Source: Streptomyces sp. RerS4 (GTDB lineage: Bacteria; Actinomycetota; Actinomycetes; Streptomycetales; Streptomycetaceae). Taken from it: 64,000 nucleotides of DNA. A program made the translations under genes and the position numbers. The first letter of the stretch is position 1; each line of letters starts with the position of its first letter. Positions 1-64,000 of the stretch are shown in pieces. Below the pieces are notes generated by a model that was not told where the DNA came from, did no database searches, and worked only from the letters and a program-made list of their open reading frames with translations. The stretch covers positions 7,116,501-7,180,500 of the forward strand of contig NZ_CP097322.1 in assembly GCF_023515955.1 (NCBI RefSeq). Reading direction: 5' to 3'.

Positions 1-7
1 GACGCGC

Positions 8-1348
8 ATGTCCTCCTCTGCTCCAGGACGCCTGGTTCCAGGCCCCTACCGCTCGCTGTTCGCCGACCGGACGTTTCGGCGGCTGTTCCCCGTCTTCGCG
101 TTGTCCGACCTGGGCGATGGCATGACCGTCGTCGCCGTCGCATGGCTGGCATTCGAGCTGGGCCCTGACGGCGGCCAAGGCGCGCTGGTCGGCATCGCTG
201 TCGCCGCCTACGTCCTTCCCGGTGCGCTCGGCGCGCTGATCCTGGGAAGGTGGATGCGGCGGCTTCCCGCACGACGGCTCCTGGTCACCGACTCCGCGCT
301 ACGTGCCGTACTGCTGGGGGCGGTCCCGCTCGCGCACGTGGCGGGGCTCCTCACCCCGGCCGTGTACGTCGGACTCCTGGGCATCTCGTCGCTGCTGCAC
401 GCCTGGGGCAAGGCAGGCAAGCACGCCCTGTTCGTGCCCCTGCTCTCCGAGGACCAGCGTCTGACGGCCAACAGTGTGCTCAGCACCAGCCTGTGGGTCG
501 CGACCATCGCGGGCCCTGCTCTCGCGGGACTTCTCGTCGGAGCGGTATCCCCGGCATGGATCATCGGCTTGGACGCCGCCACGTTCGCCGTGCTCGCCCT
601 CCAGACCGGCCGCAGCACTCTGCCTCCCCGGGCGGGACCGGCGCCGGAAGCGGAACCGGTGACCGGCGGCGCACAGGGAGGGCTGGGCATTCTGCTCCGC
701 CAGCCGGAACTCCTCGGCCTGCTCGTCGTGACCTGGGTGTTCAACCTCGCGTACGGACCTGTGGAAGTCGCCCTGCCCCTGTTCGTCGCGGACAACCTCC
801 AGGCCGGCCCTGGGCTGCTCGGCGCCTACTGGTCGGCCTTCGGTATCGGAGCCCTCATCGGTTCCCTCGCGCTGAGCGCGGCCAGCCGGCTGCCGCTGTG
901 GCCGGCCATGCTCGGCATCATCGCGGGCCACGGCCTCGGCATGCTGCTCTTCGCCCTCACGCACACCCCCCTGCCCTCCCTGATGGGTTTCGCTTTCGCC
1001 GGATTCGTCTACGGGCCCTACTCCGCGCTCTCCCTCACCCTGATCCAGGGCCGCGCACCCGCCGAGTCGCTCACCACTGTTCTGGCCGCACGCAGCGCCG
1101 TACTCCTGATGGCCGCCCCCCTCGGAGCGGCGCTCGGCGGCTTCCTCCTCGACCGGACCAGCGCCCCCACCGTCCTCGTCGGCTGCGGTGCGCTGATGAT
1201 CGCCATCGTGCCCGTCAGCGCCGTCGCGCTGAAGTTCGTCTGGGCACGTTCGGTCAGACCTGTTCGAAGTGGAAATCCTCGGCCTGACGGGGTGTCGTCT
1301 CCCACTCCTGGGAGAAATGGGTCGGGATTGTCGAAGTCGGGCGGGTAG
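8..1348 (+). CDS. MFS transporter with altered C-terminus
   Basis: Twelve-helix major facilitator protein (446 aa), probably an exporter in the cytoplasmic membrane; the substrate is not readable. The N-terminal pattern (FRRLFPVFALSDLGDGM, then alternating hydrophobic helices) matches the actinobacterial MFS group that includes macrolide-efflux-like proteins. The core ends near LKFVWARS, about base 1250. The last ~30 residues (rich in Pro, Gly, Ser) are the antisense reading of an SDR gene relic, so the natural 3' end has probably been replaced by a rearrangement. The ATG is only 7 bases from the window edge, so neither the RBS nor the promoter can be judged. Confidence 0.85.
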   Translation: MSSSAPGRLVPGPYRSLFADRTFRRLFPVFALSDLGDGMTVVAVAWLAFELGPDGGQGALVGIAVAAYVLPGALGALILGRWMRRLPARRLLVTDSALRAVLLGAVPLAHVAGLLTPAVYVGLLGISSLLHAWGKAGKHALFVPLLSEDQRLTANSVLSTSLWVATIAGPALAGLLVGAVSPAWIIGLDAATFAVLALQTGRSTLPPRAGPAPEAEPVTGGAQGGLGILLRQPELLGLLVVTWVFNLAYGPVEVALPLFVADNLQAGPGLLGAYWSAFGIGALIGSLALSAASRLPLWPAMLGIIAGHGLGMLLFALTHTPLPSLMGFAFAGFVYGPYSALSLTLIQGRAPAESLTTVLAARSAVLLMAAPLGAALGGFLLDRTSAPTVLVGCGALMIAIVPVSAVALKFVWARSVRPVRSGNPRPDGVSSPTPGRNGSGLSKSGG

Positions 1349-1560
1349 GGCGAGATCACCCGGACGCCCTGGGGCCGCAGGCGCTTGGAGGGTGTCTCCG
1401 TGAACCCTGCCTGGGCGCTCTTCGCCGCGTAGAAGGCGTCGTGCGCGTCCGAGCGGTGATGACCAGTTGTTCCGCAGGCGAACACCATGGTCACCACGTC
1501 CGGCTTGCGCGAGTTGAGCAGGAGCGGGAGGAGGCGCCGGACGCGATGGTATCGACGACG
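1255..1560 (-). pseudogene. Short-chain dehydrogenase (SDR) C-terminal relic
   Basis: Reading the minus strand from about 1560 down gives LLPLLLNSRKPDVVTMVFACG, then the catalytic-type YAAK within DAFYAAKSAQAGFTETLSK, then LRPQGVRVISPYPPDFDNPDP. This is the second half of an SDR Rossmann domain with the YxxxK motif. A one-base shift near 1320 is needed to continue into FSQEWETTPRQAEDFHFEQV. The N-terminal nucleotide-binding half is missing and the frame runs into the end of the MFS gene. It cannot encode a working enzyme. Confidence 0.7.
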
Positions 1561-1574
1561 TCGGCGTCGGAGGG

Positions 1575-1851
1575 GGCTTGGAGGTCGGGGCCATGCTGAT
1601 GGCGGCAGCCGTTGTTGATCTCACGGGCGGTGCGGGGCGTTCGCCGACTATCCCGTGCGCGCGCACAACCGCATGCGGGCGGCGGCCGAGCGGCTGGAGC
1701 TGCCGGCGGGCCTGTCGGTCCGCCGGCTCACCGAGGGGGAGCACCCGTGGGGGTCAGTGGGTCGCGGCATCGTCGACCTTGCCGGCTTCGCCGCCAGGCG
1801 CATCGTGTGTGCGGTCGATGACCTGTCCCACGCCCCGGTCCGACGGTCGGA
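1575..1851. other. Stretch without a recognised gene
   Basis: A plus-strand frame around 1640-1800 reads AFADYPVRAHNRMRAAAERL and then LPAGLSVRRLTEGEHPWGSV. This looks like former coding sequence, but I cannot assign a family and it has no convincing start or end. It lies between the SDR relic and the end of the PIG-L gene. Confidence 0.3.
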
Positions 1852-2685
1852 TCAGCGTAGGCCGGCGAAGAGATCGTTCTCGGGCACGGCCGCGCCGGTG
1901 GTGTCCTGGACACGTACGAAGGTCTCCACGCCCATCAACTCGCCGAACCTCTCCTTGCCCATCTTGAGGAAGAAGATGTTCTCCCCCTGGCTCGCGTGGG
2001 CAGCCAGCGCGTCGAACTTCTGACCACTGAATGCGGTGGTGTCCACCCACGTGGTGATCTCATCGTCTGGAAGGCCGATCTCTGCCATCGCGGCGGCCTC
2101 GGCAGGATCCGGCTCCGGCATGTCCTCATGGAACTCGCGCATGATCTTGCCGAACCGTTCCATTGCCGAGCGGGGCACCGTCGTCCAGTACACCTTCGGT
2201 GTCAGCGAGGTCATCTCCAGCGCCGCCATCGTGATGCGGTGGGCTTGGATGTGGTCGGGGTGGCCGTAGAAGCCGTTCGCGTCATAGGTGACGACCACAT
2301 CGGGTCGGTAGTGCCGCATGAGTTCGGCGAGCCGGGCGGCGCCTTCCTCCACGGGGGTCTGCCAGAAGGATCCGGGAGCATCGTTGCTCGGCCAGCCCAT
2401 CATCCCGGAGTCGGCATAGCCCAGCAGCTCCACGTCGCTGACGTTGAGGACGGCGCAGCTGGCCTCAAGTTCTCGACGGCGCATCAAGGCGACGGCCGCC
2501 GGATCGTGCCCCGGATCGCCTGGCTTGACACCCTCCGGTCCATCACCGCAGCCGCCGTCGGTACACGTCACGAGAACCGTGCGGATGCCCTCCGCCGCAT
2601 ACCGCGCGAGGACCCCTCCGGTACCGGTCGCCTCGTCGTCGGGGTGGGCATGTACGGCCATGAGAGTCAAGGGCCGGTCAGTCAT
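1852..2685 (-). CDS. PIG-L/LmbE family N-acetylglucosamine deacetylase (MshB/Mca-like)
   Basis: Zinc-dependent deacetylase-fold protein of 277 aa. The metal-binding AHPDDE motif sits at residues 13-18 and the second metal motif reads GHPDH. Both are hallmarks of the family that includes MshB and Mca of mycothiol metabolism and antibiotic-pathway GlcNAc deacetylases. The ATG at 2685 is preceded by AGGAGG (2694-2699) at 8-base spacing, which decides it over an upstream in-frame start. Length fits Mca/MshB-like proteins. It stands alone between relics, so a role in thiol-conjugate detoxification is inferred from family only. The last ~30 codons look normal. Confidence 0.85.
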   Translation of the reverse strand: MTDRPLTLMAVHAHPDDEATGTGGVLARYAAEGIRTVLVTCTDGGCGDGPEGVKPGDPGHDPAAVALMRRRELEASCAVLNVSDVELLGYADSGMMGWPSNDAPGSFWQTPVEEGAARLAELMRHYRPDVVVTYDANGFYGHPDHIQAHRITMAALEMTSLTPKVYWTTVPRSAMERFGKIMREFHEDMPEPDPAEAAAMAEIGLPDDEITTWVDTTAFSGQKFDALAAHASQGENIFFLKMGKERFGELMGVETFVRVQDTTGAAVPENDLFAGLR

Positions 2686-3419
2686 GAAAGAGTCCTCCTG
2701 AGGAAGTGCGCCTTGGTCCGAGTCCTCGGCTGGTGTTCCACGGTCCCGAGGCGCGGGTCCTGTCGGGCGGATGACCTCGTTCCCGCCTGTGCGACGCCGG
2801 TCCCCCCGTCGTTGCAACCGTGCCGCGCGGACCGCCTATTCCCGGCATGGCCGCCTCGCCTGCCCGTAACCGCCCACACGCCCAAGCGGCTGACTCCCCA
2901 CGGGAATTGCCCCGTTCGGGCGTCAAACAGGGGTGACCCCCCCGCTGGACGAGCAAGCCACCAGCCCGCCGCCCGGCCCATGCGCCGTGCCCAGGGCGGA
3001 GGGCGGCACGCCGGGCAAGCCCTTCCGGTCGCCCGTAGGACGGCCCGTACAACGCGGAGACGTTCGCCGTGATCAGCGAGGTGATCCGAAGGAAGCCGCT
3101 TGGTCCTGTGCCTGGCCGAGGCCGTCGAGGCCCTTATCCAGCGTTGGGCCTCCTCGGCGAAGTCGAGGCGCCGGACCTCGTGGTGGCCGGCGACGGAGCG
3201 CAGGGCCGACGGCTTGTCCTGCCAGGAGGCGTGGCGCGCCGGTCGGCCTCGCGGAGGAAGATCTCGCTGGCGACCGCGTTGGTGTGGAAGGTCAGCTCCA
3301 GAGGTCGCGGACCGGCGAGCAGGAAGGTCTGCCGGAGGGAGAGGTGCCATTCGACGTCGGGGAGGGCGGGCTTGTGGACCGTGGTGAGGACCGGCCGTAG
3401 CCGGCGGCGGTGAAGGGGA
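2686..3419. other. Stretch without a recognised intact gene
   Basis: Minus-strand frames contain protein-like pieces in different registers: PDVEWHLSLRQTFLLAGPRP followed by LELTFHTNAVASEIFLREAD near 3390-3250, and LRSVAGHHEVRRLDFAEEAQ near 3220-3150. They look like one former gene with frameshifts, but I do not recognise the family. Nothing here has an intact start-to-stop frame that I would call a gene. Confidence 0.35.
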
Positions 3420-3761
3420 GCAGGTCGGGTTCTCCTCGATGCCGTCGAAGCCCGCTTGCCTGGCCGGCTCGGCGGGGCGGCGGAACTGCGCGACGATTCC
3501 CGGACCTTCGTCGCGTTCGAGCGCGCGAGGCGTCACGAAGTCCTGCGGGCCGGTGTAGGTGACGGCCTGTCCGGCGGGTGTGAGCGCCGAGGGGGCAAGG
3601 GGCACCTGCCCGTTCAGCAGGTCCGGGTGGCAGACGCGGCCGCAGTGTTGCAGCTGGACGAACATGCGGCCGCCCTCTTCGCGGACCGCGTCGGTCAGGC
3701 GCCGCTGGCTCACCGCGGGGGCGGCGGTGTGAAGCCCGGGGGTGAACGGGTAGCCCACCAT
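3420..3761 (-). pseudogene. Old yellow enzyme (NADH:flavin oxidoreductase) fragment, inverted piece
   Basis: Minus-strand translation matches the first half of an OYE/FMN oxidoreductase TIM barrel: MVGYPFTPGLHTAAPAVSQR, GRMFVQLQHCGRVCHPD, and RQAGFDGIE, where OYE proteins continue with IHGANGYL. The frame stops resembling OYE at that point (~3445). The missing central part appears nearby on the opposite strand (3825-4000). The gene was therefore broken by an inversion with loss of sequence. Confidence 0.7.
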
Positions 3762-3824
3762 GCCCCTCGCCGTGCCGGCCGACCCGGCCTACTCCTCCCG
3801 CGCCATCCGCAGCCACGCGACGCT

Positions 3825-4000
3825 GACCACGACGGGACCAACCACCGCTCGGATGCTTACGGCGGCAGCGCGGACAACCGCCTGCGCATGCTGAACGAGG
3901 CCCTCGACGCCGTGTGCAAGCAGTGGCCCGCCGAGCGGGTGGGGGTTCGCCTGACCCCGGCGAACGGCTTCGACTGGATGTCGGACTCAGACCCGCGGGG
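3825..4000 (+). pseudogene. Old yellow enzyme fragment, second piece on opposite strand
   Basis: Plus-strand reading gives HDGTNHRSDAYGGSADNRLR and then VGVRLTPANGFDWMSDSDP. These are the NxRxDxYGGSxENR phosphate-binding and VRLSP segments of OYE-family enzymes. It follows in the protein order directly after the piece at 3420-3761, but in the opposite orientation. Downstream residues are no longer OYE-like, so the NADPH/FMN C-terminal part is absent. Confidence 0.7.
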
Positions 4001-4137
4001 CCACCCGCTCGGCCGGGTCCACCCGGGTCGCCGGCGCACCGAATGGGGCGGGCCGGCAGCGGGCACAGCTGCCCGAGCCGGCAGGTGGTCGCCGGTCGGC
4101 GCCGGGGCCGTCCCGCTGCCGGCTGCGAAATGGCGCG

Positions 4138-4884
4138 TCACTCACTTCGCGTGGTGAGGCGTCCGGCGGCGTCGAGTCGTACGAGGCGGTCGTGTTCCCT
4201 ATCGGCCCACTGCCGTACCCGGTCCGGGTCGAGCGGGGTGCCGTGGCCGACGTGGAGGCTGGTGGGGTTGAGGGCGAGCATCCGGCGGAGGCTGGCGAGG
4301 TTCTGCCGGGGGTCGTCGTGGAAGGGCGGGTTGGCGGGCTTGCCCGGGATGAGGCCCATGAAGGAGTTGGCGATCAGGTCGCCGGCGACGAGGTCGCCGT
4401 CGTCGGTGAGGACGGAGACCGATCCGGCGGTGTGGCCGGGGGTGGGCATGACGCGCGCCGAGAGCCCGAACTCGTCGAGGCTCGTCTCGCCGCGGATGAG
4501 CACGGTGGGTTCGAAGGGTTCGACCCGGGTGTGGAGCTTCCGGTTGCGGTCCATGAGGCGGCCCATCGGGCCGGTGGGCAGGTAGGGTTCGCGGACCCGG
4601 CCGGAGCGGTAGGTCCCGAGGTCGGCGATGTGGCCGGCGATGGGCGCGCCGGTGAGTCGGTGCAGTTCGGCGGCGGAGCCGAAGTGGTCGATGTGGCCGT
4701 GGGTGATGACGATCAGCGCCACGTCGGTGGGGTCTACGCCGTGGGCGGTGATCTGGTCGTGGATCTTCTGGCCGCTGCCGGGGGTTCCGGCGTCGACGAT
4801 GACGGGTCGGCGGCCGAGCAAGAGGTGGGCGTTGATGTTGTGCCGGCCCATGACCGGGATCGGGACGACCTTCGTGCGGGACAT
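4138..4884 (-). CDS. Metallo-beta-lactamase-fold hydrolase
   Basis: MBL-fold protein of 248 aa with the zinc motif THGHIDH at residues 61-67, a further metal ligand region PTPGHTAGS, an aspartate region VAGDLI and a C-terminal VGHG. It is the glyoxalase-II/lactonase-like part of the superfamily. The substrate is unknown; thioester or lactone hydrolysis is the usual role. The ATG at 4884 has GGAGG (4891-4895) 6 bases upstream. The next gene on the same strand, an AraC-type regulator, ends about 100 bases upstream, so they may be co-transcribed. Confidence 0.85.
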   Translation of the reverse strand: MSRTKVVPIPVMGRHNINAHLLLGRRPVIVDAGTPGSGQKIHDQITAHGVDPTDVALIVITHGHIDHFGSAAELHRLTGAPIAGHIADLGTYRSGRVREPYLPTGPMGRLMDRNRKLHTRVEPFEPTVLIRGETSLDEFGLSARVMPTPGHTAGSVSVLTDDGDLVAGDLIANSFMGLIPGKPANPPFHDDPRQNLASLRRMLALNPTSLHVGHGTPLDPDRVRQWADREHDRLVRLDAAGRLTTRSE

Positions 4885-4988
4885 GGCTTCCCTCCGGAGT
4901 GCGCTGGTCGATGCCACGCCGTGCGGGCATGGCGAAGCTCGGCCGGTGGGCGGACGCGCCCTCCGGCGGGTGGTGTGGGTGGGGTGGG

Positions 4989-5963
4989 TCAGAAGCGGCG
5001 GCGGTACTCGGCCGGGGTGGTGCCCAGCCGCCGCCTGAAGACGCGGTGCAGCGTCTCCACGGAGCCAAGGCCGCTGGCGGCGGAGACCTCGGGCAGGCTC
5101 CGGTCGCCGTCCTCGAGCAGTCGCCGGGCGGCCTCCAGCCTGGCCGCTTCCACATAGGCCGCGGGTGTCGTGGACGTGCGCTGCTGGAACAGCCGGGTGA
5201 AGTGGCGCACGCTCAGGTGGGTCCGGGCCGCCAGGGCTTCGAGGGAGAGATCCTCGGTGAGGTGTTCGGCGATCCACATCCGCAACTCGTCGATCCGGTC
5301 GTCCGAGGAGCTCTGGACGGACAGCGGCACGCTGAACTGGCTCTGCCCGCCGGAACGTTTGACGTACATCACCATCATCCGGGCAGTGGCGAGCGCGAGG
5401 TCCTGGCCGTGGTCCTCGGCGACCATGGCCAGGGCCATGTCCATCCCTGAGGTGACGCCGGCGCAGGTCCAGACCCGCCCGTCCCGGATGAAGATCGGAT
5501 CGGGATCGACCCGGACGCTGGGGTGTTCGGCGGCCAGTCTGGCCGCAGTGAGCCAGTGGGTGGTGGCGGGCCGGCCGTCGAGCATCCCGGCGGCGGCCAG
5601 CAGGTGTGCTCCCGCGCAGATCGATCCGATCCGCCGGGCCCAGGGTGCCGCACAGCGCAGCCAGTCCGTGACTTCGCCGTCGATCACCGGCTCCACGCCG
5701 TCGCCGACCAGCTCGATCGCCCCCGATACCAGCAGGGTGTCCACCCGGCTGTTCGCGTCGTCGAGGGTCAGGTCGGCCATCAGCCGGACCCCGCTGGAGG
5801 TGGTCACCGGTCCGCCGTCGGCCGTCGCGATCTGCACGAGGTAGCCGGGCCGGTCGGCTCCGGCGACCCGGGAGGCGACGGAGAACACTTCGGCCGGGCC
5901 GGTGACGTCCAGCAGCTCGATGCCGGGGAATGCGACGATCACGACGCGGTGCGGTTGGGGCAT
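4989..5963 (-). CDS. GlxA-type AraC family regulator (DJ-1/PfpI + HTH)
   Basis: Two-domain transcription factor (~324 aa). Residues ~1-170 form a DJ-1/PfpI-like amidotransferase domain starting HRVVIVAFPGIELLDVTGPA, with the usual Cys in GSICAGAHLLAAAG. The C-terminal ~100 residues are an AraC double HTH (LSLEALAARTHLSVRHFTRL and a second helix pair ending RRRLGTTPAEYRRRF). Such proteins sense small metabolites and activate catabolic or transport genes. I chose the ATG at 5963 because homologues begin at MPQPHR; no strong RBS is seen, and an in-frame ATG 14 codons upstream is possible. It lies just upstream of the MBL-fold hydrolase gene on the same strand, a possible target. Confidence 0.85.
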   Translation of the reverse strand: MPQPHRVVIVAFPGIELLDVTGPAEVFSVASRVAGADRPGYLVQIATADGGPVTTSSGVRLMADLTLDDANSRVDTLLVSGAIELVGDGVEPVIDGEVTDWLRCAAPWARRIGSICAGAHLLAAAGMLDGRPATTHWLTAARLAAEHPSVRVDPDPIFIRDGRVWTCAGVTSGMDMALAMVAEDHGQDLALATARMMVMYVKRSGGQSQFSVPLSVQSSSDDRIDELRMWIAEHLTEDLSLEALAARTHLSVRHFTRLFQQRTSTTPAAYVEAARLEAARRLLEDGDRSLPEVSAASGLGSVETLHRVFRRRLGTTPAEYRRRF

Positions 5964-6703
5964 GCCCTGATCATCCGCCCGTTCCGGCATGGCTGCAATG
6001 ACCATGATCTGTCACATCAGGCCATCGAGAGGGGTCGCCAGGCCCGCTCGCCGGCCAGTGCCGTGGCCGGATGGGCCACCGCGTACTCGCATCGGTGAGC
6101 GGCTCGCGTATCTTCCGCGCCTTCGGTCCGCCTGGCGGCGGGCTGCGGACCCCGCGAGCTGTGGACGAGGTCGAGGAGGCGGGCGCCCCGAGATCGCCAC
6201 CGCGATCCTGTCCACCCCGGCCACCATCCACAGCCAGGCGGAGCCGGCCTAGGACGTGTGGAGCCTGGGCGCGTCCCCGTACTGGTGGTGGACCGGCCAC
6301 CGCCCCGTCCCCTACGACGACGACCTCGACCGGCTGGAGAAACTGGCCGTGGCCTCCCGGTCGATGCGCCAGTTCACCTCATCGCGCAGGGCCCGGACGT
6401 CGGTGAGGAGTTCGAGGAGCTCGGGCTCGTCGATCGCGACGCAGGGGGTGGTGCGCCTTGGCTGCGTCGATGCCGGCCCGGATCGCGGCCATGGTGCCTC
6501 CGCGCGGTGCGGTGTGCTGGGTGCCTCGTTGGTGGCCACAAGCGGCAGAAGTTTGAAAGCCACACCCGACGCCACTGGGGGTCGACCATTGGCGTGGCTG
6601 TGGCCGTTGCTCAAGTGTTGCTCTGAGATGGCGGGAAGAAGGTCGGGTGCTGCGCTGTCAGGTGACACTGCTGGCAGGTGAAGTGGGTCGAACGGGGGGC
6701 GGT
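5964..6703. other. 740-bp stretch, one frameshifted small ORF
   Basis: No intact gene is recognised. On the minus strand, 6492 down to 6312, an ATG frame MAAIRAGIDAAKAHH continues, after a one-base shift, as a helical reading (CVAIDEPELLELLTDVRALR, then DEVNWRID). This looks like a small soluble protein that has been frameshifted. The rest shows no coding pattern I trust. Confidence 0.35.
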
Positions 6704-7312
6704 ATGGGGTGGATCTCGGGCGAGATACGGACTTTGGATGTGTACGACATCGCGTTCCTGGCGGGTGGGGCGCGGCGGGTGACGGACAGCGCGATCGTCG
6801 CGCTGAACAGGCGTGGCCTGCTCGTGGTGCACGCCTCGCAGGTGCGCACGGTGGACGGGGAGCTGCCTGGGCATGCGGTGGAACGTGCCGTGTTCGCGTT
6901 CTGCGGGCGCACCAAGAGCGTCGAGACCGTACGCGCCGCCCTGCAACGTTCCCCCGAGATCCAGGAGATCGGCCGTCGGCTGGCCGCATGGGGCCTGGTG
7001 GAGGGCGAGGAGCATCGGGTGACCCGTAAGGGTAGACGTCACCTGGAGGCGGCCGGGCGCAATGCGAGCGTGCCGGAGTACGTCCTGCGCGGGGCCTCAG
7101 ACCTCCTGGACGCGACGGTGCGACGCCCGGCCGGCAGCGCTCAGGCTGTTCCACCCCGTCGCGGTTCGACACCGGGGCGCGGGGGCCGAAGCCCGAGGCG
7201 GGGACGCGGGTTCCCGCACCTGGACGGCGACTTCGGCCCTGGCTCGGGTACGGGCACCTCCGACGGCGGCAGTGGCGGAGGCGGCGGAGGCGGCGGAGGA
7301 GGTGGCGAGTGA
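6704..7312 (+). CDS. TIGR04222-domain protein with poly-glycine tail
   Basis: 202-aa protein resembling the actinobacterial TIGR04222 family: RTLDVYDIAFLAGGARRVTD near the N-terminus, then RRGLLVVHAS and a helical segment SPEIQEIGRRLAAWGLVEGE. It ends with a run of glycines (GGGGGGGGGGE), a feature of this family. Full-length members usually also carry membrane helices, which are absent here, so this may be a soluble or shortened version. I prefer the ATG at 6704, preceded by a G-rich GGGGGGCGGT, over the upstream start at 6647. Function of the family is unknown. Confidence in coding is high, in the name moderate. Confidence 0.7.
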   Translation: MGWISGEIRTLDVYDIAFLAGGARRVTDSAIVALNRRGLLVVHASQVRTVDGELPGHAVERAVFAFCGRTKSVETVRAALQRSPEIQEIGRRLAAWGLVEGEEHRVTRKGRRHLEAAGRNASVPEYVLRGASDLLDATVRRPAGSAQAVPPRRGSTPGRGGRSPRRGRGFPHLDGDFGPGSGTGTSDGGSGGGGGGGGGGGE

Positions 7313-7777
7313 GGTCCGCCGGGCCGTGGCCGGGGGCAGGCCGGCGGTTGGGGGCCGGTGAAAGGACGAGGAGATCCGGGGGAGGTGTCGGGATTGAGGT
7401 CCAGGACGAGATGGATGACCGCCCGTAAGGCGCGCTTGTCGCCGACTCGGCCAGTCTGGACACGGATCAACCAGGCGGAGTGACCACACCGCCTGGAAGT
7501 GGCACCGCATGGCCTTCGCCCATAGTGGGGCGGAGGCTCTGCGTCCGCAGCCACCTGGTCAAGACCACGGCAAGCCCCGTGGAGCCGGTCAGCCGCTCTC
7601 GCGCGTCGATGTTCTGGGCGTACTGCCGTTCACGGTGTGGTGGGCTGGAGCTGGACCGGGCCGGCTTCCCGTCATCGGCACCGGGCGCAGGCTCGGCCCG
7701 CTGGGCCGGCTGCAGCGGTCACGGGGGAGTGGGGCGGCCGAACTCTGCCGGGGAGTTCGGCCGCCTTCGAGGACGTT
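7313..7777. other. Stretch without a recognised gene
   Basis: About 465 bases between the TIGR04222 gene and a convergent minus-strand gene. Long frames exist on both strands, but their codon composition (Pro/Arg/Ser-rich) looks like non-coding GC-rich DNA. A short minus-strand reading RVGDKRALRAVIHLVLDLN near 7400-7460 is protein-like but isolated. Confidence 0.3.
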
Positions 7778-8029
7778 TTACGTCTCGGTCTTGTCGGGGC
7801 GTGTCGGGAGAAGGGTGGCGAGTACGTCGACCGCGCTGCCCTCCTGGTCGCTGCCGGCGCTGCCGCTGCCGCTCTGGATGTTGGCGGCTCGGTCGATCTC
7901 GACGACGGAGTCGGCGCGGGAGTTGTCGATGACGGTGATCAGGCTTCCGTCGGCGGCGGCCGGTGTGGCGCTGCCGCACGCCAGGGTCATCGCCAGGTAG
8001 GCGGCAGCGCGCACGCGTACGCGGATCAC
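7778..8029 (-). CDS. Small exported protein, translationally coupled
   Basis: 83-aa protein with a typical signal peptide: MIRVRVRAAAYLAMTLACG, then a likely cleavage after SATPAAA. The mature ~55 residues are hydrophilic (SLITVIDNSRADSVVEIDRA, then Gly/Ser-rich) with no recognised domain. Its ATG overlaps the TGA of the upstream lyase-family gene as ATGA (8026-8029), so it is almost certainly co-translated with it. The Cys in LACG could instead make it a lipoprotein. I do not know its function. Confidence 0.65.
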   Translation of the reverse strand: MIRVRVRAAAYLAMTLACGSATPAAADGSLITVIDNSRADSVVEIDRAANIQSGSGSAGSDQEGSAVDVLATLLPTRPDKTET

Positions 8030-8898
8030 GCGTGGGCGCTCTCGCGCGCGGCGGGCACGGGCTGGTGTCGGCTGATGTTCTTGGTCAGGAGCCTGGTGGA
8101 TTCACCCACGCCGATCACCGTGGATCCTTCCGTGGCGGGCAGCCGTCCGTCGGCGAGCCGCAGTTCGGTCAGGGCGGTGTCCATCGCCTGGTGCGCGGCG
8201 AAGAGGCAGGGGGTGCTGTAGATGGCCACGTCGACACCGAGGTCGGCCAGCTCGCTGAGGGAGAGCCTCGGGGACTTGCCGCCGGCGATCTGGTTGAACA
8301 GCAGCGGCTTGGAGCCGACCACCTCGCGGATCCGCCGGATCCACTCCACACTGCGGACCCCGTCGACCAGGACGACGTCGGCGTCCGTGGCGGCCAGGGC
8401 CTCGGCGCGGTGGAGGATGTCGGCTTCCTCGGTGGCGTCCGTGCGGGCGACGACGAGCATGTCCCTGCGGGTCTCGAGCACCGCCTGCAGCTTCTCCAGA
8501 TACTCGGCGAGCGGCAGGATCTGCTTGCCGTCGGCATGCCCGCACCTGCGCGGACGCTTCTGGTCCTCCAGGATCACCCCGGAGGCGCCGATGCGCTCCA
8601 GTCCCTCCACCACGTGGCAGGCGACCTCCACGTCGATGTAGCCGTCGTCGATGTCCACGAGCAGGTGGTGGTGGGGGAAGGCACCGCGCAGCCGCTGGAC
8701 GAAGGCCAGCATGTCGGGCCAGGCGATGAACCCGATGTCGGGAAGCCCGTAATGGGAGGCCGCGAAGCCGAAGCCGGAGACGAACATCCCGTCGTAGTGG
8801 CCGGCCGCGACCGAGGCGGAGTACATGTCGTACACGCCGATCAGGGGGGTGGTGCCCGGTTCGGCGATCCGGGCCCGGAGCTTGTTTCCGTAACTCAT
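8026..8898 (-). CDS. Isocitrate lyase/PEP mutase superfamily enzyme
   Basis: 290-aa TIM-barrel enzyme of the phosphoenolpyruvate mutase/isocitrate lyase family. Metal-binding region DIDDGYI lies at 82-88. The gating-loop motif RRCGH at 117-121 within EDQKRPRRCGHADGK carries the catalytic-type Cys of C-C lyases (2-methylisocitrate lyase) and of carboxy-PEP mutase-like enzymes, rather than the EDKxxPKxNS loop of true PEP mutases. I therefore expect cleavage of a 2-hydroxy-dicarboxylate-type substrate; the exact one is unknown. The ATG at 8898 has AAGGAG 6 bases upstream, preferred over an in-frame TTG two codons earlier. An AT-richer stretch at ~8970-9035 probably carries its promoter. A small exported protein overlaps its stop codon. 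Confidence 0.8.
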   Translation of the reverse strand: MSYGNKLRARIAEPGTTPLIGVYDMYSASVAAGHYDGMFVSGFGFAASHYGLPDIGFIAWPDMLAFVQRLRGAFPHHHLLVDIDDGYIDVEVACHVVEGLERIGASGVILEDQKRPRRCGHADGKQILPLAEYLEKLQAVLETRRDMLVVARTDATEEADILHRAEALAATDADVVLVDGVRSVEWIRRIREVVGSKPLLFNQIAGGKSPRLSLSELADLGVDVAIYSTPCLFAAHQAMDTALTELRLADGRLPATEGSTVIGVGESTRLLTKNISRHQPVPAARESAHA

Positions 8899-9299
8899 CG
8901 TCAACTCCTTGAAGTGCGGCGAGAGCGCATGGGAGGGCAGAGAGCCGCTGCGACACGGCAGCGCTTTGCCTAAACCTGATCATTTCCGGACCATCTCTAG
9001 ATTCTTCGCCCACGAAGGCTTTACTCACCCCAACGGCCCATCGCGTTCACTACAGAAACGTCACTGAGCGTGGCGGCCGCGGTTGACGCGGGCGAAGCCC
9101 TCCGCGGCGAGCCCTGTCCGTTGCGGACGCCTGCGGGGGACGGCTCGGGCGGCGGGGTCTGTGTGGGTGACGCGCAGACCAGTCGTTTCCCGTGGTCGGC
9201 ACACTGTTTGGGAGGCCCTCGCGCGTACGCGTTGTCGTACGGCGTACACGTTTTCGGATGGCCCGCCGGTACGAACCGGAGCACGGCGAGCTTGGCCTC

Positions 9300-10110
9300 C
9301 CACGCCTCCTCGCACCTCCAGCTCCCAGGCCCGCAGCGCCTTGCGCTGCTGGTGCACCCACCACCCAGCGGGAACGCCTTCGTGACACCGACCTCGGTCT
9401 CGGTGTCTGGGGGACGGCGTAGAGGCCGGTGATCCCGTTCTCCGCCCGCCACCGCGGCAGAGCCTGGTATCCCTCCAGCCACACCAGGCTGTCCGGCCGT
9501 TAGGCCCGGGTGCGGAGGACCGCAGCGATGGTGGCGGCGTCGCGCGGGCTGAGAAGTGGAGCAGGGCCGACTCGGCCGCGGCGTCGGCGCCGTCCTCCTG
9601 GTCCTCGCCGTCACCCTTGCCGCCGGCCCCGACGATCCGAGCGTCCTCGTCGCACCGGAGGTGGACGGTGCGCTGCCCATGGGTGAGGGCGTGGGAGGCG
9701 AGTTGCTCGACCAGGCGCTCATCGTGGGAGCACAGGACCTGGAGGGCCGCTGCAAGGGGGCGGAAAGCCGGCGGAGGCGACCATGTCGGTCGGGTCCTCG
9801 CCCGGCTCCAGGAACACCGGCACGATGATGCGGGCGACCTTCGTGGAGCCGGGGAGCCGTCGCGGTTGAGCCGGAGCGCGCGGCCGACGTTCTGCACGAT
9901 CTCCACCTGGGAGCCGCGGGTGTCGGCGAAGCAGATGGCCTCCACGCCGCGCTCGCCGGTTGTTCGCGTCGATGCCGTTGGCGAACTGCCGCAGGACCTC
10001 GCGGCGCTCGGTGACAAGGTGGTCGCCGCACAGCCACGCGGACCACACCCGGTCCGGCGGGACGTGGCGGCCGGCCTCCAACTCGTAGAACTCCCTTCGA
10101 TCGACGTCTT
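9300..10110 (-). pseudogene. SF2 (DEAD-like) helicase with helicase-associated repeats, C-terminal relic
   Basis: Minus-strand pieces in three registers join into a helicase C-terminal domain: VWSAWLCGDHLVTERREVLR, then VEAICFADTRGSQVEIVQNV with GRALRLNRDG (motif VI-like), then VARIIVPVFLEPGEDPTDMV. Downstream are helicase-associated (HA) repeat signatures, WLEGYQALPRWRAENGITGL and WVHQQRKALRAWELE. At least three frameshifts separate these parts, and the N-terminal ATPase domain (Walker A/DEAD box) is missing. Such helicase-HA proteins are common in actinobacterial plasmids and chromosome arms. Confidence 0.7.
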
Positions 10111-10627
10111 CGGCAGCTTCTTCGCGGCCGCCAGATCGGCGTCGCTCAAAGCCGGCGACTGTGCGATCTCTCGCCTTCGTGACCGATCGGCGCCTGCTTT
10201 CGAGATGGCGTTCACTGTCATGGATGTGAGAGATCAGTGCGCTGCCGCTGTCACGGGGCGGTATATGTGCAGGTGGCAGGCTGACATGAAGCCGAGATAT
10301 CGCACCTGGTCCCGGCCGCGGACGCGAGCCCGGGAATGTGGTCGAGGGAACCGGCCCCGAAGCGGTCCGCGCTGCGCTGCGCGGGCCCATGGGTGCCGGA
10401 GCGGCGCGGGCCGGCGGACGGAGGCCCTAGGCCTGCTGCGCCGGCCGAGGGTGACCGCCGCCCCGGTCGGCCACCTGGCCTGCTGGTCGGCCTCGGCGGC
10501 GATTCCGAGTTCCCCGACGTCCACCCGGACCAGGCCGCCGCGCTTGCCCGCCGCGGGGACCTGGTGACAGGGCGGAGATGATCCAGGTCACCTTCGTGCG
10601 TTCGCTGTCACATCAAGGAGGACGCGC
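10111..10627. other. Stretch without a recognised gene
   Basis: About 500 bases between the helicase relic and the DUF6069 gene. A minus-strand reading ADRSRRREIAQSPALSDADL near 10190-10130 may be a remnant of another gene joined to the helicase. The remainder shows only GC-rich noise on both strands. Confidence 0.3.
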
Positions 10628-11080
10628 TCAATGGCGGCGACGGCTGAGCTGCAGGGTGAGCACGACCGCCACGCCGAGGGTGATGTGCATGAGAGAGAGG
10701 GCTGCGACGGTGCCGCCGTCGGAGTCGGACGACAGCGGGCCGGCGACCGAAAGCAGCGCCAGCCCACCGCCCACGTACTGCCCGATCCGCAGGAAGACGG
10801 GCTTCCACAGGGCCAGCAGGAGTGCCGCCCCCGTCCCGATGACCAGCGGGACGACAGAGGCGCCGATGACGCCCCCGACTCCGATCGGGTGCTCCTCGCC
10901 GCCGTCGACGACGAGGAGCGAGGCACCGGCCAGCTTGGCAGCGGCAAGAACGATCAGATTGACCACGACCGCACCGACCGCGCCGGTGGCCAGCGCCTTC
11001 CACCAGGTGAGGCCGGAACTGCGTACCGGGGGTGCGGCGGGCACGGCGGAGCCGGAGCTCTGAACGGTATTGCTGGACAT
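10628..11080 (-). CDS. DUF6069 family membrane protein
   Basis: 150-aa integral membrane protein with four predicted helices: LATGAVGAVVVNLIVLAAAK, GVIGASVVPLVIGTGAALLL, QYVGGGLALLSVAGPL, and LMHITLGVAVVLTLQL. It has a Ser/Pro-rich cytoplasmic N-terminus. The layout matches the small DUF6069 family found in Streptomyces, whose role is unknown. The ATG at 11080 has GGAGG 7 bases upstream, which decides it over the longer frame beginning at 11158. It stands alone with no obvious operon partner. Confidence 0.8.
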   Translation of the reverse strand: MSSNTVQSSGSAVPAAPPVRSSGLTWWKALATGAVGAVVVNLIVLAAAKLAGASLLVVDGGEEHPIGVGGVIGASVVPLVIGTGAALLLALWKPVFLRIGQYVGGGLALLSVAGPLSSDSDGGTVAALSLMHITLGVAVVLTLQLSRRRH

Positions 11081-12059
11081 GAGATTTCCTCCAATGCGTG
11101 AGGTGCTCCGCGCCTTACGGCCGGCGGCACACGAGGAAGCCTCCAACCTAAACCTCACCTGAGGTCAAGCCCTTTCTCGCCTGAGATCGAACCTGTCCCG
11201 GCCCTGCGAGGCCGGATCAGGAGGAGCGGGCTCCGCCAGTGCGGAGGATCCGGAAGCGAAGCACACCAGCCGCGCGCGATCAACGGCCCGACTTCGGCGA
11301 CGCCTTCTACACCCCGTGCGGCTGCGTGCACGCCCCCGGCGAGCCCTTTCCCCTCGGCCCCATCGCACTGCCGTTCAGACTCGGCGCGGGCGCCGACCAG
11401 TGCACGTTCACCCGCCGGCGCCCCCGCCGCAACGGCGGTTACGGGCCGCCGATCCCGGGCGCAGGACGTCGGCGTAGACCCGGGCCCGGACGCCGGGCTT
11501 ACCGGAATCGCGGCGTACCGGGCCGATGCCCGAGGTGGCCCAGCGTTCTTCCAGCGCGGCCATGACGGCCCCGGACGGCCCTCGTCCCCGCGGTGATGTC
11601 CAGCACCATCAGGCCAGGGCTCCGCGATGTGCTGCTCGTCGATCGGTTTCATCTCCTGTTCGACGAGACGGGCCGCAGGGCACGGTTCGGCGATAGACAC
11701 GGGATTCACCCGCACGTGCGCGAACCTGGGGCGTGGCGTCGGACGAACCACCTGTCCTGTCGCGCTCGGCTCGATGTCGCGCAGTCCGCTGATCGGGCCG
11801 GCTCACTACGGCTTCGATGTCACAGGAGAGGTACGTCCGCCCCGTGGGCGCGGGGCGGGTCGGCGCCGGGGCTCGGCCGGCCTCCGGAACCGCACCGGTT
11901 GGGGGCGAGGCCGCAGACTCCGGCAGGCGGGAGAGAGGGGCGGTACGGGCCCCGTGTCCCGCCGTTCGGCCCGGAAGCCGGCGGGCTGCTTGAGGGGGGG
12001 CGGGCGGCTCGGTGAGGGCGGGTTGCCGGATGGGGTGGTGGTGACCTGCCGTCACCACC
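11081..12059. other. About 980 bases without a recognised gene
   Basis: No frame gives a recognisable protein. A minus-strand reading MAALEERWATSGIGPVRRDS near 11560-11500 is protein-like but short. The bases 11820-12050 are extremely GC-rich with simple G runs. This is probably degenerate accessory DNA next to the recombinase relic. Confidence 0.35.
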
Positions 12060-12233
12060 CCGGCCGAGCAACCGCTTGAAGCCCGTCCGGTGCGGGGACG
12101 GAACGCGGCTGGAGGTCGCCGGGTCCTCATAGGCCGGGGCGCCGGCGGCGAGCAGCGAGGCCAAGGCGTGCTTCTGCCGGGCGTCGGTCTGCTTGTCCGT
12201 CGACTGCTGCCGCAGGTACAGCCGGTCAGCCAC
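12060..12233 (-). pseudogene. Serine recombinase (resolvase/invertase) N-terminal relic
   Basis: Starting at GTG 12233 the minus strand reads ADRLYLRQQSTDKQTDARQK, then HALASLLAAGAPAYEDPATS, then HRTGFKRLL. This resembles the N-terminal catalytic domain of a resolvase-type serine recombinase (YxRxST...DKQ, then the RxGFxRLL segment). After ~57 residues the frame loses all similarity; the rest of the catalytic domain and the DNA-binding part are absent. Its start overlaps the end of a small Cys-containing ORF. Confidence 0.55.
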
Positions 12234-12378
12234 GGTGGCCGCCCTCGTCGAGCGCGGTGAGGGTGCCGCCGATGAGCCGCTCGGCGGCGTCCGCCGCGTG
12301 GGCCCGGCAGGCGAGGAAGGAGGCCCCGGCCGCGTCGGTGACCTGGTGGGTCAGCGGTTCGCCGCACGGGGCGCTCAT
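12226..12378 (-). CDS. Small cysteine/histidine protein upstream of recombinase relic
   Basis: 50-aa ORF, MSAPCGEPLTHQVTDAAGAS followed by FLACRAHAADAAERL and ending LDEGGH. Two Cys and several His suggest a small metal-binding protein. It overlaps the GTG start of the recombinase relic by 8 bases, a typical co-translated mobile-element arrangement. I know no function. It could itself be a leftover of the same element. Confidence 0.4.
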   Translation of the reverse strand: MSAPCGEPLTHQVTDAAGASFLACRAHAADAAERLIGGTLTALDEGGHRG

Positions 12379-12676
12379 CCGGTCGTAGCCCCGGGAGCGG
12401 CTGCGGCCGGGCGCGGTGCACCAGGTCGTCCCGCCGCTGGAGCGCAGGGTGTTGCCGGCTTGGTAGACGGCTTCCCCGGGGCGGTTGCGGCGAGGCGCCG
12501 ACCGGACGGCCGCGCACCCCGAGCAGGAGGCCGGACGCGCCCTCGCCCCGGCAGACTCGGGCGAGTCTGCCGGGGCGAGCCGGACCACGGCGGTTCCCGT
12601 GCGGTCGTCAGGTTGTAGGTCCTGCCCCCGACGACCGCACGACGGCACAGAACGTCGCGGTCAGGCGGAGCTGGGG

Positions 12677-13126
12677 TCAGCGGACCTCGGTGACCCGGTG
12701 CTCCTTGCGGGCGCCACAGTTGGAGTTGTACACCTGCACGTGCACGTTGCTGATGCCCCCGCCCCAGTCGACGCAGTGGCCTTTGCCGTACACGTAGGCC
12801 GGGCCCGCGTACGACGTGTACCGGCCGTAGTCCTCGCCCCGCTCCCAGGTTTCGGGGACTTCGATCCAGAGGGCCATGTCCACGGCCGCACCCGGGTTGT
12901 TGCGGATGGTCGCGACGCAGTTCTTGCCGTTCGAGGCGTTGTACGTCAGGTAGACGGTGCCCAGCGAGCCGATGGCGGCCGAGTTCACGGTCTTGTAGGC
13001 GCTTCCGCAGACCTTCTGCGGCGTGGTGTTGGGCGCGGCGGTGGCGGGCGCCGCCAGCGCGGTCGTGGCCCCCAGAGCCAGGGCGGCGAATGCGGTGGTG
13101 GTAAGGACGGAACGGGTGAATTTCAT
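12677..13126 (-). CDS. Spore-associated protein A-like secreted protein
   Basis: 149-aa secreted protein. A signal peptide MKFTRSVLTTTAFAALALGA ends near ATAAPN. The mature part begins TPQKVCGSAYKTVNSAAIGS and contains LGTVYLTYNASNGKNCVATI, GRYTSYAGPAYVYGKGHCVD and a terminal KEHRVTEVR. This matches the spore-associated protein A family of Streptomyces. Four Cys probably form two disulfides. AGGGGG lies 4 bases before the ATG. The role at the spore or hyphal surface is not known in mechanism. Expression is likely developmental, but I see no diagnostic promoter. Confidence 0.85.
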   Translation of the reverse strand: MKFTRSVLTTTAFAALALGATTALAAPATAAPNTTPQKVCGSAYKTVNSAAIGSLGTVYLTYNASNGKNCVATIRNNPGAAVDMALWIEVPETWERGEDYGRYTSYAGPAYVYGKGHCVDWGGGISNVHVQVYNSNCGARKEHRVTEVR

Positions 13127-13571
13127 GTTTCCCCCTGTTGGTCATTGGAGTTGGTCACTCCTGCATGGTGTGACATGCAGGACGGCGGAACGGTTGCGCA
13201 TCGCCCGCAAAAGATGCGACCGCGCCGCCTCACCACCCCGTGGGACCCGGCACACGACTACGGCGCCGACCCGACGGCCCCGTGACGCCGGCGGGCGCTC
13301 CCGCGTCGGGCACGTTGCGGACGGGTCAGGGCCCGAGGTGATGCCCGTACGCGCGTCGGGGCGGTGCAGAAAGTGCAGAAGCCCTCGCGTCCCGGGAGCG
13401 CGGACGGACCCAGACGGGACCGGAGTCCTTCCCCGGGGGTGCCCCTGTGGGTTTCGTCAAGCGGTGGGTAACGTCCGCGAGGGTTGGCCGTTAGCCGGGG
13501 ACGCCCGGTGGCCAGGGGCAACGGCTTTGATCGTTGAGTCTGGCGTTGTGGAATCGAGGGAGTGGTGACGG
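13127..13571. other. Intergenic stretch, divergent promoters expected
   Basis: About 445 bases between the minus-strand spaA-like gene and the plus-strand Imm32-like gene. I see no gene in it. It must hold the promoters of both neighbours, but no clear -35/-10 pair or operator can be picked out by eye. Confidence 0.4.
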
Positions 13572-13967
13572 ATGAGGGTTTTGTTCTTTCCCGATGAAGG
13601 GGTGGACGTCTCGGGCGGCGCGGGGGAACTCGTCGTCCTGGTCCTTGCCCTCGTCGCGGGGAAGAGCAGCGTGGAAACCAGCGCCTCGGCTGAACCGAGC
13701 TTTGGGGGCACTGAACTGGCTTCGGTCGAGGTGGTAAGCACCAGCGGCCCGGGTGTCCACATCAAAGTTGACCCGGAGCGCAGAACTCTGCTCTTCGAGG
13801 GTGACCGACTGGGCTTGACGGCTCTCGCTGACGAACTTCGGTCGATTGCGGAGATGGACGACGGCGGGCACCAGCACATCGAGTACTTCCCGGATCACAA
13901 CTACCTTGCCGCTGGGTCAGTGGCCATGGTCGTAAACAGTCCTCATGGCGGCATGCCGACTCGATGA
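13572..13967 (+). CDS. Imm32-like orphan immunity protein, 3' end altered
   Basis: 131-aa protein. Residues ~55-118 (VHIKVDPERRTLLFEGDRLG, LTALADELRSIAEMDDGGHQ, HIEYFPDHNYLAAGSVAMVV) resemble the Imm32 family of polymorphic-toxin immunity proteins. No toxin gene is adjacent. The last ~8 residues (NSPHGGMPTR) fall inside the end of the IS110 relic, so the IS insertion seems to have replaced the natural C-terminus without breaking the domain. GGAG lies upstream of the ATG at a slightly long distance. Confidence 0.65.
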   Translation: MRVLFFPDEGVDVSGGAGELVVLVLALVAGKSSVETSASAEPSFGGTELASVEVVSTSGPGVHIKVDPERRTLLFEGDRLGLTALADELRSIAEMDDGGHQHIEYFPDHNYLAAGSVAMVVNSPHGGMPTR

Positions 13968-14740
13968 ACGACTGATGGCGGTGGCCGGCCGGGGTTCGTG
14001 GAAGGTTCCGTCGCGGAGCATGGCGAAGAGGACGTCGGCCTGGCGTCGGGCGAGGCAGAGCGGGGCCTGGGTGTGGTGCTTGCCCTGGGCGATCTTCTTG
14101 TCGTAGTGGGCCCGCGACGCCGGGTCGCCGAGGGCAGCGAACGCGGAGAGGAAGAAGGCCTGTTTGAGCTGCTTGTTTCCGCGTCGGGAGGGTTGTTCGC
14201 CTCGGATCGAGGAGCCCGAGCTCCGGGTCGGGGGGCGAGTCCGGCGTAGGCGGCGAGGTGGCCGGCGAGGAGCTCGCGCTGGTCCAGGACGGCGGTGAGC
14301 GAGGCTGCCAGGCTTGGGACGATCAGTGCGGCCGCCTCGGTTCCGGGAACGGTGACGGTCTGCTCGGTCAGGTCCGTGAAGATGTCCTCGACCAGCCGCT
14401 CGGCCATCCTCGGTTGCTTTGGCCGCAGCAGGTTGACCAGCCGCCGACGGCCCGCTTTGCGCATCCGAGCCGGGGAGCCGAACCGTTCCGGCAGGGCCAG
14501 GACGGCCGGGTGCTGCAGCCGCGGCCCCGGGACCCGCTCCAGCGAAGGATGGATCTGGGTCAGCAGGCCGTGCAGCCGGTTCGCGACCCGGGTGGCCTCG
14601 CCCGCCAGATCGTCGTCGAACCCGACGATCATCTCCGGCTCGGCGATCGTCTCGTCCTCGCCGTCGATCGCCCGCAGGGCGCCAAGAGGCCGGCTGGTCG
14701 ACGACGACCAGCACCGTTCCCTGGACGTCCCCGACCGTGA
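13920..14740 (-). pseudogene. IS110-family transposase relic
   Basis: The minus strand carries an N-terminal scrap GTVLVVVDQPAS (RuvC-like first strand), then, after a deletion, FDDDLAGEATRVANRLHGLL and VPGPRLQHPAVLALPERFGS. After a frameshift near 14210 follow GNKQLKQAFFLSAFAALGDP and RQADVLFAMLRDGTFHE at the C-terminus. This is the DEDD/transposase-20 layout of IS110 elements with an internal deletion and a frameshift. The element is dead. It abuts the Imm32-like gene at its 3' end and an IS982-type relic at its 5' end. Confidence 0.8.
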
Positions 14741-14799
14741 CCGTCCGGGACCAGGAGCGGTACACCCGCCACGACGCCCTTCCCCTCACGGCCGCCCGG

Positions 14800-15115
14800 C
14801 ACTGCCGTCGCTCGACCAGGAGGACCCGCGGAGCAGTTCGGCGGCCTTGCGCAGCCGCTTGTCATAGCCGGCTGCCGGGGCAGGCAGGGGACGAGATGTC
14901 GCAGGTGGGAGCGGGCGTGGCGGAGCCACCTGGCTTCGGAGGTGAAGCCGAGCATGGCCTGCGTCATTGCCGGCGTGACGAGTTCGGCGTCAGTGAGCTG
15001 CGGGGCGATCCCCAAGGTCGGACGCCACGGTCCCCACATACGGAGACGCCTTCGGCAGGTCGTCGGTCTTCACATAGAGTGCCGTCGCGAGGGTGTCCAG
15101 GTGGGTCGTCACAAA
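14800..15115 (-). pseudogene. IS982-type transposase N-terminal relic
   Basis: Minus strand: LDTLATALYVKTDDLPKASP, then in another register LTDAELVTPAMTQAMLGFTS with EARWLRHARSHLRHLVPCLP, then YDKRLRKAAELL. This is the N-terminal domain typical of IS982-group transposases (SDAELVTLAVxQALLGFxSEARWL). At least two frameshifts are present and the catalytic DDE part is missing, replaced by the IS110 fragment. Confidence 0.65.
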
Positions 15116-15215
15116 ACGGTCTTGGGCGTCCTCGTTTTCGTCTCCGTCGGCACCCGTTGGCTTCGAACGTCCGGTGAGCCCTGTCCGGTCACCGGTTCAC
15201 AGAAAGGACCGTGGC

Positions 15216-15758
15216 ATGTCCCGCGACCGTCTCATGCGCATCCACAGCGCCGAGTTCCAGGCCATGGCCGAGAGGGTCCTGCGGGTCACCGAGCTCACCT
15301 CCCGCCTGAACGTCCTGCCTTTCGACGACGAAGCGGGCAAGGCGGAACTGCTCGAAGAGATCCTTGGCAAGCCACTGCCGCCGAGAGTCACGATCTATCC
15401 GCCGTTCTACACGGACCACGGCCTGAACCTCGACCTCGCCGAGCGCGTCTTCATCAACCAGAACTGCACGTTCCTGGACTATGCCGGCATCCGACTCGGC
15501 GAGCGCGTGATGGTCGGACCGAAGGTTACGTTCATCACCAGCGGCCACCCGGTTGATCCCGAGGAACGGCGGCTGTACCTCACCGGCGCACCGATCAACG
15601 TGGCGGAGAATGTGTGGATCGGTGCCGGTGCCACGATCCTGCCCGGCGTCAGCATCGGCCGTGACGCCGTGGTTGCCGCCGGCGCGGTCGTGGCCGATGA
15701 CGTTCCGCCGGCCAGCTTGGTGACCGACAGCAAGGCCACCGTGCACCGAAAGTGGTGA
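15216..15758 (+). CDS. Sugar O-acetyltransferase (maltose O-acetyltransferase-like, LbH fold)
   Basis: 180-aa left-handed beta-helix acetyltransferase. An N-terminal MAC-type region (RLNVLPFDDEAGKAELLEEI) is followed by hexapeptide repeats (VFINQNCTFLDYAGIRLGER, VWIGAGATILPGVSIGRDAV). The catalytic-type His lies in TSGHPVDPEERR. It uses acetyl-CoA to acetylate a hydroxyl on a sugar or similar acceptor; the acceptor is unknown. The ATG at 15216 was chosen because the family N-terminus starts there and AAAGGA precedes it. Length is normal. It is a single gene between IS relics and a convergent regulator. Confidence 0.85.
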   Translation: MSRDRLMRIHSAEFQAMAERVLRVTELTSRLNVLPFDDEAGKAELLEEILGKPLPPRVTIYPPFYTDHGLNLDLAERVFINQNCTFLDYAGIRLGERVMVGPKVTFITSGHPVDPEERRLYLTGAPINVAENVWIGAGATILPGVSIGRDAVVAAGAVVADDVPPASLVTDSKATVHRKW

Positions 15759-15827
15759 CGGCCTCTGGCTCCAGTCCAGGGGTCAAGAGACCCTCCGCTC
15801 GCTTACCGACCCCTTGGAATTGATCAT

Positions 15828-16230
15828 CTAGCGCGCCGGAGCCCGCCGCCCCGCCTCCTGGGCGTCGAGCAGTTCGTCCCAGTGCTCTCGCGCCCACTCG
15901 CAGGCGGCGTCCAGCGGGCCCGGCAGTCCCCGGCCGAGCGGGGTGAGGGCGTACTCCCCCCGGCGCTCCGGGGGCTCGTGCTCCGTGCGCGGCAGGAAGC
16001 CGTCGCGTTCCAGCCCGCGCAGGGACTGGGTGAGGGACTTGGCGGTGATCCCGCGCAGCGCACCTTGAGCTCCGAGAAGCGGCGGGGCCGTCCTGGAGGC
16101 AGCGAAGGATCAGCGTGGCCCGCTTGTCGCCGATCCGGAACGGCACCAGGGGCGAGAGGCAGACCGGGTCGAACATCTCGGGATCGAGGGGTGGGAGCGT
16201 GAGCGGCGGCTTCTGCGTCGTGATCCACAC
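15828..16230 (-). pseudogene. HxlR-family regulator with two single-base losses
   Basis: The minus strand begins at GTG 16230 with a tail, then VCLSPLVPFRIGDKRATLIL and RCLQDGP. Within ~25 bases (16050-16095) two one-base deletions are needed to continue as RRFSELKVR and then GITAKSLTQSLRGLERDGFL, PRTEHEPPERRGEYALTPLG and REHWDELLDAQEAGRRAPAR. With both corrected, it is a full HxlR winged-helix repressor of usual length. The two shifts so close together mean a recent pseudogene or a sequencing error. HxlR proteins respond to quinones, aldehydes or redox stress. It may have controlled a divergent or neighbouring gene. Confidence 0.75.
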
Positions 16231-16320
16231 GGTAGGCCGGTATCCGGTCCAGGAGCAGCCGCTTCAACCCCAGCGCGCATCCCGCCGCGGTCGACGGCCC
16301 GGTCGGCGTCTCGTGGGCCA

Positions 16321-17544
16321 TCAGCCCGCGAGGTGGCGCAGTGCCACGGCCGTGTGGAGGGCCATCCCGGTGGCCATGGCGTTCTCGTCGAAGACGACGC
16401 GGTTGGAGTGGCAGTCCGGAGCGGCATCGGTGGCGGTGGCGGGTGGGCGGGCTCCGAGCAGGGCCATGGCGCCGGGGACGCGTTCGAGGACGTAGGAGAA
16501 GTCTTCGGATCCCATCACCGGGTCGGCCAGGTGGTGTACCGGGTCGGCGCCGAGGAGCTCTGTCGCGGTGTCGCGGACCGTGGTGGTGAAGGCCGGGTCG
16601 TTGAGGACCGGGGGGTAGCCGGGGGCGGGGTCGATGTCGGCTTCGGTGCTGTGCGCGGCGGCCACGTGGCGGGCCACCTGTTCGATCAGGGTGCGCATCC
16701 GCTGCCGGGTGGCGGGCGTCAGGGTGCGGCAGGTTCCGTACAGTTCCGCGGTCTCCGGGATGATGTTGGTGGCGGTGCCAGCCTGGATGCGGGTGATGGT
16801 GAGCACCGCCGGGTCGAAGACGCTGATCGTGCGCGTGACGGCGGTGTGCAGGGCCTGGACGATTTCGCAAGCGACGGGGACCGGGTCGAGGGCGAGGTGC
16901 GGGGCGGAGGCGTGTCCGCCGCGGCCTCGTACGGTGATGTGGATCAGGTCGGAGGCGGCGAACATCGGGCCGGGCCGCAGGTGCACGGTGCCGGTGGCGA
17001 AGCGGGTCATGACGTGCAGCGCGAAGGCCGCGTCCACGCCTTGCCCGTCCGGGGCGTCCAGGACGCCTTCCTCGATCATGCAGGGGGCGCCGCCCCCGCT
17101 TTCCTCGGCGGGCTGGAACATGAACACCACGCGCCCACTGAAGCCCGTGCTGCGGGCGCAGAGCAGGCGGGCGGCGCCAATGAGCATGGCGGTGTGCAGG
17201 TCGTGGCCGCACGCGTGCATGACTCCGGGTACCTGTGAGGCGTACTCCAGGCCGGTATCCTCCGCCAGGGGCAGGGCGTCCATGTCCGCGCGCAAAAGGA
17301 TGGTCCGGCCGGGGTGCGCGCCTTCCAGCGTCGCGGTCACCGAACTGAGCCGTCCCCCTGTGGTGACGTTCAGGGGCAGGCCGGACAGAGCCTCTAGGAC
17401 GGTTCGCTGCGTGTGGGGCAGGCTCAGACCCAGTTCCGGCATCCGGTGCAGGGCGCGGCGTACGCCGATGATGTCGGGCAGAAGGCTCTGCGCCTCGCCG
17501 AGCAGGGGGTGCGTGCCGGTCGGCTGGGCGGCGGAAGCGGACAT
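16321..17544 (-). CDS. M20 family amidohydrolase (hippurate/IAA-amino acid hydrolase-like)
   Basis: 407-aa di-metal peptidase of the M20D type. Metal and catalytic signatures are TILLRADMDALPLAED, VMHACGHDLHTAMLIGAARL and FQPAEESGGGAPCMIEEG, followed by the lid/dimerisation domain (HITVRGRGGHASAPHLALDP) and the C-terminal metal His region VMGSEDFSYVLERVPG. Members hydrolyse N-acyl or amino-acid conjugates. The ATG at 17544 with a GAGGAG-type RBS is preferred over an ORF start 35 codons upstream. Length matches the family and no damage is seen. It is upstream of the HxlR relic on the same strand, separated by ~90 bases. Confidence 0.88.
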   Translation of the reverse strand: MSASAAQPTGTHPLLGEAQSLLPDIIGVRRALHRMPELGLSLPHTQRTVLEALSGLPLNVTTGGRLSSVTATLEGAHPGRTILLRADMDALPLAEDTGLEYASQVPGVMHACGHDLHTAMLIGAARLLCARSTGFSGRVVFMFQPAEESGGGAPCMIEEGVLDAPDGQGVDAAFALHVMTRFATGTVHLRPGPMFAASDLIHITVRGRGGHASAPHLALDPVPVACEIVQALHTAVTRTISVFDPAVLTITRIQAGTATNIIPETAELYGTCRTLTPATRQRMRTLIEQVARHVAAAHSTEADIDPAPGYPPVLNDPAFTTTVRDTATELLGADPVHHLADPVMGSEDFSYVLERVPGAMALLGARPPATATDAAPDCHSNRVVFDENAMATGMALHTAVALRHLAG

Positions 17545-17746
17545 CCCTGCTCCTCGGTGCGGCTGATGGCGGCGTGCCCGTCCTCCACTGCCGCGGCGGA
17601 CCCGCCAACCCGGCGGTCGAAGCCGCCTGCGGCGGTCCTTCTCTGACACCCCTCACGTTAGCGGCGTTGCGGACCACCATGGGGGAGAGATCGGAACGGT
17701 GTCGTGACGACAGGTTGCCCACGTCAGCGTCGGAAGTGACCCCCAG

Positions 17747-18467
17747 ATGCGGATGTTGCATCTGCTGTCGGGATTCCAGATGTCGCAGGCCCTATACGTG
17801 GTGGCCAAACTAGACATTTGCACGATCCTCGCCCAGGGTCGGCGGACGGTCGGGGAATTGGCTGCTGAGGCGGGCGCGCATCCCGACGCACTGGGGCGGA
17901 TCATCCGTTCCCTCGCCACGCTGGGTGTCTTCCGCGTCGATGGCGACGACGTCGAGATTACGGAGCTGGGCGCGATTCTCGCCCATGGGCGACTGGCTCG
18001 CTTCGGCACAGCGCGCTCTACTTCATGGAGACGCACTACGCGGCCTTCGGGGACTTGCTGCACACCGCACGAACCGGCGAGGCGGCGGCCACGCACCACT
18101 ACGGTCAGCCGTTCTTCGACTGGATCTCCGCGGACGCGGGATGGTCCGAGAGCCAGAATCTCTGCTGCGCCGACATCACCCGCAGTCTGCGATCCGGGAC
18201 GTTCGACGGGTACCGCTTGCCGGAGGGCGCCGCGGTCGCGGACATCGGCGGCGCCGACGGCACGGTGCTCGCTTCTCTGCTGCGCGAGGAGCCGGATCGT
18301 CGGGGCATCGTGTTCGACTTCCCAAAAGTCGTGGCGGCAGCGGCGGGCACCGCGGACCAGCACGGACTGGGTGGCCGCCTCCGGAGCGTGGGCGGCAACT
18401 TCTTCGACAGCGTGCCGACGGCGGACGTCTACGTCCTGTCGTACGTTCTCCATGACCGGGATGACCT
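17747..18467 (+). pseudogene. O-methyltransferase 1, N-terminal two thirds
   Basis: Acetylserotonin/hydroxyneurosporene-type SAM O-methyltransferase. The N-terminal dimerisation/winged-helix part reads LLSGFQMSQALYVVAKLDIC and AGAHPDALGRIIRSLATLGV. A frameshift near 18015 leads into METHYAAFGDLLHTARTGEA and the SAM motif ADIGGADGTVLASLL, followed by [11 protein letters not shown]. There the similarity stops, at the point where a second methyltransferase begins on the opposite strand. The C-terminal part with the catalytic base is missing, so no activity is expected. Confidence 0.75.
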
Positions 18468-18895
18468 TCGACGATGCTCGTGATGCCGGGGCTGTGGTGC
18501 GTGCGGACCAGCGTCAGGCCGGCGCGTTGGAAGAGTTCGGCGAACTGGGCCCCGTCGCGCTGTCGTCCGTTGCAGTGGGCGAGCATGGCAAGGTCCAGCA
18601 GTCGTGTGCCCCCCCCCGAGGATGTGGGCGGCCTGGGTGTCGTCCCAGTTGTGGATGACGTTGGAAAGCAGGTAGGCGTCGCCGCCTTCGGGCACCGCGG
18701 TCAGGAAGTCGCCGCCGATGACGCGGCAGCGCTCGGCGACTCAGGCCTCCCGCAGCAGAGGCTCCGCTCGGGAAACGACGGCGGGCTGGTCGTAGAGGAC
18801 GCCGCGTAGTGCGGGGTAGGCGTTCAGCAGGGTGGCCAGGAGGCGGCCGCGCCCTCCTCCGACGTCCACGGCTTCCTCCATCGTTTTCTACAGGC
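18468..18895 (-). pseudogene. O-methyltransferase 2, C-terminal part, opposite strand
   Basis: The minus strand from ~18890 reads VDVGGGRGRLLATLLNAYPA (SAM motif I), VLYDQPAVVSRAEPLLREA followed by a stop, then [20 protein letters not shown], and after a frameshift in a run of eight C (plus strand, ~18609) [20 protein letters not shown] and [20 protein letters not shown]. This is the second half of another O-methyltransferase, distinct in sequence from the convergent one it is joined to. A stop codon, a poly-C frameshift and a probable internal deletion make it a pseudogene. Confidence 0.7.
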
Positions 18896-18988
18896 GCTTG
18901 GCGGCGCCGGTCCTCAAGGGCGGGGCTGGCGCCGCCCTCGGATGGTTCAGCCGGGCCAGGTGCCGGTCGGGCGACGGGTGGCGGCGGC

Positions 18989-19147
18989 TCATGATCGGTC
19001 GGCGGCGGCCTTGACGGCAGCGAAGATCGCGCCTTGCGGGGCTGCGACGATCAGGACTTCCTGCCAGGTGCGGTGCTCGTCGGTGGCGTCAGGGGCGTCG
19101 TCGTGGCCGATCATCTTCGGCTTGTAGGCGATCTTGGATGCTTTCAT
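18989..19147 (-). CDS. DUF4235-like small protein lacking its membrane helix
   Basis: 52-aa ORF beginning MKASKIAYKPKMIGHDDAPD and continuing ATDEHRTWQEVLIVAAPQGA and IFAAVKAAADRS. DUF4235 proteins normally have a ~25-residue hydrophobic segment between the YKP motif and the acidic DEDAPDATDE segment; here the two are joined directly. Its ATG overlaps the TGA of the DUF3618 gene (ATGA at 19144-19147), so it is translationally coupled as the third gene of the unit. It may be an internally deleted DUF4235 protein or a natural short variant. Confidence 0.6.
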   Translation of the reverse strand: MKASKIAYKPKMIGHDDAPDATDEHRTWQEVLIVAAPQGAIFAAVKAAADRS

Positions 19148-19611
19148 CGGCACCTGCGGCTGCGGCGTACAAGCAGGAAGAAGACGAACAAGGCAGCCGC
19201 GGCAATCAGGGGAGTGCGGTTGGCCTTCGCCATGGTCACGGCCGACTCGGCCTTCTCGCGGACGGGGTCCGGGGTCTTCTCGGCGGCGAGCTGCCCGGCC
19301 CGTGCCGCGGCGCCGCGGACCTGCGTCGCGGCCTGGGCTGCCTTGTCCAGGACCGGATCGGGCGTCTTGTCCTTGAGTAGCTGGGTGGCGTGCGCCGCCT
19401 TGTCGTGGATTTGGTCGCTCACCAGGTGGGCCTTCTCGGCGGCCTGTTCCTTGATCTCGGCCGCCTTCTCCTTGGCCTGCGCCTTGACGTCGGCCTTGGC
19501 TGCCAGCGCCTCCACGGTCTGGCCGAGCTCCTTGCGGGTGTGATCCACCTGCTCGCGCAGTTCCTCGGGAGTGGGCGCGGCGTCCTTGTCGCCGGGGGAA
19601 GGGGTATTCAT
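19144..19611 (-). CDS. DUF3618 family protein
   Basis: 155-aa protein. The N-terminus PTPEELREQVDHTRKELGQT with VEALAAKADVKAQAKEKAAE is the DUF3618 signature. A long Ala/Lys/Glu helix (KDKTPDPVLDKAAQAATQVR and a near repeat TPDPVREKAESAVTMAKANR) leads to a single C-terminal membrane helix TPLIAAAALFVFFLLV with a basic tail. It is probably a membrane-anchored coiled coil or amphipathic envelope-stress protein. AAGGAGG lies 8 bases before the ATG. It overlaps the upstream DUF1469 stop by ATGA (19608-19611) and its own stop overlaps the DUF4235 start. Confidence 0.85.
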   Translation of the reverse strand: MNTPSPGDKDAAPTPEELREQVDHTRKELGQTVEALAAKADVKAQAKEKAAEIKEQAAEKAHLVSDQIHDKAAHATQLLKDKTPDPVLDKAAQAATQVRGAAARAGQLAAEKTPDPVREKAESAVTMAKANRTPLIAAAALFVFFLLVRRSRRCR

Positions 19612-20027
19612 CGGTGTGCCGCCTCCTTGATCTCGGCCACGTCGGCCTTGACGCTGTCGATGGCCTGCTCCGGTGTGGGGGTGCCGGCCTTGGCGATCTG
19701 CCGTTTCCCGGCCGCGGCCATCACGGATGCGACGGCCGCGAGCAGGGCGGCGATGATCAGGGCCGAAGCCCACACCGGGAGGAGCAGAGCCAGGGCTGAG
19801 ATGACGCCGGCCACCAGGGCCTGCGCGGCCAGGAAGCCGACCAAGCCGGCCCCGCCGAACAGGCCGCCGCCTACGCCGAAGCGCTTGCCCTTCTGGGTCA
19901 TCTCCGCCCGAGCCAGCTGCATCTCCTCGCGGATCAGCTCCGAAATCTGCTGCGACGCCCGTGAAACGAGGTCGCCCACCGATTCCTCGGGGCTGCTGTG
20001 CGTCGGGTGCCGTCCGACGGTGCTCAT
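19608..20027 (-). CDS. Phage holin-like/DUF1469 (YqjE-type) membrane protein
   Basis: 139-aa protein. An amphipathic N-terminal helix SVGDLVSRASQQISELIREE is followed by two membrane helices (LVGFLAAQALVAGVISALAL and ALIIAALLAAVASVMAAAG) and a cytoplasmic tail EQAIDSVKADVAEIKEAAHR. This is the actinobacterial phage-holin/DUF1469 family that travels with DUF3618 and DUF4235 genes. It heads a three-gene unit in which each stop overlaps the next start. Regulation is not visible, although such genes are often under stress sigma factors. Confidence 0.85.
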   Translation of the reverse strand: MSTVGRHPTHSSPEESVGDLVSRASQQISELIREEMQLARAEMTQKGKRFGVGGGLFGGAGLVGFLAAQALVAGVISALALLLPVWASALIIAALLAAVASVMAAAGKRQIAKAGTPTPEQAIDSVKADVAEIKEAAHR

Positions 20028-20200
20028 CTGCTCTTCACCTTCTCCGCACGGTTCGTCCGTTATGGCGCGGGGGCTGCACGATGGCGGCCGTTCGTATCGC
20101 CGGTGGGGCGCCGCGCCGGTCCACGGCCCTAATTTGTGCCGGTGTCGTCCTGTATGGGGGCATCGGCGTTGCGCTTGACGGAGCCGATGTCATGGCGCGC

Positions 20201-20782
20201 CTACCCCTCAAGGAACCGGTCACCCGCCTGCGGGTGGTGGTCATCCCAAGCGGCGGACCAGGAGGCGGGGTGTCGCCCGGACGAGGGCGGCCGCGGCCAC
20301 GCCGATGCCGCTCCGGCTGCGACGTCGGAGGGGTAGTGCGCGCCGCTGTGGAGCCGTTCGAGGGCCACCAGCACGGTCGGGACGGCACATGCGGCGCCGG
20401 CCCACGGCCGGCAGGACGCGACGGTTGCGGTGAAGGCCACGGCGGCGGCGGTGTGCCCGGAGGGGAAGGAGGAGCTGTCGGGCCGGTCCTCGACGTCGTC
20501 GTGCGGGATCCACTCTTCGGGCGGCCGGCGCCGCTCCACGAGCTGTTTCGCGACCCCGTTCGCTGCCATGATCACGGCGGCCGCCCACCACAGCTTCGTG
20601 TGCTCGGCGGCTTCCTCGACCGGCGGGAGCAGCTGTCGGGCCCAGTCCGAGTCCCAGGCGGCCATCCGTCTTGTCAGCCGATGATCACCGCGCCGCAGGG
20701 CATCCAGGATGTCCCTGCTTCGCCGCCTTCCCGCCCGCGCTTGTTCCACGTGCCGCTCATTCCAGGCGGCGGCGGTCGTCAT
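20201..20782 (-). CDS. PAP2-family phosphatase, shortened and frameshifted at the C-terminus
   Basis: 193-aa ORF with all three acid-phosphatase motifs: KQLVERRRP (79-87), PSGH (107-110) and RLHSGAHYPSD (143-153). Compared with family members, the membrane segment before KQLVERRRP appears shortened by about 25-30 residues. The tail leaves the normal frame near 20300: a +1 reading (SGIGVAAAALVRATPRLLVR) is the expected last helix. The real protein is therefore probably damaged, though the active site is present. It would dephosphorylate lipid phosphates at the membrane. Its start lies 26 bases inside the upstream YihY gene. Confidence 0.7.
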   Translation of the reverse strand: MTTAAAWNERHVEQARAGRRRSRDILDALRRGDHRLTRRMAAWDSDWARQLLPPVEEAAEHTKLWWAAAVIMAANGVAKQLVERRRPPEEWIPHDDVEDRPDSSSFPSGHTAAAVAFTATVASCRPWAGAACAVPTVLVALERLHSGAHYPSDVAAGAASAWPRPPSSGRHPASWSAAWDDHHPQAGDRFLEG

Positions 20783-21800
20783 CGCTCCACTTGCGTGTGT
20801 CGCGGGGTTCGACGTAGGGCTCCTCGCCCTCGGGCATCCCGCCGGCGATCGCGCGCTGGCGCACCATCTCGGCGTCGAACTCCAGCCCCAGGAGGATGGC
20901 CAGGTTTGTGATCCACAACCACACCAGGAAAATGATCACGCCTGCGAGAGTGCCGTACGTCTTGTTGTACGAGGCGAAGTTCGCGACGTAGAACGCGAAG
21001 CCGGCGGAGGCGCTCATCCAGATCACCAGTGCCAGGAAACTCCCGGGGGTGACCCATCTGAAACCGCGGCCCTTGGTGTTCGGGGCGGCCCAGTACAGGA
21101 TCGCGATCATGATGGTGACCAGCAGGACCAGGACCGGCCACTTCGCGATCGACCACACGGTCAGCGCGGTGTCCCCGATCCCCAGGGCTGTGCCGGCCTG
21201 CCGGGCCAGGGGTCCGGAGAACACGACAATGAGTGCGCTGGCCCAGGCAAGGACCATCAGCGTGACGGTGAGGGCCAGGCGCAGCGGGAGGACCTTCCAC
21301 ACGGGGCGGCCTTCAGGCATGTCGTAGACGGCGTTCGAGGTACGGATGAACGCGGCGATGTATCCGGACGCCGACCAGACCGCGACGGCCAGACCGACGA
21401 TGGCCAGGAGCGATCCGACCCCTGCGTTGCCCTGGAGCTGCTGCACCGCGTTGCTGACCACGTCGCGGGCCGAGCCGGGCGTGAGCTTCTGCAGGTTGTC
21501 CAGGACCTGCCTTGTCGCAGACTCACCCGCGATGCCCAGCAGGGACACCAGCACGAGCAGGGCGGGGAAGAGGGCCAAGATCCCGTAGTAGGTGAGCGCC
21601 GCGGCCCGGTCGGCGAGCTCGTCGTCCTTGAACTCCTTCACGGTGCCGCGCAGCACCGCCTTCCACGACCGCTTCGGCATCTCGGTGAGCTGGTCGGGCG
21701 CCCGCTCCTCCACCTGCGGATCCGGCCCCACCCTACTCTCGCGACCGATCTCCCCGCGTTCGTCTTCCCGGCCCTGGCCTGACTTCGGCTCGCGTGTCAT
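20757..21800 (-). CDS. YihY/BrkB family integral membrane protein
   Basis: 347-aa polytopic protein with about six helices. Family signatures include LADRAAALTYYGILALFPAL, SASGYIAAFIRTSNAVYDMP, WAAPNTKGRGFRWVTPGSFL and the C-terminal NKTYGTLAGVIIFLVWLWIT, then NLAILLGLEFDAEM. The charged N-terminus (~40 residues) and C-terminus are cytoplasmic. YihY proteins are conserved envelope proteins whose transport role is unproven. Its ATG overlaps the TGA of the upstream small ORF (ATGA at 21797-21800), and the PAP2 gene starts inside its 3' end, so it sits in a tightly packed envelope-related operon. Confidence 0.88.
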   Translation of the reverse strand: MTREPKSGQGREDERGEIGRESRVGPDPQVEERAPDQLTEMPKRSWKAVLRGTVKEFKDDELADRAAALTYYGILALFPALLVLVSLLGIAGESATRQVLDNLQKLTPGSARDVVSNAVQQLQGNAGVGSLLAIVGLAVAVWSASGYIAAFIRTSNAVYDMPEGRPVWKVLPLRLALTVTLMVLAWASALIVVFSGPLARQAGTALGIGDTALTVWSIAKWPVLVLLVTIMIAILYWAAPNTKGRGFRWVTPGSFLALVIWMSASAGFAFYVANFASYNKTYGTLAGVIIFLVWLWITNLAILLGLEFDAEMVRQRAIAGGMPEGEEPYVEPRDTRKWSDDDRRRLE

Positions 21801-22192
21801 ACCCTGCGGCTTTCCCGCGCGGCGTCACTCATGTCAGCCAGGCCGCGCGAGTTCCCGCGTTCTTCGGACAGGGGCCGGGTGGAACAGCCCCTGGTGCGCT
21901 GGTGGTGCTGGAGGCGGGCGATGGCAGCGGCCTGTTCGGCGTGCCGGGCTTCCCACCGCAAGGTCCCGTCGCAGGTGACATCGGCCCAGGTGGTGAAGGC
22001 GCGGGCCTTGCGTTCCTGGAGGTCGGCGAGCAGCGCCAGGTCGGGCTGCTCGCCCTGAGGGTAGGCGCGGAAGAGGTCGCCGAGTTCGATGAGCGAGACC
22101 CGGTCCGCGTCCACGACGGGGGCTGCATGGGCTGAGGCGTGGGCGAACCGGCGGATCGACTGGACCCGACTTGACCCTGATGCTCGTATCAC
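21797..22192 (-). CDS. Hypothetical protein, first gene of the YihY unit
   Basis: 131-aa frame. The middle (VVDADRVSLIELGDLFRAYP, QGEQPDLALLADLQERKARA, FTTWADVTCDGTLRWEARHA) has good coding character and predicted helices. The tail is basic and Ser/Arg-rich. Its stop overlaps the yihY start as ATGA, which supports translation of this frame to its end. The start is uncertain: the GTG at 22192 has no clear RBS and an internal start is possible. I do not recognise a family. Confidence 0.5.
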   Translation of the reverse strand: MIRASGSSRVQSIRRFAHASAHAAPVVDADRVSLIELGDLFRAYPQGEQPDLALLADLQERKARAFTTWADVTCDGTLRWEARHAEQAAAIARLQHHQRTRGCSTRPLSEERGNSRGLADMSDAARESRRV

Positions 22193-22536
22193 ATGTGCCG
22201 GGACGGACCTGGACGGTCCGCCTCACCGGCTACCCCGATTACACCGTGTCCGTCACCTGCGGCACCGCCGCGTGCCGGATGCCGCCCCGCTCGAAGGACG
22301 CCGCGAGCATGCGCCGCTTCGCCGCGGAGCACGTCAAAGCCCACGGCCGCCTCGCCGGCGCCCGCCCCAACGCCGCCTGCAGCTGCGGCAGCGGCGTATG
22401 CTCGCTTGAATTCCCCACCCCCGTGCTGATCCGCATCACCACCGACGGCGTCGGCGCCAACGACACCGCCAACGGAGGCGCGGGCTCCGACACCTGCACC
22501 ACGGACCCGGGCGACATCGGCATCAGCTGCCCCTGA
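22180..22536 (+). CDS. Cys-rich small protein fused to an RTX-like tail
   Basis: 118-aa ORF from ATG 22180. The first ~78 residues (RTWTVRLTGYPDYTVSVTCG, TAACRMPPRSKDAASMRRFA, then a paired-Cys stretch NAACSCGSGVCS) resemble small Streptomyces zinc-ribbon-like proteins encoded near mobile elements. The last ~38 residues (TDGVGANDTANGGAGSDTCT and TDPGDIGISCP) look like the end of a haemolysin-type calcium-binding (GGxGxD) repeat protein. The two styles do not normally occur together, so I read this as a fusion created by rearrangement near 22410. Confidence 0.5.
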   Translation: MLVSHVPGRTWTVRLTGYPDYTVSVTCGTAACRMPPRSKDAASMRRFAAEHVKAHGRLAGARPNAACSCGSGVCSLEFPTPVLIRITTDGVGANDTANGGAGSDTCTTDPGDIGISCP

Positions 22537-22593
22537 GCGTGTTCCCCGCTGAGCCGCGCGGCCGGCCCTCCGGCACAGACCGGCTCACCTGAG

Positions 22594-22623
22594 GCTCGGG
22601 AGGGATGCGTTCGCCTCCCGGGC
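22594..22623. terminator. Hairpin between convergent genes
   Basis: GCTCGGGAGG and CCTCCCGGGC can pair over 10 positions (one G-T) around the loop GATGCGTTCG. It lies between the plus-strand gene ending at 22536 and the minus-strand tetR gene ending at 22708, the right place for a bidirectional terminator. No T-run follows, which is usual in Streptomyces. Confidence 0.45.
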
Positions 22624-22707
22624 CGAGTTGTGCTCCCCTCACCGGGGGATCGTCTACGGGGAAGTCGAGCACGGTGAAGCCGGCGGGCCGGCGCGCTTCG
22701 GGTCCGG

Positions 22708-23352
22708 TCAGGTGGAGAGCGCCGCCAGGAGCATCTGTCGGGTGACCGTGGTCAGTTCGGCCATGTCGGGCAGCGGGTTCGTCTCCTCCAGGGCGCCGGC
22801 GAGCCTGTCGTACAGCAGGCCGTCCGTCCAGGCGACGAGCAGGTCGGCCGTCTCGGCGGGGTGGGGAGCGCCGAGGGCCGCCAGCAAGGCGGCGGCCTTG
22901 GACCGTGCGGCGAGACGGGCGGTGTGCAGGTCGGCGCGGAGTTCCGGGCGGCGCGTTGCCTCAAGGGTGAGTTCGAAGCGCGCGAGCTGACGGTCGCGGG
23001 CCGCCGTGAGCCAGTGGTGGAGCAGTGCGGCCAGTGCGGCAGCGGCGGAATCCAGATCCGGGCGGCCGTCGCCCCGAGTGGCCAGGGGGCCGTGGGTCGC
23101 TTCCCAGTGGTCGACGTCGGAGACCGAGAGTTCAGCCAGCCGGAGGTAGCAGGCGCTGATGAGGGCGCTGCGGGTGCGGAAGTAGTACGAGGTGCTGCCG
23201 GCGGGCAGGCCGGCGGCGGCGTCGACCGCGCGATGGGTCAGGCCGCGCAGACCGGCGGCGGCCACAGTGCTGATGGCGGCGTCGGCGATCAGGGCGCGGC
23301 GGTCCCGGGGGTCGGGGACCGGCGGGGGGGAGGAGGCGGGAGGGGTGGACAC
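22708..23352 (-). CDS. TetR family repressor
   Basis: 214-aa regulator. The N-terminal HTH reads RRALIADAAISTVAAAGLRG, LTHRAVDAAAGLPAGSTSYY and FRTRSALISACYLRL, a classic TetR fold. The C-terminal ligand domain is helical (ARFELTLEATRRPELRADLH, then ETADLLVAWTDGLLYDRLAG). It is divergent from an FAD monooxygenase gene with only ~83 bases between, which contain a perfect inverted repeat. It most likely represses both itself and the monooxygenase until a substrate-like ligand binds. The start is GTG with no good RBS; TAGAGT ~10 bases upstream could be a -10 of a leaderless transcript. Confidence 0.88.
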   Translation of the reverse strand: MSTPPASSPPPVPDPRDRRALIADAAISTVAAAGLRGLTHRAVDAAAGLPAGSTSYYFRTRSALISACYLRLAELSVSDVDHWEATHGPLATRGDGRPDLDSAAAALAALLHHWLTAARDRQLARFELTLEATRRPELRADLHTARLAARSKAAALLAALGAPHPAETADLLVAWTDGLLYDRLAGALEETNPLPDMAELTTVTRQMLLAALST

Positions 23353-23376
23353 AGCCCAACTCTACATCTGTATAGT

Positions 23377-23412
23377 CACCCTCGGCCTCTACGAATGTAG
23401 AGGCCGAGGGTG
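23377..23412. promoter_or_regulatory. Perfect 16-bp inverted repeat, candidate TetR operator
   Basis: CACCCTCGGCCTCTAC and GTAGAGGCCGAGGGTG are exact reverse complements separated by GAAT. The inner TCTAC/GTAGA also resembles TCTACATCTGTATAG at 23361-23375, suggesting a second half-site. The repeat lies between the divergent tetR and monooxygenase starts, ~24 bases before the monooxygenase ATG and just upstream of its RBS (GGGGAGG, 23421-23427). It could be a TetR operator or an RNA hairpin controlling the RBS. Confidence 0.7.
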
Positions 23413-23435
23413 AGGATGTAGGGGAGGCAGCCGAG

Positions 23436-24692
23436 ATGCGCGTTCGTCACGCTGTTGTGGCCGGAGGGGGGATCGGGGGGCTGACCGCGGCAATCGCCCT
23501 GCACCGACGGGGGTGGCGCGTCACCGTGTGCGAACGGGCCACCGAACTCACCGGCATCGGGGCCGGCATCGCGCTGGCCCCCAACGCCCTCCGCGCCCTG
23601 GGCTCGATCGGCATGAACCCCGACCTGTGGGCGGGTGACACGCTCCTGGATGGCGTCGGGTTGCGCAGGCCCGACGGCACCTGGCTGAGCCGGCCGGACG
23701 CCGGGACGCTGCCCGACCGCTACGGCCCTCCCGCCCGCGCCGTGCACCGCGGCTTCCTGATCGCGGCGCTCGCTGCCGCCCTGCCCGCCGACGTCGTGCA
23801 CCTCGGCGTATCGGTGACCGCTGTGGACGACGCCGCTGACACCGGTGACGCCCTCGTGCGGACGTCGGCGGGCGACCTGCGGGCCGACGCCGTACTGGCT
23901 GCGGACGGCATCCGCAGCGTCCTGCGCGGGCAGCTCTTCCCCCATCACCCGGGGCTGCGCCACGCCGGGGAAGCCGGGTGGCGAGCGGTGGTGTCCGGCG
24001 CGGGCCTGCCTGCCCAGCCGGCCGCCGAAACCTGGGGGCGAGGCGAGCGGTTCGGCATCGTTCCGCTCGCCGACGGCCGCATCTACTTCTTCGCCACCGC
24101 CCGCACCTCACCTCCCGGATCCGGCACGTGCCCGGCCGGCCACCACGCGGAGCTGGTGCGGCGCTTCGCCGCGTGGCACGACCCGATACCCGCACTGCTG
24201 GACCGGCTGGACCCGGCCGGCGTGCTCCACCACGAGTTCTACGAACTGGCCGCGCCCCTCCCCCGATTCCACGCGGGCAGGGTGGCCCTGCTCGGCGACG
24301 CCGCGCACGCCATGACGCCCAACATGGGCCAAGGCGGTTGCCAGGCCATCGAGGACGCCGTCGTCGCGGCGCACCACCTCCAGTCCGACGACGTACGCGC
24401 CGCGCTCGCCGCCTACACGAAGGCCAGACACCGGCGAACGACCCGGATCAGCCGTCAGTCCCGGCGCATCGGCGCACTCGTCCAGCTCTCGCATCCGCTG
24501 GCCACGTCCCTCCGGAACCTGGCCGTACGGGCCACTCCCTCGGCTCTCTCGCGACGAGCCCTGGACACGGTCCTCGACTGGCAGCCCCCGCTCGCCCCCT
24601 CCTCACCTTCCGTCCATGCCGATGCCGGCACGAACGCGACCACCACCACTACGAACGTCGTCGTCAACGTCAACGTCGAGGAGAACAAGTGA
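23436..24692 (+). CDS. FAD-dependent aromatic monooxygenase
   Basis: 418-aa class A flavin hydroxylase. The FAD ADP-binding GxGxxG reads VVAGGGIGGLTAAIALHRRG, the DG motif reads AVLAADGIRSVLRGQLF, and the second FAD motif reads ALLGDAAHAMTPNMGQGGCQ. It should use NAD(P)H and O2 to hydroxylate an aromatic or polyketide substrate; the substrate is unknown. The C-terminus carries an unusual low-complexity tail, a run of Thr then VVVNVNVEENK. GGGGAGG is 8 bases before the ATG. A small membrane protein overlaps its stop (GTGA at 24689-24692), and a divergent TetR gene probably regulates it. Confidence 0.9.
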   Translation: MRVRHAVVAGGGIGGLTAAIALHRRGWRVTVCERATELTGIGAGIALAPNALRALGSIGMNPDLWAGDTLLDGVGLRRPDGTWLSRPDAGTLPDRYGPPARAVHRGFLIAALAAALPADVVHLGVSVTAVDDAADTGDALVRTSAGDLRADAVLAADGIRSVLRGQLFPHHPGLRHAGEAGWRAVVSGAGLPAQPAAETWGRGERFGIVPLADGRIYFFATARTSPPGSGTCPAGHHAELVRRFAAWHDPIPALLDRLDPAGVLHHEFYELAAPLPRFHAGRVALLGDAAHAMTPNMGQGGCQAIEDAVVAAHHLQSDDVRAALAAYTKARHRRTTRISRQSRRIGALVQLSHPLATSLRNLAVRATPSALSRRALDTVLDWQPPLAPSSPSVHADAGTNATTTTTNVVVNVNVEENK

Positions 24693-25186
24693 GCGCCACG
24701 GACACGTCCCGCTCCAGCCGACTGGCCGACCCCGTCCGCCCCTTCGTGGTCGGCGCGCGGGGCTTCGTCTTCCTCGGCATCGGTCACCTCGCCCTCGGCG
24801 CGGCGCTGGCGGCGCTGGCCGCCCCGACACCACAACAGCGCGCCGCCGACGCGGCGATGCGGGAATCCGCCTTCACCCTGATGGGTCTGGAGCGCACCAC
24901 TCTCGACGTCTTCAACGGCATCAGCATCGTGATGGCCCTCTTCGCCGTCGCCTGCGGTGTGCTCCTCCTGACCGCCGTCCGCCACGCCCCGACCCTCGTC
25001 CGGCGCCGCACCGCCTTCGGACGGTTCGCTCTCGCGACCTCCCTGGCCACCTTGGCCGTATCCATCTGGCTGCTGCCCGCGCCGCCGATCGTCGTACTCA
25101 CCATCACCAGCTGCGCCTTCGCCCTGTCCCTTCGCAGGGCAACCCCTCAGGACGATCAGCACCGCCCCGCCCGCACGGCGGCGTAG
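24689..25186 (+). CDS. Four-helix membrane protein coupled to the monooxygenase
   Basis: 165-aa protein from GTG 24689. Four hydrophobic segments are visible: FVFLGIGHLALGAALAALAA, TTLDVFNGISIVMALFAVAC, a segment near FALATSLATLAVSIWLL, and PPIVVLTITSCAFALSL. No catalytic motif is seen. The layout resembles small hypothetical proteins found next to flavin monooxygenases (the LIC_13387-like type, tentative). The GTGA overlap with the monooxygenase makes co-translation and a linked role likely, perhaps product or substrate handling at the membrane. Confidence 0.75.
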   Translation: MSATDTSRSSRLADPVRPFVVGARGFVFLGIGHLALGAALAALAAPTPQQRAADAAMRESAFTLMGLERTTLDVFNGISIVMALFAVACGVLLLTAVRHAPTLVRRRTAFGRFALATSLATLAVSIWLLPAPPIVVLTITSCAFALSLRRATPQDDQHRPARTAA

Positions 25187-25328
25187 GGAGGCAGCGGACC
25201 GACTGTGCGAACACGGTGGAGCGGTGGGCGATCGGGCCCTTGTCCGCATGGGTGGATCACCCAGTGTTCTGGCTGGTCAGAGGTGTGCTCTCCAGGTGGA
25301 TTCCGATCCTTTTGCGGGCACTTGGTGA

Positions 25329-25997
25329 TCAACCGCTCCCGTATCCGGCCTCCACCAGGCCTGATTCGTAGGCGGCGATCACCGCCTGCGCGCGATCGCG
25401 GACGCCCAGCTTGCCGAAGATGCCGGTGATGTGGTTCTTGACCGTGGAGACACTGATGTCCAGGTCCAGGGCGATCTCGGTATTGCCCCGGCCGGTGGCC
25501 ATGAGCCGCCAGATCTCCAGCTCCCGCGGGGTCAGTTCGGCCGGGGTCTCGCCGGTCCACGCTCGCGGCCGGGCGGGGGTCCGTACGTAGGCGGAGATGA
25601 GCCGGGTGAGGAGCCGCGGCGCGACGGCGGCCTCGCCGGTGTGGACGGTGCGGATCGCGGTGATCAGCTCCTCCGGCGAGACGTCCTTCGGTAGGAATCC
25701 GTACGCGCCGACGCGCAGGGCGGCGACCACGTACTCGTCCATGTCGAAGGTGCTGAGGGCCAGGACGCGGGTCTCCGGGAGCGTCCGCGCGAGTTCCTCG
25801 GTGGCCCGGACTCCGTCGAGGACCGGCATGCGGATGTCCATGACGACCACGTCGGGCCGTACCTGCTGGGCGAGGGCGACGGCCCTGGCCCCGTCCTCGG
25901 CCTCGCCCACGACCTCGAACTCCGGGTCGGGGGCAAGGATCAGGGCCAGGCCCCGCCGTACCAGCGGCTGGTCGTCGGCGATGAGCACGCGGATCAT
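25329..25997 (-). CDS. NarL/FixJ-type response regulator
   Basis: 222 aa. The receiver domain 1-120 begins MIRVLIADDQPLVRRGLALI, with phospho-acceptor Asp54 in VVVMDIRMP and Lys104 in FLPKD. The LuxR-type HTH is at ~153-215 (ELTPRELEIWRLMATGRGNT, STVKNHITGIFGKLGVRDRA). Its ATG overlaps the stop of the sensor kinase gene (ATGA, 25994-25997), so the pair is co-translated. The divergent MMPL exporter starting ~280 bases beyond the kinase start is the likely regulated gene. Confidence 0.93.
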   Translation of the reverse strand: MIRVLIADDQPLVRRGLALILAPDPEFEVVGEAEDGARAVALAQQVRPDVVVMDIRMPVLDGVRATEELARTLPETRVLALSTFDMDEYVVAALRVGAYGFLPKDVSPEELITAIRTVHTGEAAVAPRLLTRLISAYVRTPARPRAWTGETPAELTPRELEIWRLMATGRGNTEIALDLDISVSTVKNHITGIFGKLGVRDRAQAVIAAYESGLVEAGYGSG

Positions 25998-27268
25998 CGG
26001 TGCCGTTCCTCTCTCTCGTCCTCTCCCCGGACCGGGAGACGGGCCGCGACCCGGAAGCCGCCGCCGTCGAGCGCGGCGGCCTCCAGGGTTCCGCCCTGCA
26101 GAGCGACACGCTCGTGCATACCGATCAGACCGTACCCGGAGCGTTGCGCGGGCCGTGCGGCCGGTGCCTGCGCTCCCGCTCCGTCGTCCCGTACCTCCAC
26201 GGTCACATCGTCCCGGTGGTACGCGAGCCGTACGTGGGCCGTTGCCCGCCCCGCGTGCTTGCGGGTGTTGGTGAGGGCTTCCTGCACGATCCGGAAGACC
26301 GTCAGGCCGACGCTCGGCGGCAGCGGGCGGACCGTCCCGTCCACCGTGAACTCTGTCTGCGTCCCAGCCCGCCGGGACTCGGCGATGAGCCGGTCCAGGT
26401 CTCCGGCTCCGGGCTGCGGCGCCGGCGGGGTGTGCTCCGGCTCCTCGCCGGCCCGCAGCACGTCGAGGAGTTGGCGCATCTCGCGCAGCGCCATCCGCCC
26501 GGAGCCCTCAAGGGTGACGAGTGCCTCCCGGGCCACATCGGGATCGTGCGCGAGGTTGGCCCGCGCTCCACCGGCCATCAACTGCATGGTCGTGATGTGG
26601 TGGGCGACCATGTCGTGCAGCTCGCGGGCGATCCGGCGGCGCTCCTCGGCCACCGCCCGGTCGGCGAGCATCGTCCGGTGGGCCTCCGCCTCCCGCTGAC
26701 GGTGGTTCACCGCCTGGGCCGCGCCGACGGTGATGAGGGTGCCGATCGCGTTCCCGAGCACGCCCCACCAGCCGAAGGGCAGGGGCCAGCCGCTCTGGCC
26801 GACGGAGATCAGCGGTACTGCCGCGAGCGCCGCCGTCGCGACCACGGCGGGGCGGCTGAACCGGGCCACCGAATAGAGGGCGACCATGAGGGTGAGGGTG
26901 AAGTGCGGGGACAGCGGAGTAGTGAGGTTCAGCATCACGCCCAGGGCCAGAACGGCGGCGAGTACCGCCACCGGGCGCACGCGCCGGGCCATCAGGGGCA
27001 TCGCCGACACCACCAGGACGACGGCCGCCGTCGCGTTCAGGGACCGGCCCTCGGACTGCATGCCCAAGGAGTAGCCGACGAGGTCGATGGTGCCGGCCGC
27101 CACGGCCACGAGCGCGTCGTTGCGCGTCCACGGCGACCGATCGGCATTCTGGTCGGTGCCTTGGTCGGTGCCTTGGTCGGCGACCCGGCGGCTCGGGTCC
27201 CGGCCCGCGCCCGCGTCCCAATGTGCGCTCCCGCCCCGTTCCACTTCTGTGCCCACGCCCACAGCCAT
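25994..27268 (-). CDS. Sensor histidine kinase (NarX/DesK type)
   Basis: 424 aa. Five to six hydrophobic segments between residues ~50 and 185 form a membrane sensor without a large extracellular loop. The HisKA_3 dimerisation domain has His218 in RRRIARELHDMVAHHITTMQ. The HATPase domain carries EALTNTRKHAG (N box) and RSGYGLIGMHERV (G box). A short repeat DQGTDQGTDQNAD in the N-terminal tail comes from a tandem TGCCTTGGTCGG at ~27150-27180. The start ATG at 27268 has AGG upstream; the frame remains open further upstream without a better start. It forms an operon with the response regulator gene. Confidence 0.9.
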   Translation of the reverse strand: MAVGVGTEVERGGSAHWDAGAGRDPSRRVADQGTDQGTDQNADRSPWTRNDALVAVAAGTIDLVGYSLGMQSEGRSLNATAAVVLVVSAMPLMARRVRPVAVLAAVLALGVMLNLTTPLSPHFTLTLMVALYSVARFSRPAVVATAALAAVPLISVGQSGWPLPFGWWGVLGNAIGTLITVGAAQAVNHRQREAEAHRTMLADRAVAEERRRIARELHDMVAHHITTMQLMAGGARANLAHDPDVAREALVTLEGSGRMALREMRQLLDVLRAGEEPEHTPPAPQPGAGDLDRLIAESRRAGTQTEFTVDGTVRPLPPSVGLTVFRIVQEALTNTRKHAGRATAHVRLAYHRDDVTVEVRDDGAGAQAPAARPAQRSGYGLIGMHERVALQGGTLEAAALDGGGFRVAARLPVRGEDEREERHR

Positions 27269-27545
27269 GCTGCCGGTCCTCCCCCCGTCGGCCGCGCCTC
27301 CCGGCAGCTGCCGGGGGCTTGCGCGGCCGCTCGCTCCGGTGATCCATTCTGGCACCGGCCGGGTCGCGTACCACCAGCCCGGGGGAGGACCCGTACCAGG
27401 ACCCAGGTCCTGGTCGGCGCCGACGTCCGGACCCTGGTCCCGGACCGGGCTCCTTCCACGCTCCGACGTTTTCCCCGCTCGCCCCTGATGGTCTGGGGTC
27501 AGGCCGGAAACCACCGGCCGGCACCCCACCGTCCGGAGGAAACGA

Positions 27546-29780
27546 GTGATCCGCGCCCTGACCCGATTCTCGACGCGAAGTCCGTGGAAGGTCATCGCCC
27601 TGTGGGCGGTGCTGGGCATCGCAGCGGCCCTGGTGGGGCAGGTGTTCATCTTCCGCGCCACTCAGGCCGGCAACGGCGGGTTCCTGCCCGCGCACTACGA
27701 CTCGGCGGCCGCGATGAAGATCGCGGAGGACCGGTTCGGGGTGAAGCCGGACGCCAACGTCCTGACCCTGCTGGTGGCCCGCTCGGACGACGCGCCGCTC
27801 GGCGTCGCCGACGAGCAGCGCATCGACGCGCGGGCGGCGCAACTGTCCCAGCGGCGCATCACCATGCCCAGGACCGAGGAAACGCCGCCGTTCGCCCAGG
27901 ACCACTCGCAGGTCCCCCGGGTCAGCCCGGCCATGACGGCGCCCGACCGCTCGTTCCGGCTGCTGTCCGTTGAACTGGCCGGAAATCCCGCCGATCCCGG
28001 GGTACAGGAGACCTACCGGGCCTTCCGGGACTCCGCGCGGGACGGGTTCGCCGAGGAAGGGCTGCGTACCGGGTTCACCGGCGGGATCGCGGACAGGGTG
28101 GACACGGAGGACGCCGGGAAGACCAGGTCGACGGTGGTCGGCGCGGTCATGCTCGGGGTCATCGTCCTGCTGCACGTCATGGTCTTCCGTAGTTTCCTGG
28201 CAGCCCTGCTCCCGCTGCTCGCCGTCTCCGTCATCGGCGGCGCCGCGGCCGGCGTCGTCGTTGGTGCCGCACTTCTGACCGGAACCGGACTGGCTGATTC
28301 CACACCGGGGTTGATCAATGTAGTGCTGGTGGGCATCGGCATCGACTACTTCCTCTTCCTCCTCTTCCGCTTCCGTGAGCAGCTGCGCGAGCATCCCCGT
28401 CAGTCCGGGCGCGAAGCGGCCGCCGAGGTCGCCGGGCGCGTGGGTACGGCCATCACCTCCGCGGCACTCACCATCGTCGCCGCGTTCGCCACGCTCGGCG
28501 TGGCCTCCTTCGGCCAGTTCCAGGTGCTGGGGCCGGCCATAGCCCTGGCCGTACTGGTGATGCTGCTGGGCAGCCTGACCCTCATGCCGGCCCTGCTGGC
28601 GGTCACCGGGCGCAAGATGTTCTGGCCCTCGCGGGCCCTGAGGCACGAGCCCCGCGCGGGCGCCGCCGCCCGGCTGGGCGACCGCGTGGCGCGCCGGCCC
28701 TTGACGCTGGTCCTGGCCTCGGTCGCGCTGCTCGGCGCGCTGGCCACCGGGGTCGTGGGTATGCGCATGGACTACGGGCAGGGCGGCGCGGGGGCCGAGC
28801 GCACGGCCGCGGTTGCCACCGCCGCCGAGATCTCCCGCGCCCTGCCGGCCGGAGTGTCGGACCCGACCAGCGTCTTCGTCACGGCCTCGGACGGCGGCTC
28901 GCTGACCGTCGAGCGCCTCGGGGGACTGTCCAAGGCGCTCGCCGGGGTCGGCGGCGTGGGGCAGGTCGCGGGCACCGTACTGAGCGAGGACCGGCGGGCG
29001 GCGCGGATCGACCTGTTCCTGACGGCCGACCCGCAAGGGCAGGAGGCGCGCGACCTGGTCACCGGCCCGGTCAGGGCCGCGGTCGCGGCCGACGCGCCTG
29101 CCGGTACGGAGGCACACGTGGGCGGCACACCGGCGGTCTTCGCCGACATCTCGGCCGCCGTGGACGAGGACCTGAAGGTGGTGTTCCCGGTGGCGGCGGT
29201 ACTGATCGCGCTGATCCTGCTGGCGCTGCTGCGCAGCCTGCTGGCGCCGGTGATCCTGCTGGCCGCGGTCGGGCTCGGCTTCGCCGCCACCCTCGGCGCA
29301 TCGACCCTGGTGTTCCAGCGCGCCCTAAACCGGCCCGGGGTGGACTTCTCGCTGCCGCTCGTGCTGTTCCTGTTCGTGGTCGCGCTGGGGACCGACTACA
29401 ACATCCTGATGAGCGACCGGATCCGCGAGGAGATGGAACGGCCGGGTCCGGCCCGCGCGGCGGTGGGCCGCGCCGTGCGGCACACGGCGCCCGCCATCGC
29501 CACGGCGGGCCTGGTGCTGGCCGCGTCCTTCGGCAGCCTGGCGGTCACCCCTGCCCCGTCCACCCAGCAGATCGGCTTCGCGACGGCCCTGGGGATCCTG
29601 CTCTCCGCCCTCGTGCTGTCGATCGTGCTGGTGCCCGCGCTGGCCGCGCTCTTGGGCCGGTCCACGTGGTGGCCGGTGCGCCCGCGCCGCTCCGGTGCTG
29701 CCGCCGGTACGGACACGAGTGCGGTCTCAGGTGCGGACACCGGTCCGGCGCCGGCTCCGGACCGCGCCCTGGTCCGCTGA
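27546..29780 (+). CDS. MMPL/RND family transporter
   Basis: 744-aa exporter. An N-terminal helix FSTRSPWKVIALWAVLGIAA is followed by an extracytoplasmic domain, a first membrane bundle with the MMPL signature GLINVVLVGIGIDYFLFLLF, and a second periplasmic domain and bundle with SLPLVLFLFVVALGTDYNIL. Both Asp-Tyr proton-relay type motifs (GIDYF, GTDYN) are present. Such proteins export lipids, pigments or drugs using proton motive force. The GTG start has GGAGG at good spacing. It is divergent from a two-component system that probably controls it. Confidence 0.92.
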   Translation: MIRALTRFSTRSPWKVIALWAVLGIAAALVGQVFIFRATQAGNGGFLPAHYDSAAAMKIAEDRFGVKPDANVLTLLVARSDDAPLGVADEQRIDARAAQLSQRRITMPRTEETPPFAQDHSQVPRVSPAMTAPDRSFRLLSVELAGNPADPGVQETYRAFRDSARDGFAEEGLRTGFTGGIADRVDTEDAGKTRSTVVGAVMLGVIVLLHVMVFRSFLAALLPLLAVSVIGGAAAGVVVGAALLTGTGLADSTPGLINVVLVGIGIDYFLFLLFRFREQLREHPRQSGREAAAEVAGRVGTAITSAALTIVAAFATLGVASFGQFQVLGPAIALAVLVMLLGSLTLMPALLAVTGRKMFWPSRALRHEPRAGAAARLGDRVARRPLTLVLASVALLGALATGVVGMRMDYGQGGAGAERTAAVATAAEISRALPAGVSDPTSVFVTASDGGSLTVERLGGLSKALAGVGGVGQVAGTVLSEDRRAARIDLFLTADPQGQEARDLVTGPVRAAVAADAPAGTEAHVGGTPAVFADISAAVDEDLKVVFPVAAVLIALILLALLRSLLAPVILLAAVGLGFAATLGASTLVFQRALNRPGVDFSLPLVLFLFVVALGTDYNILMSDRIREEMERPGPARAAVGRAVRHTAPAIATAGLVLAASFGSLAVTPAPSTQQIGFATALGILLSALVLSIVLVPALAALLGRSTWWPVRPRRSGAAAGTDTSAVSGADTGPAPAPDRALVR

Positions 29781-30152
29781 CCACCGCGCGACGACGCGTT
29801 TGAAGGCGTCGCGGGCGCACGTGGGACCTCGTACGGTCCCGCGCGCGCCGGCGTCTTCGGTGTCAGGCGGCCGGGGCGATCTCCGGTTTGTTCCGGAGCC
29901 GGGTTCGGACCGCCTGCTGCTCCTTGCCGTACCCGGTGTCCTGGATCTTCGCCGCCCCCGGCGCCCGCAGCCTCGAAGGCCACGCCCGTGCCGGACGGCG
30001 CGCTGCGACCCGGGCCTTGGAGCCGCCGCCCCGCGCCGCACGCGGGGGTGGCGCCACGGTCGTCCTCACCCTGCTGATCGCTCGTGGGAGGCGGTGGAGG
30101 CCGCCGCCGACGGGCACCGGACGCAGGCCTTCCGCACGCAGGCGAAACACGC
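29781..30152. other. Stretch without a recognised gene
   Basis: About 370 bases after the MMPL gene. A minus-strand frame ends with IQDTGYGKEQQAVRTRLRNK followed by PEIAPAA and a stop at 29863. It is protein-like only over its last ~30 residues and I cannot name it. No clear terminator hairpin is visible. Confidence 0.3.
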
Positions 30153-30273
30153 ATGGCACAAGACGCTTCGCAGCAGCAGACGCACACCGTCCAGCCTGGA
30201 GAGACGCTCTGCGATGTCGCTCAGCAGTACTTCGGCGACGCGAACAAGCACCAAGACGCCATGGAGGCGCTAC
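30153..30273 (+). pseudogene. LysM-domain protein, truncated
   Basis: From ATG 30153 the plus strand reads MAQDASQQQTHTVQPGETLC and then DVAQQYFGDANKHQDAMEAL. This is most of a LysM domain (THTVQPGETLxxIAQxxYGDAxxxxxxxEAN). Similarity stops at the stop codon of the convergent GNAT gene, and the open frame beyond is only antisense GNAT. The end of the LysM domain has been lost, so I treat it as truncated. Confidence 0.55.
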
Positions 30274-30777
30274 TTACGCGTCGGGGTGCTCCGGCAGGGC
30301 GAGCCAGTCCGACCAGGAGATCTCACGGCCGAGGAAGCGCGGCTGCTCGAACGGCCAGTCGGCGGCGATCCACTGCGGCACCAACTCGTCGAGGGCCTCC
30401 TCGACCTTGCTGCCCACCAGCTCGTCCACCACCCACCAGGAGATCTCGCCGTCCGCGCCGGCCCTCTCCGGTGGGTCGATGTAGACGCAGCCGAGCAGAG
30501 CTGTCTCCGCCGCGTCGAACAGCGCGTAGTTGAAAGACTGGTGTGCGGCGATCTCCTTCTCGTGCCGCAACAGGTCGGCCTGATCGGCCTCGTAGGTCAT
30601 GGTGGCCGCGGGCCAGCCCCAGGCCGGGCCGAAGATGGTCCACAGCCGCTCGCGCGAACCCATCACAGCCGGATAGTCGAGCGGGGTGTCCGCCTCCCGG
30701 ATCGGCCGCAGGTGATGGCCACCGCCCGGCAGCGGTACCAGGACGGGGTGGACGAAGTCATCGGGAAGCCAGCTCAT
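30274..30777 (-). CDS. GNAT family N-acetyltransferase
   Basis: 167-aa protein: HPVLVPLPGGGHHLRPIREA, DTPLDYPAVMGSRERLWTIF, then the core sheet ALLGCVYIDPPERAGADGEI and SWWVVDELVGSKVEEALDEL. The pattern matches a GNAT subfamily common in actinobacteria whose acetyl-CoA loop (RxxGxG/A) is poorly conserved. Catalysis is therefore uncertain. The ATG at 30777 gives the normal family N-terminus; an upstream in-frame start is less likely. Substrate unknown. Confidence 0.75.
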   Translation of the reverse strand: MSWLPDDFVHPVLVPLPGGGHHLRPIREADTPLDYPAVMGSRERLWTIFGPAWGWPAATMTYEADQADLLRHEKEIAAHQSFNYALFDAAETALLGCVYIDPPERAGADGEISWWVVDELVGSKVEEALDELVPQWIAADWPFEQPRFLGREISWSDWLALPEHPDA

Positions 30778-30861
30778 GACGCCCGACCGTAGCAGCGCGC
30801 GGCCTTCCGCTCCCCTGGATTTTCCCCGTATACCGGCAGGCCCTGCTCTCATGCCGGGCAG

Positions 30862-30927
30862 GGCCCGCGATCACCCGATCGAGACTCCCGTTCGATCGAC
30901 AGACTCCGTGATCGTTATGGCAACGGC
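30862..30927 (-). repeat. Inverted-repeat copy A flanking a 2.9-kb segment
   Basis: The reverse complement of these 66 bases matches 33743-33808 at about 52 of 66 positions by eye, including the shared block GATCGGGTGATCG. The other copy lies directly upstream of an IS5-type transposase relic, so this one is likely the orphan end of a related insertion sequence. Confidence 0.55.
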
Positions 30928-31490
30928 TTCTCAGCGAAGGGAGATGTGCCGGCCACGCGCCGGCAGTCCAGGAAGGCGAGGTGGACGCGGCAGCCGCCTT
31001 CGCGGTCCGAGCCGCGACGGCGGCCCGCCACTCCGGCCGACCGGTGCTCCTCGCCGCCGCGGTGCGCGCGGCCGAACCACCGCTGCGCCGTACGGGCCGC
31101 GCGGACACCGCCCTGCGGCTGATCGGAGAAAGCGCACGGGGAGCCGGCATCGGCCTCTGGCCGACCGCAGCTGTCCTGGATGCGTCCGGCATGGTCGCCC
31201 TGACCGCGGCATACACTGCCGCCCAGGCCCGCATCCCTTCGCCGCCGAGCAGTTCGCGGCCCTGGCAGAACAGCCCGCGGCCCGCCTCGTCCGTGAATGC
31301 CGGGCGGGTACCGGCGGGCGGGGAGCTGTTGCAAGCCACACCACAGGAGGCCTGCCGCCCCTCCGTACGGGCTCTCCTCGACACCGTGGGATGAACGGCC
31401 GGCTCAGGCGGTACTCACGGGTGCGGCGCCATGATCTACGGTTTCCTTTTGCATCAGCACCGATCAGTTCAGCAACGGGGAAGTACGCAC
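30928..31490. other. Stretch with one weak reading frame
   Basis: The plus strand 30981-31230 reads AAAFAVRAATAARHSGRPVL and RRTGRADTALRLIGESARGA, helical and regulator-like. A frameshift near 31230 would continue HPFAAEQFAALAEQPAARLV. This may be the tail of a TPR-type transcriptional regulator, now broken. No start, RBS or intact frame supports a gene. The lipoprotein gene promoter must lie at the right end. Confidence 0.3.
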
Positions 31491-31952
31491 ATGCGCAAGA
31501 CAGCAGCCCTCGCCATCAGTCTGCTCGCGGCCGCGGTCTTGGTGACCGGGTGTGGCGACGAGAAGAAGGACGCCGGCCCGGCCGAGGCGAGCAAGGCATC
31601 ACCGAGCACCGCGGCAAGTGGCGAGGCGAAGGGCTCGTCCTCGGGGGCGAAGGGTGCTCCGCATCAGGTGGTCTTCGAGGTGGGTGGCACGGGCACGGCG
31701 CAGGTCATGTGGAACGGGAACAGCAACCACTTCGAACAGGTGACGCTGCCCTGGACCAAGACGGAGTCCATGCAATTGGAGGGCGCCGAGCTGAAGGTCG
31801 GCGTCACGGTGTCGGTGGTGCCCGGCTCGGTCAAGGGCGCGGACGGGATGCTCAAGCCGGCCCCGTGCACGATCAAGGTCGACGGCAAGCAGGTCGCTGA
31901 CAATCAGGACGGCAAGTCGACCAAGCCCTGCGAGTACAAGCTCAGGGACTGA
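31491..31952 (+). CDS. Small secreted lipoprotein (MmpS-like layout)
   Basis: 153 aa. The lipoprotein signal peptide MRKTAALAISLLAAAVLVTG is followed by the lipobox Cys and a Ser/Ala/Lys linker. The ~90-residue mature domain (VVFEVGGTGTAQVMWNGNSN, LEGAELKVGVTVSVVPGSVK, PCTIKVDGKQVADNQDGKST, then a terminal Cys-containing strand) resembles the immunoglobulin-like fold of MmpS proteins. Two Cys may form a disulfide. It is anchored outside the membrane. No MMPL partner is adjacent; the nearest is at 27.5 kb, so a link is only a guess. The ATG at 31491 is chosen because it begins the signal peptide. Confidence 0.82.
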   Translation: MRKTAALAISLLAAAVLVTGCGDEKKDAGPAEASKASPSTAASGEAKGSSSGAKGAPHQVVFEVGGTGTAQVMWNGNSNHFEQVTLPWTKTESMQLEGAELKVGVTVSVVPGSVKGADGMLKPAPCTIKVDGKQVADNQDGKSTKPCEYKLRD

Positions 31953-32016
31953 CTGACAGCAGGCACGGCTACACATCCTCCGCCGCACTGGCCGGCGCGC
32001 AGGCAGGGCGGCGTGG

Positions 32017-32400
32017 ATGGTGCGGCCGTGCGAACTCGACGGCATCAGCCTGCCCGAACTCCCCGACGCCCAGCGCCAGGTCCTCGCCGACGCAGGCCTC
32101 AACCTCACCGCCTACGACGGCGGGATCCTCGCCGCCGTAGGCGCAGGCGGGCGGCACGTGGTGCAGGCCCGGACCGGCCCGCACCCCGGCCTGCCCACCG
32201 ACACCGCCCCGCCGGCTCGCCGCCCTACTCACCCAGGCGACCGGCACCAGCCACGTCTTCGAGGCGGTCTACCCCCGGCGCGACACCCACGTCGCACCCC
32301 TGCGTGCCTTCGGTGCCGATATCACCGCCGATGGTCAGGACATCGCATTCACGGGCCCGCCGGCCTGCGGGCGGCCGACGTGCAGGCAGCGGACATCCGG
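32017..32400 (+). pseudogene. MurA-like (UDP-GlcNAc enolpyruvyltransferase family) relic
   Basis: The plus strand reads LDGISLPELPDAQRQVLADA, then VQARTGPHPGLPTDTAPP. After a one-base shift near 32216 it reads LAALLTQATGTSHVFEAVYP, RRDTHVAPLRAFGADITADG, and after another shift GPAGLRAADVQAADIR. These match the C-terminal half of MurA, with the conserved RTGPHPGxPTDxQ segment and the ATDLRA-type segment. The N-terminal half and the very end are missing and two frameshifts are present, so it is dead. Extra murA-like genes in Streptomyces can belong to specialised metabolism. Confidence 0.65.
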
Positions 32401-32496
32401 GTGCAGCTCCAGGGCCATGGTGGGCCGCAGCAGGATCCGTCCCCTGCGGTGTCGTTCGCGGTAGCGGTCGCCCAGGCAGCACGAAGTCGAACCCGG

Positions 32497-33593
32497 CTAC
32501 TTGGGCCTCTCCGTTGCCGTGGCGCTGGCACAGACGGGGCGGGTGCGGGCGGCATAGGAGCGGGCGGCCACAACGAGGCCGATGCCCAAACCACCGAATG
32601 CCAGGCCGCCGAACTCGGCAAACCAGGTGATCCCCGAGCTGGTGGTGAACGGCCGGTCCGGCTTGATCTCGGGCAGCACACCGGCAGCCATGAGCGGGGC
32701 CATGATGATGAGGACGGCCCCTTACATCGCCAGGGGGATACCGGTCAGCCAGGCTGGAACCAAGGGCAGCAGGCGCGGGACCCGTCGTCCGGACAAGAAC
32801 AGCGTTCAGTGGGGAACACCTGCCCCCACACGTACAGCAGCCCCAGCAGCAGGAAGATCCCGACCATCGCGGCCGGCACGGTCACGTCGATGCCCGCCGA
32901 CGCGGTTGCCTTCGACGGCCCGGACGCGCCGGCGATCGACGTCCTCTGCCAGTCATCGCCCGCTACGCCGAGCGCGTCGCCGCCCAGTGTCCAGATGGTC
33001 TTGGTTCCCGCCCACGGCAGGAGTCCGCACATGAGCAGGTACACCGCGATGCGGGTCCGCCTCGGGGCTCGGGAGGCGGCTGGGTGGGCAAGCGGGCAGT
33101 CGCCGCGCAGCCGTCGGCGGTAGGACAAACCGACGAGGAGCAGGAAGGCGGCGCCGGCCGTGTTCAACAGCACCTGGGTCAGCCCGGTGGCGCTCTCTAT
33201 CCCCGAGAGCGTCACAATCGTCACGAAATAGATCGGCAGCCCGTTCATTCCCACGACGAAGACCGGGACCGCCACGATCAGTGCCGTCGCCACCGCAACC
33301 CGGCCGAGTCTGGCGAGCGTTCGGGTGCCGGCCAGGCAGGCGCCGCCGGCCAGGAGCGCGAGGGCCGCCAGGAAGAGCTGGACCCCCGGCGCGTACGCCG
33401 AGTGCTCCTTCCATGGCACGGTGGTGCCCGTCACCGCCCAGGTGACCTCGACAGCGGCGTACAACACGCCCCACACAGCAGCGACGATGGGCGCCCACAC
33501 AGGCCACCGCCGCCACCACAACACCCGCCCCGGACTTGCGGTCGGCGGCTTGGGAACGCCACCGACCTCCGAGTTCGCAGGAACGGCCACCAT
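32497..33593 (-). pseudogene. Polytopic membrane protein broken by a frameshift and a stop
   Basis: From ATG 33593: VAVPANSEVGGVPKPPTASP, then about seven helices (WPVWAPIVAAVWGVLYAAVE, GVQLFLAALALLAGGACLAG, GRVAVATALIVAVPVFVVGM, and others up to VPAAMVGIFLLLGLLYVW). Near 32790 the frame must shift to continue RVPRLLPLVPAWLTGIPLAM. An in-frame TAA follows, then VLIIMAPLMAAGVLPEIKPD and a last helix ending at 32497. The intact protein would be about 360 residues, of unknown function. Two lesions make it a pseudogene. Confidence 0.65.
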
Positions 33594-33742
33594 GACCCCC
33601 GTATATCCGGATTGCCGACGCTCCAAGATTCCGCGTCACCCGCGCTGATCACATCCATCCCACGGGTCATCCGGCTTCTCCCGCGCGGGGGAAGCCGGAC
33701 GTGAGTGTCAGCCCGGCCGGAGCACTACGGTGCGGTGCGCCG

Positions 33743-33808
33743 ACCGTTGTCGTAACGATCAGGGCTCTTGCCGATCGGACGGGAATCCAGATCGGGTGAT
33801 CGTGGGCC
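33743..33808 (+). repeat. Inverted-repeat copy B, upstream of IS5-type relic
   Basis: 66 bases that match the reverse complement of 30862-30927 at about 52 positions. It precedes the transposase relic at 33861 and is probably the left-end region of that insertion sequence. Confidence 0.55.
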
Positions 33809-33860
33809 GGCGGAGGCGTAGAGGCAGGGTCTCCTGCACAGGGAATGCGGCCGACCACGA

Positions 33861-34260
33861 CGTGCGTGTGCGACGGTATCCGTCGGACATGAGTGATGCC
33901 GAGTGGGCCCAGGTCCGCTTGGCGCTGCCCACGCCGGGGTGGCTGCAGGGGCGGGGCGGGCAGCCGGAGGCGTACTGCCACCGGGCGATGCCGGCGGAAT
34001 TTCCGCCGTGGGACCGCGTATATCCGTTCTTCCGCCGCTGGCGAGACCTCGGCCTGGTCAAGGAGTCGCATCGCCGTTCCCGACCGCAGGGCGGACGGCC
34101 GCGTACCCGGCCGGCAAACGCCGCAACGAGGTCGAGCGAACGATCAACCGGCTCAAGAACGCCCTGGGCCGTCGCCACCCGCTACGACAAAAGGGCCTGC
34201 GTCTTCCACGGCACGGTCACGGTCACCGTCGCCGCAGTCCGGCTCTGGCTCCGCCCGTGA
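33861..34260 (+). pseudogene. IS5-type transposase relic, chimeric
   Basis: The N-terminal part VRRYPSDMSDAEWAQVRLAL with PTPGWLQGRGGQPEAYCHRA and EFPPWDRVYPFFRRWRDLGL is the IS5-group transposase start. It jumps to a C-terminal part of a different IS5 subtype: KRRNEVERTINRLKNALGRR, then, in a shifted frame, AVATRYDKRACVFHGTVTVT ending LWLRP. The whole DDE catalytic core is missing. It looks like two transposase genes joined by deletion. Confidence 0.7.
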
Positions 34261-34333
34261 GACGCACCCTGCATCTGGTTACGCCCAGTACTGCTCAGCC
34301 GCCGGCAGCGTCGTCCCATACAGTGCCGAAAGT

Positions 34334-34627
34334 ATGACGGCACTCACATCCTTCACCTTCGTGCGCCACATGGACGGGCTCCTCTACCACTTCGAACGCG
34401 ACGGCGAGCACAACGGACGTCCTGCCTACCGTCGAACGGACGGGCACGTGTGGTGTGTCTGGTCTCCGACCGACGGCTGGCATTGCGAGATAGCTGACGG
34501 TCTCGTCACCGCCCATCCCCTCAATGGCCACGCTGATGAACCCGAACCCCCGGCCACCGTCTGGCGCAGCTTCAAAGACGACCGCTCCTACCTCTACGAC
34601 CTCCGGACCCTCGACCCCGAAGCTTGA
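34334..34627 (+). CDS. Small hypothetical protein
   Basis: 97-aa ORF: MTALTSFTFVRHMDGLLYHF, GRPAYRRTDGHVWCVWSPTD, EPPATVWRSFKDDRSYLYDL. It is rich in Trp, Tyr and His, soluble, probably a small beta-rich fold. I do not recognise a family. It could be a product of a mobile segment. It converges with the membrane protein gene ending at 34642, only 14 bases away. Confidence 0.5.
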   Translation: MTALTSFTFVRHMDGLLYHFERDGEHNGRPAYRRTDGHVWCVWSPTDGWHCEIADGLVTAHPLNGHADEPEPPATVWRSFKDDRSYLYDLRTLDPEA

Positions 34628-34641
34628 TCCGCCGGCAGTGC

Positions 34642-36111
34642 CTAGGCCGGGCCCAGGTCCGGGTCGCGGGTTTCGTGGACTTCCCAGTGGCCCAGGCGGT
34701 CCGTGAGGGCCGCTCGGCGGCGGGCCAGGAAGACGAAGGCGGCGACGGCGGTGGTCGCGGCGGCCGCGGTCGTGGACAGTGCGGCGCCCCAGGACATCGG
34801 GACCATCAGGACGTAGGTGGCGAGGGCATAGGACAGCAGCAGGCCGCCGAGCCAGGGCCAGTGGGCGCCCGGCAGCACGGTGGTGGGGGTGGGGGCGAGG
34901 ACGGTACTGCGGTTCGGGTCGGGCTGTACGGGCGTCGCGGGGGCGAGGATTCGCTCGAAGTCGGCGCGGTCCACTTCCAGCCACGCCACCTCGCCTTCGT
35001 CGGTGACGAAGACGACCGGCTGGTTGTTCCTGATCAGGCGCCAGTTACGGGCGCCACACAGCCAGCCCGGCCGTTCGCCCATGGTGGCCGCGAGCAGGGC
35101 GAGCGCGTGGGGCGGGCCGCCGCGGTTGGCGGCCAGTACCTCGGAGCCGTCCTCCAGTGCGAAGCGCAGCTTGTGGTCCGAGGTCACGCGGACGGTGCCG
35201 TCGACGTCTCCGAGCGACACGTGGTCGCCGCGCCGGGCCGAGGTGATCCGTGCACGGACGGCGGGCAGGGCCGATCCGCCGGCCGCGTCCTCGCGGAGGG
35301 CACGGGCGGCAGCGTCGGCCTTCGGGGCGTACCGGGTCACGCGCAGCACCCAGATGAACAGCAGGAGGCCGCCGGGAACGAAGGCGGCGACCGTGAGATA
35401 GGGCGGCAGTGAGAACGCGAACGGGAAGTCCGTATCCGCGTACCGGCCGAGCTGGCCGGAGTAGTCCACCACGCCGCCGAGTTCGGGTGCCGAGGGGGCG
35501 TACAGGACGATCGTGGGTCTGGGCGAGCTGCCCCTCCCCCCTCCCTGCATCCCGAAGTGGCCGTTGCGCACCGCGACCCGCCCGGTGACCCGGTGACCGT
35601 CCGGGGCGAGGACGGGGACTTCGACCGTCACGTCACCGCTGAACATCGCGACTTTCGGGTCGTCTCTCGTCAGCCGGTGAACGTCGACGATCGTGCCCTC
35701 GGCGGTTTCGGCGCCGGCCTTCTGTATCGCGGCGATGCGCCTGAGGTCGTCGCCGTCCGGCCGGATCGCCAGCTCGGTCGCCACGGACAGGGCGGGCAGT
35801 ATCACGGCGACGCCCAGCAGCCAGGGTGTGATGCGGCGGATCCACTGCGGCTCGACGGGCAGTCGTGCGGGCGGTGGCGTGGGATCGGCCTGCCGGGGGG
35901 CCGCGACGCGGACCGGCCGGGAACCCGACCACACCCATACGGCGCCCAGGACCAGAGCCACGGCCCCGAGTACGGCCACGTCCGGCCGGTACACGGACAT
36001 GCCCGCCCGCAGCAGCAGTGTCCAGATCGCCAGCACTGCGAACAGCAGCGAGCCCCCACCCGAAGTCCTGGTCAGCCAGGTGTTTCTCGCCGTGATCGCG
36101 GACTGTACCAA
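34642..36111 (-). CDS. Large membrane protein with lost or uncertain start
   Basis: About 489 aa from the possible TTG at 36111. Helices: LLFAVLAIWTLLLRAGMSVY, VLGAVALVLGAVWVWSG, ITPWLLGVAVILPALSV, PPYLTVAAFVPGGLLLFIWV, WLGGLLLSYALATYVLMV and ALSTTAAAATTAVAAFVFLA. A beta-rich extracytoplasmic stretch lies between the third and fourth (GTIVDVHRLTRDDPKVAMFS, VTVEVPVLAPDGHRVTGRVA). No catalytic motif is recognised. The frame is open further upstream but without ATG or GTG, and it runs into the IS5-type element starting near 36200. The natural start was probably displaced by the insertion, so expression is doubtful. Confidence 0.6.
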   Translation of the reverse strand: MVQSAITARNTWLTRTSGGGSLLFAVLAIWTLLLRAGMSVYRPDVAVLGAVALVLGAVWVWSGSRPVRVAAPRQADPTPPPARLPVEPQWIRRITPWLLGVAVILPALSVATELAIRPDGDDLRRIAAIQKAGAETAEGTIVDVHRLTRDDPKVAMFSGDVTVEVPVLAPDGHRVTGRVAVRNGHFGMQGGGRGSSPRPTIVLYAPSAPELGGVVDYSGQLGRYADTDFPFAFSLPPYLTVAAFVPGGLLLFIWVLRVTRYAPKADAAARALREDAAGGSALPAVRARITSARRGDHVSLGDVDGTVRVTSDHKLRFALEDGSEVLAANRGGPPHALALLAATMGERPGWLCGARNWRLIRNNQPVVFVTDEGEVAWLEVDRADFERILAPATPVQPDPNRSTVLAPTPTTVLPGAHWPWLGGLLLSYALATYVLMVPMSWGAALSTTAAAATTAVAAFVFLARRRAALTDRLGHWEVHETRDPDLGPA

Positions 36112-36203
36112 CGCCGGTGTACGGGGCGGCAGATGGACCGGCTTGGGTGGGGATGGGGTGCTTGGAGGTCGCTTCTTCTGGCGTGATCTTCGTTGAACGG
36201 TGC

Positions 36204-37010
36204 ATGACGGATCTGGTTGGGCGGCTGGTGCCGGGCGAGTTGTGGGTGCTGTTCCGGCGGGTGGTACGCCGACGGAGGTCATCCGCCCGCAGGGCGGCGG
36301 CAGGCGTCGAGCGGGTGACCGCGAAGCCTTGGCCGCGATCATCTCCGCGGCGACCTCGGGTTGCACCTGGCGGCAGTTCCCGCCGATCTTCGGCCCGAGG
36401 TGGCAGACGGTCTACCGACGTTTCGCCCAGTGGAGCCGGGCCCGGGTCTGGGCCCGGCTCCACCGCGTCATCCTCGACGAACTCGGCGCCCTTGGGGAAC
36501 CGGACTGGTCGTGCCGGGCGATCGACTCCGTCAGCATGCGGGCTGCAAAGGGGGCCCCTGATGGGACCGAATCCGACCGACCGTGGCAAGCCCGGATCGA
36601 AAATCCACTTGATCACCGACAGGAACGGACTGCCGCTCTCGCTCGGCGTCTCGGGCGCGAACACGCACGACAACCTCGGTCTGGAACCGCTCGTGCGGGG
36701 CATCCCGCCGATCCGGTCCAGGCGTGGACCTCGCCGACGGCGCCCTGGCAAGCTCCACGCCGACAAAGGCTACGACTACAGCCACCTGCGCTGCCGGCTC
36801 CGCAAACGCGGCATTCGCCACCGCGTCGCCCATCGTGGCATCGAGTCCTCCGGGCGGCTCGGCCGTCACCGCTGGGTCGTCGAACGGACCGTGTCCCGGC
36901 TCGCCGGCTGCCGCCGACCTCACCGCCGATACGAGCGCAAGACCGAACATTTCCTCGCCTTCGTCGGCATAGCCGAAGCCCTCATCTGCCACCGCCGGCT
37001 CACCAAATGA
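36204..37010 (+). pseudogene. IS5-family transposase with two opposite frameshifts
   Basis: ATG 36204: TDLVGRLVPGELWVLFRRVV, then (-1 shift near 36265) PTEVIRPQGGGRRRAGDREA, TSGCTWRQFPPIFGPRWQTV, AIDSVSMRAAKG, then (+1 shift at AAAGGGGG, ~36550) GPNPTDRGKPGSKIHLITDR and RKRGIRHRVAHRGIESSGRL to the end. All three DDE regions are present. The second shift falls in a slippery-looking run and may be the programmed frameshift known in some IS5 subgroups. The first looks like a true mutation. It abuts the membrane protein gene upstream. Confidence 0.75.
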
Positions 37011-37012
37011 AA

Positions 37013-37520
37013 CGACGTCCAAAGGTGCGGCGGTCGCGGATGAGAGCCCACAGAACGTCGAGCCGGCGGCGGGCCGAAGCGAGGATCGCCTGCTTGTGGC
37101 TCTTGCCTTCGCCTCTCTTGCGGTCGTGGAAGGCCTTCGAGGTGCGGCAGAAACGGGCAGCGATCTGGGCGGAACTCCGCACCCAGCAACGGGCGCCCAT
37201 GCCGGGCATGCTGAGAAGCACTTCCGCGTCGCGATGCTCACGGAAACGGACCGCGATCTGCGCATCGATCTCAGCGATCTCATCGTCCAGAGCCGAACTG
37301 CCATGGCCAGGGTGTTGACCACAGCCGCGGCAGTGCTTTCCCGGGTACGGTCGGCGATGACGTAGGCGTCCTTCGCGTCGGTCTTGCCGTCTCCGCGGTA
37401 GCCAGGGAAGCGTGGTGGACGGTGCGGCCAGGAATGTAGAGCTCAGCAGAGCGCCGCCGCCGGCGTTCAGGTCGATGGCCCAGGTGACCGGGCTGTCCTC
37501 GGCCAGTGCGAGGACGTCGC
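37013..37520 (-). pseudogene. IS110-family transposase relic (second copy type)
   Basis: Minus strand pieces: SPVTWAIDLNAGGGALL, YIPGRTVHHASL, then GDGKTDAKDAYVIADRTRES (IS110 catalytic DEDD region). After shifts and deletions follow LDDEIAEIDAQIAVRFREHR, VLLSMPGMGARCW and CRTSKAFHDRKRGEGKSHKQ to ARRRLDVLWALIRDRRTFGR. Most of the middle is deleted. It is a different IS110 subgroup from the relic at 13.9 kb, judged by the spacing and C-terminal sequence. Confidence 0.7.
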
Positions 37521-37667
37521 CCAGGACCTGTCCGGCCGATCACGCGGCTGATCCGAGCACCGGTCCAATCCCGGGAGGTCGGGCAACGGGAGCGCTGATC
37601 GGGCGAATCTTGGCGCGCCGGGCTGGTAAAACACTGACTTGTGGGTATCCAGGAGCGCGAACGCAAG

Positions 37668-38276
37668 ATGTATCGGCCGCTGCGGCGGGCCGGCCTTGAG
37701 GTGATCCCGAACGCGGTGCCGGACGGCACGATGCCGTTCGTCTTCGGATATGGTTCCGAGGACATCGTCGGTGGCTTCTCTCACCGGTACGAGACCCCAC
37801 GGCTTGTCGAGCGTCTCAACGAGGCCTGGTACGACCTGGCTGTTTCCTCGGGTCTTTTCAACCAGCGGCGCGAGTTCCTCGTCCTGCTTCCGGAGGGCAC
37901 CCGTACACACGGCGACTTCTTGCAGGAATTGCACTGGGGCCGCCGTGCCGCACCGATGGTTTGGACCCAGGTCCGGCTCTTGGAGCGCTGGGACATCATG
38001 GGCCGGGGTGCGGCATCGGCGTTCCTCGGCATTCACGCGGGCCATCCGGGCTTCGGCATGATGGCGCTCGACAGCAGCGTGTACATCAGTTGCTCGACGG
38101 GTGAGAGGGGCGTTGATGTAGTCGCGGTGGGCCACCCGGACCGCTCGGAGAACATCCTGCGGCAGTTGGAATGGTTCGCGTCGTGGGAGGACAACTCTGA
38201 CCATGAGTTGCAGGAGCGGATCGCCGTTTGGCTCGCGGGCCGTGCACCAAGTGCTGTCAGCTGTTCCGAACGATGA
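37668..38276 (+). CDS. Hypothetical protein
   Basis: 202 aa from ATG 37668: MYRPLRRAGLEVIPNAVPDG, TMPFVFGYGSEDIVGGFSHR, AVSSGLFNQRREFLVLLPEG, GVDVVAVGHPDRSENILRQL. Composition is normal for a soluble cytoplasmic protein with mixed alpha/beta structure. I do not recognise the family. AGGAG lies 12 bases upstream, rather far. A GTG nine codons upstream is the alternative start. It stands between IS relics and has no clear operon partner. Confidence 0.6.
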   Translation: MYRPLRRAGLEVIPNAVPDGTMPFVFGYGSEDIVGGFSHRYETPRLVERLNEAWYDLAVSSGLFNQRREFLVLLPEGTRTHGDFLQELHWGRRAAPMVWTQVRLLERWDIMGRGAASAFLGIHAGHPGFGMMALDSSVYISCSTGERGVDVVAVGHPDRSENILRQLEWFASWEDNSDHELQERIAVWLAGRAPSAVSCSER

Positions 38277-38339
38277 CCACGCGGCCCCGGTGGCCGACGC
38301 CGACAAGGTTGTCGTTGGGATTCTCGGCCTGTACCCCGC

Positions 38340-38497
38340 ACCTTCTCAGCGGTCGCGGCGGCCCAGTCGCCGTCCGCCTCATCGTCGTCTCGCTCGACGA
38401 TGACGAAGGCGTTGCCCCGGCCGAGGTTCGCCACCATCCGGCTCAACGCTGACGGTTTCGGGTTCCCCACCAGCCGGCCATGTTCATCTCTCGCTTA
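38340..38497 (-). pseudogene. Imm1-like immunity protein fragment (tentative)
   Basis: The minus strand reads RDEHGRLVGNPKPSALSRMV and then ANLGRGNAFVIVERDDDEAD. The pattern 'NP...AL...L..GN.F.IVER' resembles the middle of Imm1-type immunity proteins. There is no proper start (a stop lies just upstream) and similarity ends after ~50 residues. I treat it as a fragment. Confidence 0.35.
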
Positions 38498-38614
38498 CTC
38501 ACGACGATAGGCCCACACTCGGACATCGCATCCCGGCCACCGTTGGACGGGCATGTAGGACCCCCGGCCCCAGCTCGGAATCAGGCACCGAGGCAGGAAG
38601 CGGCAGAGGTCATC

Positions 38615-38830
38615 CGGCCTTGGCCGACTCCTCGGCGCGAGCTCGGGTGCCGGCGAGCCGGTAGGAGTCGGTGCGGTCTCGATGATGGTGCCGTTGAAGG
38701 TGAGGCGGTCGACGAGGGCCGCGCAGAGGCGGGGGTCGGTGAACGTCTTGGTCCAGCCGCCGAACGACTCGTTGGAGGCGATGGCCACGCTGCCCTGGCG
38801 GGCCATGACGCCGAGTCGGCGTACCGAAGC
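38615..38830 (-). pseudogene. IstB-like (IS21 helper ATPase) C-terminal fragment
   Basis: Minus strand: GSVAIASNESFGGWTKTFTD, then PRLCAALVDRLTFNGTIIET, which is the highly conserved sensor region of IstB (SNxxFxxWxxxFxDxxxxAALVDRL). A one-base shift then gives DSYRLAGTRARAEESAKAG to a stop. The Walker A and B parts are absent. It is the remnant of an IS21-family element. Confidence 0.75.
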
Positions 38831-38963
38831 GCAGACCTCAGCTCGTCATCGGTCGGACCGGCTCGTGATCTCACTTCGACACCGGCTGGGCCGGTCCGGG
38901 GGTCGCGTTGCCCGGTCGAGGTCGGACGGGCAGGTGGGGGAGCGGGTCCGCGGAGGGTGCCGG

Positions 38964-40901
38964 TCATCTCTTGTCGGCGCATGCCTCCGCCTCCGCCAGG
39001 TACCGCGCCACCGACCCCAGCGTCAGCATCCCGCTCGCCCCGCCCGCGTGTTCGGTGCGGGCGGCGCGCAGGGCCGTTGCCGCGCGGGCGGCGACCGGGC
39101 GCTCGCCGAGGCGGGCGGCGGCGTGGGCGGTCAGACACCAGAGTGCCTCCTGCATGTGATCAGGCGGTGGTTCGGGCGCCATGGCCAGGGCGGCACGGGC
39201 CTCCTCGTCCCGGTTGCGGGCAAGCAGCACCAAGGGGTGCGTCCAGGGGTGGTACGGGCCCCAGTCGAGGGCGGGGTCGGTGGGCGCGGGACGGTCGTGC
39301 AGGAGACGTAGGCCCAGGAGGGCGAGGGCGAACAGGCCCCGGTGCAGCCCCGGCATGCCCGCTGTCCCAGCGAGGGCGTTTTCGGCGGCGCGGTAGTGCG
39401 CCGCGGCCGTGGCGGCGGTCGGCCCGCCCGGTTCCGTACTGCGGGCGGCCGTGGCCCGGGCCCGGAACCAGCCGGTGAGGACGGGGACGAGCAGGGCCTC
39501 GGTGCTGACGGCGAGCTGCTCGGCTGCCTCGGCGTGTGCGGTCGCGGCGTCGAGGTCGCCGAGAGCGGAGGCGGATTGCAGGCGGATGAGCCGGCCGAGC
39601 ACGGCGAAGTCCGGCAGCTCGTGCCGGGTGGCCAGGTCCAGGATCTCGGAGCCGGTCACGTCTCGTGCCGCCGCGAGCCCGGGCCGGGTGAAGGACTGGA
39701 GGAAGACGCCGTTGAGGGCGAACACCAGCAGGGCGGGATCGCCCAGCTCCCGGGCCAGCGCCTCGGCCTCGCGCGCCGCCTGCCCGGCGCGCCTGCGTTC
39801 GGTGGCGGACAGATCGGCGCTGCGGCTCTCGACCGCGACGGTAGCCAGCAGGCGGGCGCGCAGTTCGGCGGGGCCGTCGGTGCCGAGCGCGGTGAGCGTA
39901 CGCTCGGCGGCCGCGACGACGGCGCGGGACTGGTCGGGATCGTCGGCCCGGCTCCAGAGGGCGGGCACGTCGTAGGCGCTGATGACGCGCGCGGTCAGAG
40001 TGATGTCTCCGGTGCGTTCCGCCGCCCGGACGGCGGCGAGCCGGTCGCGCCGCGAGTGGATGAGGGCGTCACCGCCCGCCAGGGCCAGGGTGCGCGCCAG
40101 TTCCACGGTGGTGCGCGGTCCGAGTCGTACGCCTGCGGTCCAGACGGTACGTGGGGGCTGGAGCGTCGTAGCTCCGCGGAGAATGTCCGTCTCCAGGCGC
40201 CGGAGGCCGGCACCCGGGTCGAGCCCGAGCTGGTCCGCGAGCATCGTGCGGGCGCGGCGCAGGGTGGCCAGTGCGTCTGCCTGACGGCCTGCCCGGTGCA
40301 GTGCGCGGGCCAGCAGCCCCCAGGCCGGTTCACGCCAGGGGTGTTCGGTGACGTGGGCGCCCAGTTCGGCGACCAGCTCGGCTCCTGAACCGGAGTCGAG
40401 GAGGAGGCGGGCGCGCAGTTCCACCGCCTCCAGCCTCAGCTCTTCCAGCCGGGCCCGTTCGCGCTGGGCCCACGCGGAGCCGGTCACGTCGGCGTAGGCG
40501 GAGCCGCGCCAGGCCGCGAGGGCCGCGTCGAGGTCGGTCAGAGCATCGGGAGTACGCCGGGCGCGGGCCAGGGCGTCCTCGAAACGGTGGACGTCTACGG
40601 TGTCGCGCGGTAGGCGCACCGCGTAGCCGGGGCCTTCCGTGACGAGGACGCGCGGCGGGGTGCGGGGCGGCCGGCCAGGTTCGATGGCGCGGCGCAGCGC
40701 GGCGACGAACGTACGCAACGCACCCACTGCGCGCACCGGCGGATCGGCCCACAGGTCGTCCACGAGGGTGTCGGTGGCTACCATCCGTCCCCCGGCGGCG
40801 ACAAGCCGGGCGAGTACCTCACGGTGGCGGGGTCCGCCCAGGTCGACCGGGGTGCCGTCGTCGTGAAGGGCCCGCACGGCACCGAGTACGTCGATTTGCA
40901 T
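38964..40901 (-). CDS. SARP/AfsR-type transcriptional regulator (BTAD)
   Basis: 645 aa. An OmpR-like winged helix lies at 1-95 (MQIDVLGAVRALHDDGTPVD, LARLVAAGGRMVATDTLVDD). The bacterial transcriptional activation domain lies at ~95-240 (TVDVHRFEDALARARRTPDA, AWGLLARALHRAGRQADALA, TMLADQLGLDPGAGLRRLET). A long C-terminal helical/TPR-like region follows, without an ATPase motif. SARPs activate antibiotic or other specialised-metabolism genes; a divergent alpha/beta hydrolase gene 137 bases away is a direct candidate target. The start is ambiguous between 40901 and an ATG three codons upstream. Confidence 0.88.
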   Translation of the reverse strand: MQIDVLGAVRALHDDGTPVDLGGPRHREVLARLVAAGGRMVATDTLVDDLWADPPVRAVGALRTFVAALRRAIEPGRPPRTPPRVLVTEGPGYAVRLPRDTVDVHRFEDALARARRTPDALTDLDAALAAWRGSAYADVTGSAWAQRERARLEELRLEAVELRARLLLDSGSGAELVAELGAHVTEHPWREPAWGLLARALHRAGRQADALATLRRARTMLADQLGLDPGAGLRRLETDILRGATTLQPPRTVWTAGVRLGPRTTVELARTLALAGGDALIHSRRDRLAAVRAAERTGDITLTARVISAYDVPALWSRADDPDQSRAVVAAAERTLTALGTDGPAELRARLLATVAVESRSADLSATERRRAGQAAREAEALARELGDPALLVFALNGVFLQSFTRPGLAAARDVTGSEILDLATRHELPDFAVLGRLIRLQSASALGDLDAATAHAEAAEQLAVSTEALLVPVLTGWFRARATAARSTEPGGPTAATAAAHYRAAENALAGTAGMPGLHRGLFALALLGLRLLHDRPAPTDPALDWGPYHPWTHPLVLLARNRDEEARAALAMAPEPPPDHMQEALWCLTAHAAARLGERPVAARAATALRAARTEHAGGASGMLTLGSVARYLAEAEACADKR

Positions 40902-41038
40902 GCCCTCCATCTTCCGTTCCGCGGGTCGCTCGCGCCGACGCGTACTGATCGGCTGCTGATCGCCGTCGCCCACGCTGAACCCGTCAGTACCCGGACCAAG
41001 GCTTTCGCCGGTCCACCGACCCAAGGAAGGGGTCTTTT

Positions 41039-41917
41039 ATGACTGTCATCATCCCCGGCTTCGACCACGTCCGTCTGCCCGGCACCGACGGAGTGGAGCT
41101 GGCTGCCGCCGTCGGCGGCAACGGCAGCCCGGTCGTGCTGCTGCATGGCTTCCCACAGACCCACCTGATGTGGCGGCACGTCGCCGAGCGGCTCGCCGGC
41201 GAGCGCACGGTGATCTGTCCCGACCTGCGCGGCTACGGCGCCAGCGACAAGCCGGCGGCCACCGGCCCCGAGGTGTACTCCAAGCGCACCATGGCCGCCG
41301 ATGTCGTCGCCCTGGCGGCGGCACTCGGCCATGAACGCTTCGCCCTGGTCGGCCACGACCGGGGCGCTCTGGTCGCCTTCCGGGCGGGGCTGGACCATCC
41401 CGAGACCCTCACACACCTGGGCGTCCTTGACGTCGTGCCGACCCTGGACATGTGGAACGTCCTTCACGGTGTCCCGGCGTCGGTCGGCTACCACCTGTTC
41501 CTCATGGCGCAGCCGCCGGGGCTGCCGGAGACGATGATCGCCAACAGCGCCGACGCCTTCTTCGGCTCCTTCCTCGACGCCTGGGCCAGGAACCCGGCCG
41601 CCATACCGGAACCGGTCCGCGCCGCGTACCTGCGGGCGAGCGCCGCGGCCGTGCCGTCGATCGTCGCGGACTACCGGGCCTCGGCGGGCATCGACGTCAC
41701 CCACGACCAGGCGGACCAGGACGCCGGCTCCCAACTGGCCATGCCCGTGACGGTCGTCCAGCAGGACTGGGGCGCGCGACTGGGCTACGATGCCGCCGCG
41801 CTCTGGCACGCGTGGGCGCCGGACCTGGACCACCGGCTGACCGGAGCGGGGCACTTCATGGCCGAGGAGGCGCCCGACGAGATCACGGAGGCGATCCGCG
41901 ACCTGCTGCTCCGCTGA
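41039..41917 (+). CDS. Alpha/beta hydrolase, haloacetate dehalogenase/epoxide hydrolase type
   Basis: 292 aa. The oxyanion HGFPQ segment is in SPVVLLHGFPQTHLMWRHVA. The nucleophile elbow GHDRGALVAF places Asp rather than Ser as nucleophile, typical of haloacetate dehalogenases and epoxide hydrolases. The C-terminal catalytic His is in LTGAGHFMAEEAPDEI. It should form an alkyl-enzyme ester and hydrolyse it; the substrate is unknown. A strong purine-rich RBS (AAGGAAGGGG) precedes the ATG. It is divergent from a SARP regulator. Confidence 0.88.
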   Translation: MTVIIPGFDHVRLPGTDGVELAAAVGGNGSPVVLLHGFPQTHLMWRHVAERLAGERTVICPDLRGYGASDKPAATGPEVYSKRTMAADVVALAAALGHERFALVGHDRGALVAFRAGLDHPETLTHLGVLDVVPTLDMWNVLHGVPASVGYHLFLMAQPPGLPETMIANSADAFFGSFLDAWARNPAAIPEPVRAAYLRASAAAVPSIVADYRASAGIDVTHDQADQDAGSQLAMPVTVVQQDWGARLGYDAAALWHAWAPDLDHRLTGAGHFMAEEAPDEITEAIRDLLLR

Positions 41918-41935
41918 GCTCACCGGCCGGGCCAC

Positions 41936-41956
41936 GGGAGGCGGGAGGCGGGAGGC
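41936..41956 (+). repeat. Short tandem repeat GGGAGGC x3
   Basis: Three exact copies of the heptamer GGGAGGC lie 19 bases after the hydrolase stop codon. It is a simple slippage repeat with no evident function. Confidence 0.6.
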
Positions 41957-43055
41957 GGGCGAGCCTTACGGCCCCGGCGCCCGATCGGTCCCGCGATCCG
42001 ACGACCGCTTCGACTGCGGGGAGCCAGCCGGATCACCGCCACCCAGGGAGTGAAGATCACCTCACAGTGGGGGACGTGTGGTGGTGTGCTGGACCGCGAC
42101 GTCGGGCAGTTCATCGACCGGGGACAGCTACGCTGGGGCATCGAGGGAGGTGCCTGTCTTGCCCCAACGCATGGTGCGAGATGGGCGCGGGCCCAGCTCC
42201 CGAAGAGGTCAGGCAGGCGCTGCCGGCCGAGCACGGGCCCGCTCGGCTTCGCCTGGCGGCCCGAGGAGACCAGCCTCGTGCCCGTGCTGCGAGCCTTGCG
42301 GGAGATACACCAGCTGTCACTGGCCGAAGCCCGGCTGACGGCCGCCGACCTGAGGAGAGTCGGCCTGGTCGGCACGTCTGTGGAAATGGCGCATCTGGCA
42401 GAAGGACTTCGCAAGCGGTCCGTCGCCACTACCCTCGCTCCGGCGTCCGCCTGACCGCCCACGAAGTTGCGAGGGCGGGTGGACAGACGGCGTGGGACGA
42501 CGAGGTACCGAAGACCAACTGGGAACGGCCGGGCGGCACGCCCGAGGCCATGACGTCGAAGCTGACCAGCCTGCGTGATCAGTGGAACCAGACAACAAGC
42601 CGCACATTCTCCGCGCCGTGCACTTCGCTGAGCGTGCGCATCGCGGTCAATGCCCTGCCCCAGTCGCTCTCGTCGCCTGCCACCATGCCGCGCCTTCGCA
42701 CGCCGGAGCTGTCCGTCTCCTCCCCGTCGACAGCGGCGACCTCAGAACCCGTTGTTGTTCCGAACCTATCGGAAGGCCGTCTGGAGCGGCTGGTGATCGC
42801 GCGGGAGACGGTGGGCGAGGTCCTGAACGGTCCGGCCGTTGCGGCCCGGGAGGCCGTGGTGAAGGAAGCGGATGAGGTTCCGGCGGGGGTGATGGTGGTG
42901 CCGCGTCGCCGTGAGGGCCTCTCGCCTCGTGTGCCTTGCCCTGGGCCGGGATGCGGTGCCCGGGAGGACGGGTTCTCAGCGTCCGCGGGCCGTCGGGGGC
43001 GGATACCAGCACCAAACAGCGGCCTGAGCGAGATACGGAGCACCCAGGCGCGCCA

Positions 43056-43077
43056 GATCGCTACGCGCTCCTCATGG
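43056..43077 (+). repeat. 22-bp dispersed repeat, copy 1
   Basis: GATCGCTACGCGCTCCTCATGG. A near-identical copy lies 63 bases downstream and an inverted copy lies beyond the next gene (43858-43879). Confidence 0.6.
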
Positions 43078-43118
43078 ACGGCGGCCGAGGGCCGTCTTGG
43101 GCTGGGACAGCCGCCGAC

Positions 43119-43140
43119 GATCGCTACGCGCTCCTCACGG
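43119..43140 (+). repeat. 22-bp dispersed repeat, copy 2
   Basis: GATCGCTACGCGCTCCTCACGG, one mismatch to copy 1. Confidence 0.6.
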
Positions 43141-43198
43141 CTCAGCGTCTGCGACCTGTCTGGGGCGGATCTTGCTCGGCTGCATCTCAAGCCTGTGC

Positions 43199-43759
43199 TC
43201 AGAGCAGCTCGTCGAGCCCGAAGCCGAGCAGCGCTGTGGCCAACGACCCCAAGCAGGTGAAGAAGGCGAGTCGGCCATACCGAAGGGCGCGCACTGCGGC
43301 GTTGAAGCGCCGGATCTGTTCGATGTTCCCCGGGGAGGGGTGGTTACCGGTGACGAGGATCAATCCTCCGATCACGAACATGCTGAGCGCGACGAAGATG
43401 ATGGCGGAGCTCCCTGCCACCGATCCCACATTCCGTTCCATGTAGATCGTGCCGTTGTCGCGGACCTCGATGCGGTCTCCCGGCACTGCCTCGTCGCTGA
43501 CGAGCTCATGCTGCGGGTCGGCGGCCGAGCCGTCGGCAGCGCTGAACTGCCCCCAGCACCGCCGGGTCTCGCGCCGGTCGTCGGCGTCGCGGTCACGGTC
43601 GCTGTACGAGACGTCGACCCGGCAACCGGTAACGGTGAGGGTGCCTCCGGTGCCGGCAAGGCCCACGGATGTGGCGAAGGTTTGGGTGCCGTACGTGCCT
43701 ATGAGTGTGGCGACGAGGAGTAGGGCGAGCCCGATGGCGCGGCTGAGGAGGCGGGACAT
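43199..43759 (-). CDS. Three-helix membrane protein with Cys-containing outer domain
   Basis: 186 aa. The N-terminal helix LSRAIGLALLLVATLIGTYG is followed by an extracytoplasmic ~70-residue beta-type domain (GTLTVTGCRVDVSYSDRDRD, ETRRCWGQFSAADGSAADPQ, with two Cys), a helix AIIFVALSMFVIGGLILV and a final helix LAFFTCLGSLATALLGFGLD. No family is recognised. It is flanked by 22-bp repeats, two direct on one side and one inverted on the other. Confidence 0.7.
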   Translation of the reverse strand: MSRLLSRAIGLALLLVATLIGTYGTQTFATSVGLAGTGGTLTVTGCRVDVSYSDRDRDADDRRETRRCWGQFSAADGSAADPQHELVSDEAVPGDRIEVRDNGTIYMERNVGSVAGSSAIIFVALSMFVIGGLILVTGNHPSPGNIEQIRRFNAAVRALRYGRLAFFTCLGSLATALLGFGLDELL

Positions 43760-44115
43760 GGTGCAGGAGACTACATCGCCACCCCCGAAACCGGAATCAC
43801 TGCCTCCGTCTACAGGGGTGGCTCATGACCAGCCCCAGACCGGTGGCAGACGCCAAACCATGAGGAGTGCGTAGCGATCGTGCGCGCCTGCCGGCCCCGG
43901 AAGACTTCTGAACGCCACCTGCATTTCCGGGACCGCTTCCTTCAGCCACTCGGACTTCAGTGGGAATGCTCAACCTTCACTGCGACAGGACATGTGACTG
44001 AGCACTGCATCTGTCCAATGAGCACTGGACTTGTCGTGCTGTGTATGTGAGGTGGCGGGCAGGGTAGCCCTCGCCATGGCTGAGCCGGCTGGGCCGTTTC
44101 GCCCTGGAGTTCCTC
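43760..44115. other. Intergenic stretch with inverted repeat copy
   Basis: About 355 bases with no gene that I can support. It holds copy 3 of the 22-bp repeat at 43858-43879 and moderately AT-richer DNA near 43970-44060, which may contain promoter sequence for the membrane protein gene. Confidence 0.35.
43858..43879 (-). repeat. 22-bp dispersed repeat, copy 3 (inverted)
   Basis: The reverse complement reads GATCGCTACGCACTCCTCATGG, one mismatch to copy 1. It is in opposite orientation on the other side of the membrane protein gene. Confidence 0.6.
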
Positions 44116-44700
44116 TTACTCCGAGTCGGGTCGGCCCCAGTTCGGCGGCAGCAACGGCCATGAGCCGTGCCGGAGCCACTCGCCGAAGGTGACCGGTCGG
44201 GCACCGCCCGGGTGGTCGAGGGAAAGCGGGAGGATCAGGTCACAGGAGGCGCGGCCGTCCCACCACACCGTGCCGGCGAGGGGACCTGACACCGCCAGCA
44301 GCGTACTGAAGCCGCAGCCGTTCTCCTGGAGCAGCACGGCCCCGGCGGTCTTGGCGTCCTGGAAGACCTCGTACTCCTGGTCCCACGCGTCGTAGGCCGC
44401 GATGTGCTCCCGCACGTCCGTGAAGTCCTCCGGGAGCGGTTCGCGCGCGGCCAGCTCGTCTTCCGCCCGCGCGTACGAGTCGGGGTGGGGGAAGGGCAAC
44501 CGCACCAACTCCGCGGGCCAGTACCAGTCGAACCCCCAATCCCAACCGGATTCCACCCGGCGCGGCCGGAACACCTGCTGGGCGGGCGCCTCCTCCTGCA
44601 GACACGCCCGGTACTCGGCGGGGAAGGAAACCCCGAGCTCACGCTCGACCAGGGCGACCTCGGACTCGGTCAAGGGCGATGACACCGACGACTGACGCAT
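44116..44700 (-). CDS. SMI1/KNR4 (SUKH) family protein
   Basis: 194 aa: LTESEVALVERELGVSFPAE with YRACLQEEAPAQQVFR at the start, FDWYWPAELVRLPFPHPDSY in the middle, then NGCGFSTLLAVSGPLAGTVW and PVTFGEWLRHGSWPLLPP. This is the SMI1/KNR4 fold, used in bacteria as immunity proteins against nuclease toxins and as general interaction modules. No toxin gene is adjacent, so it is an orphan immunity candidate. Start at ATG 44700. Length is normal for the family. Confidence 0.85.
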   Translation of the reverse strand: MRQSSVSSPLTESEVALVERELGVSFPAEYRACLQEEAPAQQVFRPRRVESGWDWGFDWYWPAELVRLPFPHPDSYARAEDELAAREPLPEDFTDVREHIAAYDAWDQEYEVFQDAKTAGAVLLQENGCGFSTLLAVSGPLAGTVWWDGRASCDLILPLSLDHPGGARPVTFGEWLRHGSWPLLPPNWGRPDSE

Positions 44701-45698
44701 GCCCCGAAGCTACCCCGACCCCCGGAAACCCCGCGCACCCCCTTGGCCCACACGCAACTCCGCACCGCTGACCCCGGCCCCGACTCGGGCCCCCGCCCCG
44801 GCCTCGGGCCTCGGCTCTGGCTCTGACCCCCGATGCAGAGGCGCACGCCGGCCATGCCCCGCCGTGCACAGAGCGCGCACCGTTGAGAATGGACGTTGTC
44901 CAGGCCGTTCATCTGTCGCGCTCGGTCACAAGCGGTGCCCGATACCGGGCGATCTTGGAAGGGGGCGCCGGGTGAAGGGAGGCGGTTCGCCGGCGGTTTC
45001 GGCTCCACCGGCACGGGGGAGTGGAGCCTGGTTCCGGCCACGGGCATCGCCCGGCGGGACGCGCCGTCGGAGTGCGGCCCCCGTGGCGGCCCTGGTGGCC
45101 AGGGCCGCACCCTGTGCTTCCGAACGCACGCCGTAGCCGGAGGCGCCGGTGCGGCTGTTCGAGAGCTGCGGCCGGGGGAGTCTGTCAGGCGAGATCCGAA
45201 AGGGGAAGGCCGCCCAGCAGTCCGCGGTGGTGAGTCTGCCCGGTCACATGCCCGGCTGCGCGCCGGTCGAGCAGACCGGCTTCGCGGAGAAGGGCCGGCA
45301 GCCGGCGTCCCGGTACTCGGCAGGCTCCGCGGCCGCCGCCTCTGCGGTCGCGGGCGCGGAACCGGCGTTCGCCACGCGGATCACCGCCGACGCGCTGATC
45401 CCCCGCGATCTTCATGCCGTCCTCTTCGACGCGGTGGCTCCCGCCTGGGAGCCAGCACGCACGGCCGTGCTGCGCGCGGCCGCTCGGACGCCCGGCGTGG
45501 CCGTCACCGTCCTCACCGAACTACCACGCCGCCCGGCAGCGGCCCCGTCCCCGGTTCACGGAGGAGCAGAAGCCCGGAGCGGCGATCCCGTTCCGGTCCC
45601 GCGTGACGTACGTGAGCGAGTCCGTGTGCCGCCGGCCTGTCAGTCGGATCGGGCAGACTGGGCCGCGACTGTTGGACCGAGGGTGCGGGGTGGGGGCC
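44701..45698. other. About 1 kb without an intact recognised gene
   Basis: A plus-strand frame near 45360-45530 reads FATRITADALIPRDLHAVLF, DAVAPAWEPARTAVLRAAAR and TPGVAVTVLTELPRRPAA. It has good coding character but no family that I recognise. It may be the former N-terminal part of the WD40 gene product, which now starts at 45699 in another frame. The rest is GC-rich noise on both strands. Confidence 0.35.
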
Positions 45699-46799
45699 AT
45701 GGGCGGCAACGGCAACGGCGACGGCGACGGGGTTGCGGACGACCTGCGGGAGGGTGCTTGGCTGGAGAGCGGACCCCGCGGGGCGGCCCTGATCCACACC
45801 CTGCTGGGATCCTTCAAACGAGGCGCGGTCGCGATCTCCCCGGACGGGCGGCACGGCCTGTGCGGCGGCGGGAACGAGCCGGTACGGCTGTGGGAGCTCG
45901 CCACGGGAACGCTCTTGCGGACCCTGGGGACCCGTGGCACGGGGGAGAGCGGAGTCGCCATCCCAGGGAACTGGGTGCTGGCGTGCGGCGGCGGGAAGTT
46001 CATGCGGTGCACGGTCAACGGCGCGGTGGCCTGGATCGACACCCGCAACCCGCTGGGCCGGCAGGCCCGATTGAGAGGCCCGTACTTCGATCGCAGCCAG
46101 GGCGCGATGGACGGCCGAGGAACGGTCGCCTTCAGCGGCACCGGCCGCTTCGCCCTGGGTGTCTGTGGAGACTTCGCCTTGCGGATATGGGACCTCTCGG
46201 ACGGAACGTGCACACGGACGCTGACCGGCCACACGGTCATCGCGACCACGGTATGGCTCAGCCCGGACGCACGCCGGGCGGTGTCGGCCGGCCTCGACGG
46301 CGAGATCCGGGTCTGGGACGTGGACAGCGGGGAGTGCGCCGCGTTCCCGAACCCGGGCTCATGGGTCTCCTCCGTGTGCCTGAGCCCCAACGGCCGCCTC
46401 GTGCTTGCCGTAGGGGACCACCGGGGCTCCGCCCCCTCGGGCCGTACGCTCTGGGGCCGCAGGCGCCAGGACCGAACGCTCTGGCTTCTGGACGCCGCCA
46501 CCGGTGACGTCGTACGCACCTTCGAAGACGTACGGGGCCGACGCACCCGCCCGCCAGGGCATCCCGACGACCGGTCCGACGAGGTCCTGACGGCCCGGTT
46601 CACCTCCGACGGCCGCTTCGCCGTCTCGGGCGAGGACGACGGCCGGATACGCATCTGGAACACGGCGACCGGTCGCTGCGTGCGGACCCTGGAAGGCCAC
46701 ACCGACGACGTCTACGGCATCGCCCTCACCCCCGACGACCGCTTCCTCCTATCAGGCAGCACAGACGGCACCCTGTGCCTGTGGGAACTCCACCGGTAG
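45699..46799 (+). CDS. WD40 repeat protein
   Basis: 366 aa. At least six beta-propeller repeats are visible, for example GAVAISPDGRHGLCGGGNEP with VRLWELATGTLLRTL, LRIWDLSDGTCTRTLTGHT, AVSAGLDGEIRVWDVDSGEC, FAVSGEDDGRIRIWNTATGR and FLLSGSTDGTLCLWEL. WD40 propellers in actinomycetes are often the C-terminal part of larger kinases or NTPases. Here the propeller starts almost directly after the proposed ATG, which has a weak GTGGGGG RBS. It may be either a free scaffold protein or the tail of a broken larger gene. Confidence 0.75.
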   Translation: MGGNGNGDGDGVADDLREGAWLESGPRGAALIHTLLGSFKRGAVAISPDGRHGLCGGGNEPVRLWELATGTLLRTLGTRGTGESGVAIPGNWVLACGGGKFMRCTVNGAVAWIDTRNPLGRQARLRGPYFDRSQGAMDGRGTVAFSGTGRFALGVCGDFALRIWDLSDGTCTRTLTGHTVIATTVWLSPDARRAVSAGLDGEIRVWDVDSGECAAFPNPGSWVSSVCLSPNGRLVLAVGDHRGSAPSGRTLWGRRRQDRTLWLLDAATGDVVRTFEDVRGRRTRPPGHPDDRSDEVLTARFTSDGRFAVSGEDDGRIRIWNTATGRCVRTLEGHTDDVYGIALTPDDRFLLSGSTDGTLCLWELHR

Positions 46800-46894
46800 C
46801 CGACCGTCCACCACGACCCCGGAGCCGCGTGATGGTGCCCGCCACATCCTGAAGATCGGCTACCCGCACAAGGGAAGGTCGTGAAAGTGATCGT

Positions 46895-47090
46895 GGAGGA
46901 AGGTCTGGTCCGTCACCACACCACCAGCCAACTATGCCGAGCTTCTCCAACGGTGGGAGAACCACAACATCGCACGCAGCCTCGCCGCACTTGCCGCGTT
47001 CGTCCTCGTCATCGCACTCGCCGTCCGTACGGACACGGCGCCACCGACACCGGACCGCCGCCGACGTGCGCTTCCGGCGCAGCCGTAAGC
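46895..47090 (+). pseudogene. DUF1772 (anthrone oxygenase-like) C-terminal relic
   Basis: The plus strand reads WRKVWSVTTPPANYAELLQR, WENHNIARSLAALAAFVLVI and then ALAV and a charged tail. This is the C-terminal piece of a DUF1772 membrane protein, in which the segment LWxxxTPPAxYxELLxRWExxH precedes the last helix. The other three helices are missing. Confidence 0.55.
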
Positions 47091-47139
47091 CCCCTCCTGA
47101 CGCATCGAACCGTCCGCCAGAGCAGCTCGTCCCCGAGGG

Positions 47140-47345
47140 CCTCGCCGGGGGGCGTACGCCCTCGCGGGGCAACCGGTGCGGGCCGCCCGCCTCCTCGGCA
47201 CGGCGTCCCGGGCCTGGGAATCCTCCGGTGCCCCGCTCCCGCAGGCAGAACGCGGCGACGTCGAGCGCATCACCGCCGCGGTCCTCGCGGCTCTGGGCAC
47301 CGAGGCCTTCGACGCCGCGTTCTCCTCCGGCATCGACCTATCGCG
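47140..47345 (+). pseudogene. Regulator C-terminal relic (TPR/LuxR-type tail)
   Basis: The plus strand reads GAYALAGQPVRAARLLGTAS, RAWESSGAPLPQAERGDVER and ITAAVLAALGTEAFDAAFSS. This motif is the conserved end of large AfsR/LuxR-type regulators (ARLLGAAxALRExxGxPLPPAERADVDR...ALGxxxFxxAxxxG). A frameshift separates it from an upstream piece and the rest of the regulator is absent. Confidence 0.55.
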
Positions 47346-48043
47346 CGATGCTCACCGCCCGGCTGCCGCAGGCCGGATCAACGGAAGGCATCGGCGTTCT
47401 CCGAAGCCCGCCGGATACTTGGTGACGGCTTGGCAGGGGGCAGGGTCAGGTGGCTCGACACAAGGAGGGCGCATGGATTCCGATGGGCACCGGTACGGGT
47501 TCCGTTGCCACGTGGCGCGGTCGGTAGGACCACCCACTCTTCTCGACGTGACCGGGGTGAACGTTCTCACCCAGGCCGGTGGCATAGCCTGCTTCTGGAT
47601 CCGGAAGTACGTTCCACGGGAAACGTCTGGTTCTTTCCCTTTCACGGTCCGACGTCCAGGTTCTGGATGATCCGCGCGGCCGGAACACCTACCAGGTTCG
47701 AGCGGTCGACGGTCAGAACGCGCCGGCGTCTCACGGATGTGCTGCCAATCTGGTAGATGCTCTGCTTCTAGCCGAGGACATACTGGTCTCCACCGGTACA
47801 TGCGCAGCTGTGGAGGTCCGTCGAGGCCGTTCCCTCGTCGCACTTTTGAACCGCGAGGACCTGGGCCACATTTCCATGCTCCCTTCCTCAGTCCATCGCG
47901 TCCGCACGTGGACACGGCACGCCGGACCCGGTGCTGGACCGGCCGCTGCTCTGTTGACTGTCGCGCGATGTACGCCACAGCCCTGAATTGCCTTGCCCTG
48001 GTCGGCTCCCCGGGCTTCCTGTGCGTGGGTCTACGGTGACTTC
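47346..48043. other. Stretch with an open frame of uncertain status
   Basis: A plus-strand frame open from 47588 to a stop near 47990 reads VQVLDDPRGRNTYQVRAVDG, ANLVDALLLAEDILVSTGTC and RGRSLVALLNREDLGHISML. It has coding-like composition, but the only starts are GTG codons without RBS. I cannot name it; it may be a relic. No other gene is seen before the VOC gene. Confidence 0.35.
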
Positions 48044-48967
48044 ATGCCTCACGACATCACACGCTTACATCACGTCGGCCACGTCGTCAGCGACATGGCC
48101 CAAGCCATAGCGCTCTACCGGCGGCTCGGATTTCACGTTCCGCCACCCAGCGTGCCGGCGCTGGCGCCCCGTGAGGGAACCGCGCCCGAGCCCTTCGGGG
48201 CAGCGAACACCCACGCCGACCTCTCCCGCAGCTTCGTCGAGTTGGTGACCCCGCTGAAGCCCGGGAACGGAGAGGGCCTGCCACCCGATGCGCGGATCGT
48301 TCCCCTCCAGGCGCCTCCGGAGAAGCTTCCCCTGCTCATGTCGCGAATCGAGGAGACCAGCGCCCAACTCGCCGGATGGCGCGATCGGTTCGAAGGACTT
48401 CACATCCTGATGTTTGCCTCGGCGGATGTCGACGGCACGGCGAACCGGCTCACTGCTGTCGGTGTCGAACACGGCGGGGTTAACACCGTAGGCCGACCAG
48501 TCGAGACCGCCAATGGCGTGCGCACGGAACCCGTCCGCTACTTGGAGATCGACGGTGCGCCAGAAGGCCGGGTCGGCGTCGTCGCCGACTTGGACCCGGA
48601 ATTCCAGCACACCCGCCACCTCGACCACCCCAACGGCGCCCAGGACCTCGTCGAGGCGGTGCTGTGCGTACCTGACGGACAACTTCCCCTGGTGCGCGAG
48701 CGGTACGAGCGATATCTAGGAGGCTCGATCTCGGCAGAGGAGCCGGTCACCCTCCTGACCAGGGCCGCCCTCCTGGATCTGCTGCCGGGTGAGGATCCGC
48801 CCGCACTCCCGGCGCTCGTCTCCTGCACAGTTGCCGTCCCCGACATCGCTCGGGTGCGTGCGCTATTGGCAGAGAACGGACTGCCCGTGGGGGAGACTTC
48901 CCGAGGGGAGCTCTTCGTACCGGCTGAAGCGGCCCTCGGTGCCGCTCTGATCTTCCGGGAGATGTGA
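48044..48967 (+). CDS. VOC/glyoxalase-like domain protein
   Basis: 307 aa. An N-terminal VOC module (ITRLHHVGHVVSDMAQAIAL, YRRLGFHVPPPSVPALAP, HADLSRSFVELVTPL) and a second half with the same beta-alpha pattern (GLHILMFASADVDGTANRLT, GRVGVVADLDPEFQHTRHLD, HPNGAQDLVEAVLCVPDG) match the glyoxalase-like double-module layout. His in LHHVGHVV, Glu in FVELVT and His in LDHPNG could bind a metal. The reaction is unknown (dioxygenase, lyase or binding protein). The ATG at 48044 lacks a strong RBS. A monocistronic unit is likely. Confidence 0.8.
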   Translation: MPHDITRLHHVGHVVSDMAQAIALYRRLGFHVPPPSVPALAPREGTAPEPFGAANTHADLSRSFVELVTPLKPGNGEGLPPDARIVPLQAPPEKLPLLMSRIEETSAQLAGWRDRFEGLHILMFASADVDGTANRLTAVGVEHGGVNTVGRPVETANGVRTEPVRYLEIDGAPEGRVGVVADLDPEFQHTRHLDHPNGAQDLVEAVLCVPDGQLPLVRERYERYLGGSISAEEPVTLLTRAALLDLLPGEDPPALPALVSCTVAVPDIARVRALLAENGLPVGETSRGELFVPAEAALGAALIFREM

Positions 48968-49143
48968 GAGGGAGCGACCGAGGTTCGGCGCATGAGCAGG
49001 TCTGTCCACCTCCTGAGCAGGGGGTGGGGAGTGGCAGGACTGTGGCGGACATTTCGTGACGCTGTCGGCGTACTGGCCGATGAACGTGCCCAAGCCGGTG
49101 GGCTGCGGTAGGTGCAGAAGTGGCTTGGTGCGACCCTGCTCGC

Positions 49144-49542
49144 ATGAGCCTCGATAGCGATTACTGGCAGCGCTGGATAGCGCCGTTGCTGACCTTCCTT
49201 GCTGCTGACGCTTCGGACCAGCAGGTCTGGGCCAGCGAGCACCAGGTGAGGACCGCAACCGCCGCCGTCGCAGAAGAAGTCGAGTTCAGCCTCCATCTGG
49301 CGACGGGAATGGCGGACCGAGGAACCTTCGAATCGGAAGCCCTGCAGGATCTGCAGGCCATCGGTCGGCTCGTCGGTGAGACGGACGGCTGTGGTCACGC
49401 CGGCCGGTGGGCCGACGCACTGGCTGCCGATGCCACCTGGGGCGAGGTGCGGACTCTGGCTCGCCGGATCCTCGTCGCCCGGCTGGGTGACTGGCGTCAG
49501 CCACTGCCGCGCCGGGTGCTGCCTCAACACGTCTACGACTGA
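49144..49542 (+). CDS. Hypothetical helical protein
   Basis: 132 aa: MSLDSDYWQRWIAPLLTFLA, VRTATAAVAEEVEFSLHLAT, ALQDLQAIGRLVGETDGCGH, EVRTLARRILVARLGDWRQP. It is all-helical and soluble. No family is recognised. The ATG at 49144 is chosen as the natural-looking N-terminus; a GTG-type start eight codons upstream is possible. It follows the VOC gene on the same strand after ~175 bases. Confidence 0.55.
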   Translation: MSLDSDYWQRWIAPLLTFLAADASDQQVWASEHQVRTATAAVAEEVEFSLHLATGMADRGTFESEALQDLQAIGRLVGETDGCGHAGRWADALAADATWGEVRTLARRILVARLGDWRQPLPRRVLPQHVYD

Positions 49543-49831
49543 GCACTTTGATCTGGTTCACCTGCACGCCGACAGAGGGTCACGGTGGCCGGCCAAGATC
49601 GATCAGCTGGCTCCGATCCCGGGCGCACCAGCCCGAATCACGGATCGCTGCCGCCAGTCAGATGGTGCCGCAGCAGCCTGGTTACCGCCTCCCGTACGGG
49701 TTCGGCGCGCACCGCGCGGGCGTCGCCGACTGCGGGCCGTGCCCGAGCGGAAAGCTCGCCGGCGAGGCCGGCCATCCGGGCCGAGGTGGGGAACGGGGGC
49801 GACCGTCGCCATCCCAGGTCGGGTGGTCGGA
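49543..49831. other. Short gap between hypothetical genes
   Basis: A minus-strand reading ARMAGLAGELSARARPAVGD with a helical tail near 49770-49640 is protein-like but has no start. I see nothing else here. Confidence 0.3.
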
Positions 49832-50443
49832 TCAGGGGGCCCAGGGCAGTCGTACGGCCTCGATCTCCCAGTCGTTGAGGAGGGCCTCGACGAGCGGGGC
49901 CGGGCCGGCGACCTTGGTGGCCCACAAGTCGTAGTCCGTACACAGGACCCAGGACCGGTCGTGGGCCCAGAGGTTGGACGGGCCGCACGAGTCTTCTTCG
50001 GGGTGGTCGTAGAGGGCCTCGGCATCTGCGAGCCGGCCGGCCCGGACGTGCAGGTTGTCGAAGTCCTCGGCCCCGAGCACGAGCGGGGTGTAGTAGGCCA
50101 GGCAGCGGGTGTCCGCGCCTTGCGGGCTGTGCTCGATGAGGATCTCGACCAGCCGGTTCCAGTCGGAGCGGCCCTGGGCCGCCCTCGGACGGACCCGTGA
50201 TGCCGACAGGCCAGCCGCCCGGCTCGCGGAGCGAAGGGAAGGATGTGTGGCAGGGCAGAAGTCTCTCGGCGACCAGGGGATCGCCGGTCCGCCGGGCGAG
50301 CTCTGCCCAGCGCAGGCGGCGGTCCGAGGGGTTGGTGCCGCGGGGTCGAGACCCGGGATGATCTCGGGACTGGCGCTGTTCCTGTTCAGGAAGGCCCGCA
50401 GGTACTCGACGTACGACATGTCGAAGGGCCCGAGCTCGCGCAC
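49832..50443 (-). CDS. Hypothetical protein with two compensating frameshifts
   Basis: 203-aa open frame. The start (MSYVEYLRAFLNRNSASPEI) and the second half (SDWNRLVEILIEHSPQGADT, LAYYTPLVLGAEDFDNLHVR, SWVLCTDYDLWATKVAGPAP, LVEALLNDWEIEAVRLPWAP) have good coding character. The stretch between ~50350 and ~50180 does not. In the alternative register it reads RGTNPSDRRLRWAELARRTG, DPLVAERLLPCHTSFPSLRE and PGGWPVGITGPSE. The original protein therefore probably used that register, and two indels with no net frame change altered ~55 residues. Family unknown. Start at 50443 or the internal ATG at 50419. Confidence 0.55.
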   Translation of the reverse strand: MRELGPFDMSYVEYLRAFLNRNSASPEIIPGLDPAAPTPRTAACAGQSSPGGPAIPWSPRDFCPATHPSLRSASRAAGLSASRVRPRAAQGRSDWNRLVEILIEHSPQGADTRCLAYYTPLVLGAEDFDNLHVRAGRLADAEALYDHPEEDSCGPSNLWAHDRSWVLCTDYDLWATKVAGPAPLVEALLNDWEIEAVRLPWAP

Positions 50444-50939
50444 ATCCGGTGCTGCTCAGGCGCCTGTCCGGTCTGGCCGCGGCTGTCCTCTCGGTGTAGT
50501 CATCACGAAAGAGCGGTCAGCGCCCTTTGGTTGGCCTTCCGTTCCTGGGACGGGATGGTCGAGCCCTTCGCATGGTTGGGCGGCCCAGGGGTGGCGGGCC
50601 TCACTCTCGTCATCGCCGGCCAGATCCATCTCGACTCCAGACAGCACGGCATTCATCTGGCCCTGGCACGGACAACCCCGTCCACCCTGCGTTACACCGC
50701 GCTGCCGTGGGCTTGGCCGGCGAGCTGGCTGAAGCCACGCCGGTCGGGGACCACGACGGTCCTCGTGGGCTTGGTTGCCGTCCCGGATGCCTGGCAGAAG
50801 ATCTCCGTAGAGGGTCTGACACTCGGCTACGGCGCATCGTCCTACGGCCGAATCTCCCCTGCATTGCCGCGTCCCCGCGTCGCGGATCCCGCCTGTCTGA
50901 AGGGGATGGCCAGTATCCGGTGCAGCGGACTGACTCCGC
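50444..50939. other. Stretch without a recognised gene
   Basis: About 495 bases. The plus-strand reading GGPGVAGLTLVIAGQIHLDS near 50580-50640 could be a membrane segment of a lost protein that continues into the relic at 50940. No start or intact frame is supported. Confidence 0.3.
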
Positions 50940-51350
50940 CGCCGGCCGAGCACCACGCGAAAGCCGCCGCCCAAGCCGGCCGCGACCGGCCACTACTGCT
51001 CGCCGTAGACGCCACGCCGACGCCAGGTCCGACACCCGCGGCACCGTCTCCCGTAGCGGTGGATGCAGACCCGCTTCCGGCGCTCCTTGCCGCTGCGCAT
51101 GCCGGGCAGCACGGCCGGGCCACGTCGCTCGCCGCACAGTGGGAGGGATGGGCCGTGCACACCTACGGGCCGCGATCCGCTGAGGCCGTCCACTGGCTGG
51201 ACCGGGCCCGTCACCAGTGGCAGCGGATTCCGGACCAGCGCAGGGCCAGGGAGCTCGGCCCTCACCTCGTCGCTCTGCGCCGCCGCGTCCCCGGCCAGCG
51301 GTCGGAAGCCACGGAGGCCGTGCAGCTCAGACTCGACCTGCTGCACACCA
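50940..51350 (+). pseudogene. Relic of a Streptomyces helical protein
   Basis: The plus strand reads ADPLPALLAAAHAGQHGRAT, SLAAQWEGWAVHTYGPRSAE and AVHWLDRARHQWQRIPDQRR, strongly helical with a TPR-like 'YGPxSxEAVHWLxxRA' pattern that I associate with actinomycete plasmid or phage-like loci. Upstream sequence is out of frame or absent and the downstream frame runs on without resemblance. No function can be given. Confidence 0.4.
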
Positions 51351-51500
51351 TGCCGGGGCCCCACCGAGTCCGACATCCCAAGGGCGGCGGTGGGGCGCCC
51401 GGCCTCTTCCCACCGCTTCAGCCAGTCGTGGAGCTCGTCAGGGACGGGGTCAGGGGCGTCGGCGAGGGCCCCAAGGCGCGCGTCCCCGACGTAAGGCAGC

Positions 51501-52907
51501 CTATGAGGCCGCGCAGGGCCGAACGGCGACGAAATCGGTGTAGTGGTCGCGGTAGGTCTCCGTGAATGTCAGAGGCGGGCACAGCGATGCCCGCCGGAGC
51601 ATGACGGCGGCGTCCTCGGGGAGGATGTAGCGCGCTTTCTCGTAGGCGGCGAGCTTGGCGGCGAAGGCTCTGAGGTAGGCCCGGTGGGTGGGGAAGCCCA
51701 ACTGCTGCACCGTTCGCACGTTGTCGTAGCTACCGACGAAGCCCGTGATGAACCGGGCCTCGCCGAGCTCGACGAACGGCAGCCGGGGAACGCGCCGACC
51801 GGTGCGGTCCTCGGTGATCGCGTTGCCGGTGGCGTCACGGGCGATGGTGCCGTCGTCCAGCGTGCGCAGCTGGGTACTCGTCGGAGGGACGGAATTCTTG
51901 CGCACCCAGTCATGTCCCTGGAGGAAGTGTGCGCGCAGGGCGGGCACGAAGGTCGCCGGGGTCAGGCCGCGCACCGGGAACGGCAGGTCCAGCGGGGCAT
52001 CGAGTGGGTCCGGGATGTGCGGGCTTCCCGCCACGACATAGAACCGGTAGCGCTTGGGGGCGACGCCGCGGTCGAGCAGGCTCGTCGAGTCGTCGAACTC
52101 CGAGTTCACAACGATGATCTTGCCGGTGTACCGGCCGGCGACCAGGTCGGCCTGGGGGTCGAAGCCCTCCGTGGTGATCGGCACTGCCAGGTCGAACACA
52201 CCGTTCGCGGCTCCCGAATGAATCAGTCGCATGATCGGGTAGGAGCTGTCTGAGAAACCGGTGGCGTATCGTCGGGACACCTTGCCCACCAAGGGACGCG
52301 CTTGCGAGAGCGCCTTCGCGAACTCGGTGATGATCTCGTCGTCCGTCCTGGCGCCCTCGTCCTCGACGCCGCCTTCGATGAAGGTGCCGGGTACCGACGG
52401 GTCGAGGATGCGGTTGCCCAGTGTGCTCCAGCCGATGCCTGCGTGCACGAATCCGCGGCGGAAGAGGAAATCCGGGCGCAGGTATACATCGAGGGCGCCG
52501 AGGCCGACGACGAAGTGTGACGGTTCGACGACGACTGTGCCGTTGGTGCGGCTGGTGTCCGCCGGCGCGCTGATCCGGTAGGGCACGCGGAATCGCCCGG
52601 TCGAGGTGGCGCCCTCGAAGACGCCGTCGTACCGGACGTAGCTGATTCCGCCGAACGATCCGAGCTGCGTGACGGTGGGCCGGCTGAGCCGGTCCTCGGT
52701 CGCCCCGCCGTCCGGTGTGGCGGTGCTGTCTGCGGCAGGCATGGTCGGGTGGGCGACGCGCTGCACGGCCTCTCCGGTCGGCGCCGCGAGAACCATGGTC
52801 AGGATTGCCAGCAGCAGTGCTCGCAGGGCCAGCTTTGCTCGCGCTGCGCCCATGTGATCGCGGCCGTCCGCCAACCGGGCGTCACCGCGTGGATTGTGCC
52901 TGAACAT
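51501..52907 (-). CDS. Exported alpha/beta hydrolase-domain protein
   Basis: 468 aa. After ~20 polar residues comes a signal-like helix (AKLALRALLLAILTMVLAAP), so the protein is secreted or anchored. The body (FGGISYVRYDGVFEGATSTG, TNGTVVVEPSHFVVGLGALD, SRRYATGFSDSSYPIMRLIH, FVVAGSPHIPD-like region, EDAAVMLRRASLCPPLTFTE) matches the large alpha/beta hydrolase-domain family PF20091. The usual GxSxxG nucleophile elbow appears as ATGFSDSSY. Ester hydrolysis is inferred. ATG 52907 is supported by AGGAG 9 bases upstream; a shorter start at 52853 would begin directly at the signal peptide. Confidence 0.8.
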   Translation of the reverse strand: MFRHNPRGDARLADGRDHMGAARAKLALRALLLAILTMVLAAPTGEAVQRVAHPTMPAADSTATPDGGATEDRLSRPTVTQLGSFGGISYVRYDGVFEGATSTGRFRVPYRISAPADTSRTNGTVVVEPSHFVVGLGALDVYLRPDFLFRRGFVHAGIGWSTLGNRILDPSVPGTFIEGGVEDEGARTDDEIITEFAKALSQARPLVGKVSRRYATGFSDSSYPIMRLIHSGAANGVFDLAVPITTEGFDPQADLVAGRYTGKIIVVNSEFDDSTSLLDRGVAPKRYRFYVVAGSPHIPDPLDAPLDLPFPVRGLTPATFVPALRAHFLQGHDWVRKNSVPPTSTQLRTLDDGTIARDATGNAITEDRTGRRVPRLPFVELGEARFITGFVGSYDNVRTVQQLGFPTHRAYLRAFAAKLAAYEKARYILPEDAAVMLRRASLCPPLTFTETYRDHYTDFVAVRPCAAS

Positions 52908-53250
52908 CAGGTGCTTCTCCTCTTGGCGTCCGAGGGACCATCGACCCGGTCCCCCGTGCGCATGTGGTGATCAACGGGGACGGAGCAAGCCGATCACCTT
53001 CGCCCGCTTCCGGCCTTCCGGCAGGGACCAACCGGACGAATTCGCCGAGAGTCGAGAGGGGCGACCGTCCGACGACCACACCCCCTCTCTCACAAACGAC
53101 CCTTGATCGGGCAGATCCAAAGGCCTGCCGCTGTTCGTCATGCTCACCCCGGCCGACATGCGCGAAGCGTTCCTCTCTAACAGCGGTTTGGCCGATGTGA
53201 GGAGGCCCTGCCGTCGAAGGGTGCGGCTCCAACCTGCCCGGACAACACAG
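52908..53250. other. Intergenic stretch with a small transposase scrap
   Basis: At about 53116-53200 the plus strand reads LPLFVMLTPADMREAFLS. This resembles the strand before the second catalytic Asp of IS5-group DDE transposases (LPxxVxxTPADxxD). It is too short to be sure. The rest contains the promoter region of the alpha/beta hydrolase gene on the minus strand. Confidence 0.35.
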
Positions 53251-54432
53251 CTAGGTCCTTGAAGGGTCGGTCTTGACTGGCGGTTTGCCAAGGTAGGTGT
53301 CGATGAGGTGTTCGACGACGTCGTGGTGGCTATGGCGGCGGCGGTAGGCGGTTCGCTGGCGGTCGGCCCCATTGGCTTGTTCGGCATGTTGCCGGCGGGC
53401 CGTCCGGACGTGTGTGCGGTCGGTGGGGGACAAGGGGGGCAGGGCGGTGTTCCAGAGTTGCTCAAGATATCGGGTGGCCGGTTGGAGGCGGCCCGAGGGC
53501 AGATCGATGCTCTGGCCCCGCACGCCGTCGCGGGCGGCGCGCCAGTAAGCAGCCCGGAGCATCTCCGGCTGGGGCCGCGGCGCGGAGCGTCCATCGCGTA
53601 CGGAGCTCAGGCCCGCGGCGCTGAGGCCTTTTACCGCGGCGACCAAGAGGAGGGTGTCGTCGACGGTGGGGGCGGCGTCGGCGACACGGACTTCCAGGGT
53701 CGGCACGTGGTGGGAGGGGCGGATGTCCCAGTACACGCCACCGCGGTCCAGGAGGGTATGGCTGGTGATGAGCCGGCCGACGAGGTCTTCGTAGTGGGCG
53801 GCGGACTCGAAGTAGGGCGGGGGCCCGGCCACGGGCCAGCGTCCCCAGGCCAAGGTGCGCCAGCTGTCATAGCCGGTGTCCTGGCCGTCCCAGTAAGGAG
53901 AGTTGCCGCCCAGCGCGATCAGCGCCGGCAGCCAGGGCCGCAAATGGTTGCTGACCGCGAGCGCGGTCGCCAAGTCGGGGATCTCCACATGGATGTGGCA
54001 GGCGCATACGGTCTGTTCGTGGTCCAAGGCGCGGAAGGTGGCCAGGCTCTGCGCGTAGCGTGCCCCGGCCGTGACCGGCGGGGGAGTGTGCTGCCCCAAG
54101 ACAGGTGTTCCGCTGGAGATGACGCGCAGCCCCAGGCGTGCGGCGGCGCGTGCGACGGCGTGGCGGGTGTGGAGCAGATCCTCCCCGAGGGCCGTGAGGG
54201 TGGTGTGGGGATCGGTACGCACCTCGACCTGATAACGGGTCAGTTCGGTGGTGACCCGGGCGCCGAGCTCCGCGGCCGCTGCGGCGACGACCTTGTCCGC
54301 CCGGGTACTGAGCTGTCGGGAGACCGGGTCCACCACGAGGTACTCCTCCTCCACACCCACCCGCATCACGGGCGCGCCCCTGCGGGAGGAGGGGGCGCTG
54401 CCCGCCGGTGAAGGGGCGGGGCGGATGTCCAC
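53251..54432 (-). CDS. Glutamate-cysteine ligase type 2 (YbdK-like carboxylate-amine ligase)
   Basis: 393 aa. GCS2 family signatures: VGVEEEYLVVDPVSRQLSTR at the N-terminal core, TELTRYQVEVRTDPHTTLTA, HEQTVCACHIHVEIPD (metal/ATP region), LPALIALGGNSPYWDGQDTG and WDIRPSHHVPTLEVRVADAA. These enzymes activate a carboxylate (glutamate gamma-carboxyl in GCS) with ATP and join it to an amine. The real substrates are unknown; family members also act in ergothioneine and other small-molecule pathways. The GTG start at 54432 is taken because the ATG at 54366 lacks an RBS. It is divergent from a flavin halogenase gene with 75 bases between. Confidence 0.85.
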   Translation of the reverse strand: MDIRPAPSPAGSAPSSRRGAPVMRVGVEEEYLVVDPVSRQLSTRADKVVAAAAAELGARVTTELTRYQVEVRTDPHTTLTALGEDLLHTRHAVARAAARLGLRVISSGTPVLGQHTPPPVTAGARYAQSLATFRALDHEQTVCACHIHVEIPDLATALAVSNHLRPWLPALIALGGNSPYWDGQDTGYDSWRTLAWGRWPVAGPPPYFESAAHYEDLVGRLITSHTLLDRGGVYWDIRPSHHVPTLEVRVADAAPTVDDTLLLVAAVKGLSAAGLSSVRDGRSAPRPQPEMLRAAYWRAARDGVRGQSIDLPSGRLQPATRYLEQLWNTALPPLSPTDRTHVRTARRQHAEQANGADRQRTAYRRRHSHHDVVEHLIDTYLGKPPVKTDPSRT

Positions 54433-54507
54433 TTCTCGCTCTTCATGGCAATCAGTCTGTCACTTACGGTGATCCCGCCAGGAGAGTGTCGGCCACAAGG
54501 AGCGCAT

Positions 54508-55902
54508 GTGAGGCAGCGGACAGAGGTCCTCGTCATCGGCGGCGGCCCGGCCGGCTCGACCGCCGCCGGCCTACTGGCCCGACAAGGGATCGAGGTGACC
54601 CTCCTCGAACGCGACCACTTCCCCCGCTACCACGTCGGTGAATCACTCTTGCCGTCGCTCCTGCCCCTCCTGGACGTCCTGGGTGCGCGGGAGACGGTCG
54701 AGGCACACGGCTTCGTCCGCAAGACTGGCGCGTTATACGGTTGGGGCGGCCAGGAGTGGTCCCTGGGCTTCGACGAGCCCGGCCGGCCGGCCGCCTACAG
54801 CTTCCAGGTCATCCGCAGCGAGTTCGATCACCTCCTGCTGTCCCACGCCCGCCACCAGGGCGCCGACGTCCGCGAAGGCGTCACCGTCCGTCGCATCGAC
54901 TTCGAAGACGGCCGCCCCACCGCCGCCCTGTGGTCCGACGAGGGCGGCCGCCAGGGCCGCATCACCTTCGGCCACCTCATCGACGCCTCGGGTCGGGCCG
55001 GGGTCCTGGCCGCCCGCCGGCTGCGCGACCGGCGCTTCCACGACGTGTTCCGCAACGTGGCCGCCTGGGGGTACTGGCGCGACGCCCAACCCCTGCCCCG
55101 CGCCCCTGAAGGCGCCATCGGAGTGTTCTCCCTACCTCAGCACGGCTGGCTGTGGGCCATCCCCCTGCACGACGACACCCTCAGCGTGGGTCTGGTCACC
55201 GACAAAATCTCCTTCAACAAGGCCCGCCGCACCCACGGCTCCATCGAGGCCGTCTACCACCGGGCCCTGACCGAACAACCCCTGCTGAGTCCCGTCCTCG
55301 ATCAGGCCTACCTGTCAACGGGTCTGAAAGTCGAGAGCGACTACTCCTACGTCAGCCGCAACTTCTGCGGCCCCGGCTACTTCCTGACCGGCGACGCCGC
55401 CTGCTTCCTCGACCCCCTGCTGTCCACCGGCGTCCACCTCGCCATGTACAGCGCCACTCTCACCGCCGCATGTCTGGCGAGCATTCGGGCCGGCGACATC
55501 GACGAAGAACACGCTCGCCGCTTCTACCAAAACGCCTACCGCCACGCCTACGAACGGCTCCTCATCCTCGTCAGCGCCTTCTACCGCATTCACGACGGCC
55601 GTGACTCCTACTTCCGCACCGCCCAAACCCTCAGCCACCGCGACCAGCAGGAGCTACGTCTACACGAGTCCTTCCTCAACATCATCACCGGCACCGACGA
55701 CCTCCACGACAGCCGGCACAGTCTTCTCGACCACCTCCACACCGCTCTCACCCGGCCCCGCCCCGGACACAGCGACCACGGTTTGGCCGGCCACGGCACC
55801 AGCGACATGCTGCCCCTGCCCACCCGCCCCGACCGTCCCACCGCCGGCCTCTACCTCGACCTCAACCCCCACCCCCGCCTACGCCACACAGCTCGGCCGT
55901 AG
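54508..55902 (+). CDS. Flavin-dependent halogenase
   Basis: 464 aa. The FAD motif GGGPAG lies at 11-16 in EVLVIGGGPAGSTAAGLLAR. The conserved Lys is at 72 in GFVRKTGALYGWG, the halogenase WxWxIP motif at 214-219 in QHGWLWAIPL, and the GDAACFLDPLLSTGVHLA region at ~295-312 is typical of phenolic/pyrrole-type halogenases. With FADH2 from a partner reductase (none seen nearby) it should chlorinate or brominate an electron-rich substrate, possibly carrier-bound. The GTG start is decided by AAGGAG at 5-base spacing; an in-frame ATG at 54445 would overlap the promoter region. It is divergent from a carboxylate-amine ligase gene. Confidence 0.87.
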   Translation: MRQRTEVLVIGGGPAGSTAAGLLARQGIEVTLLERDHFPRYHVGESLLPSLLPLLDVLGARETVEAHGFVRKTGALYGWGGQEWSLGFDEPGRPAAYSFQVIRSEFDHLLLSHARHQGADVREGVTVRRIDFEDGRPTAALWSDEGGRQGRITFGHLIDASGRAGVLAARRLRDRRFHDVFRNVAAWGYWRDAQPLPRAPEGAIGVFSLPQHGWLWAIPLHDDTLSVGLVTDKISFNKARRTHGSIEAVYHRALTEQPLLSPVLDQAYLSTGLKVESDYSYVSRNFCGPGYFLTGDAACFLDPLLSTGVHLAMYSATLTAACLASIRAGDIDEEHARRFYQNAYRHAYERLLILVSAFYRIHDGRDSYFRTAQTLSHRDQQELRLHESFLNIITGTDDLHDSRHSLLDHLHTALTRPRPGHSDHGLAGHGTSDMLPLPTRPDRPTAGLYLDLNPHPRLRHTARP

Positions 55903-55984
55903 GAACACATGAGGACGAAGAAACGGCCTTCGGCAACCCCTCGGAGCAGAGCACTTATCAGACGGGATGTACTCCGGCTCCTCG

Positions 55985-56380
55985 CTCAAGGGCCGTGCGC
56001 GGCGCGCGACGGGAAGCGGCGACACAGCCGGAAGATCCTCGACTGGACGCGCTGGTGGAACACGAGCACCGCCCCACCGGCCTGAACGGCCGGACTCCCG
56101 CCGAGGCCTGGTCGGCCGATCCCACGCCGCTCTCGGACGTCCCCGAGCCGGCTTGGTGGGGGCTGATGCTGGAGGACGACGGCCGGGTACGGAAGCTGAC
56201 CAGCAACGGGCTGCGCGTGCGCGGTCGTGACTACGGCGGAGCGTGGATGGCGGGTCAGGCCGGCCGTAGTGTCCGATCCGGCACGTGCCCCACCACGATC
56301 ACGAGATCGAGGTCTGCGACCTGGGCGGCCGCCACCCGGGCACGGTTGGAGTGTCGGCGATGCGATAGCCCACTCCGGGC
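55985..56380 (+). pseudogene. Mu-type transposase/integrase C-terminal relic
   Basis: Plus strand: LDALVEHEHRPTGLNGRTPA, EAWSADPTPLSDVPEPAWWG, LMLEDDGRVRKLTSNGLRVR, GRDYGGAWMAGQAGRSVR. After a one-base shift near 56280 follow HVPHHDHEIEVCDLGGRHPG and a stop. This is the beta-barrel C-terminal part of a Mu transposase/TniA-like DDE integrase. The catalytic core is missing. Its end overlaps, antisense, the 3' end of the response regulator gene. Confidence 0.75.
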
Positions 56381-57009
56381 GTCGTCGTGATGACCGGTGG
56401 GCTGCCCAGTTTGCGGCGCAATCGGCTGATGGTGACGGTCACCGTGTTGGTGAAGGGGTCGGCGTTCTCGTCCCACACCTGTTCCAGGAGGTCTTCGGCG
56501 CTCAGGAAGCCTGGAGTGGCGCGCAGTAGCGCCTCCAAGACGGCGAACTCCTTGACGGACAGCTCCAGCGGACGGCCGTCACGCAAGGCCGTCCGGCGTA
56601 CCGGGTCGAGTTCGAGGCCGGCGGCACGCAGTGCGCGGGCCCGGGCTGCCGGCCTGCGGCGGGCCAGGGACCGGATGCGCAGGATCAGCTCCGGGAAGTG
56701 GAAGGGCTTGGCGAGGTAGTCGTCGGCGCCGAGGGTGAGACCGCTGACCCGGTCGCCGGGCGCCCCGGCCGCGGTCAGCATCAACACCATCGCGCGGTCG
56801 TCCCGCTCGGTGATCATCTGGCAGAGCGTGTCGCCGTGAATGCCGGGCAGGTCGCGGTCGAGGACCACCACGTCGTACGCGTTCAGATCGAGCTTGGCGG
56901 CGGCGGCAAGACCGTCGTGCGCGAGGTCGACGGCCATTCCCTGATCCCGCAGTCCCTCGGCGACGACCTCGGCCAGCGACCGCGCGTCCTCCACGACCAG
57001 AACCCTCAC
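56299..57009 (-). CDS. OmpR-family response regulator with altered C-terminal tail
   Basis: 236 aa. The receiver domain (VRVLVVEDARSLAEVVAEGL) has phospho-acceptor Asp51 in VVVLDRDLPG and Lys101 in YLAKPFHFPE. The winged-helix domain ~125-220 has VRRTALRDGRPLELSVKEFA, LEQVWDENADPFTNTVTVTI and SRLRRKLGSPPVITTTPGVG. After YRIADT the last ~15 residues (TVPGWRPPRSQTSIS) are antisense to the Mu-transposase relic, so the natural end was replaced but the domain is complete. GTG start with GAAGGG. The sensor kinase gene follows downstream on the divergent side and is broken. Confidence 0.9.
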   Translation of the reverse strand: MRVLVVEDARSLAEVVAEGLRDQGMAVDLAHDGLAAAAKLDLNAYDVVVLDRDLPGIHGDTLCQMITERDDRAMVLMLTAAGAPGDRVSGLTLGADDYLAKPFHFPELILRIRSLARRRPAARARALRAAGLELDPVRRTALRDGRPLELSVKEFAVLEALLRATPGFLSAEDLLEQVWDENADPFTNTVTVTISRLRRKLGSPPVITTTPGVGYRIADTPTVPGWRPPRSQTSIS

Positions 57010-57013
57010 CGCG

Positions 57014-58180
57014 TCACCCTTCCGCACCGGCTGCCGACGGCAGCGTCGCCGCAACGCGCAGACCACCCTCCGACCGGGCCAGAAGGGCGAGGCGGCCGCT
57101 GTGCGCCGCGATGATCGCCGCGACGATCGACAACCCCAGGCCGGAACTCCCCTCCGGCCCCGTCCGGTCGGCGCCGAGCCGCTCGAACGGCTGCGTCAGC
57201 CGGTCCACCTGGCCCTGGTCGAGGACGCGCCCGCCGGTCTCGACGACCAGGCGCGCCTCCGTGGCCGTGTGCTCGGTGGAGATCCGGATCCAGCCGCTCT
57301 CCTGGTTGTGCACGATCGCGTTGTCGACCATGTTCTCCACCATCCGGGACAGCAGCGCCTCATTACCGCGCGTCCAGACGTTCGCCCGCACCTCGTCGTT
57401 GACGGTCAGCGCCTTCGCGGCGATGTCGGCGGCCCGGGCGGTCAGCGCCTCCCGCGCCAGTTCGCCGAGCGACACGGGGGTCCGGTCGGCCAGGGTGCCG
57501 TGCTGCGCCCGTGCAAGGATGAGGAAGCCGTCCAGCAGGTGATCCACCCGGTCGAGCTCGGCCCGCAGCCGGCCGGCGAGTGCGACGGTCTGTGCCGTCG
57601 GCTCCGGTTTGACGACGACGACGTCCAGCGACGCCCGCATCGTCGCCAGCGGCGTACGCAGTTCGTGCGAGGCGTTGCCGACGAACCGGCGCTGTGCGAC
57701 GAACGAGGCTTCGAGGCGTTCCAGAAGACCGTCGACCGTGTCGGCGAGTTCCTTGACCTCGTCGACAGGTCCGGCCACGGCGAGCCGCTGATGCAGGTTC
57801 TCGGCGGAGATCCGCCGTGTCGCCGCGGTGATCAGCCGCAGCGGGCGCAGGACCCGGCCGGCGAGGATCCGGCCGAGCAGGAGCGAGAAGCCCACCATCA
57901 CCACCAGCGCGATCAGCGAGCCCGCCAGCAACCGGTGGTCCTGCTGCGCGTGCACGTCCGAGAGTTACCTCTCCAGATCCCGGATCTGCTGCTCGGCGGA
58001 GGCGAGGCCGGATCCGCCCGTCGGGACCGGTTCCGGAATCTGTTCGGGGGCGAGCGTGGTCACCCGGGTCCCGGACATCAGGTAGGTCAGGGCGAGCAGC
58101 ACGATCCCGGACCCGAGGAACCCCCCGGCGTACAAGATCGTGAATCGTCGGCGGACGGTCCCGCCCCGCAGCTTGCCCAT
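57014..58180 (-). pseudogene. Sensor histidine kinase with in-frame TAA at codon 72
   Basis: ATG 58180: KLRGGTVRRRFTILYAGGFL, first helix, short outer domain with PEQIPEPVPTGGSG, ending QQIRDLER then TAA (57965-57967). The same frame continues LSDVHAQQDHRLLAGSLIAL (second helix), HAMP, HisKA with His172 in FVGNASHELRTPLATMRASL, HATPase N box MVENMVDNAIVHNQ and G box GSSGLGLSIVAAI. One nonsense codon is the only lesion. A separate product could start at GTG 57955 but would lack the sensor part. The 3' end lies 4 bases before the response regulator start, so they were an operon. Confidence 0.85.
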
Positions 58181-58291
58181 GGTCCACCATCCTTTCGTGT
58201 CCGGCCGGACTCAGCATGCCTGGCCATACCTAACAGCGATGTGACAGTTGCGGTTCGGACCACGTCATGGCCGGATCCGTAGACCAGAACC

Positions 58292-59824
58292 ATGTTTCCG
58301 ACCAACGAACAACTCCGGCGGGAGTGGGCCGAGTTCCGGCGTGCGAGCAGGCTGATCGCGATGGCGGTCGCGGCCCTGGCCGTCGTCGCCCTGGGTTTGC
58401 TCTACGCGTTCGGCAACCATGCCTCGTGCGGCGGCCCCTGCCCGGCCGAACCGACCGGGCCGGACGGCTCCCTGGTAAACGACCAGTTCTCTTTCCTGCA
58501 CCGCGACATGGGCGCCGACGGCAGCATCACGGTCCGGATGACGTCCATGACGGGCACGATCACCTACCCGCCACCGAACCACGATCAGATCCTCCCGGGA
58601 CTGGTGCCGTGGGCGAAGGCCGGGATCATCATCAAGGACGGTGTCCGCCCGGGATCCTCCTACGCGGCGCTGATGGTCACCGGCGGCCACGGCGTGCGGA
58701 TGCAGTACGACTACCGTCACGACATCGCCGGCAGCGGCAGGGGGGTCACGAGCGAGGCGCCGCGCTGGCTGCGGCTGACCCGGTCAGGCGACACCGTCAC
58801 CGGCCACGAGTCCGCCGACGGCACGAAGTGGACGAAGGTCGGCGCCGTGCGGCTGCCCGGACTTCCCGAGACGGTACAGGTCGGCCTGTTCGCCACGTCC
58901 CCCGGGGACCTGACGCTGCGGCGGACCGGCCTGGGCGGCGCCACGGAACAGGTGCGCTGGACGCAGGCCGGCGGCACCTTTGACAACATCGCCCTCCAGG
59001 GCACGGCCGCTGTCGGGGGCTGGAGCGATGACGCCGTCGGCGAGCGGAACCGGACGGACTGGGAGAAGTACCACCTGGCGTCCGGGGCGGTGGAGAAGAA
59101 CGGCACGATCACCGTCACCGGCACCGGCGACATCGGCCCGGCGGGCGCCGAGGACGGCGCCCGCCCGGTGGAGCGCACCCTGGGCGGCCTGGCCCTGGCG
59201 TTGCTCGTCGTGCTCGTGGTCGCGGTGCGGTTCGCCACCACGGGGCACCGAGCCGGGCCTGCGGGCGGCGCGCCGGTCACCCGCCCCCGACTCGCGGCCA
59301 AGGCGATCGTCGTCGCAGCCGTCACGTTCGTGACCGCTCTCCTCGCCGTGGGCATGGTGATCCCGGTCGGCGTGACGATCCTGAAGAACAACGGGATTCC
59401 CGTCATCGGGGTGTCCGCGCTCACCGGAACGCGGGTCGTCGTCGGCACGGCCACTGTCCTCGCCCTCGCCGCCGTGCTCGCCCTCGCGCTCGGTTCCCTG
59501 CTGCGGCGTGCCTGGCTCGCGATCCTCGTCGCCGCCCTGGCGATCGCGGTCCCGTACGTCGTGACCATCGTCCCGCTGCCGGCCGACGGCCTGTCACAGT
59601 GGCTGCTGCGGGTCACTCCGGCCGCCGGCTTCGCCGTCCAGCAGACCCTCGTCGAATATCCGCAGGTCGTCGCACACTACGCCCCCTCCGCCGGATACTT
59701 CCCGCTTCCGTGGTGGGCAGGGATCGCAGTGCTGTGTGCGTACGCGACGACGCTCCTGGGGCTTGCTCTGAACCGCCTGCCGCAAAGCGGCGAACGGGCC
59801 GGGCGACCAGTGGACTGGAGGTAA
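58292..59824 (+). CDS. ABC-2-type membrane protein with large extracytoplasmic domain
   Basis: 510 aa. The N-terminal helix LIAMAVAALAVVALGLLYAF is followed by a ~200-residue outer beta-sandwich domain, concanavalin/DUF1349-like (QFSFLHRDMGADGSITVRMT, VPWAKAGIIIKDGVRPGSSY, TVTGHESADGTKWTKVGAVR). Then come about six helices (LGGLALALLVVLVVAVRFAT, AKAIVVAAVTFVTALLAVGM, VGTATVLALAAVLALALGSL, and three more). The layout fits the permease subunit of ABC exporters that protect against antibiotics or export peptides. No ATPase gene is adjacent. It is divergent from the broken sensor kinase gene and probably was its target. A strong hairpin follows directly. Confidence 0.8.
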   Translation: MFPTNEQLRREWAEFRRASRLIAMAVAALAVVALGLLYAFGNHASCGGPCPAEPTGPDGSLVNDQFSFLHRDMGADGSITVRMTSMTGTITYPPPNHDQILPGLVPWAKAGIIIKDGVRPGSSYAALMVTGGHGVRMQYDYRHDIAGSGRGVTSEAPRWLRLTRSGDTVTGHESADGTKWTKVGAVRLPGLPETVQVGLFATSPGDLTLRRTGLGGATEQVRWTQAGGTFDNIALQGTAAVGGWSDDAVGERNRTDWEKYHLASGAVEKNGTITVTGTGDIGPAGAEDGARPVERTLGGLALALLVVLVVAVRFATTGHRAGPAGGAPVTRPRLAAKAIVVAAVTFVTALLAVGMVIPVGVTILKNNGIPVIGVSALTGTRVVVGTATVLALAAVLALALGSLLRRAWLAILVAALAIAVPYVVTIVPLPADGLSQWLLRVTPAAGFAVQQTLVEYPQVVAHYAPSAGYFPLPWWAGIAVLCAYATTLLGLALNRLPQSGERAGRPVDWR

Positions 59825-59828
59825 CCTC

Positions 59829-59864
59829 TGACGGCGCGGGAGCCCGTGAGCTCCCGCGCCGTCA
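59829..59864 (+). terminator. Strong intrinsic hairpin terminator
   Basis: TGACGGCGCGGGAGC and GCTCCCGCGCCGTCA are exact reverse complements (15 bp) around a six-base loop, starting 5 bases after the stop codon of the membrane protein gene. There is no U-tract, as is common in Streptomyces. Confidence 0.8.
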
Positions 59865-60339
59865 CCGCGTGCCGCCCGAATGCGGCTACGTCGCACTTCA
59901 CCCGGGCGGAGGGAACTGGCGATCTCAGTGATGAGGGTGCGACCGATCCCGTGACGGCGGTGGGCGACCGCGACGGCCATCGTCAGGCAGGGCTGGTACC
60001 AGCCTGCGAGTGTTGCGGCGGGGTGTGGGGGTCGGGCACGAGCCAGCCGGCGAGGTCGAGTGGCCGGCGCTGCGCCCTGCGCCTGCCGGCCCGTCTGTCG
60101 CCGGCGCCGATCGGGGGCCGGCGACAGACGGGCCGGTAAGAGCCGCATCACCAACCGCAAACGAGCAGACAGGGCTTCGTGACGGCGGCCTTCTTCGGCC
60201 GGCGGGGCGCGGACTCGGACTTGTCGAGGTGTCCGTGCACCGCTGACCGCGGTACGCCGCACAGGTCGGCGAGCAGTTGGACCGCCCTCACGACCCCCGT
60301 CGCGCCTCGCGGCAGGTCTTCGCACACCGATTACGCCTT
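59865..60339. other. Stretch with gene fragments
   Basis: On the minus strand near 60010-59880 a GNAT-like piece reads WYQPCLTMAVAVAHRRHGIG and then RTLITEIASSL (acetyl-CoA loop RRHGIG). Near 60290-60170 another reads VVRAVQLLADLCGVPRSAVH and GHLDKSES, an HTH-like tail of a recombinase or transposon protein. Neither has a start. I see no intact gene. Confidence 0.4.
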
Positions 60340-61005
60340 CTACGGGGCGCTGAAACCGGCCGCCCCGAACACTCCCGCACGCCCTGCCGCCACCGCTCCC
60401 GCCGCCGCCCGGCGGGGCAGGGCCGGATCCGGGGCGGACCGCAGGAGCAGCAGCTCGTGGTAGAGCGGGGCGGTCGCGGCGACCAGCAGCGCACGGGCGT
60501 CGACCGGACCCGGCAGCTCACCCCGCGCCGCGGCACGGACGGTGACCACCGCGCAGCGCGCGTAGCGGCCCTCCCAGAAGCGGGACAGGGCGCCGGCCGC
60601 CTCGGCCGAGCGGAATCCCGCGGCGATCAGGGCCGTGGTCACGTTCGGGCCGCCGCCGGCGAGGGCCTCGTACACCTCCTGGTTGAGGGCGGTCAGGTCC
60701 CCCTCCAGTGACCCCGTGTCGGGCGGGCTCCAAGTGTCGTCGGACGCCGCGCCGAGGACGTCCGCCAGCAGGCCTCCGACGTCACGCCACCGCCGGTAGA
60801 CCGTGGTGCGGTGCACCCCGGCGCGTTCGGCGACGGCGTCGACGGTGAGCCCGTCGTACCCGCCCTCGACCAGCAGTTCCCCCACGGCCTCCAGGACCTG
60901 CGCGCGGACCCGGGCGCTGCGGCCGCCCGGACGGGGCCGGGGGGTGTCCTGTTCGGAGTGGTTCGAGTGGCCGGATTCTTCGCTTGCTCGTGCGCTGGCA
61001 TCCAT
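60340..61005 (-). CDS. TetR family repressor of the resistance cassette
   Basis: 221 aa. The HTH reads RVRAQVLEAVGELLVEGGYD, GLTVDAVAERAGVHRTTVYR and RWRDVGGLLADVLGAA. The C-terminal ligand-binding half is helical (EGDLTALNQEVYEALAGGGP, ALSRFWEGRYARCAVVTVRA), of the TetR_C_16-like type, with an Ala/Arg-rich tail. The ATG at 61005 faces the ABC-F gene across ~117 bases that also contain the leader ORF. It is expected to repress the cassette and possibly itself. No perfect inverted repeat was found by eye in the gap. Confidence 0.88.
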   Translation of the reverse strand: MDASARASEESGHSNHSEQDTPRPRPGGRSARVRAQVLEAVGELLVEGGYDGLTVDAVAERAGVHRTTVYRRWRDVGGLLADVLGAASDDTWSPPDTGSLEGDLTALNQEVYEALAGGGPNVTTALIAAGFRSAEAAGALSRFWEGRYARCAVVTVRAAARGELPGPVDARALLVAATAPLYHELLLLRSAPDPALPRRAAAGAVAAGRAGVFGAAGFSAP

Positions 61006-61049
61006 GCAACGATCTTAACGCAACAGTCGTCGCGATAAGGAGTCCTCCG

Positions 61050-61122
61050 ATGGTTTCCCTGGCTCTCTCCCGCTCCCCTTCACCTGACCTCCAGCCCGCC
61101 CCCGAACCCCTGGAGCCGCTGC

Positions 61123-61148
<26 letters not shown>
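61050..61148 (+). CDS. Candidate leader peptide (uORF) of the ABC-F gene
   Basis: 32-codon ORF, MVSLALSRSPSPDLQPAPEP then LEPLHDRTAHRA, ending at TGA 61148. AAGGAG (61037-61042) stands 7 bases before its ATG, a better ribosome-binding site than that of the ABC-F gene itself. It overlaps the ABC-F start (61123) by 26 bases in another frame. The many Pro codons (SPSP, QPAPEPLEPL) could slow ribosomes. ARE ABC-F genes are known to be controlled by leader-peptide attenuation in several bacteria; assignment here is inference. Confidence 0.5.
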
Positions 61149-62787
<1,639 letters not shown>

Positions 62788-62830
62788 CGCCACGCCTCCC
62801 ACCACACCCCCGTTCCACGAAGGAGTCCGC

Positions 62831-63739
62831 TTGACGAACACCACCTCCGCGCGCCTGCTCCACACGTACACCGTCACCACCCCCGGGTCGGGCCCGTACG
62901 GCCTGACCGCCGGGCCCGACGGCAACCTCTGGTGCACCCTCGTGCACGGCGGACGCGTCGCTCGGCTCTCCCCGGACGGGCAGCTCGACGAGTTCGCACT
63001 CGATTCGCCCGACTGCGGCCCGTCCCTGATCGCTCCCGGCCCCGACGGCGCGCTCTGGTTCACTCGGAACCGGGACCACCGGATCGGCCGCGTCACCCCC
63101 GACGGGCAGTCGCGCTCGTACGCCCTGCCCGGCGCCGGATCCGGACCGTACGGGCTCACCGCCGGACCGGACGGCGCGCTCTGGTTCACCGAGCTGCACA
63201 CGGACCGCGTCGGCCGGATCACCCCGGAAGGGGAGGTCACCGAGTACCCGCTGCCGTGCGAGGGCGCCTTCCCGTCCTTCATCACGGCCGCGCCCGACGG
63301 CGACCTGTGGTGCACGCTCAACCAGGCGGACGCCCTCGCACGGATCACCGTGGCAGGCGACGTCCGGCTGTACCCGCTGCCCACGCCCGGCACGGCCCCC
63401 GTGGGGCTCGCGGCGTCGCCGGACGGTTCCCTGTGGTTCGCCGGGATCGGCGCGGGCCTGATCGGGAGGATGACGCCGGACGGTCGGGTCACCGAGTACG
63501 CGCCGGCGGACGCGCAGAGCCGGCCCCACGCGGTGGCGGTGGCCCCGGACGGTTCCTGCTGGTTCACCGAGTGGGCCGCCGGACGGATCGGGAGGGTCTC
63601 CCCGGACGGGCGGATCACCGAGGTCCCCCTCCCGGACCCCGGCTGCGAACCGCACGGGCTGGCTTTCGGCCCGGACGGCACGCTGTACGTCGCGCTGGAG
63701 AGCGGCGCGGTCACCCGGTGGGACGTGAGCGGGGACTGA
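62831..63739 (+). CDS. vgb: Virginiamycin B lyase (streptogramin B lyase)
   Basis: 302 aa, the length of known Vgb enzymes. It is a seven-bladed beta-propeller built from repeats such as GPYGLTAGPDGALWFTELHT and RVGRITPEGEVTEYPLP. The residues that line the Vgb active site are present: His233 in RPHAV, Glu273 and His275 in CEPHG, and Glu290 in ALESG, matching His228, Glu268, His270 and Glu284 of the staphylococcal enzyme as I remember it. It should linearise type B streptogramins by Mg-dependent elimination at the ester bond. The start is TTG with AAGGAG at 5-base spacing. Likely co-transcribed with the ABC-F gene. Confidence 0.9.
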   Translation: MTNTTSARLLHTYTVTTPGSGPYGLTAGPDGNLWCTLVHGGRVARLSPDGQLDEFALDSPDCGPSLIAPGPDGALWFTRNRDHRIGRVTPDGQSRSYALPGAGSGPYGLTAGPDGALWFTELHTDRVGRITPEGEVTEYPLPCEGAFPSFITAAPDGDLWCTLNQADALARITVAGDVRLYPLPTPGTAPVGLAASPDGSLWFAGIGAGLIGRMTPDGRVTEYAPADAQSRPHAVAVAPDGSCWFTEWAAGRIGRVSPDGRITEVPLPDPGCEPHGLAFGPDGTLYVALESGAVTRWDVSGD

Positions 63740-63795
63740 CCGGGGCGTGTGGCGGAGGTGGTCTAAAGGGTGTTGCAGAAGGTCTGTCTCCTTTC

Positions 63796-64000
63796 TGGCG
63801 GCAGTCGCGGAGGATCTTCCAGTTCTTCCGCGCACTGCGGGAGGACAACGGCCGGCTTCGCGAGCGCGTCGCCGTCTATGCCCAGGTCATCCACGAACTG
63901 CGCACCGAGCTGGACCGGCGCACCGACATCAGAGGTCAGCGCAGCCTCGTCCGGACTCTGCCCACCAGCGCCACCTGTTGCGCGAGGCTCCGGGGCGCTG
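63796..64000 (+). pseudogene. Partial helical protein at window edge (transposon-associated type)
   Basis: A plus-strand frame runs off the window: WRQSRRIFQFFRALREDNGR, LRERVAVYAQVIHELRTELD and then basic sequence. The 'LRxxNxxLRERVxxYAxVIxEL' coiled coil resembles small proteins (DUF6262-like) encoded beside tyrosine recombinases of Tn554-type elements. No start codon or RBS is evident, so it may be a fragment. It follows the vgb gene by ~60 bases. Confidence 0.4.

Follow-up and report, generated by a model that had tools for sequence, protein, structure and literature searches.

Comparison with related loci strongly supports the core idea of the first-pass annotation of this DNA, namely that an unannotated leader ORF running into the start of an ABC-F gene in Streptomyces sp. 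RerS4 controls that gene through its translation; the ORF is real, is under selection and appears to be translated, with translation read from the marks of that selection. Taking the explanation as a whole, we lean towards a TetR-controlled promoter followed by a leader whose translation gates ABC-F, and for the window itself we infer the step in which the ABC-F start is occluded. The window, as we call the entire 64,000-nucleotide stretch analysed, belongs to a genome of 7.54 Mb with Streptomyces relatives.

The leader ORF occupies positions 61050–61148 of the forward strand (32 sense codons plus a TGA at 61146–61148), starts with the ATG at 61050 and encodes the peptide MVSLALSRSPSPDLQPAPEPLEPLHDRTAHRA. 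It is preceded, with a 7-nt spacer, by the Shine-Dalgarno (SD) sequence AAGGAG (61037–61042, forward strand) and overlaps the ABC-F gene, whose ATG lies at 61123, over 26 nt in a different frame; the length, the SD with its spacing and the out-of-frame overlap given in the first-pass annotation were all reproduced on the sequence. The leader SD had also been ranked above that of the ABC-F gene, which holds for its length, but the latter gene has an SD of its own, GGAG (61112–61115, forward strand), located inside the leader with a 7-nt spacer that is identical in nearly all relatives. As claimed, the ORF is missed by annotation, and the annotated record of the close relative L110 likewise carries no feature at this position. 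As a base rate, 464 kb of the window's genome were screened, covering 163 genes whose start follows an SD: out-of-frame ORFs with any SD cross the gene start in four of them, and those with a strong SD in a single case, which is the leader itself. Its TGA, situated within ABC-F codons 8–9 (CTT GAC), is the sole stop in the leader frame for about 500 codons.

The ABC-F ATPase gene (61123–62787, forward strand; PF00005) is TlrC-like by sequence and not a proven member of that family: NCBIfam NF000171 (TlrC/CarA/OleB/SrmB; ARE4) is its best-scoring family, yet the 631 bits stay below the curated cutoff of 800. Its ARE4-like placement follows a published classification (PMC6723617). A divergent TetR-family regulator (60340–61005, reverse strand; PF16859, PF00440) lies upstream, with a homologue upstream of ABC-F in 79 of 80 relatives. 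Downstream is a gene for a Vgb streptogramin B lyase (62831–63739, forward strand), which matches the virginiamycin B lyase profile PF24684 at 430 bits against a gathering score of 50 and scores under the exception-level Vgb(A)/Vgb(B) cutoffs. Rfam gave no match anywhere in the window, and no intrinsic terminator, as used in transcription attenuators of the vmlR/lmrC type, was found in 60900–61200.

In the ABC-F protein tree, the window and 14 others form clade A (support 98), which is nested within a larger, leader-bearing group of clades A and B (support 100), with clade C outside. Two members of the tree's clade A, L031 and L042, have lost the leader, while L089 and L110 are absent from the tree and were assigned to clade A afterwards by sequence. 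When read by hand, L031 has no ATG, GTG or TTG in the stretch that separates an in-frame TAG from the conserved ABC-F sequence. In clade C the TetR gene and the operator repeats are present, and its Streptomyces members showed no leader of this kind.

Translation of the leader is indicated because insertions and deletions keep its frame, its stop is selected and its SD and start are invariant. Measured from the leader start codon to that of ABC-F, the spacing is 67, 70, 73, 76, 79 or 82 nt, which preserves the frame in 15 of 15 clade A members; across clades A and B the frame is kept in 48 of 49 members, the exception being L028 of clade B. None of the 13 aligned clade A members deviates in the leader SD or start, and alignment of related loci, which the first-pass annotation had proposed as a check, revealed that the start codon (ATG or GTG), the ribosome-binding site and the reading frame are all kept. 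The T of the leader TGA is the third base of an ABC-F codon and its GA comes from the GAC that follows, and at this point all 15 clade A members use a T-ending codon (CTT, TCT, ACT or CGT). Across the ABC-F genes of clade A, T-ending codons account for 1.8% on average, and the runner-up among the 545 codon columns reaches 5 of 15; in L007, where they make up 0.2% of the gene, the leader-stop codon is essentially the only one. These 15 members share ancestry and therefore do not represent 15 independent events, and the telling part of the pattern is that the encoded residue changes (Leu, Ser, Thr, Arg) while the T is retained. Where the ABC-F N-terminus is extended (L012, L033, L040 and L089), the frame and the same stop are kept, and the stop position shifts to +38, +41 or +101. 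GC content at codon positions 1, 2 and 3 of the leader body is 73, 66 and 90% in clade A, a pattern that is weak in the window's own leader (78, 61 and 67%). A conserved short upstream ORF of this kind, translated as judged by selection, is what uORF-controlled ARE ABC-F genes possess.

The peptide, on the other hand, is not conserved (MVSLALSRSPSP... in the window versus MVLMTFDRHPAI... in L007), so no stall motif can be named. Ribosome stalling on Pro-rich codons, as had been suggested from the window's sequence, was accordingly discarded, since neither the leader body nor its proline positions are kept even in comparison with the closest relatives, and the share of synonymous changes in the leader frame of clade B is not raised.

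The clade B leader, which typically reads ATG CTC NNC CGA AGC GTT CAC CCG..., participates in a hairpin in which CCGAAGCGTTC (leader codons 3–8) pairs with GAATGCTTCGG, the arm that contains and covers the ABC-F SD. When 29 sequences were aligned without gaps, 89.8% of cells were paired and 9 of 20 pairs carried double changes; sliding or shuffling abolishes this signal, and no shuffle equalled either measure. Leader codon 4 encodes Arg, Gln or Pro, changing together with the opposite arm, which argues that structure, not peptide, is selected in clade B, in agreement with the unraised synonymous share. According to our modelling, opening the SD costs 8.2 kcal/mol in the free state (median, 41 sequences) versus 4.1 kcal/mol with a ribosome on the leader start, the cost falls by at least 2 kcal/mol in 36 of the 41 sequences with a ribosome on codons 1–3, and the hairpin can reform once the ribosome passes codon 12. 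The covariation and the modelled stall thus make it well supported that the clade B leader acts as a textbook translational attenuator.

A covariance model of this leader, run over 297 genomes of the class, found it in 13, two of them with weak matches and no ABC-F (L152 and L153). Three genomes of one family (L149–L151, around 1501–1600) carry a near-perfect hairpin over the ABC-F SD together with a minimal leader, ATG CTC CTC TGA in L149 and L150 and ATG CTC CGC TGA in L151, and no TetR homologue was found nearby. Genome G172 has two copies of the hairpin leader (L154 and L141) before two different ABC-F genes. In five Streptosporangiaceae relatives (L056, L063, L074, L084 and L085), a different overlapping leader, for example MSLSPNTATTCPHRVSEAC..., lies just upstream of the ABC-F match, and the well-spaced ABC-F start is apparently CTG in all five.

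In the window, a weak candidate hairpin between CTCCAG (61089–61094) and CTGGAG (61110–61115, forward strand) over the ABC-F SD did not rise above chance: the SD opening cost is 6.0 kcal/mol versus 5.8 ± 1.1 in shuffled leaders, and a modelled stall leaves it unaffected (6.0 versus 5.9 kcal/mol). Folding, shuffling and modelled stalling gave no conserved SD pairing in clade A either, where the cost is 4.1 kcal/mol free versus 4.8 with a ribosome on the leader start and drops in 1 of 14 members. The window leader scores 21.4 bits with the clade B covariance model (E 0.0016 over 278 kb), mostly owing to the SD and start motifs, and most of the outer pairs are broken. Judged by these models, the window's clade has retained the leader while its ancestral hairpin is gone or masked. 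An SD sequestered by a helix with a leader arm, as in cat/erm-type attenuators, was therefore found in clade B and not in the window, and the earlier proposal that a stalled ribosome exposes the ABC-F start agrees with the covarying hairpin of the sister lineages and finds no counterpart beyond chance in the window.

We picture the control as follows. Leader ribosomes would start at 61050, read through the ABC-F SD and start codon in another frame and terminate at 61148, as the comparison indicates. In the sister lineages, covariation and modelling point to a hairpin of leader codons 3–8 with the ABC-F SD that would hold ABC-F off and that a ribosome stalling at the first codons of the leader would open. 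In the window, where the hairpin seems eroded, steady leader traffic may itself keep the ABC-F initiation site blocked; drug arrest within roughly codons 1–12, with the ribosome footprint ending before about 61100, would halt this traffic and free 61103–61140, whereupon ABC-F would be made. Since the window has neither a hairpin above chance nor a modelled stall effect, a classical switch is unsupported there, and relief from occlusion is our deduction. Going further, we tentatively suggest, as an idea that seems to us possible and rather short of probable, a structure-free switch in which leader traffic represses and arrest on any early codon relieves, with neither stall peptide nor hairpin, and which evolved from the hairpin attenuator still present in the sister lineages.

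GC-rich DNA often contains long open frames, and the ORF could in principle be a chance product of no role; we consider this very improbable, as the selected stop, the indels that keep the frame and the unchanging SD and start seen in the conservation tests already contradict it, and so does the rarity of such ORFs in the genome. A hairpin attenuator that still works in the window, with CTCCAG/CTGGAG over the SD being freed by arrest around codons 9–14, would fit the presence of this hairpin in the minimum-free-energy fold, the CTCCG/CGGAG pairing available to L007 in this position, where one pair differs on both sides, and the covariance score. Set against this are the SD opening cost, indistinguishable from that of shuffled leaders, the single clade A member responding to the modelled stall and the close relative L110, whose leader body lacks a CTCC arm, and we judge such a hairpin unlikely.

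The absence of both a hairpin and peptide conservation in clade A, as well as the loss of the leader in L031 and L042, would also be expected of a decaying relic in a locus regulated by TetR, where the leader stop is kept lest leaky initiation at the strong SD run through ABC-F. Preventing such run-on translation may indeed be the sole role of the selected stop, yet the simplest way to avoid run-on would be to lose the leader SD and start, which are invariant, and we give the relic little credence. Slightly less likely still is translational coupling, in which a ribosome that has terminated at 61148 backs up to 61123 and initiates again; translation of the leader would then raise ABC-F output and drug arrest would reduce it. 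The selected stop position in clade A speaks for it, but published measurements show no termination-reinitiation coupling at −25 nt (PMC12548453), which makes the 26-nt overlap too long, and the stop moves where the ABC-F N-terminus is extended; coupling of the ABC-F start, as considered in the first-pass annotation, was hence set aside as unlikely. With the hairpin lost, the leader kept and reinitiation unlikely, occlusion by leader traffic is the favoured explanation for the window.

Transcription probably begins upstream of the leader ATG at 61050. A TetR operator-like palindrome, TTAACGCAAC-AGTC-GTCGCGATAA (61015–61038), is kept in relatives, and a promoter-like element (TTGCTC, 18 nt, AACGAT; 60984–61013, forward strand) was recognised by eye from its conservation; a consensus promoter scan found none. 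Placed by these conserved elements, the transcription start is predicted near 61020, with a 5'UTR of about 30 nt ahead of the leader. A pattern search with YTAAYGCAACNNNNGTCG found the operator in 31 of 394 Streptomyces genomes, including sites before a Vat-like streptogramin A acetyltransferase gene in L118, L120, L123 (whose protein scores 243 bits versus a Vat model cutoff of 300) and L140 and before a lone vgb in L139; several further matches lie elsewhere, some next to other TetR-like genes. The sites before vat-like and vgb genes, combined with Vgb in the window's operon, suggest that the putative operator marks a streptogramin-responsive gene set and thereby point to a streptogramin signal; the inducer most likely belongs to the streptogramins or to other drugs that act at the peptidyl-transferase centre or exit tunnel. 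In L134 (1500–2400), the operator and leader are retained before what looks like an ABC-F remnant, and a vat-like gene comes next; there the leader seems to have outlasted the gene under its control.

Attenuation of ARE ABC-F genes by uORFs, to which the first-pass annotation had appealed, is established for VmlR (PMC9226507), LmrC (PMC8546547), TiaA and Are5sc (PMC12421871) and CplR (PMC10201436). The architecture of clade B matches cat/erm-type attenuators such as ermC/ErmCL (PMC10219788), with a short leader, an arrested ribosome and SD release, whereas the present leader extends across the SD and start codon of the gene it controls to a stop within that gene, in the window without a detectable hairpin. 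The genes lmrC, tiaA and are5sc (ARE5; PMC8546547, PMC12421871) are likewise Streptomyces ARE ABC-F genes with an antibiotic-sensing uORF, and are5scL1 encodes MLV while most clade B leaders begin with ML[F/I/V/L]; they differ in having premature terminators in longer 5'UTRs, compared to no terminator, a short predicted 5'UTR and a leader overlapping the gene. In the cplR system of Clostridioides difficile (PMC10201436), a uORF (MRI) and a sequestered ABC-F SD were shown to mediate translational attenuation, but this Firmicutes system combines a three-codon uORF with a terminator; closest to it in form are L149 and L150. In a literature search confined largely to open-access papers, we found no leader before TlrC/CarA/OleB/SrmB-type genes and no leader that overlaps the controlled start with a stop selected inside the gene. 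While ARE ABC-F attenuation itself is known, its overlapping form at a TlrC/CarA/OleB/SrmB-like gene therefore appears new.

The selected stop codon inside ABC-F provides sequence evidence for translation of an ORF that annotation missed. Together, the related loci form a natural series that separates the parts of the switch: hairpin with long leader, hairpin with three-codon leader, leader without hairpin and no leader. With this leader, the TlrC/CarA/OleB/SrmB-like lineage and a streptogramin-linked TetR operon would join the ribosome-sensing resistance genes.
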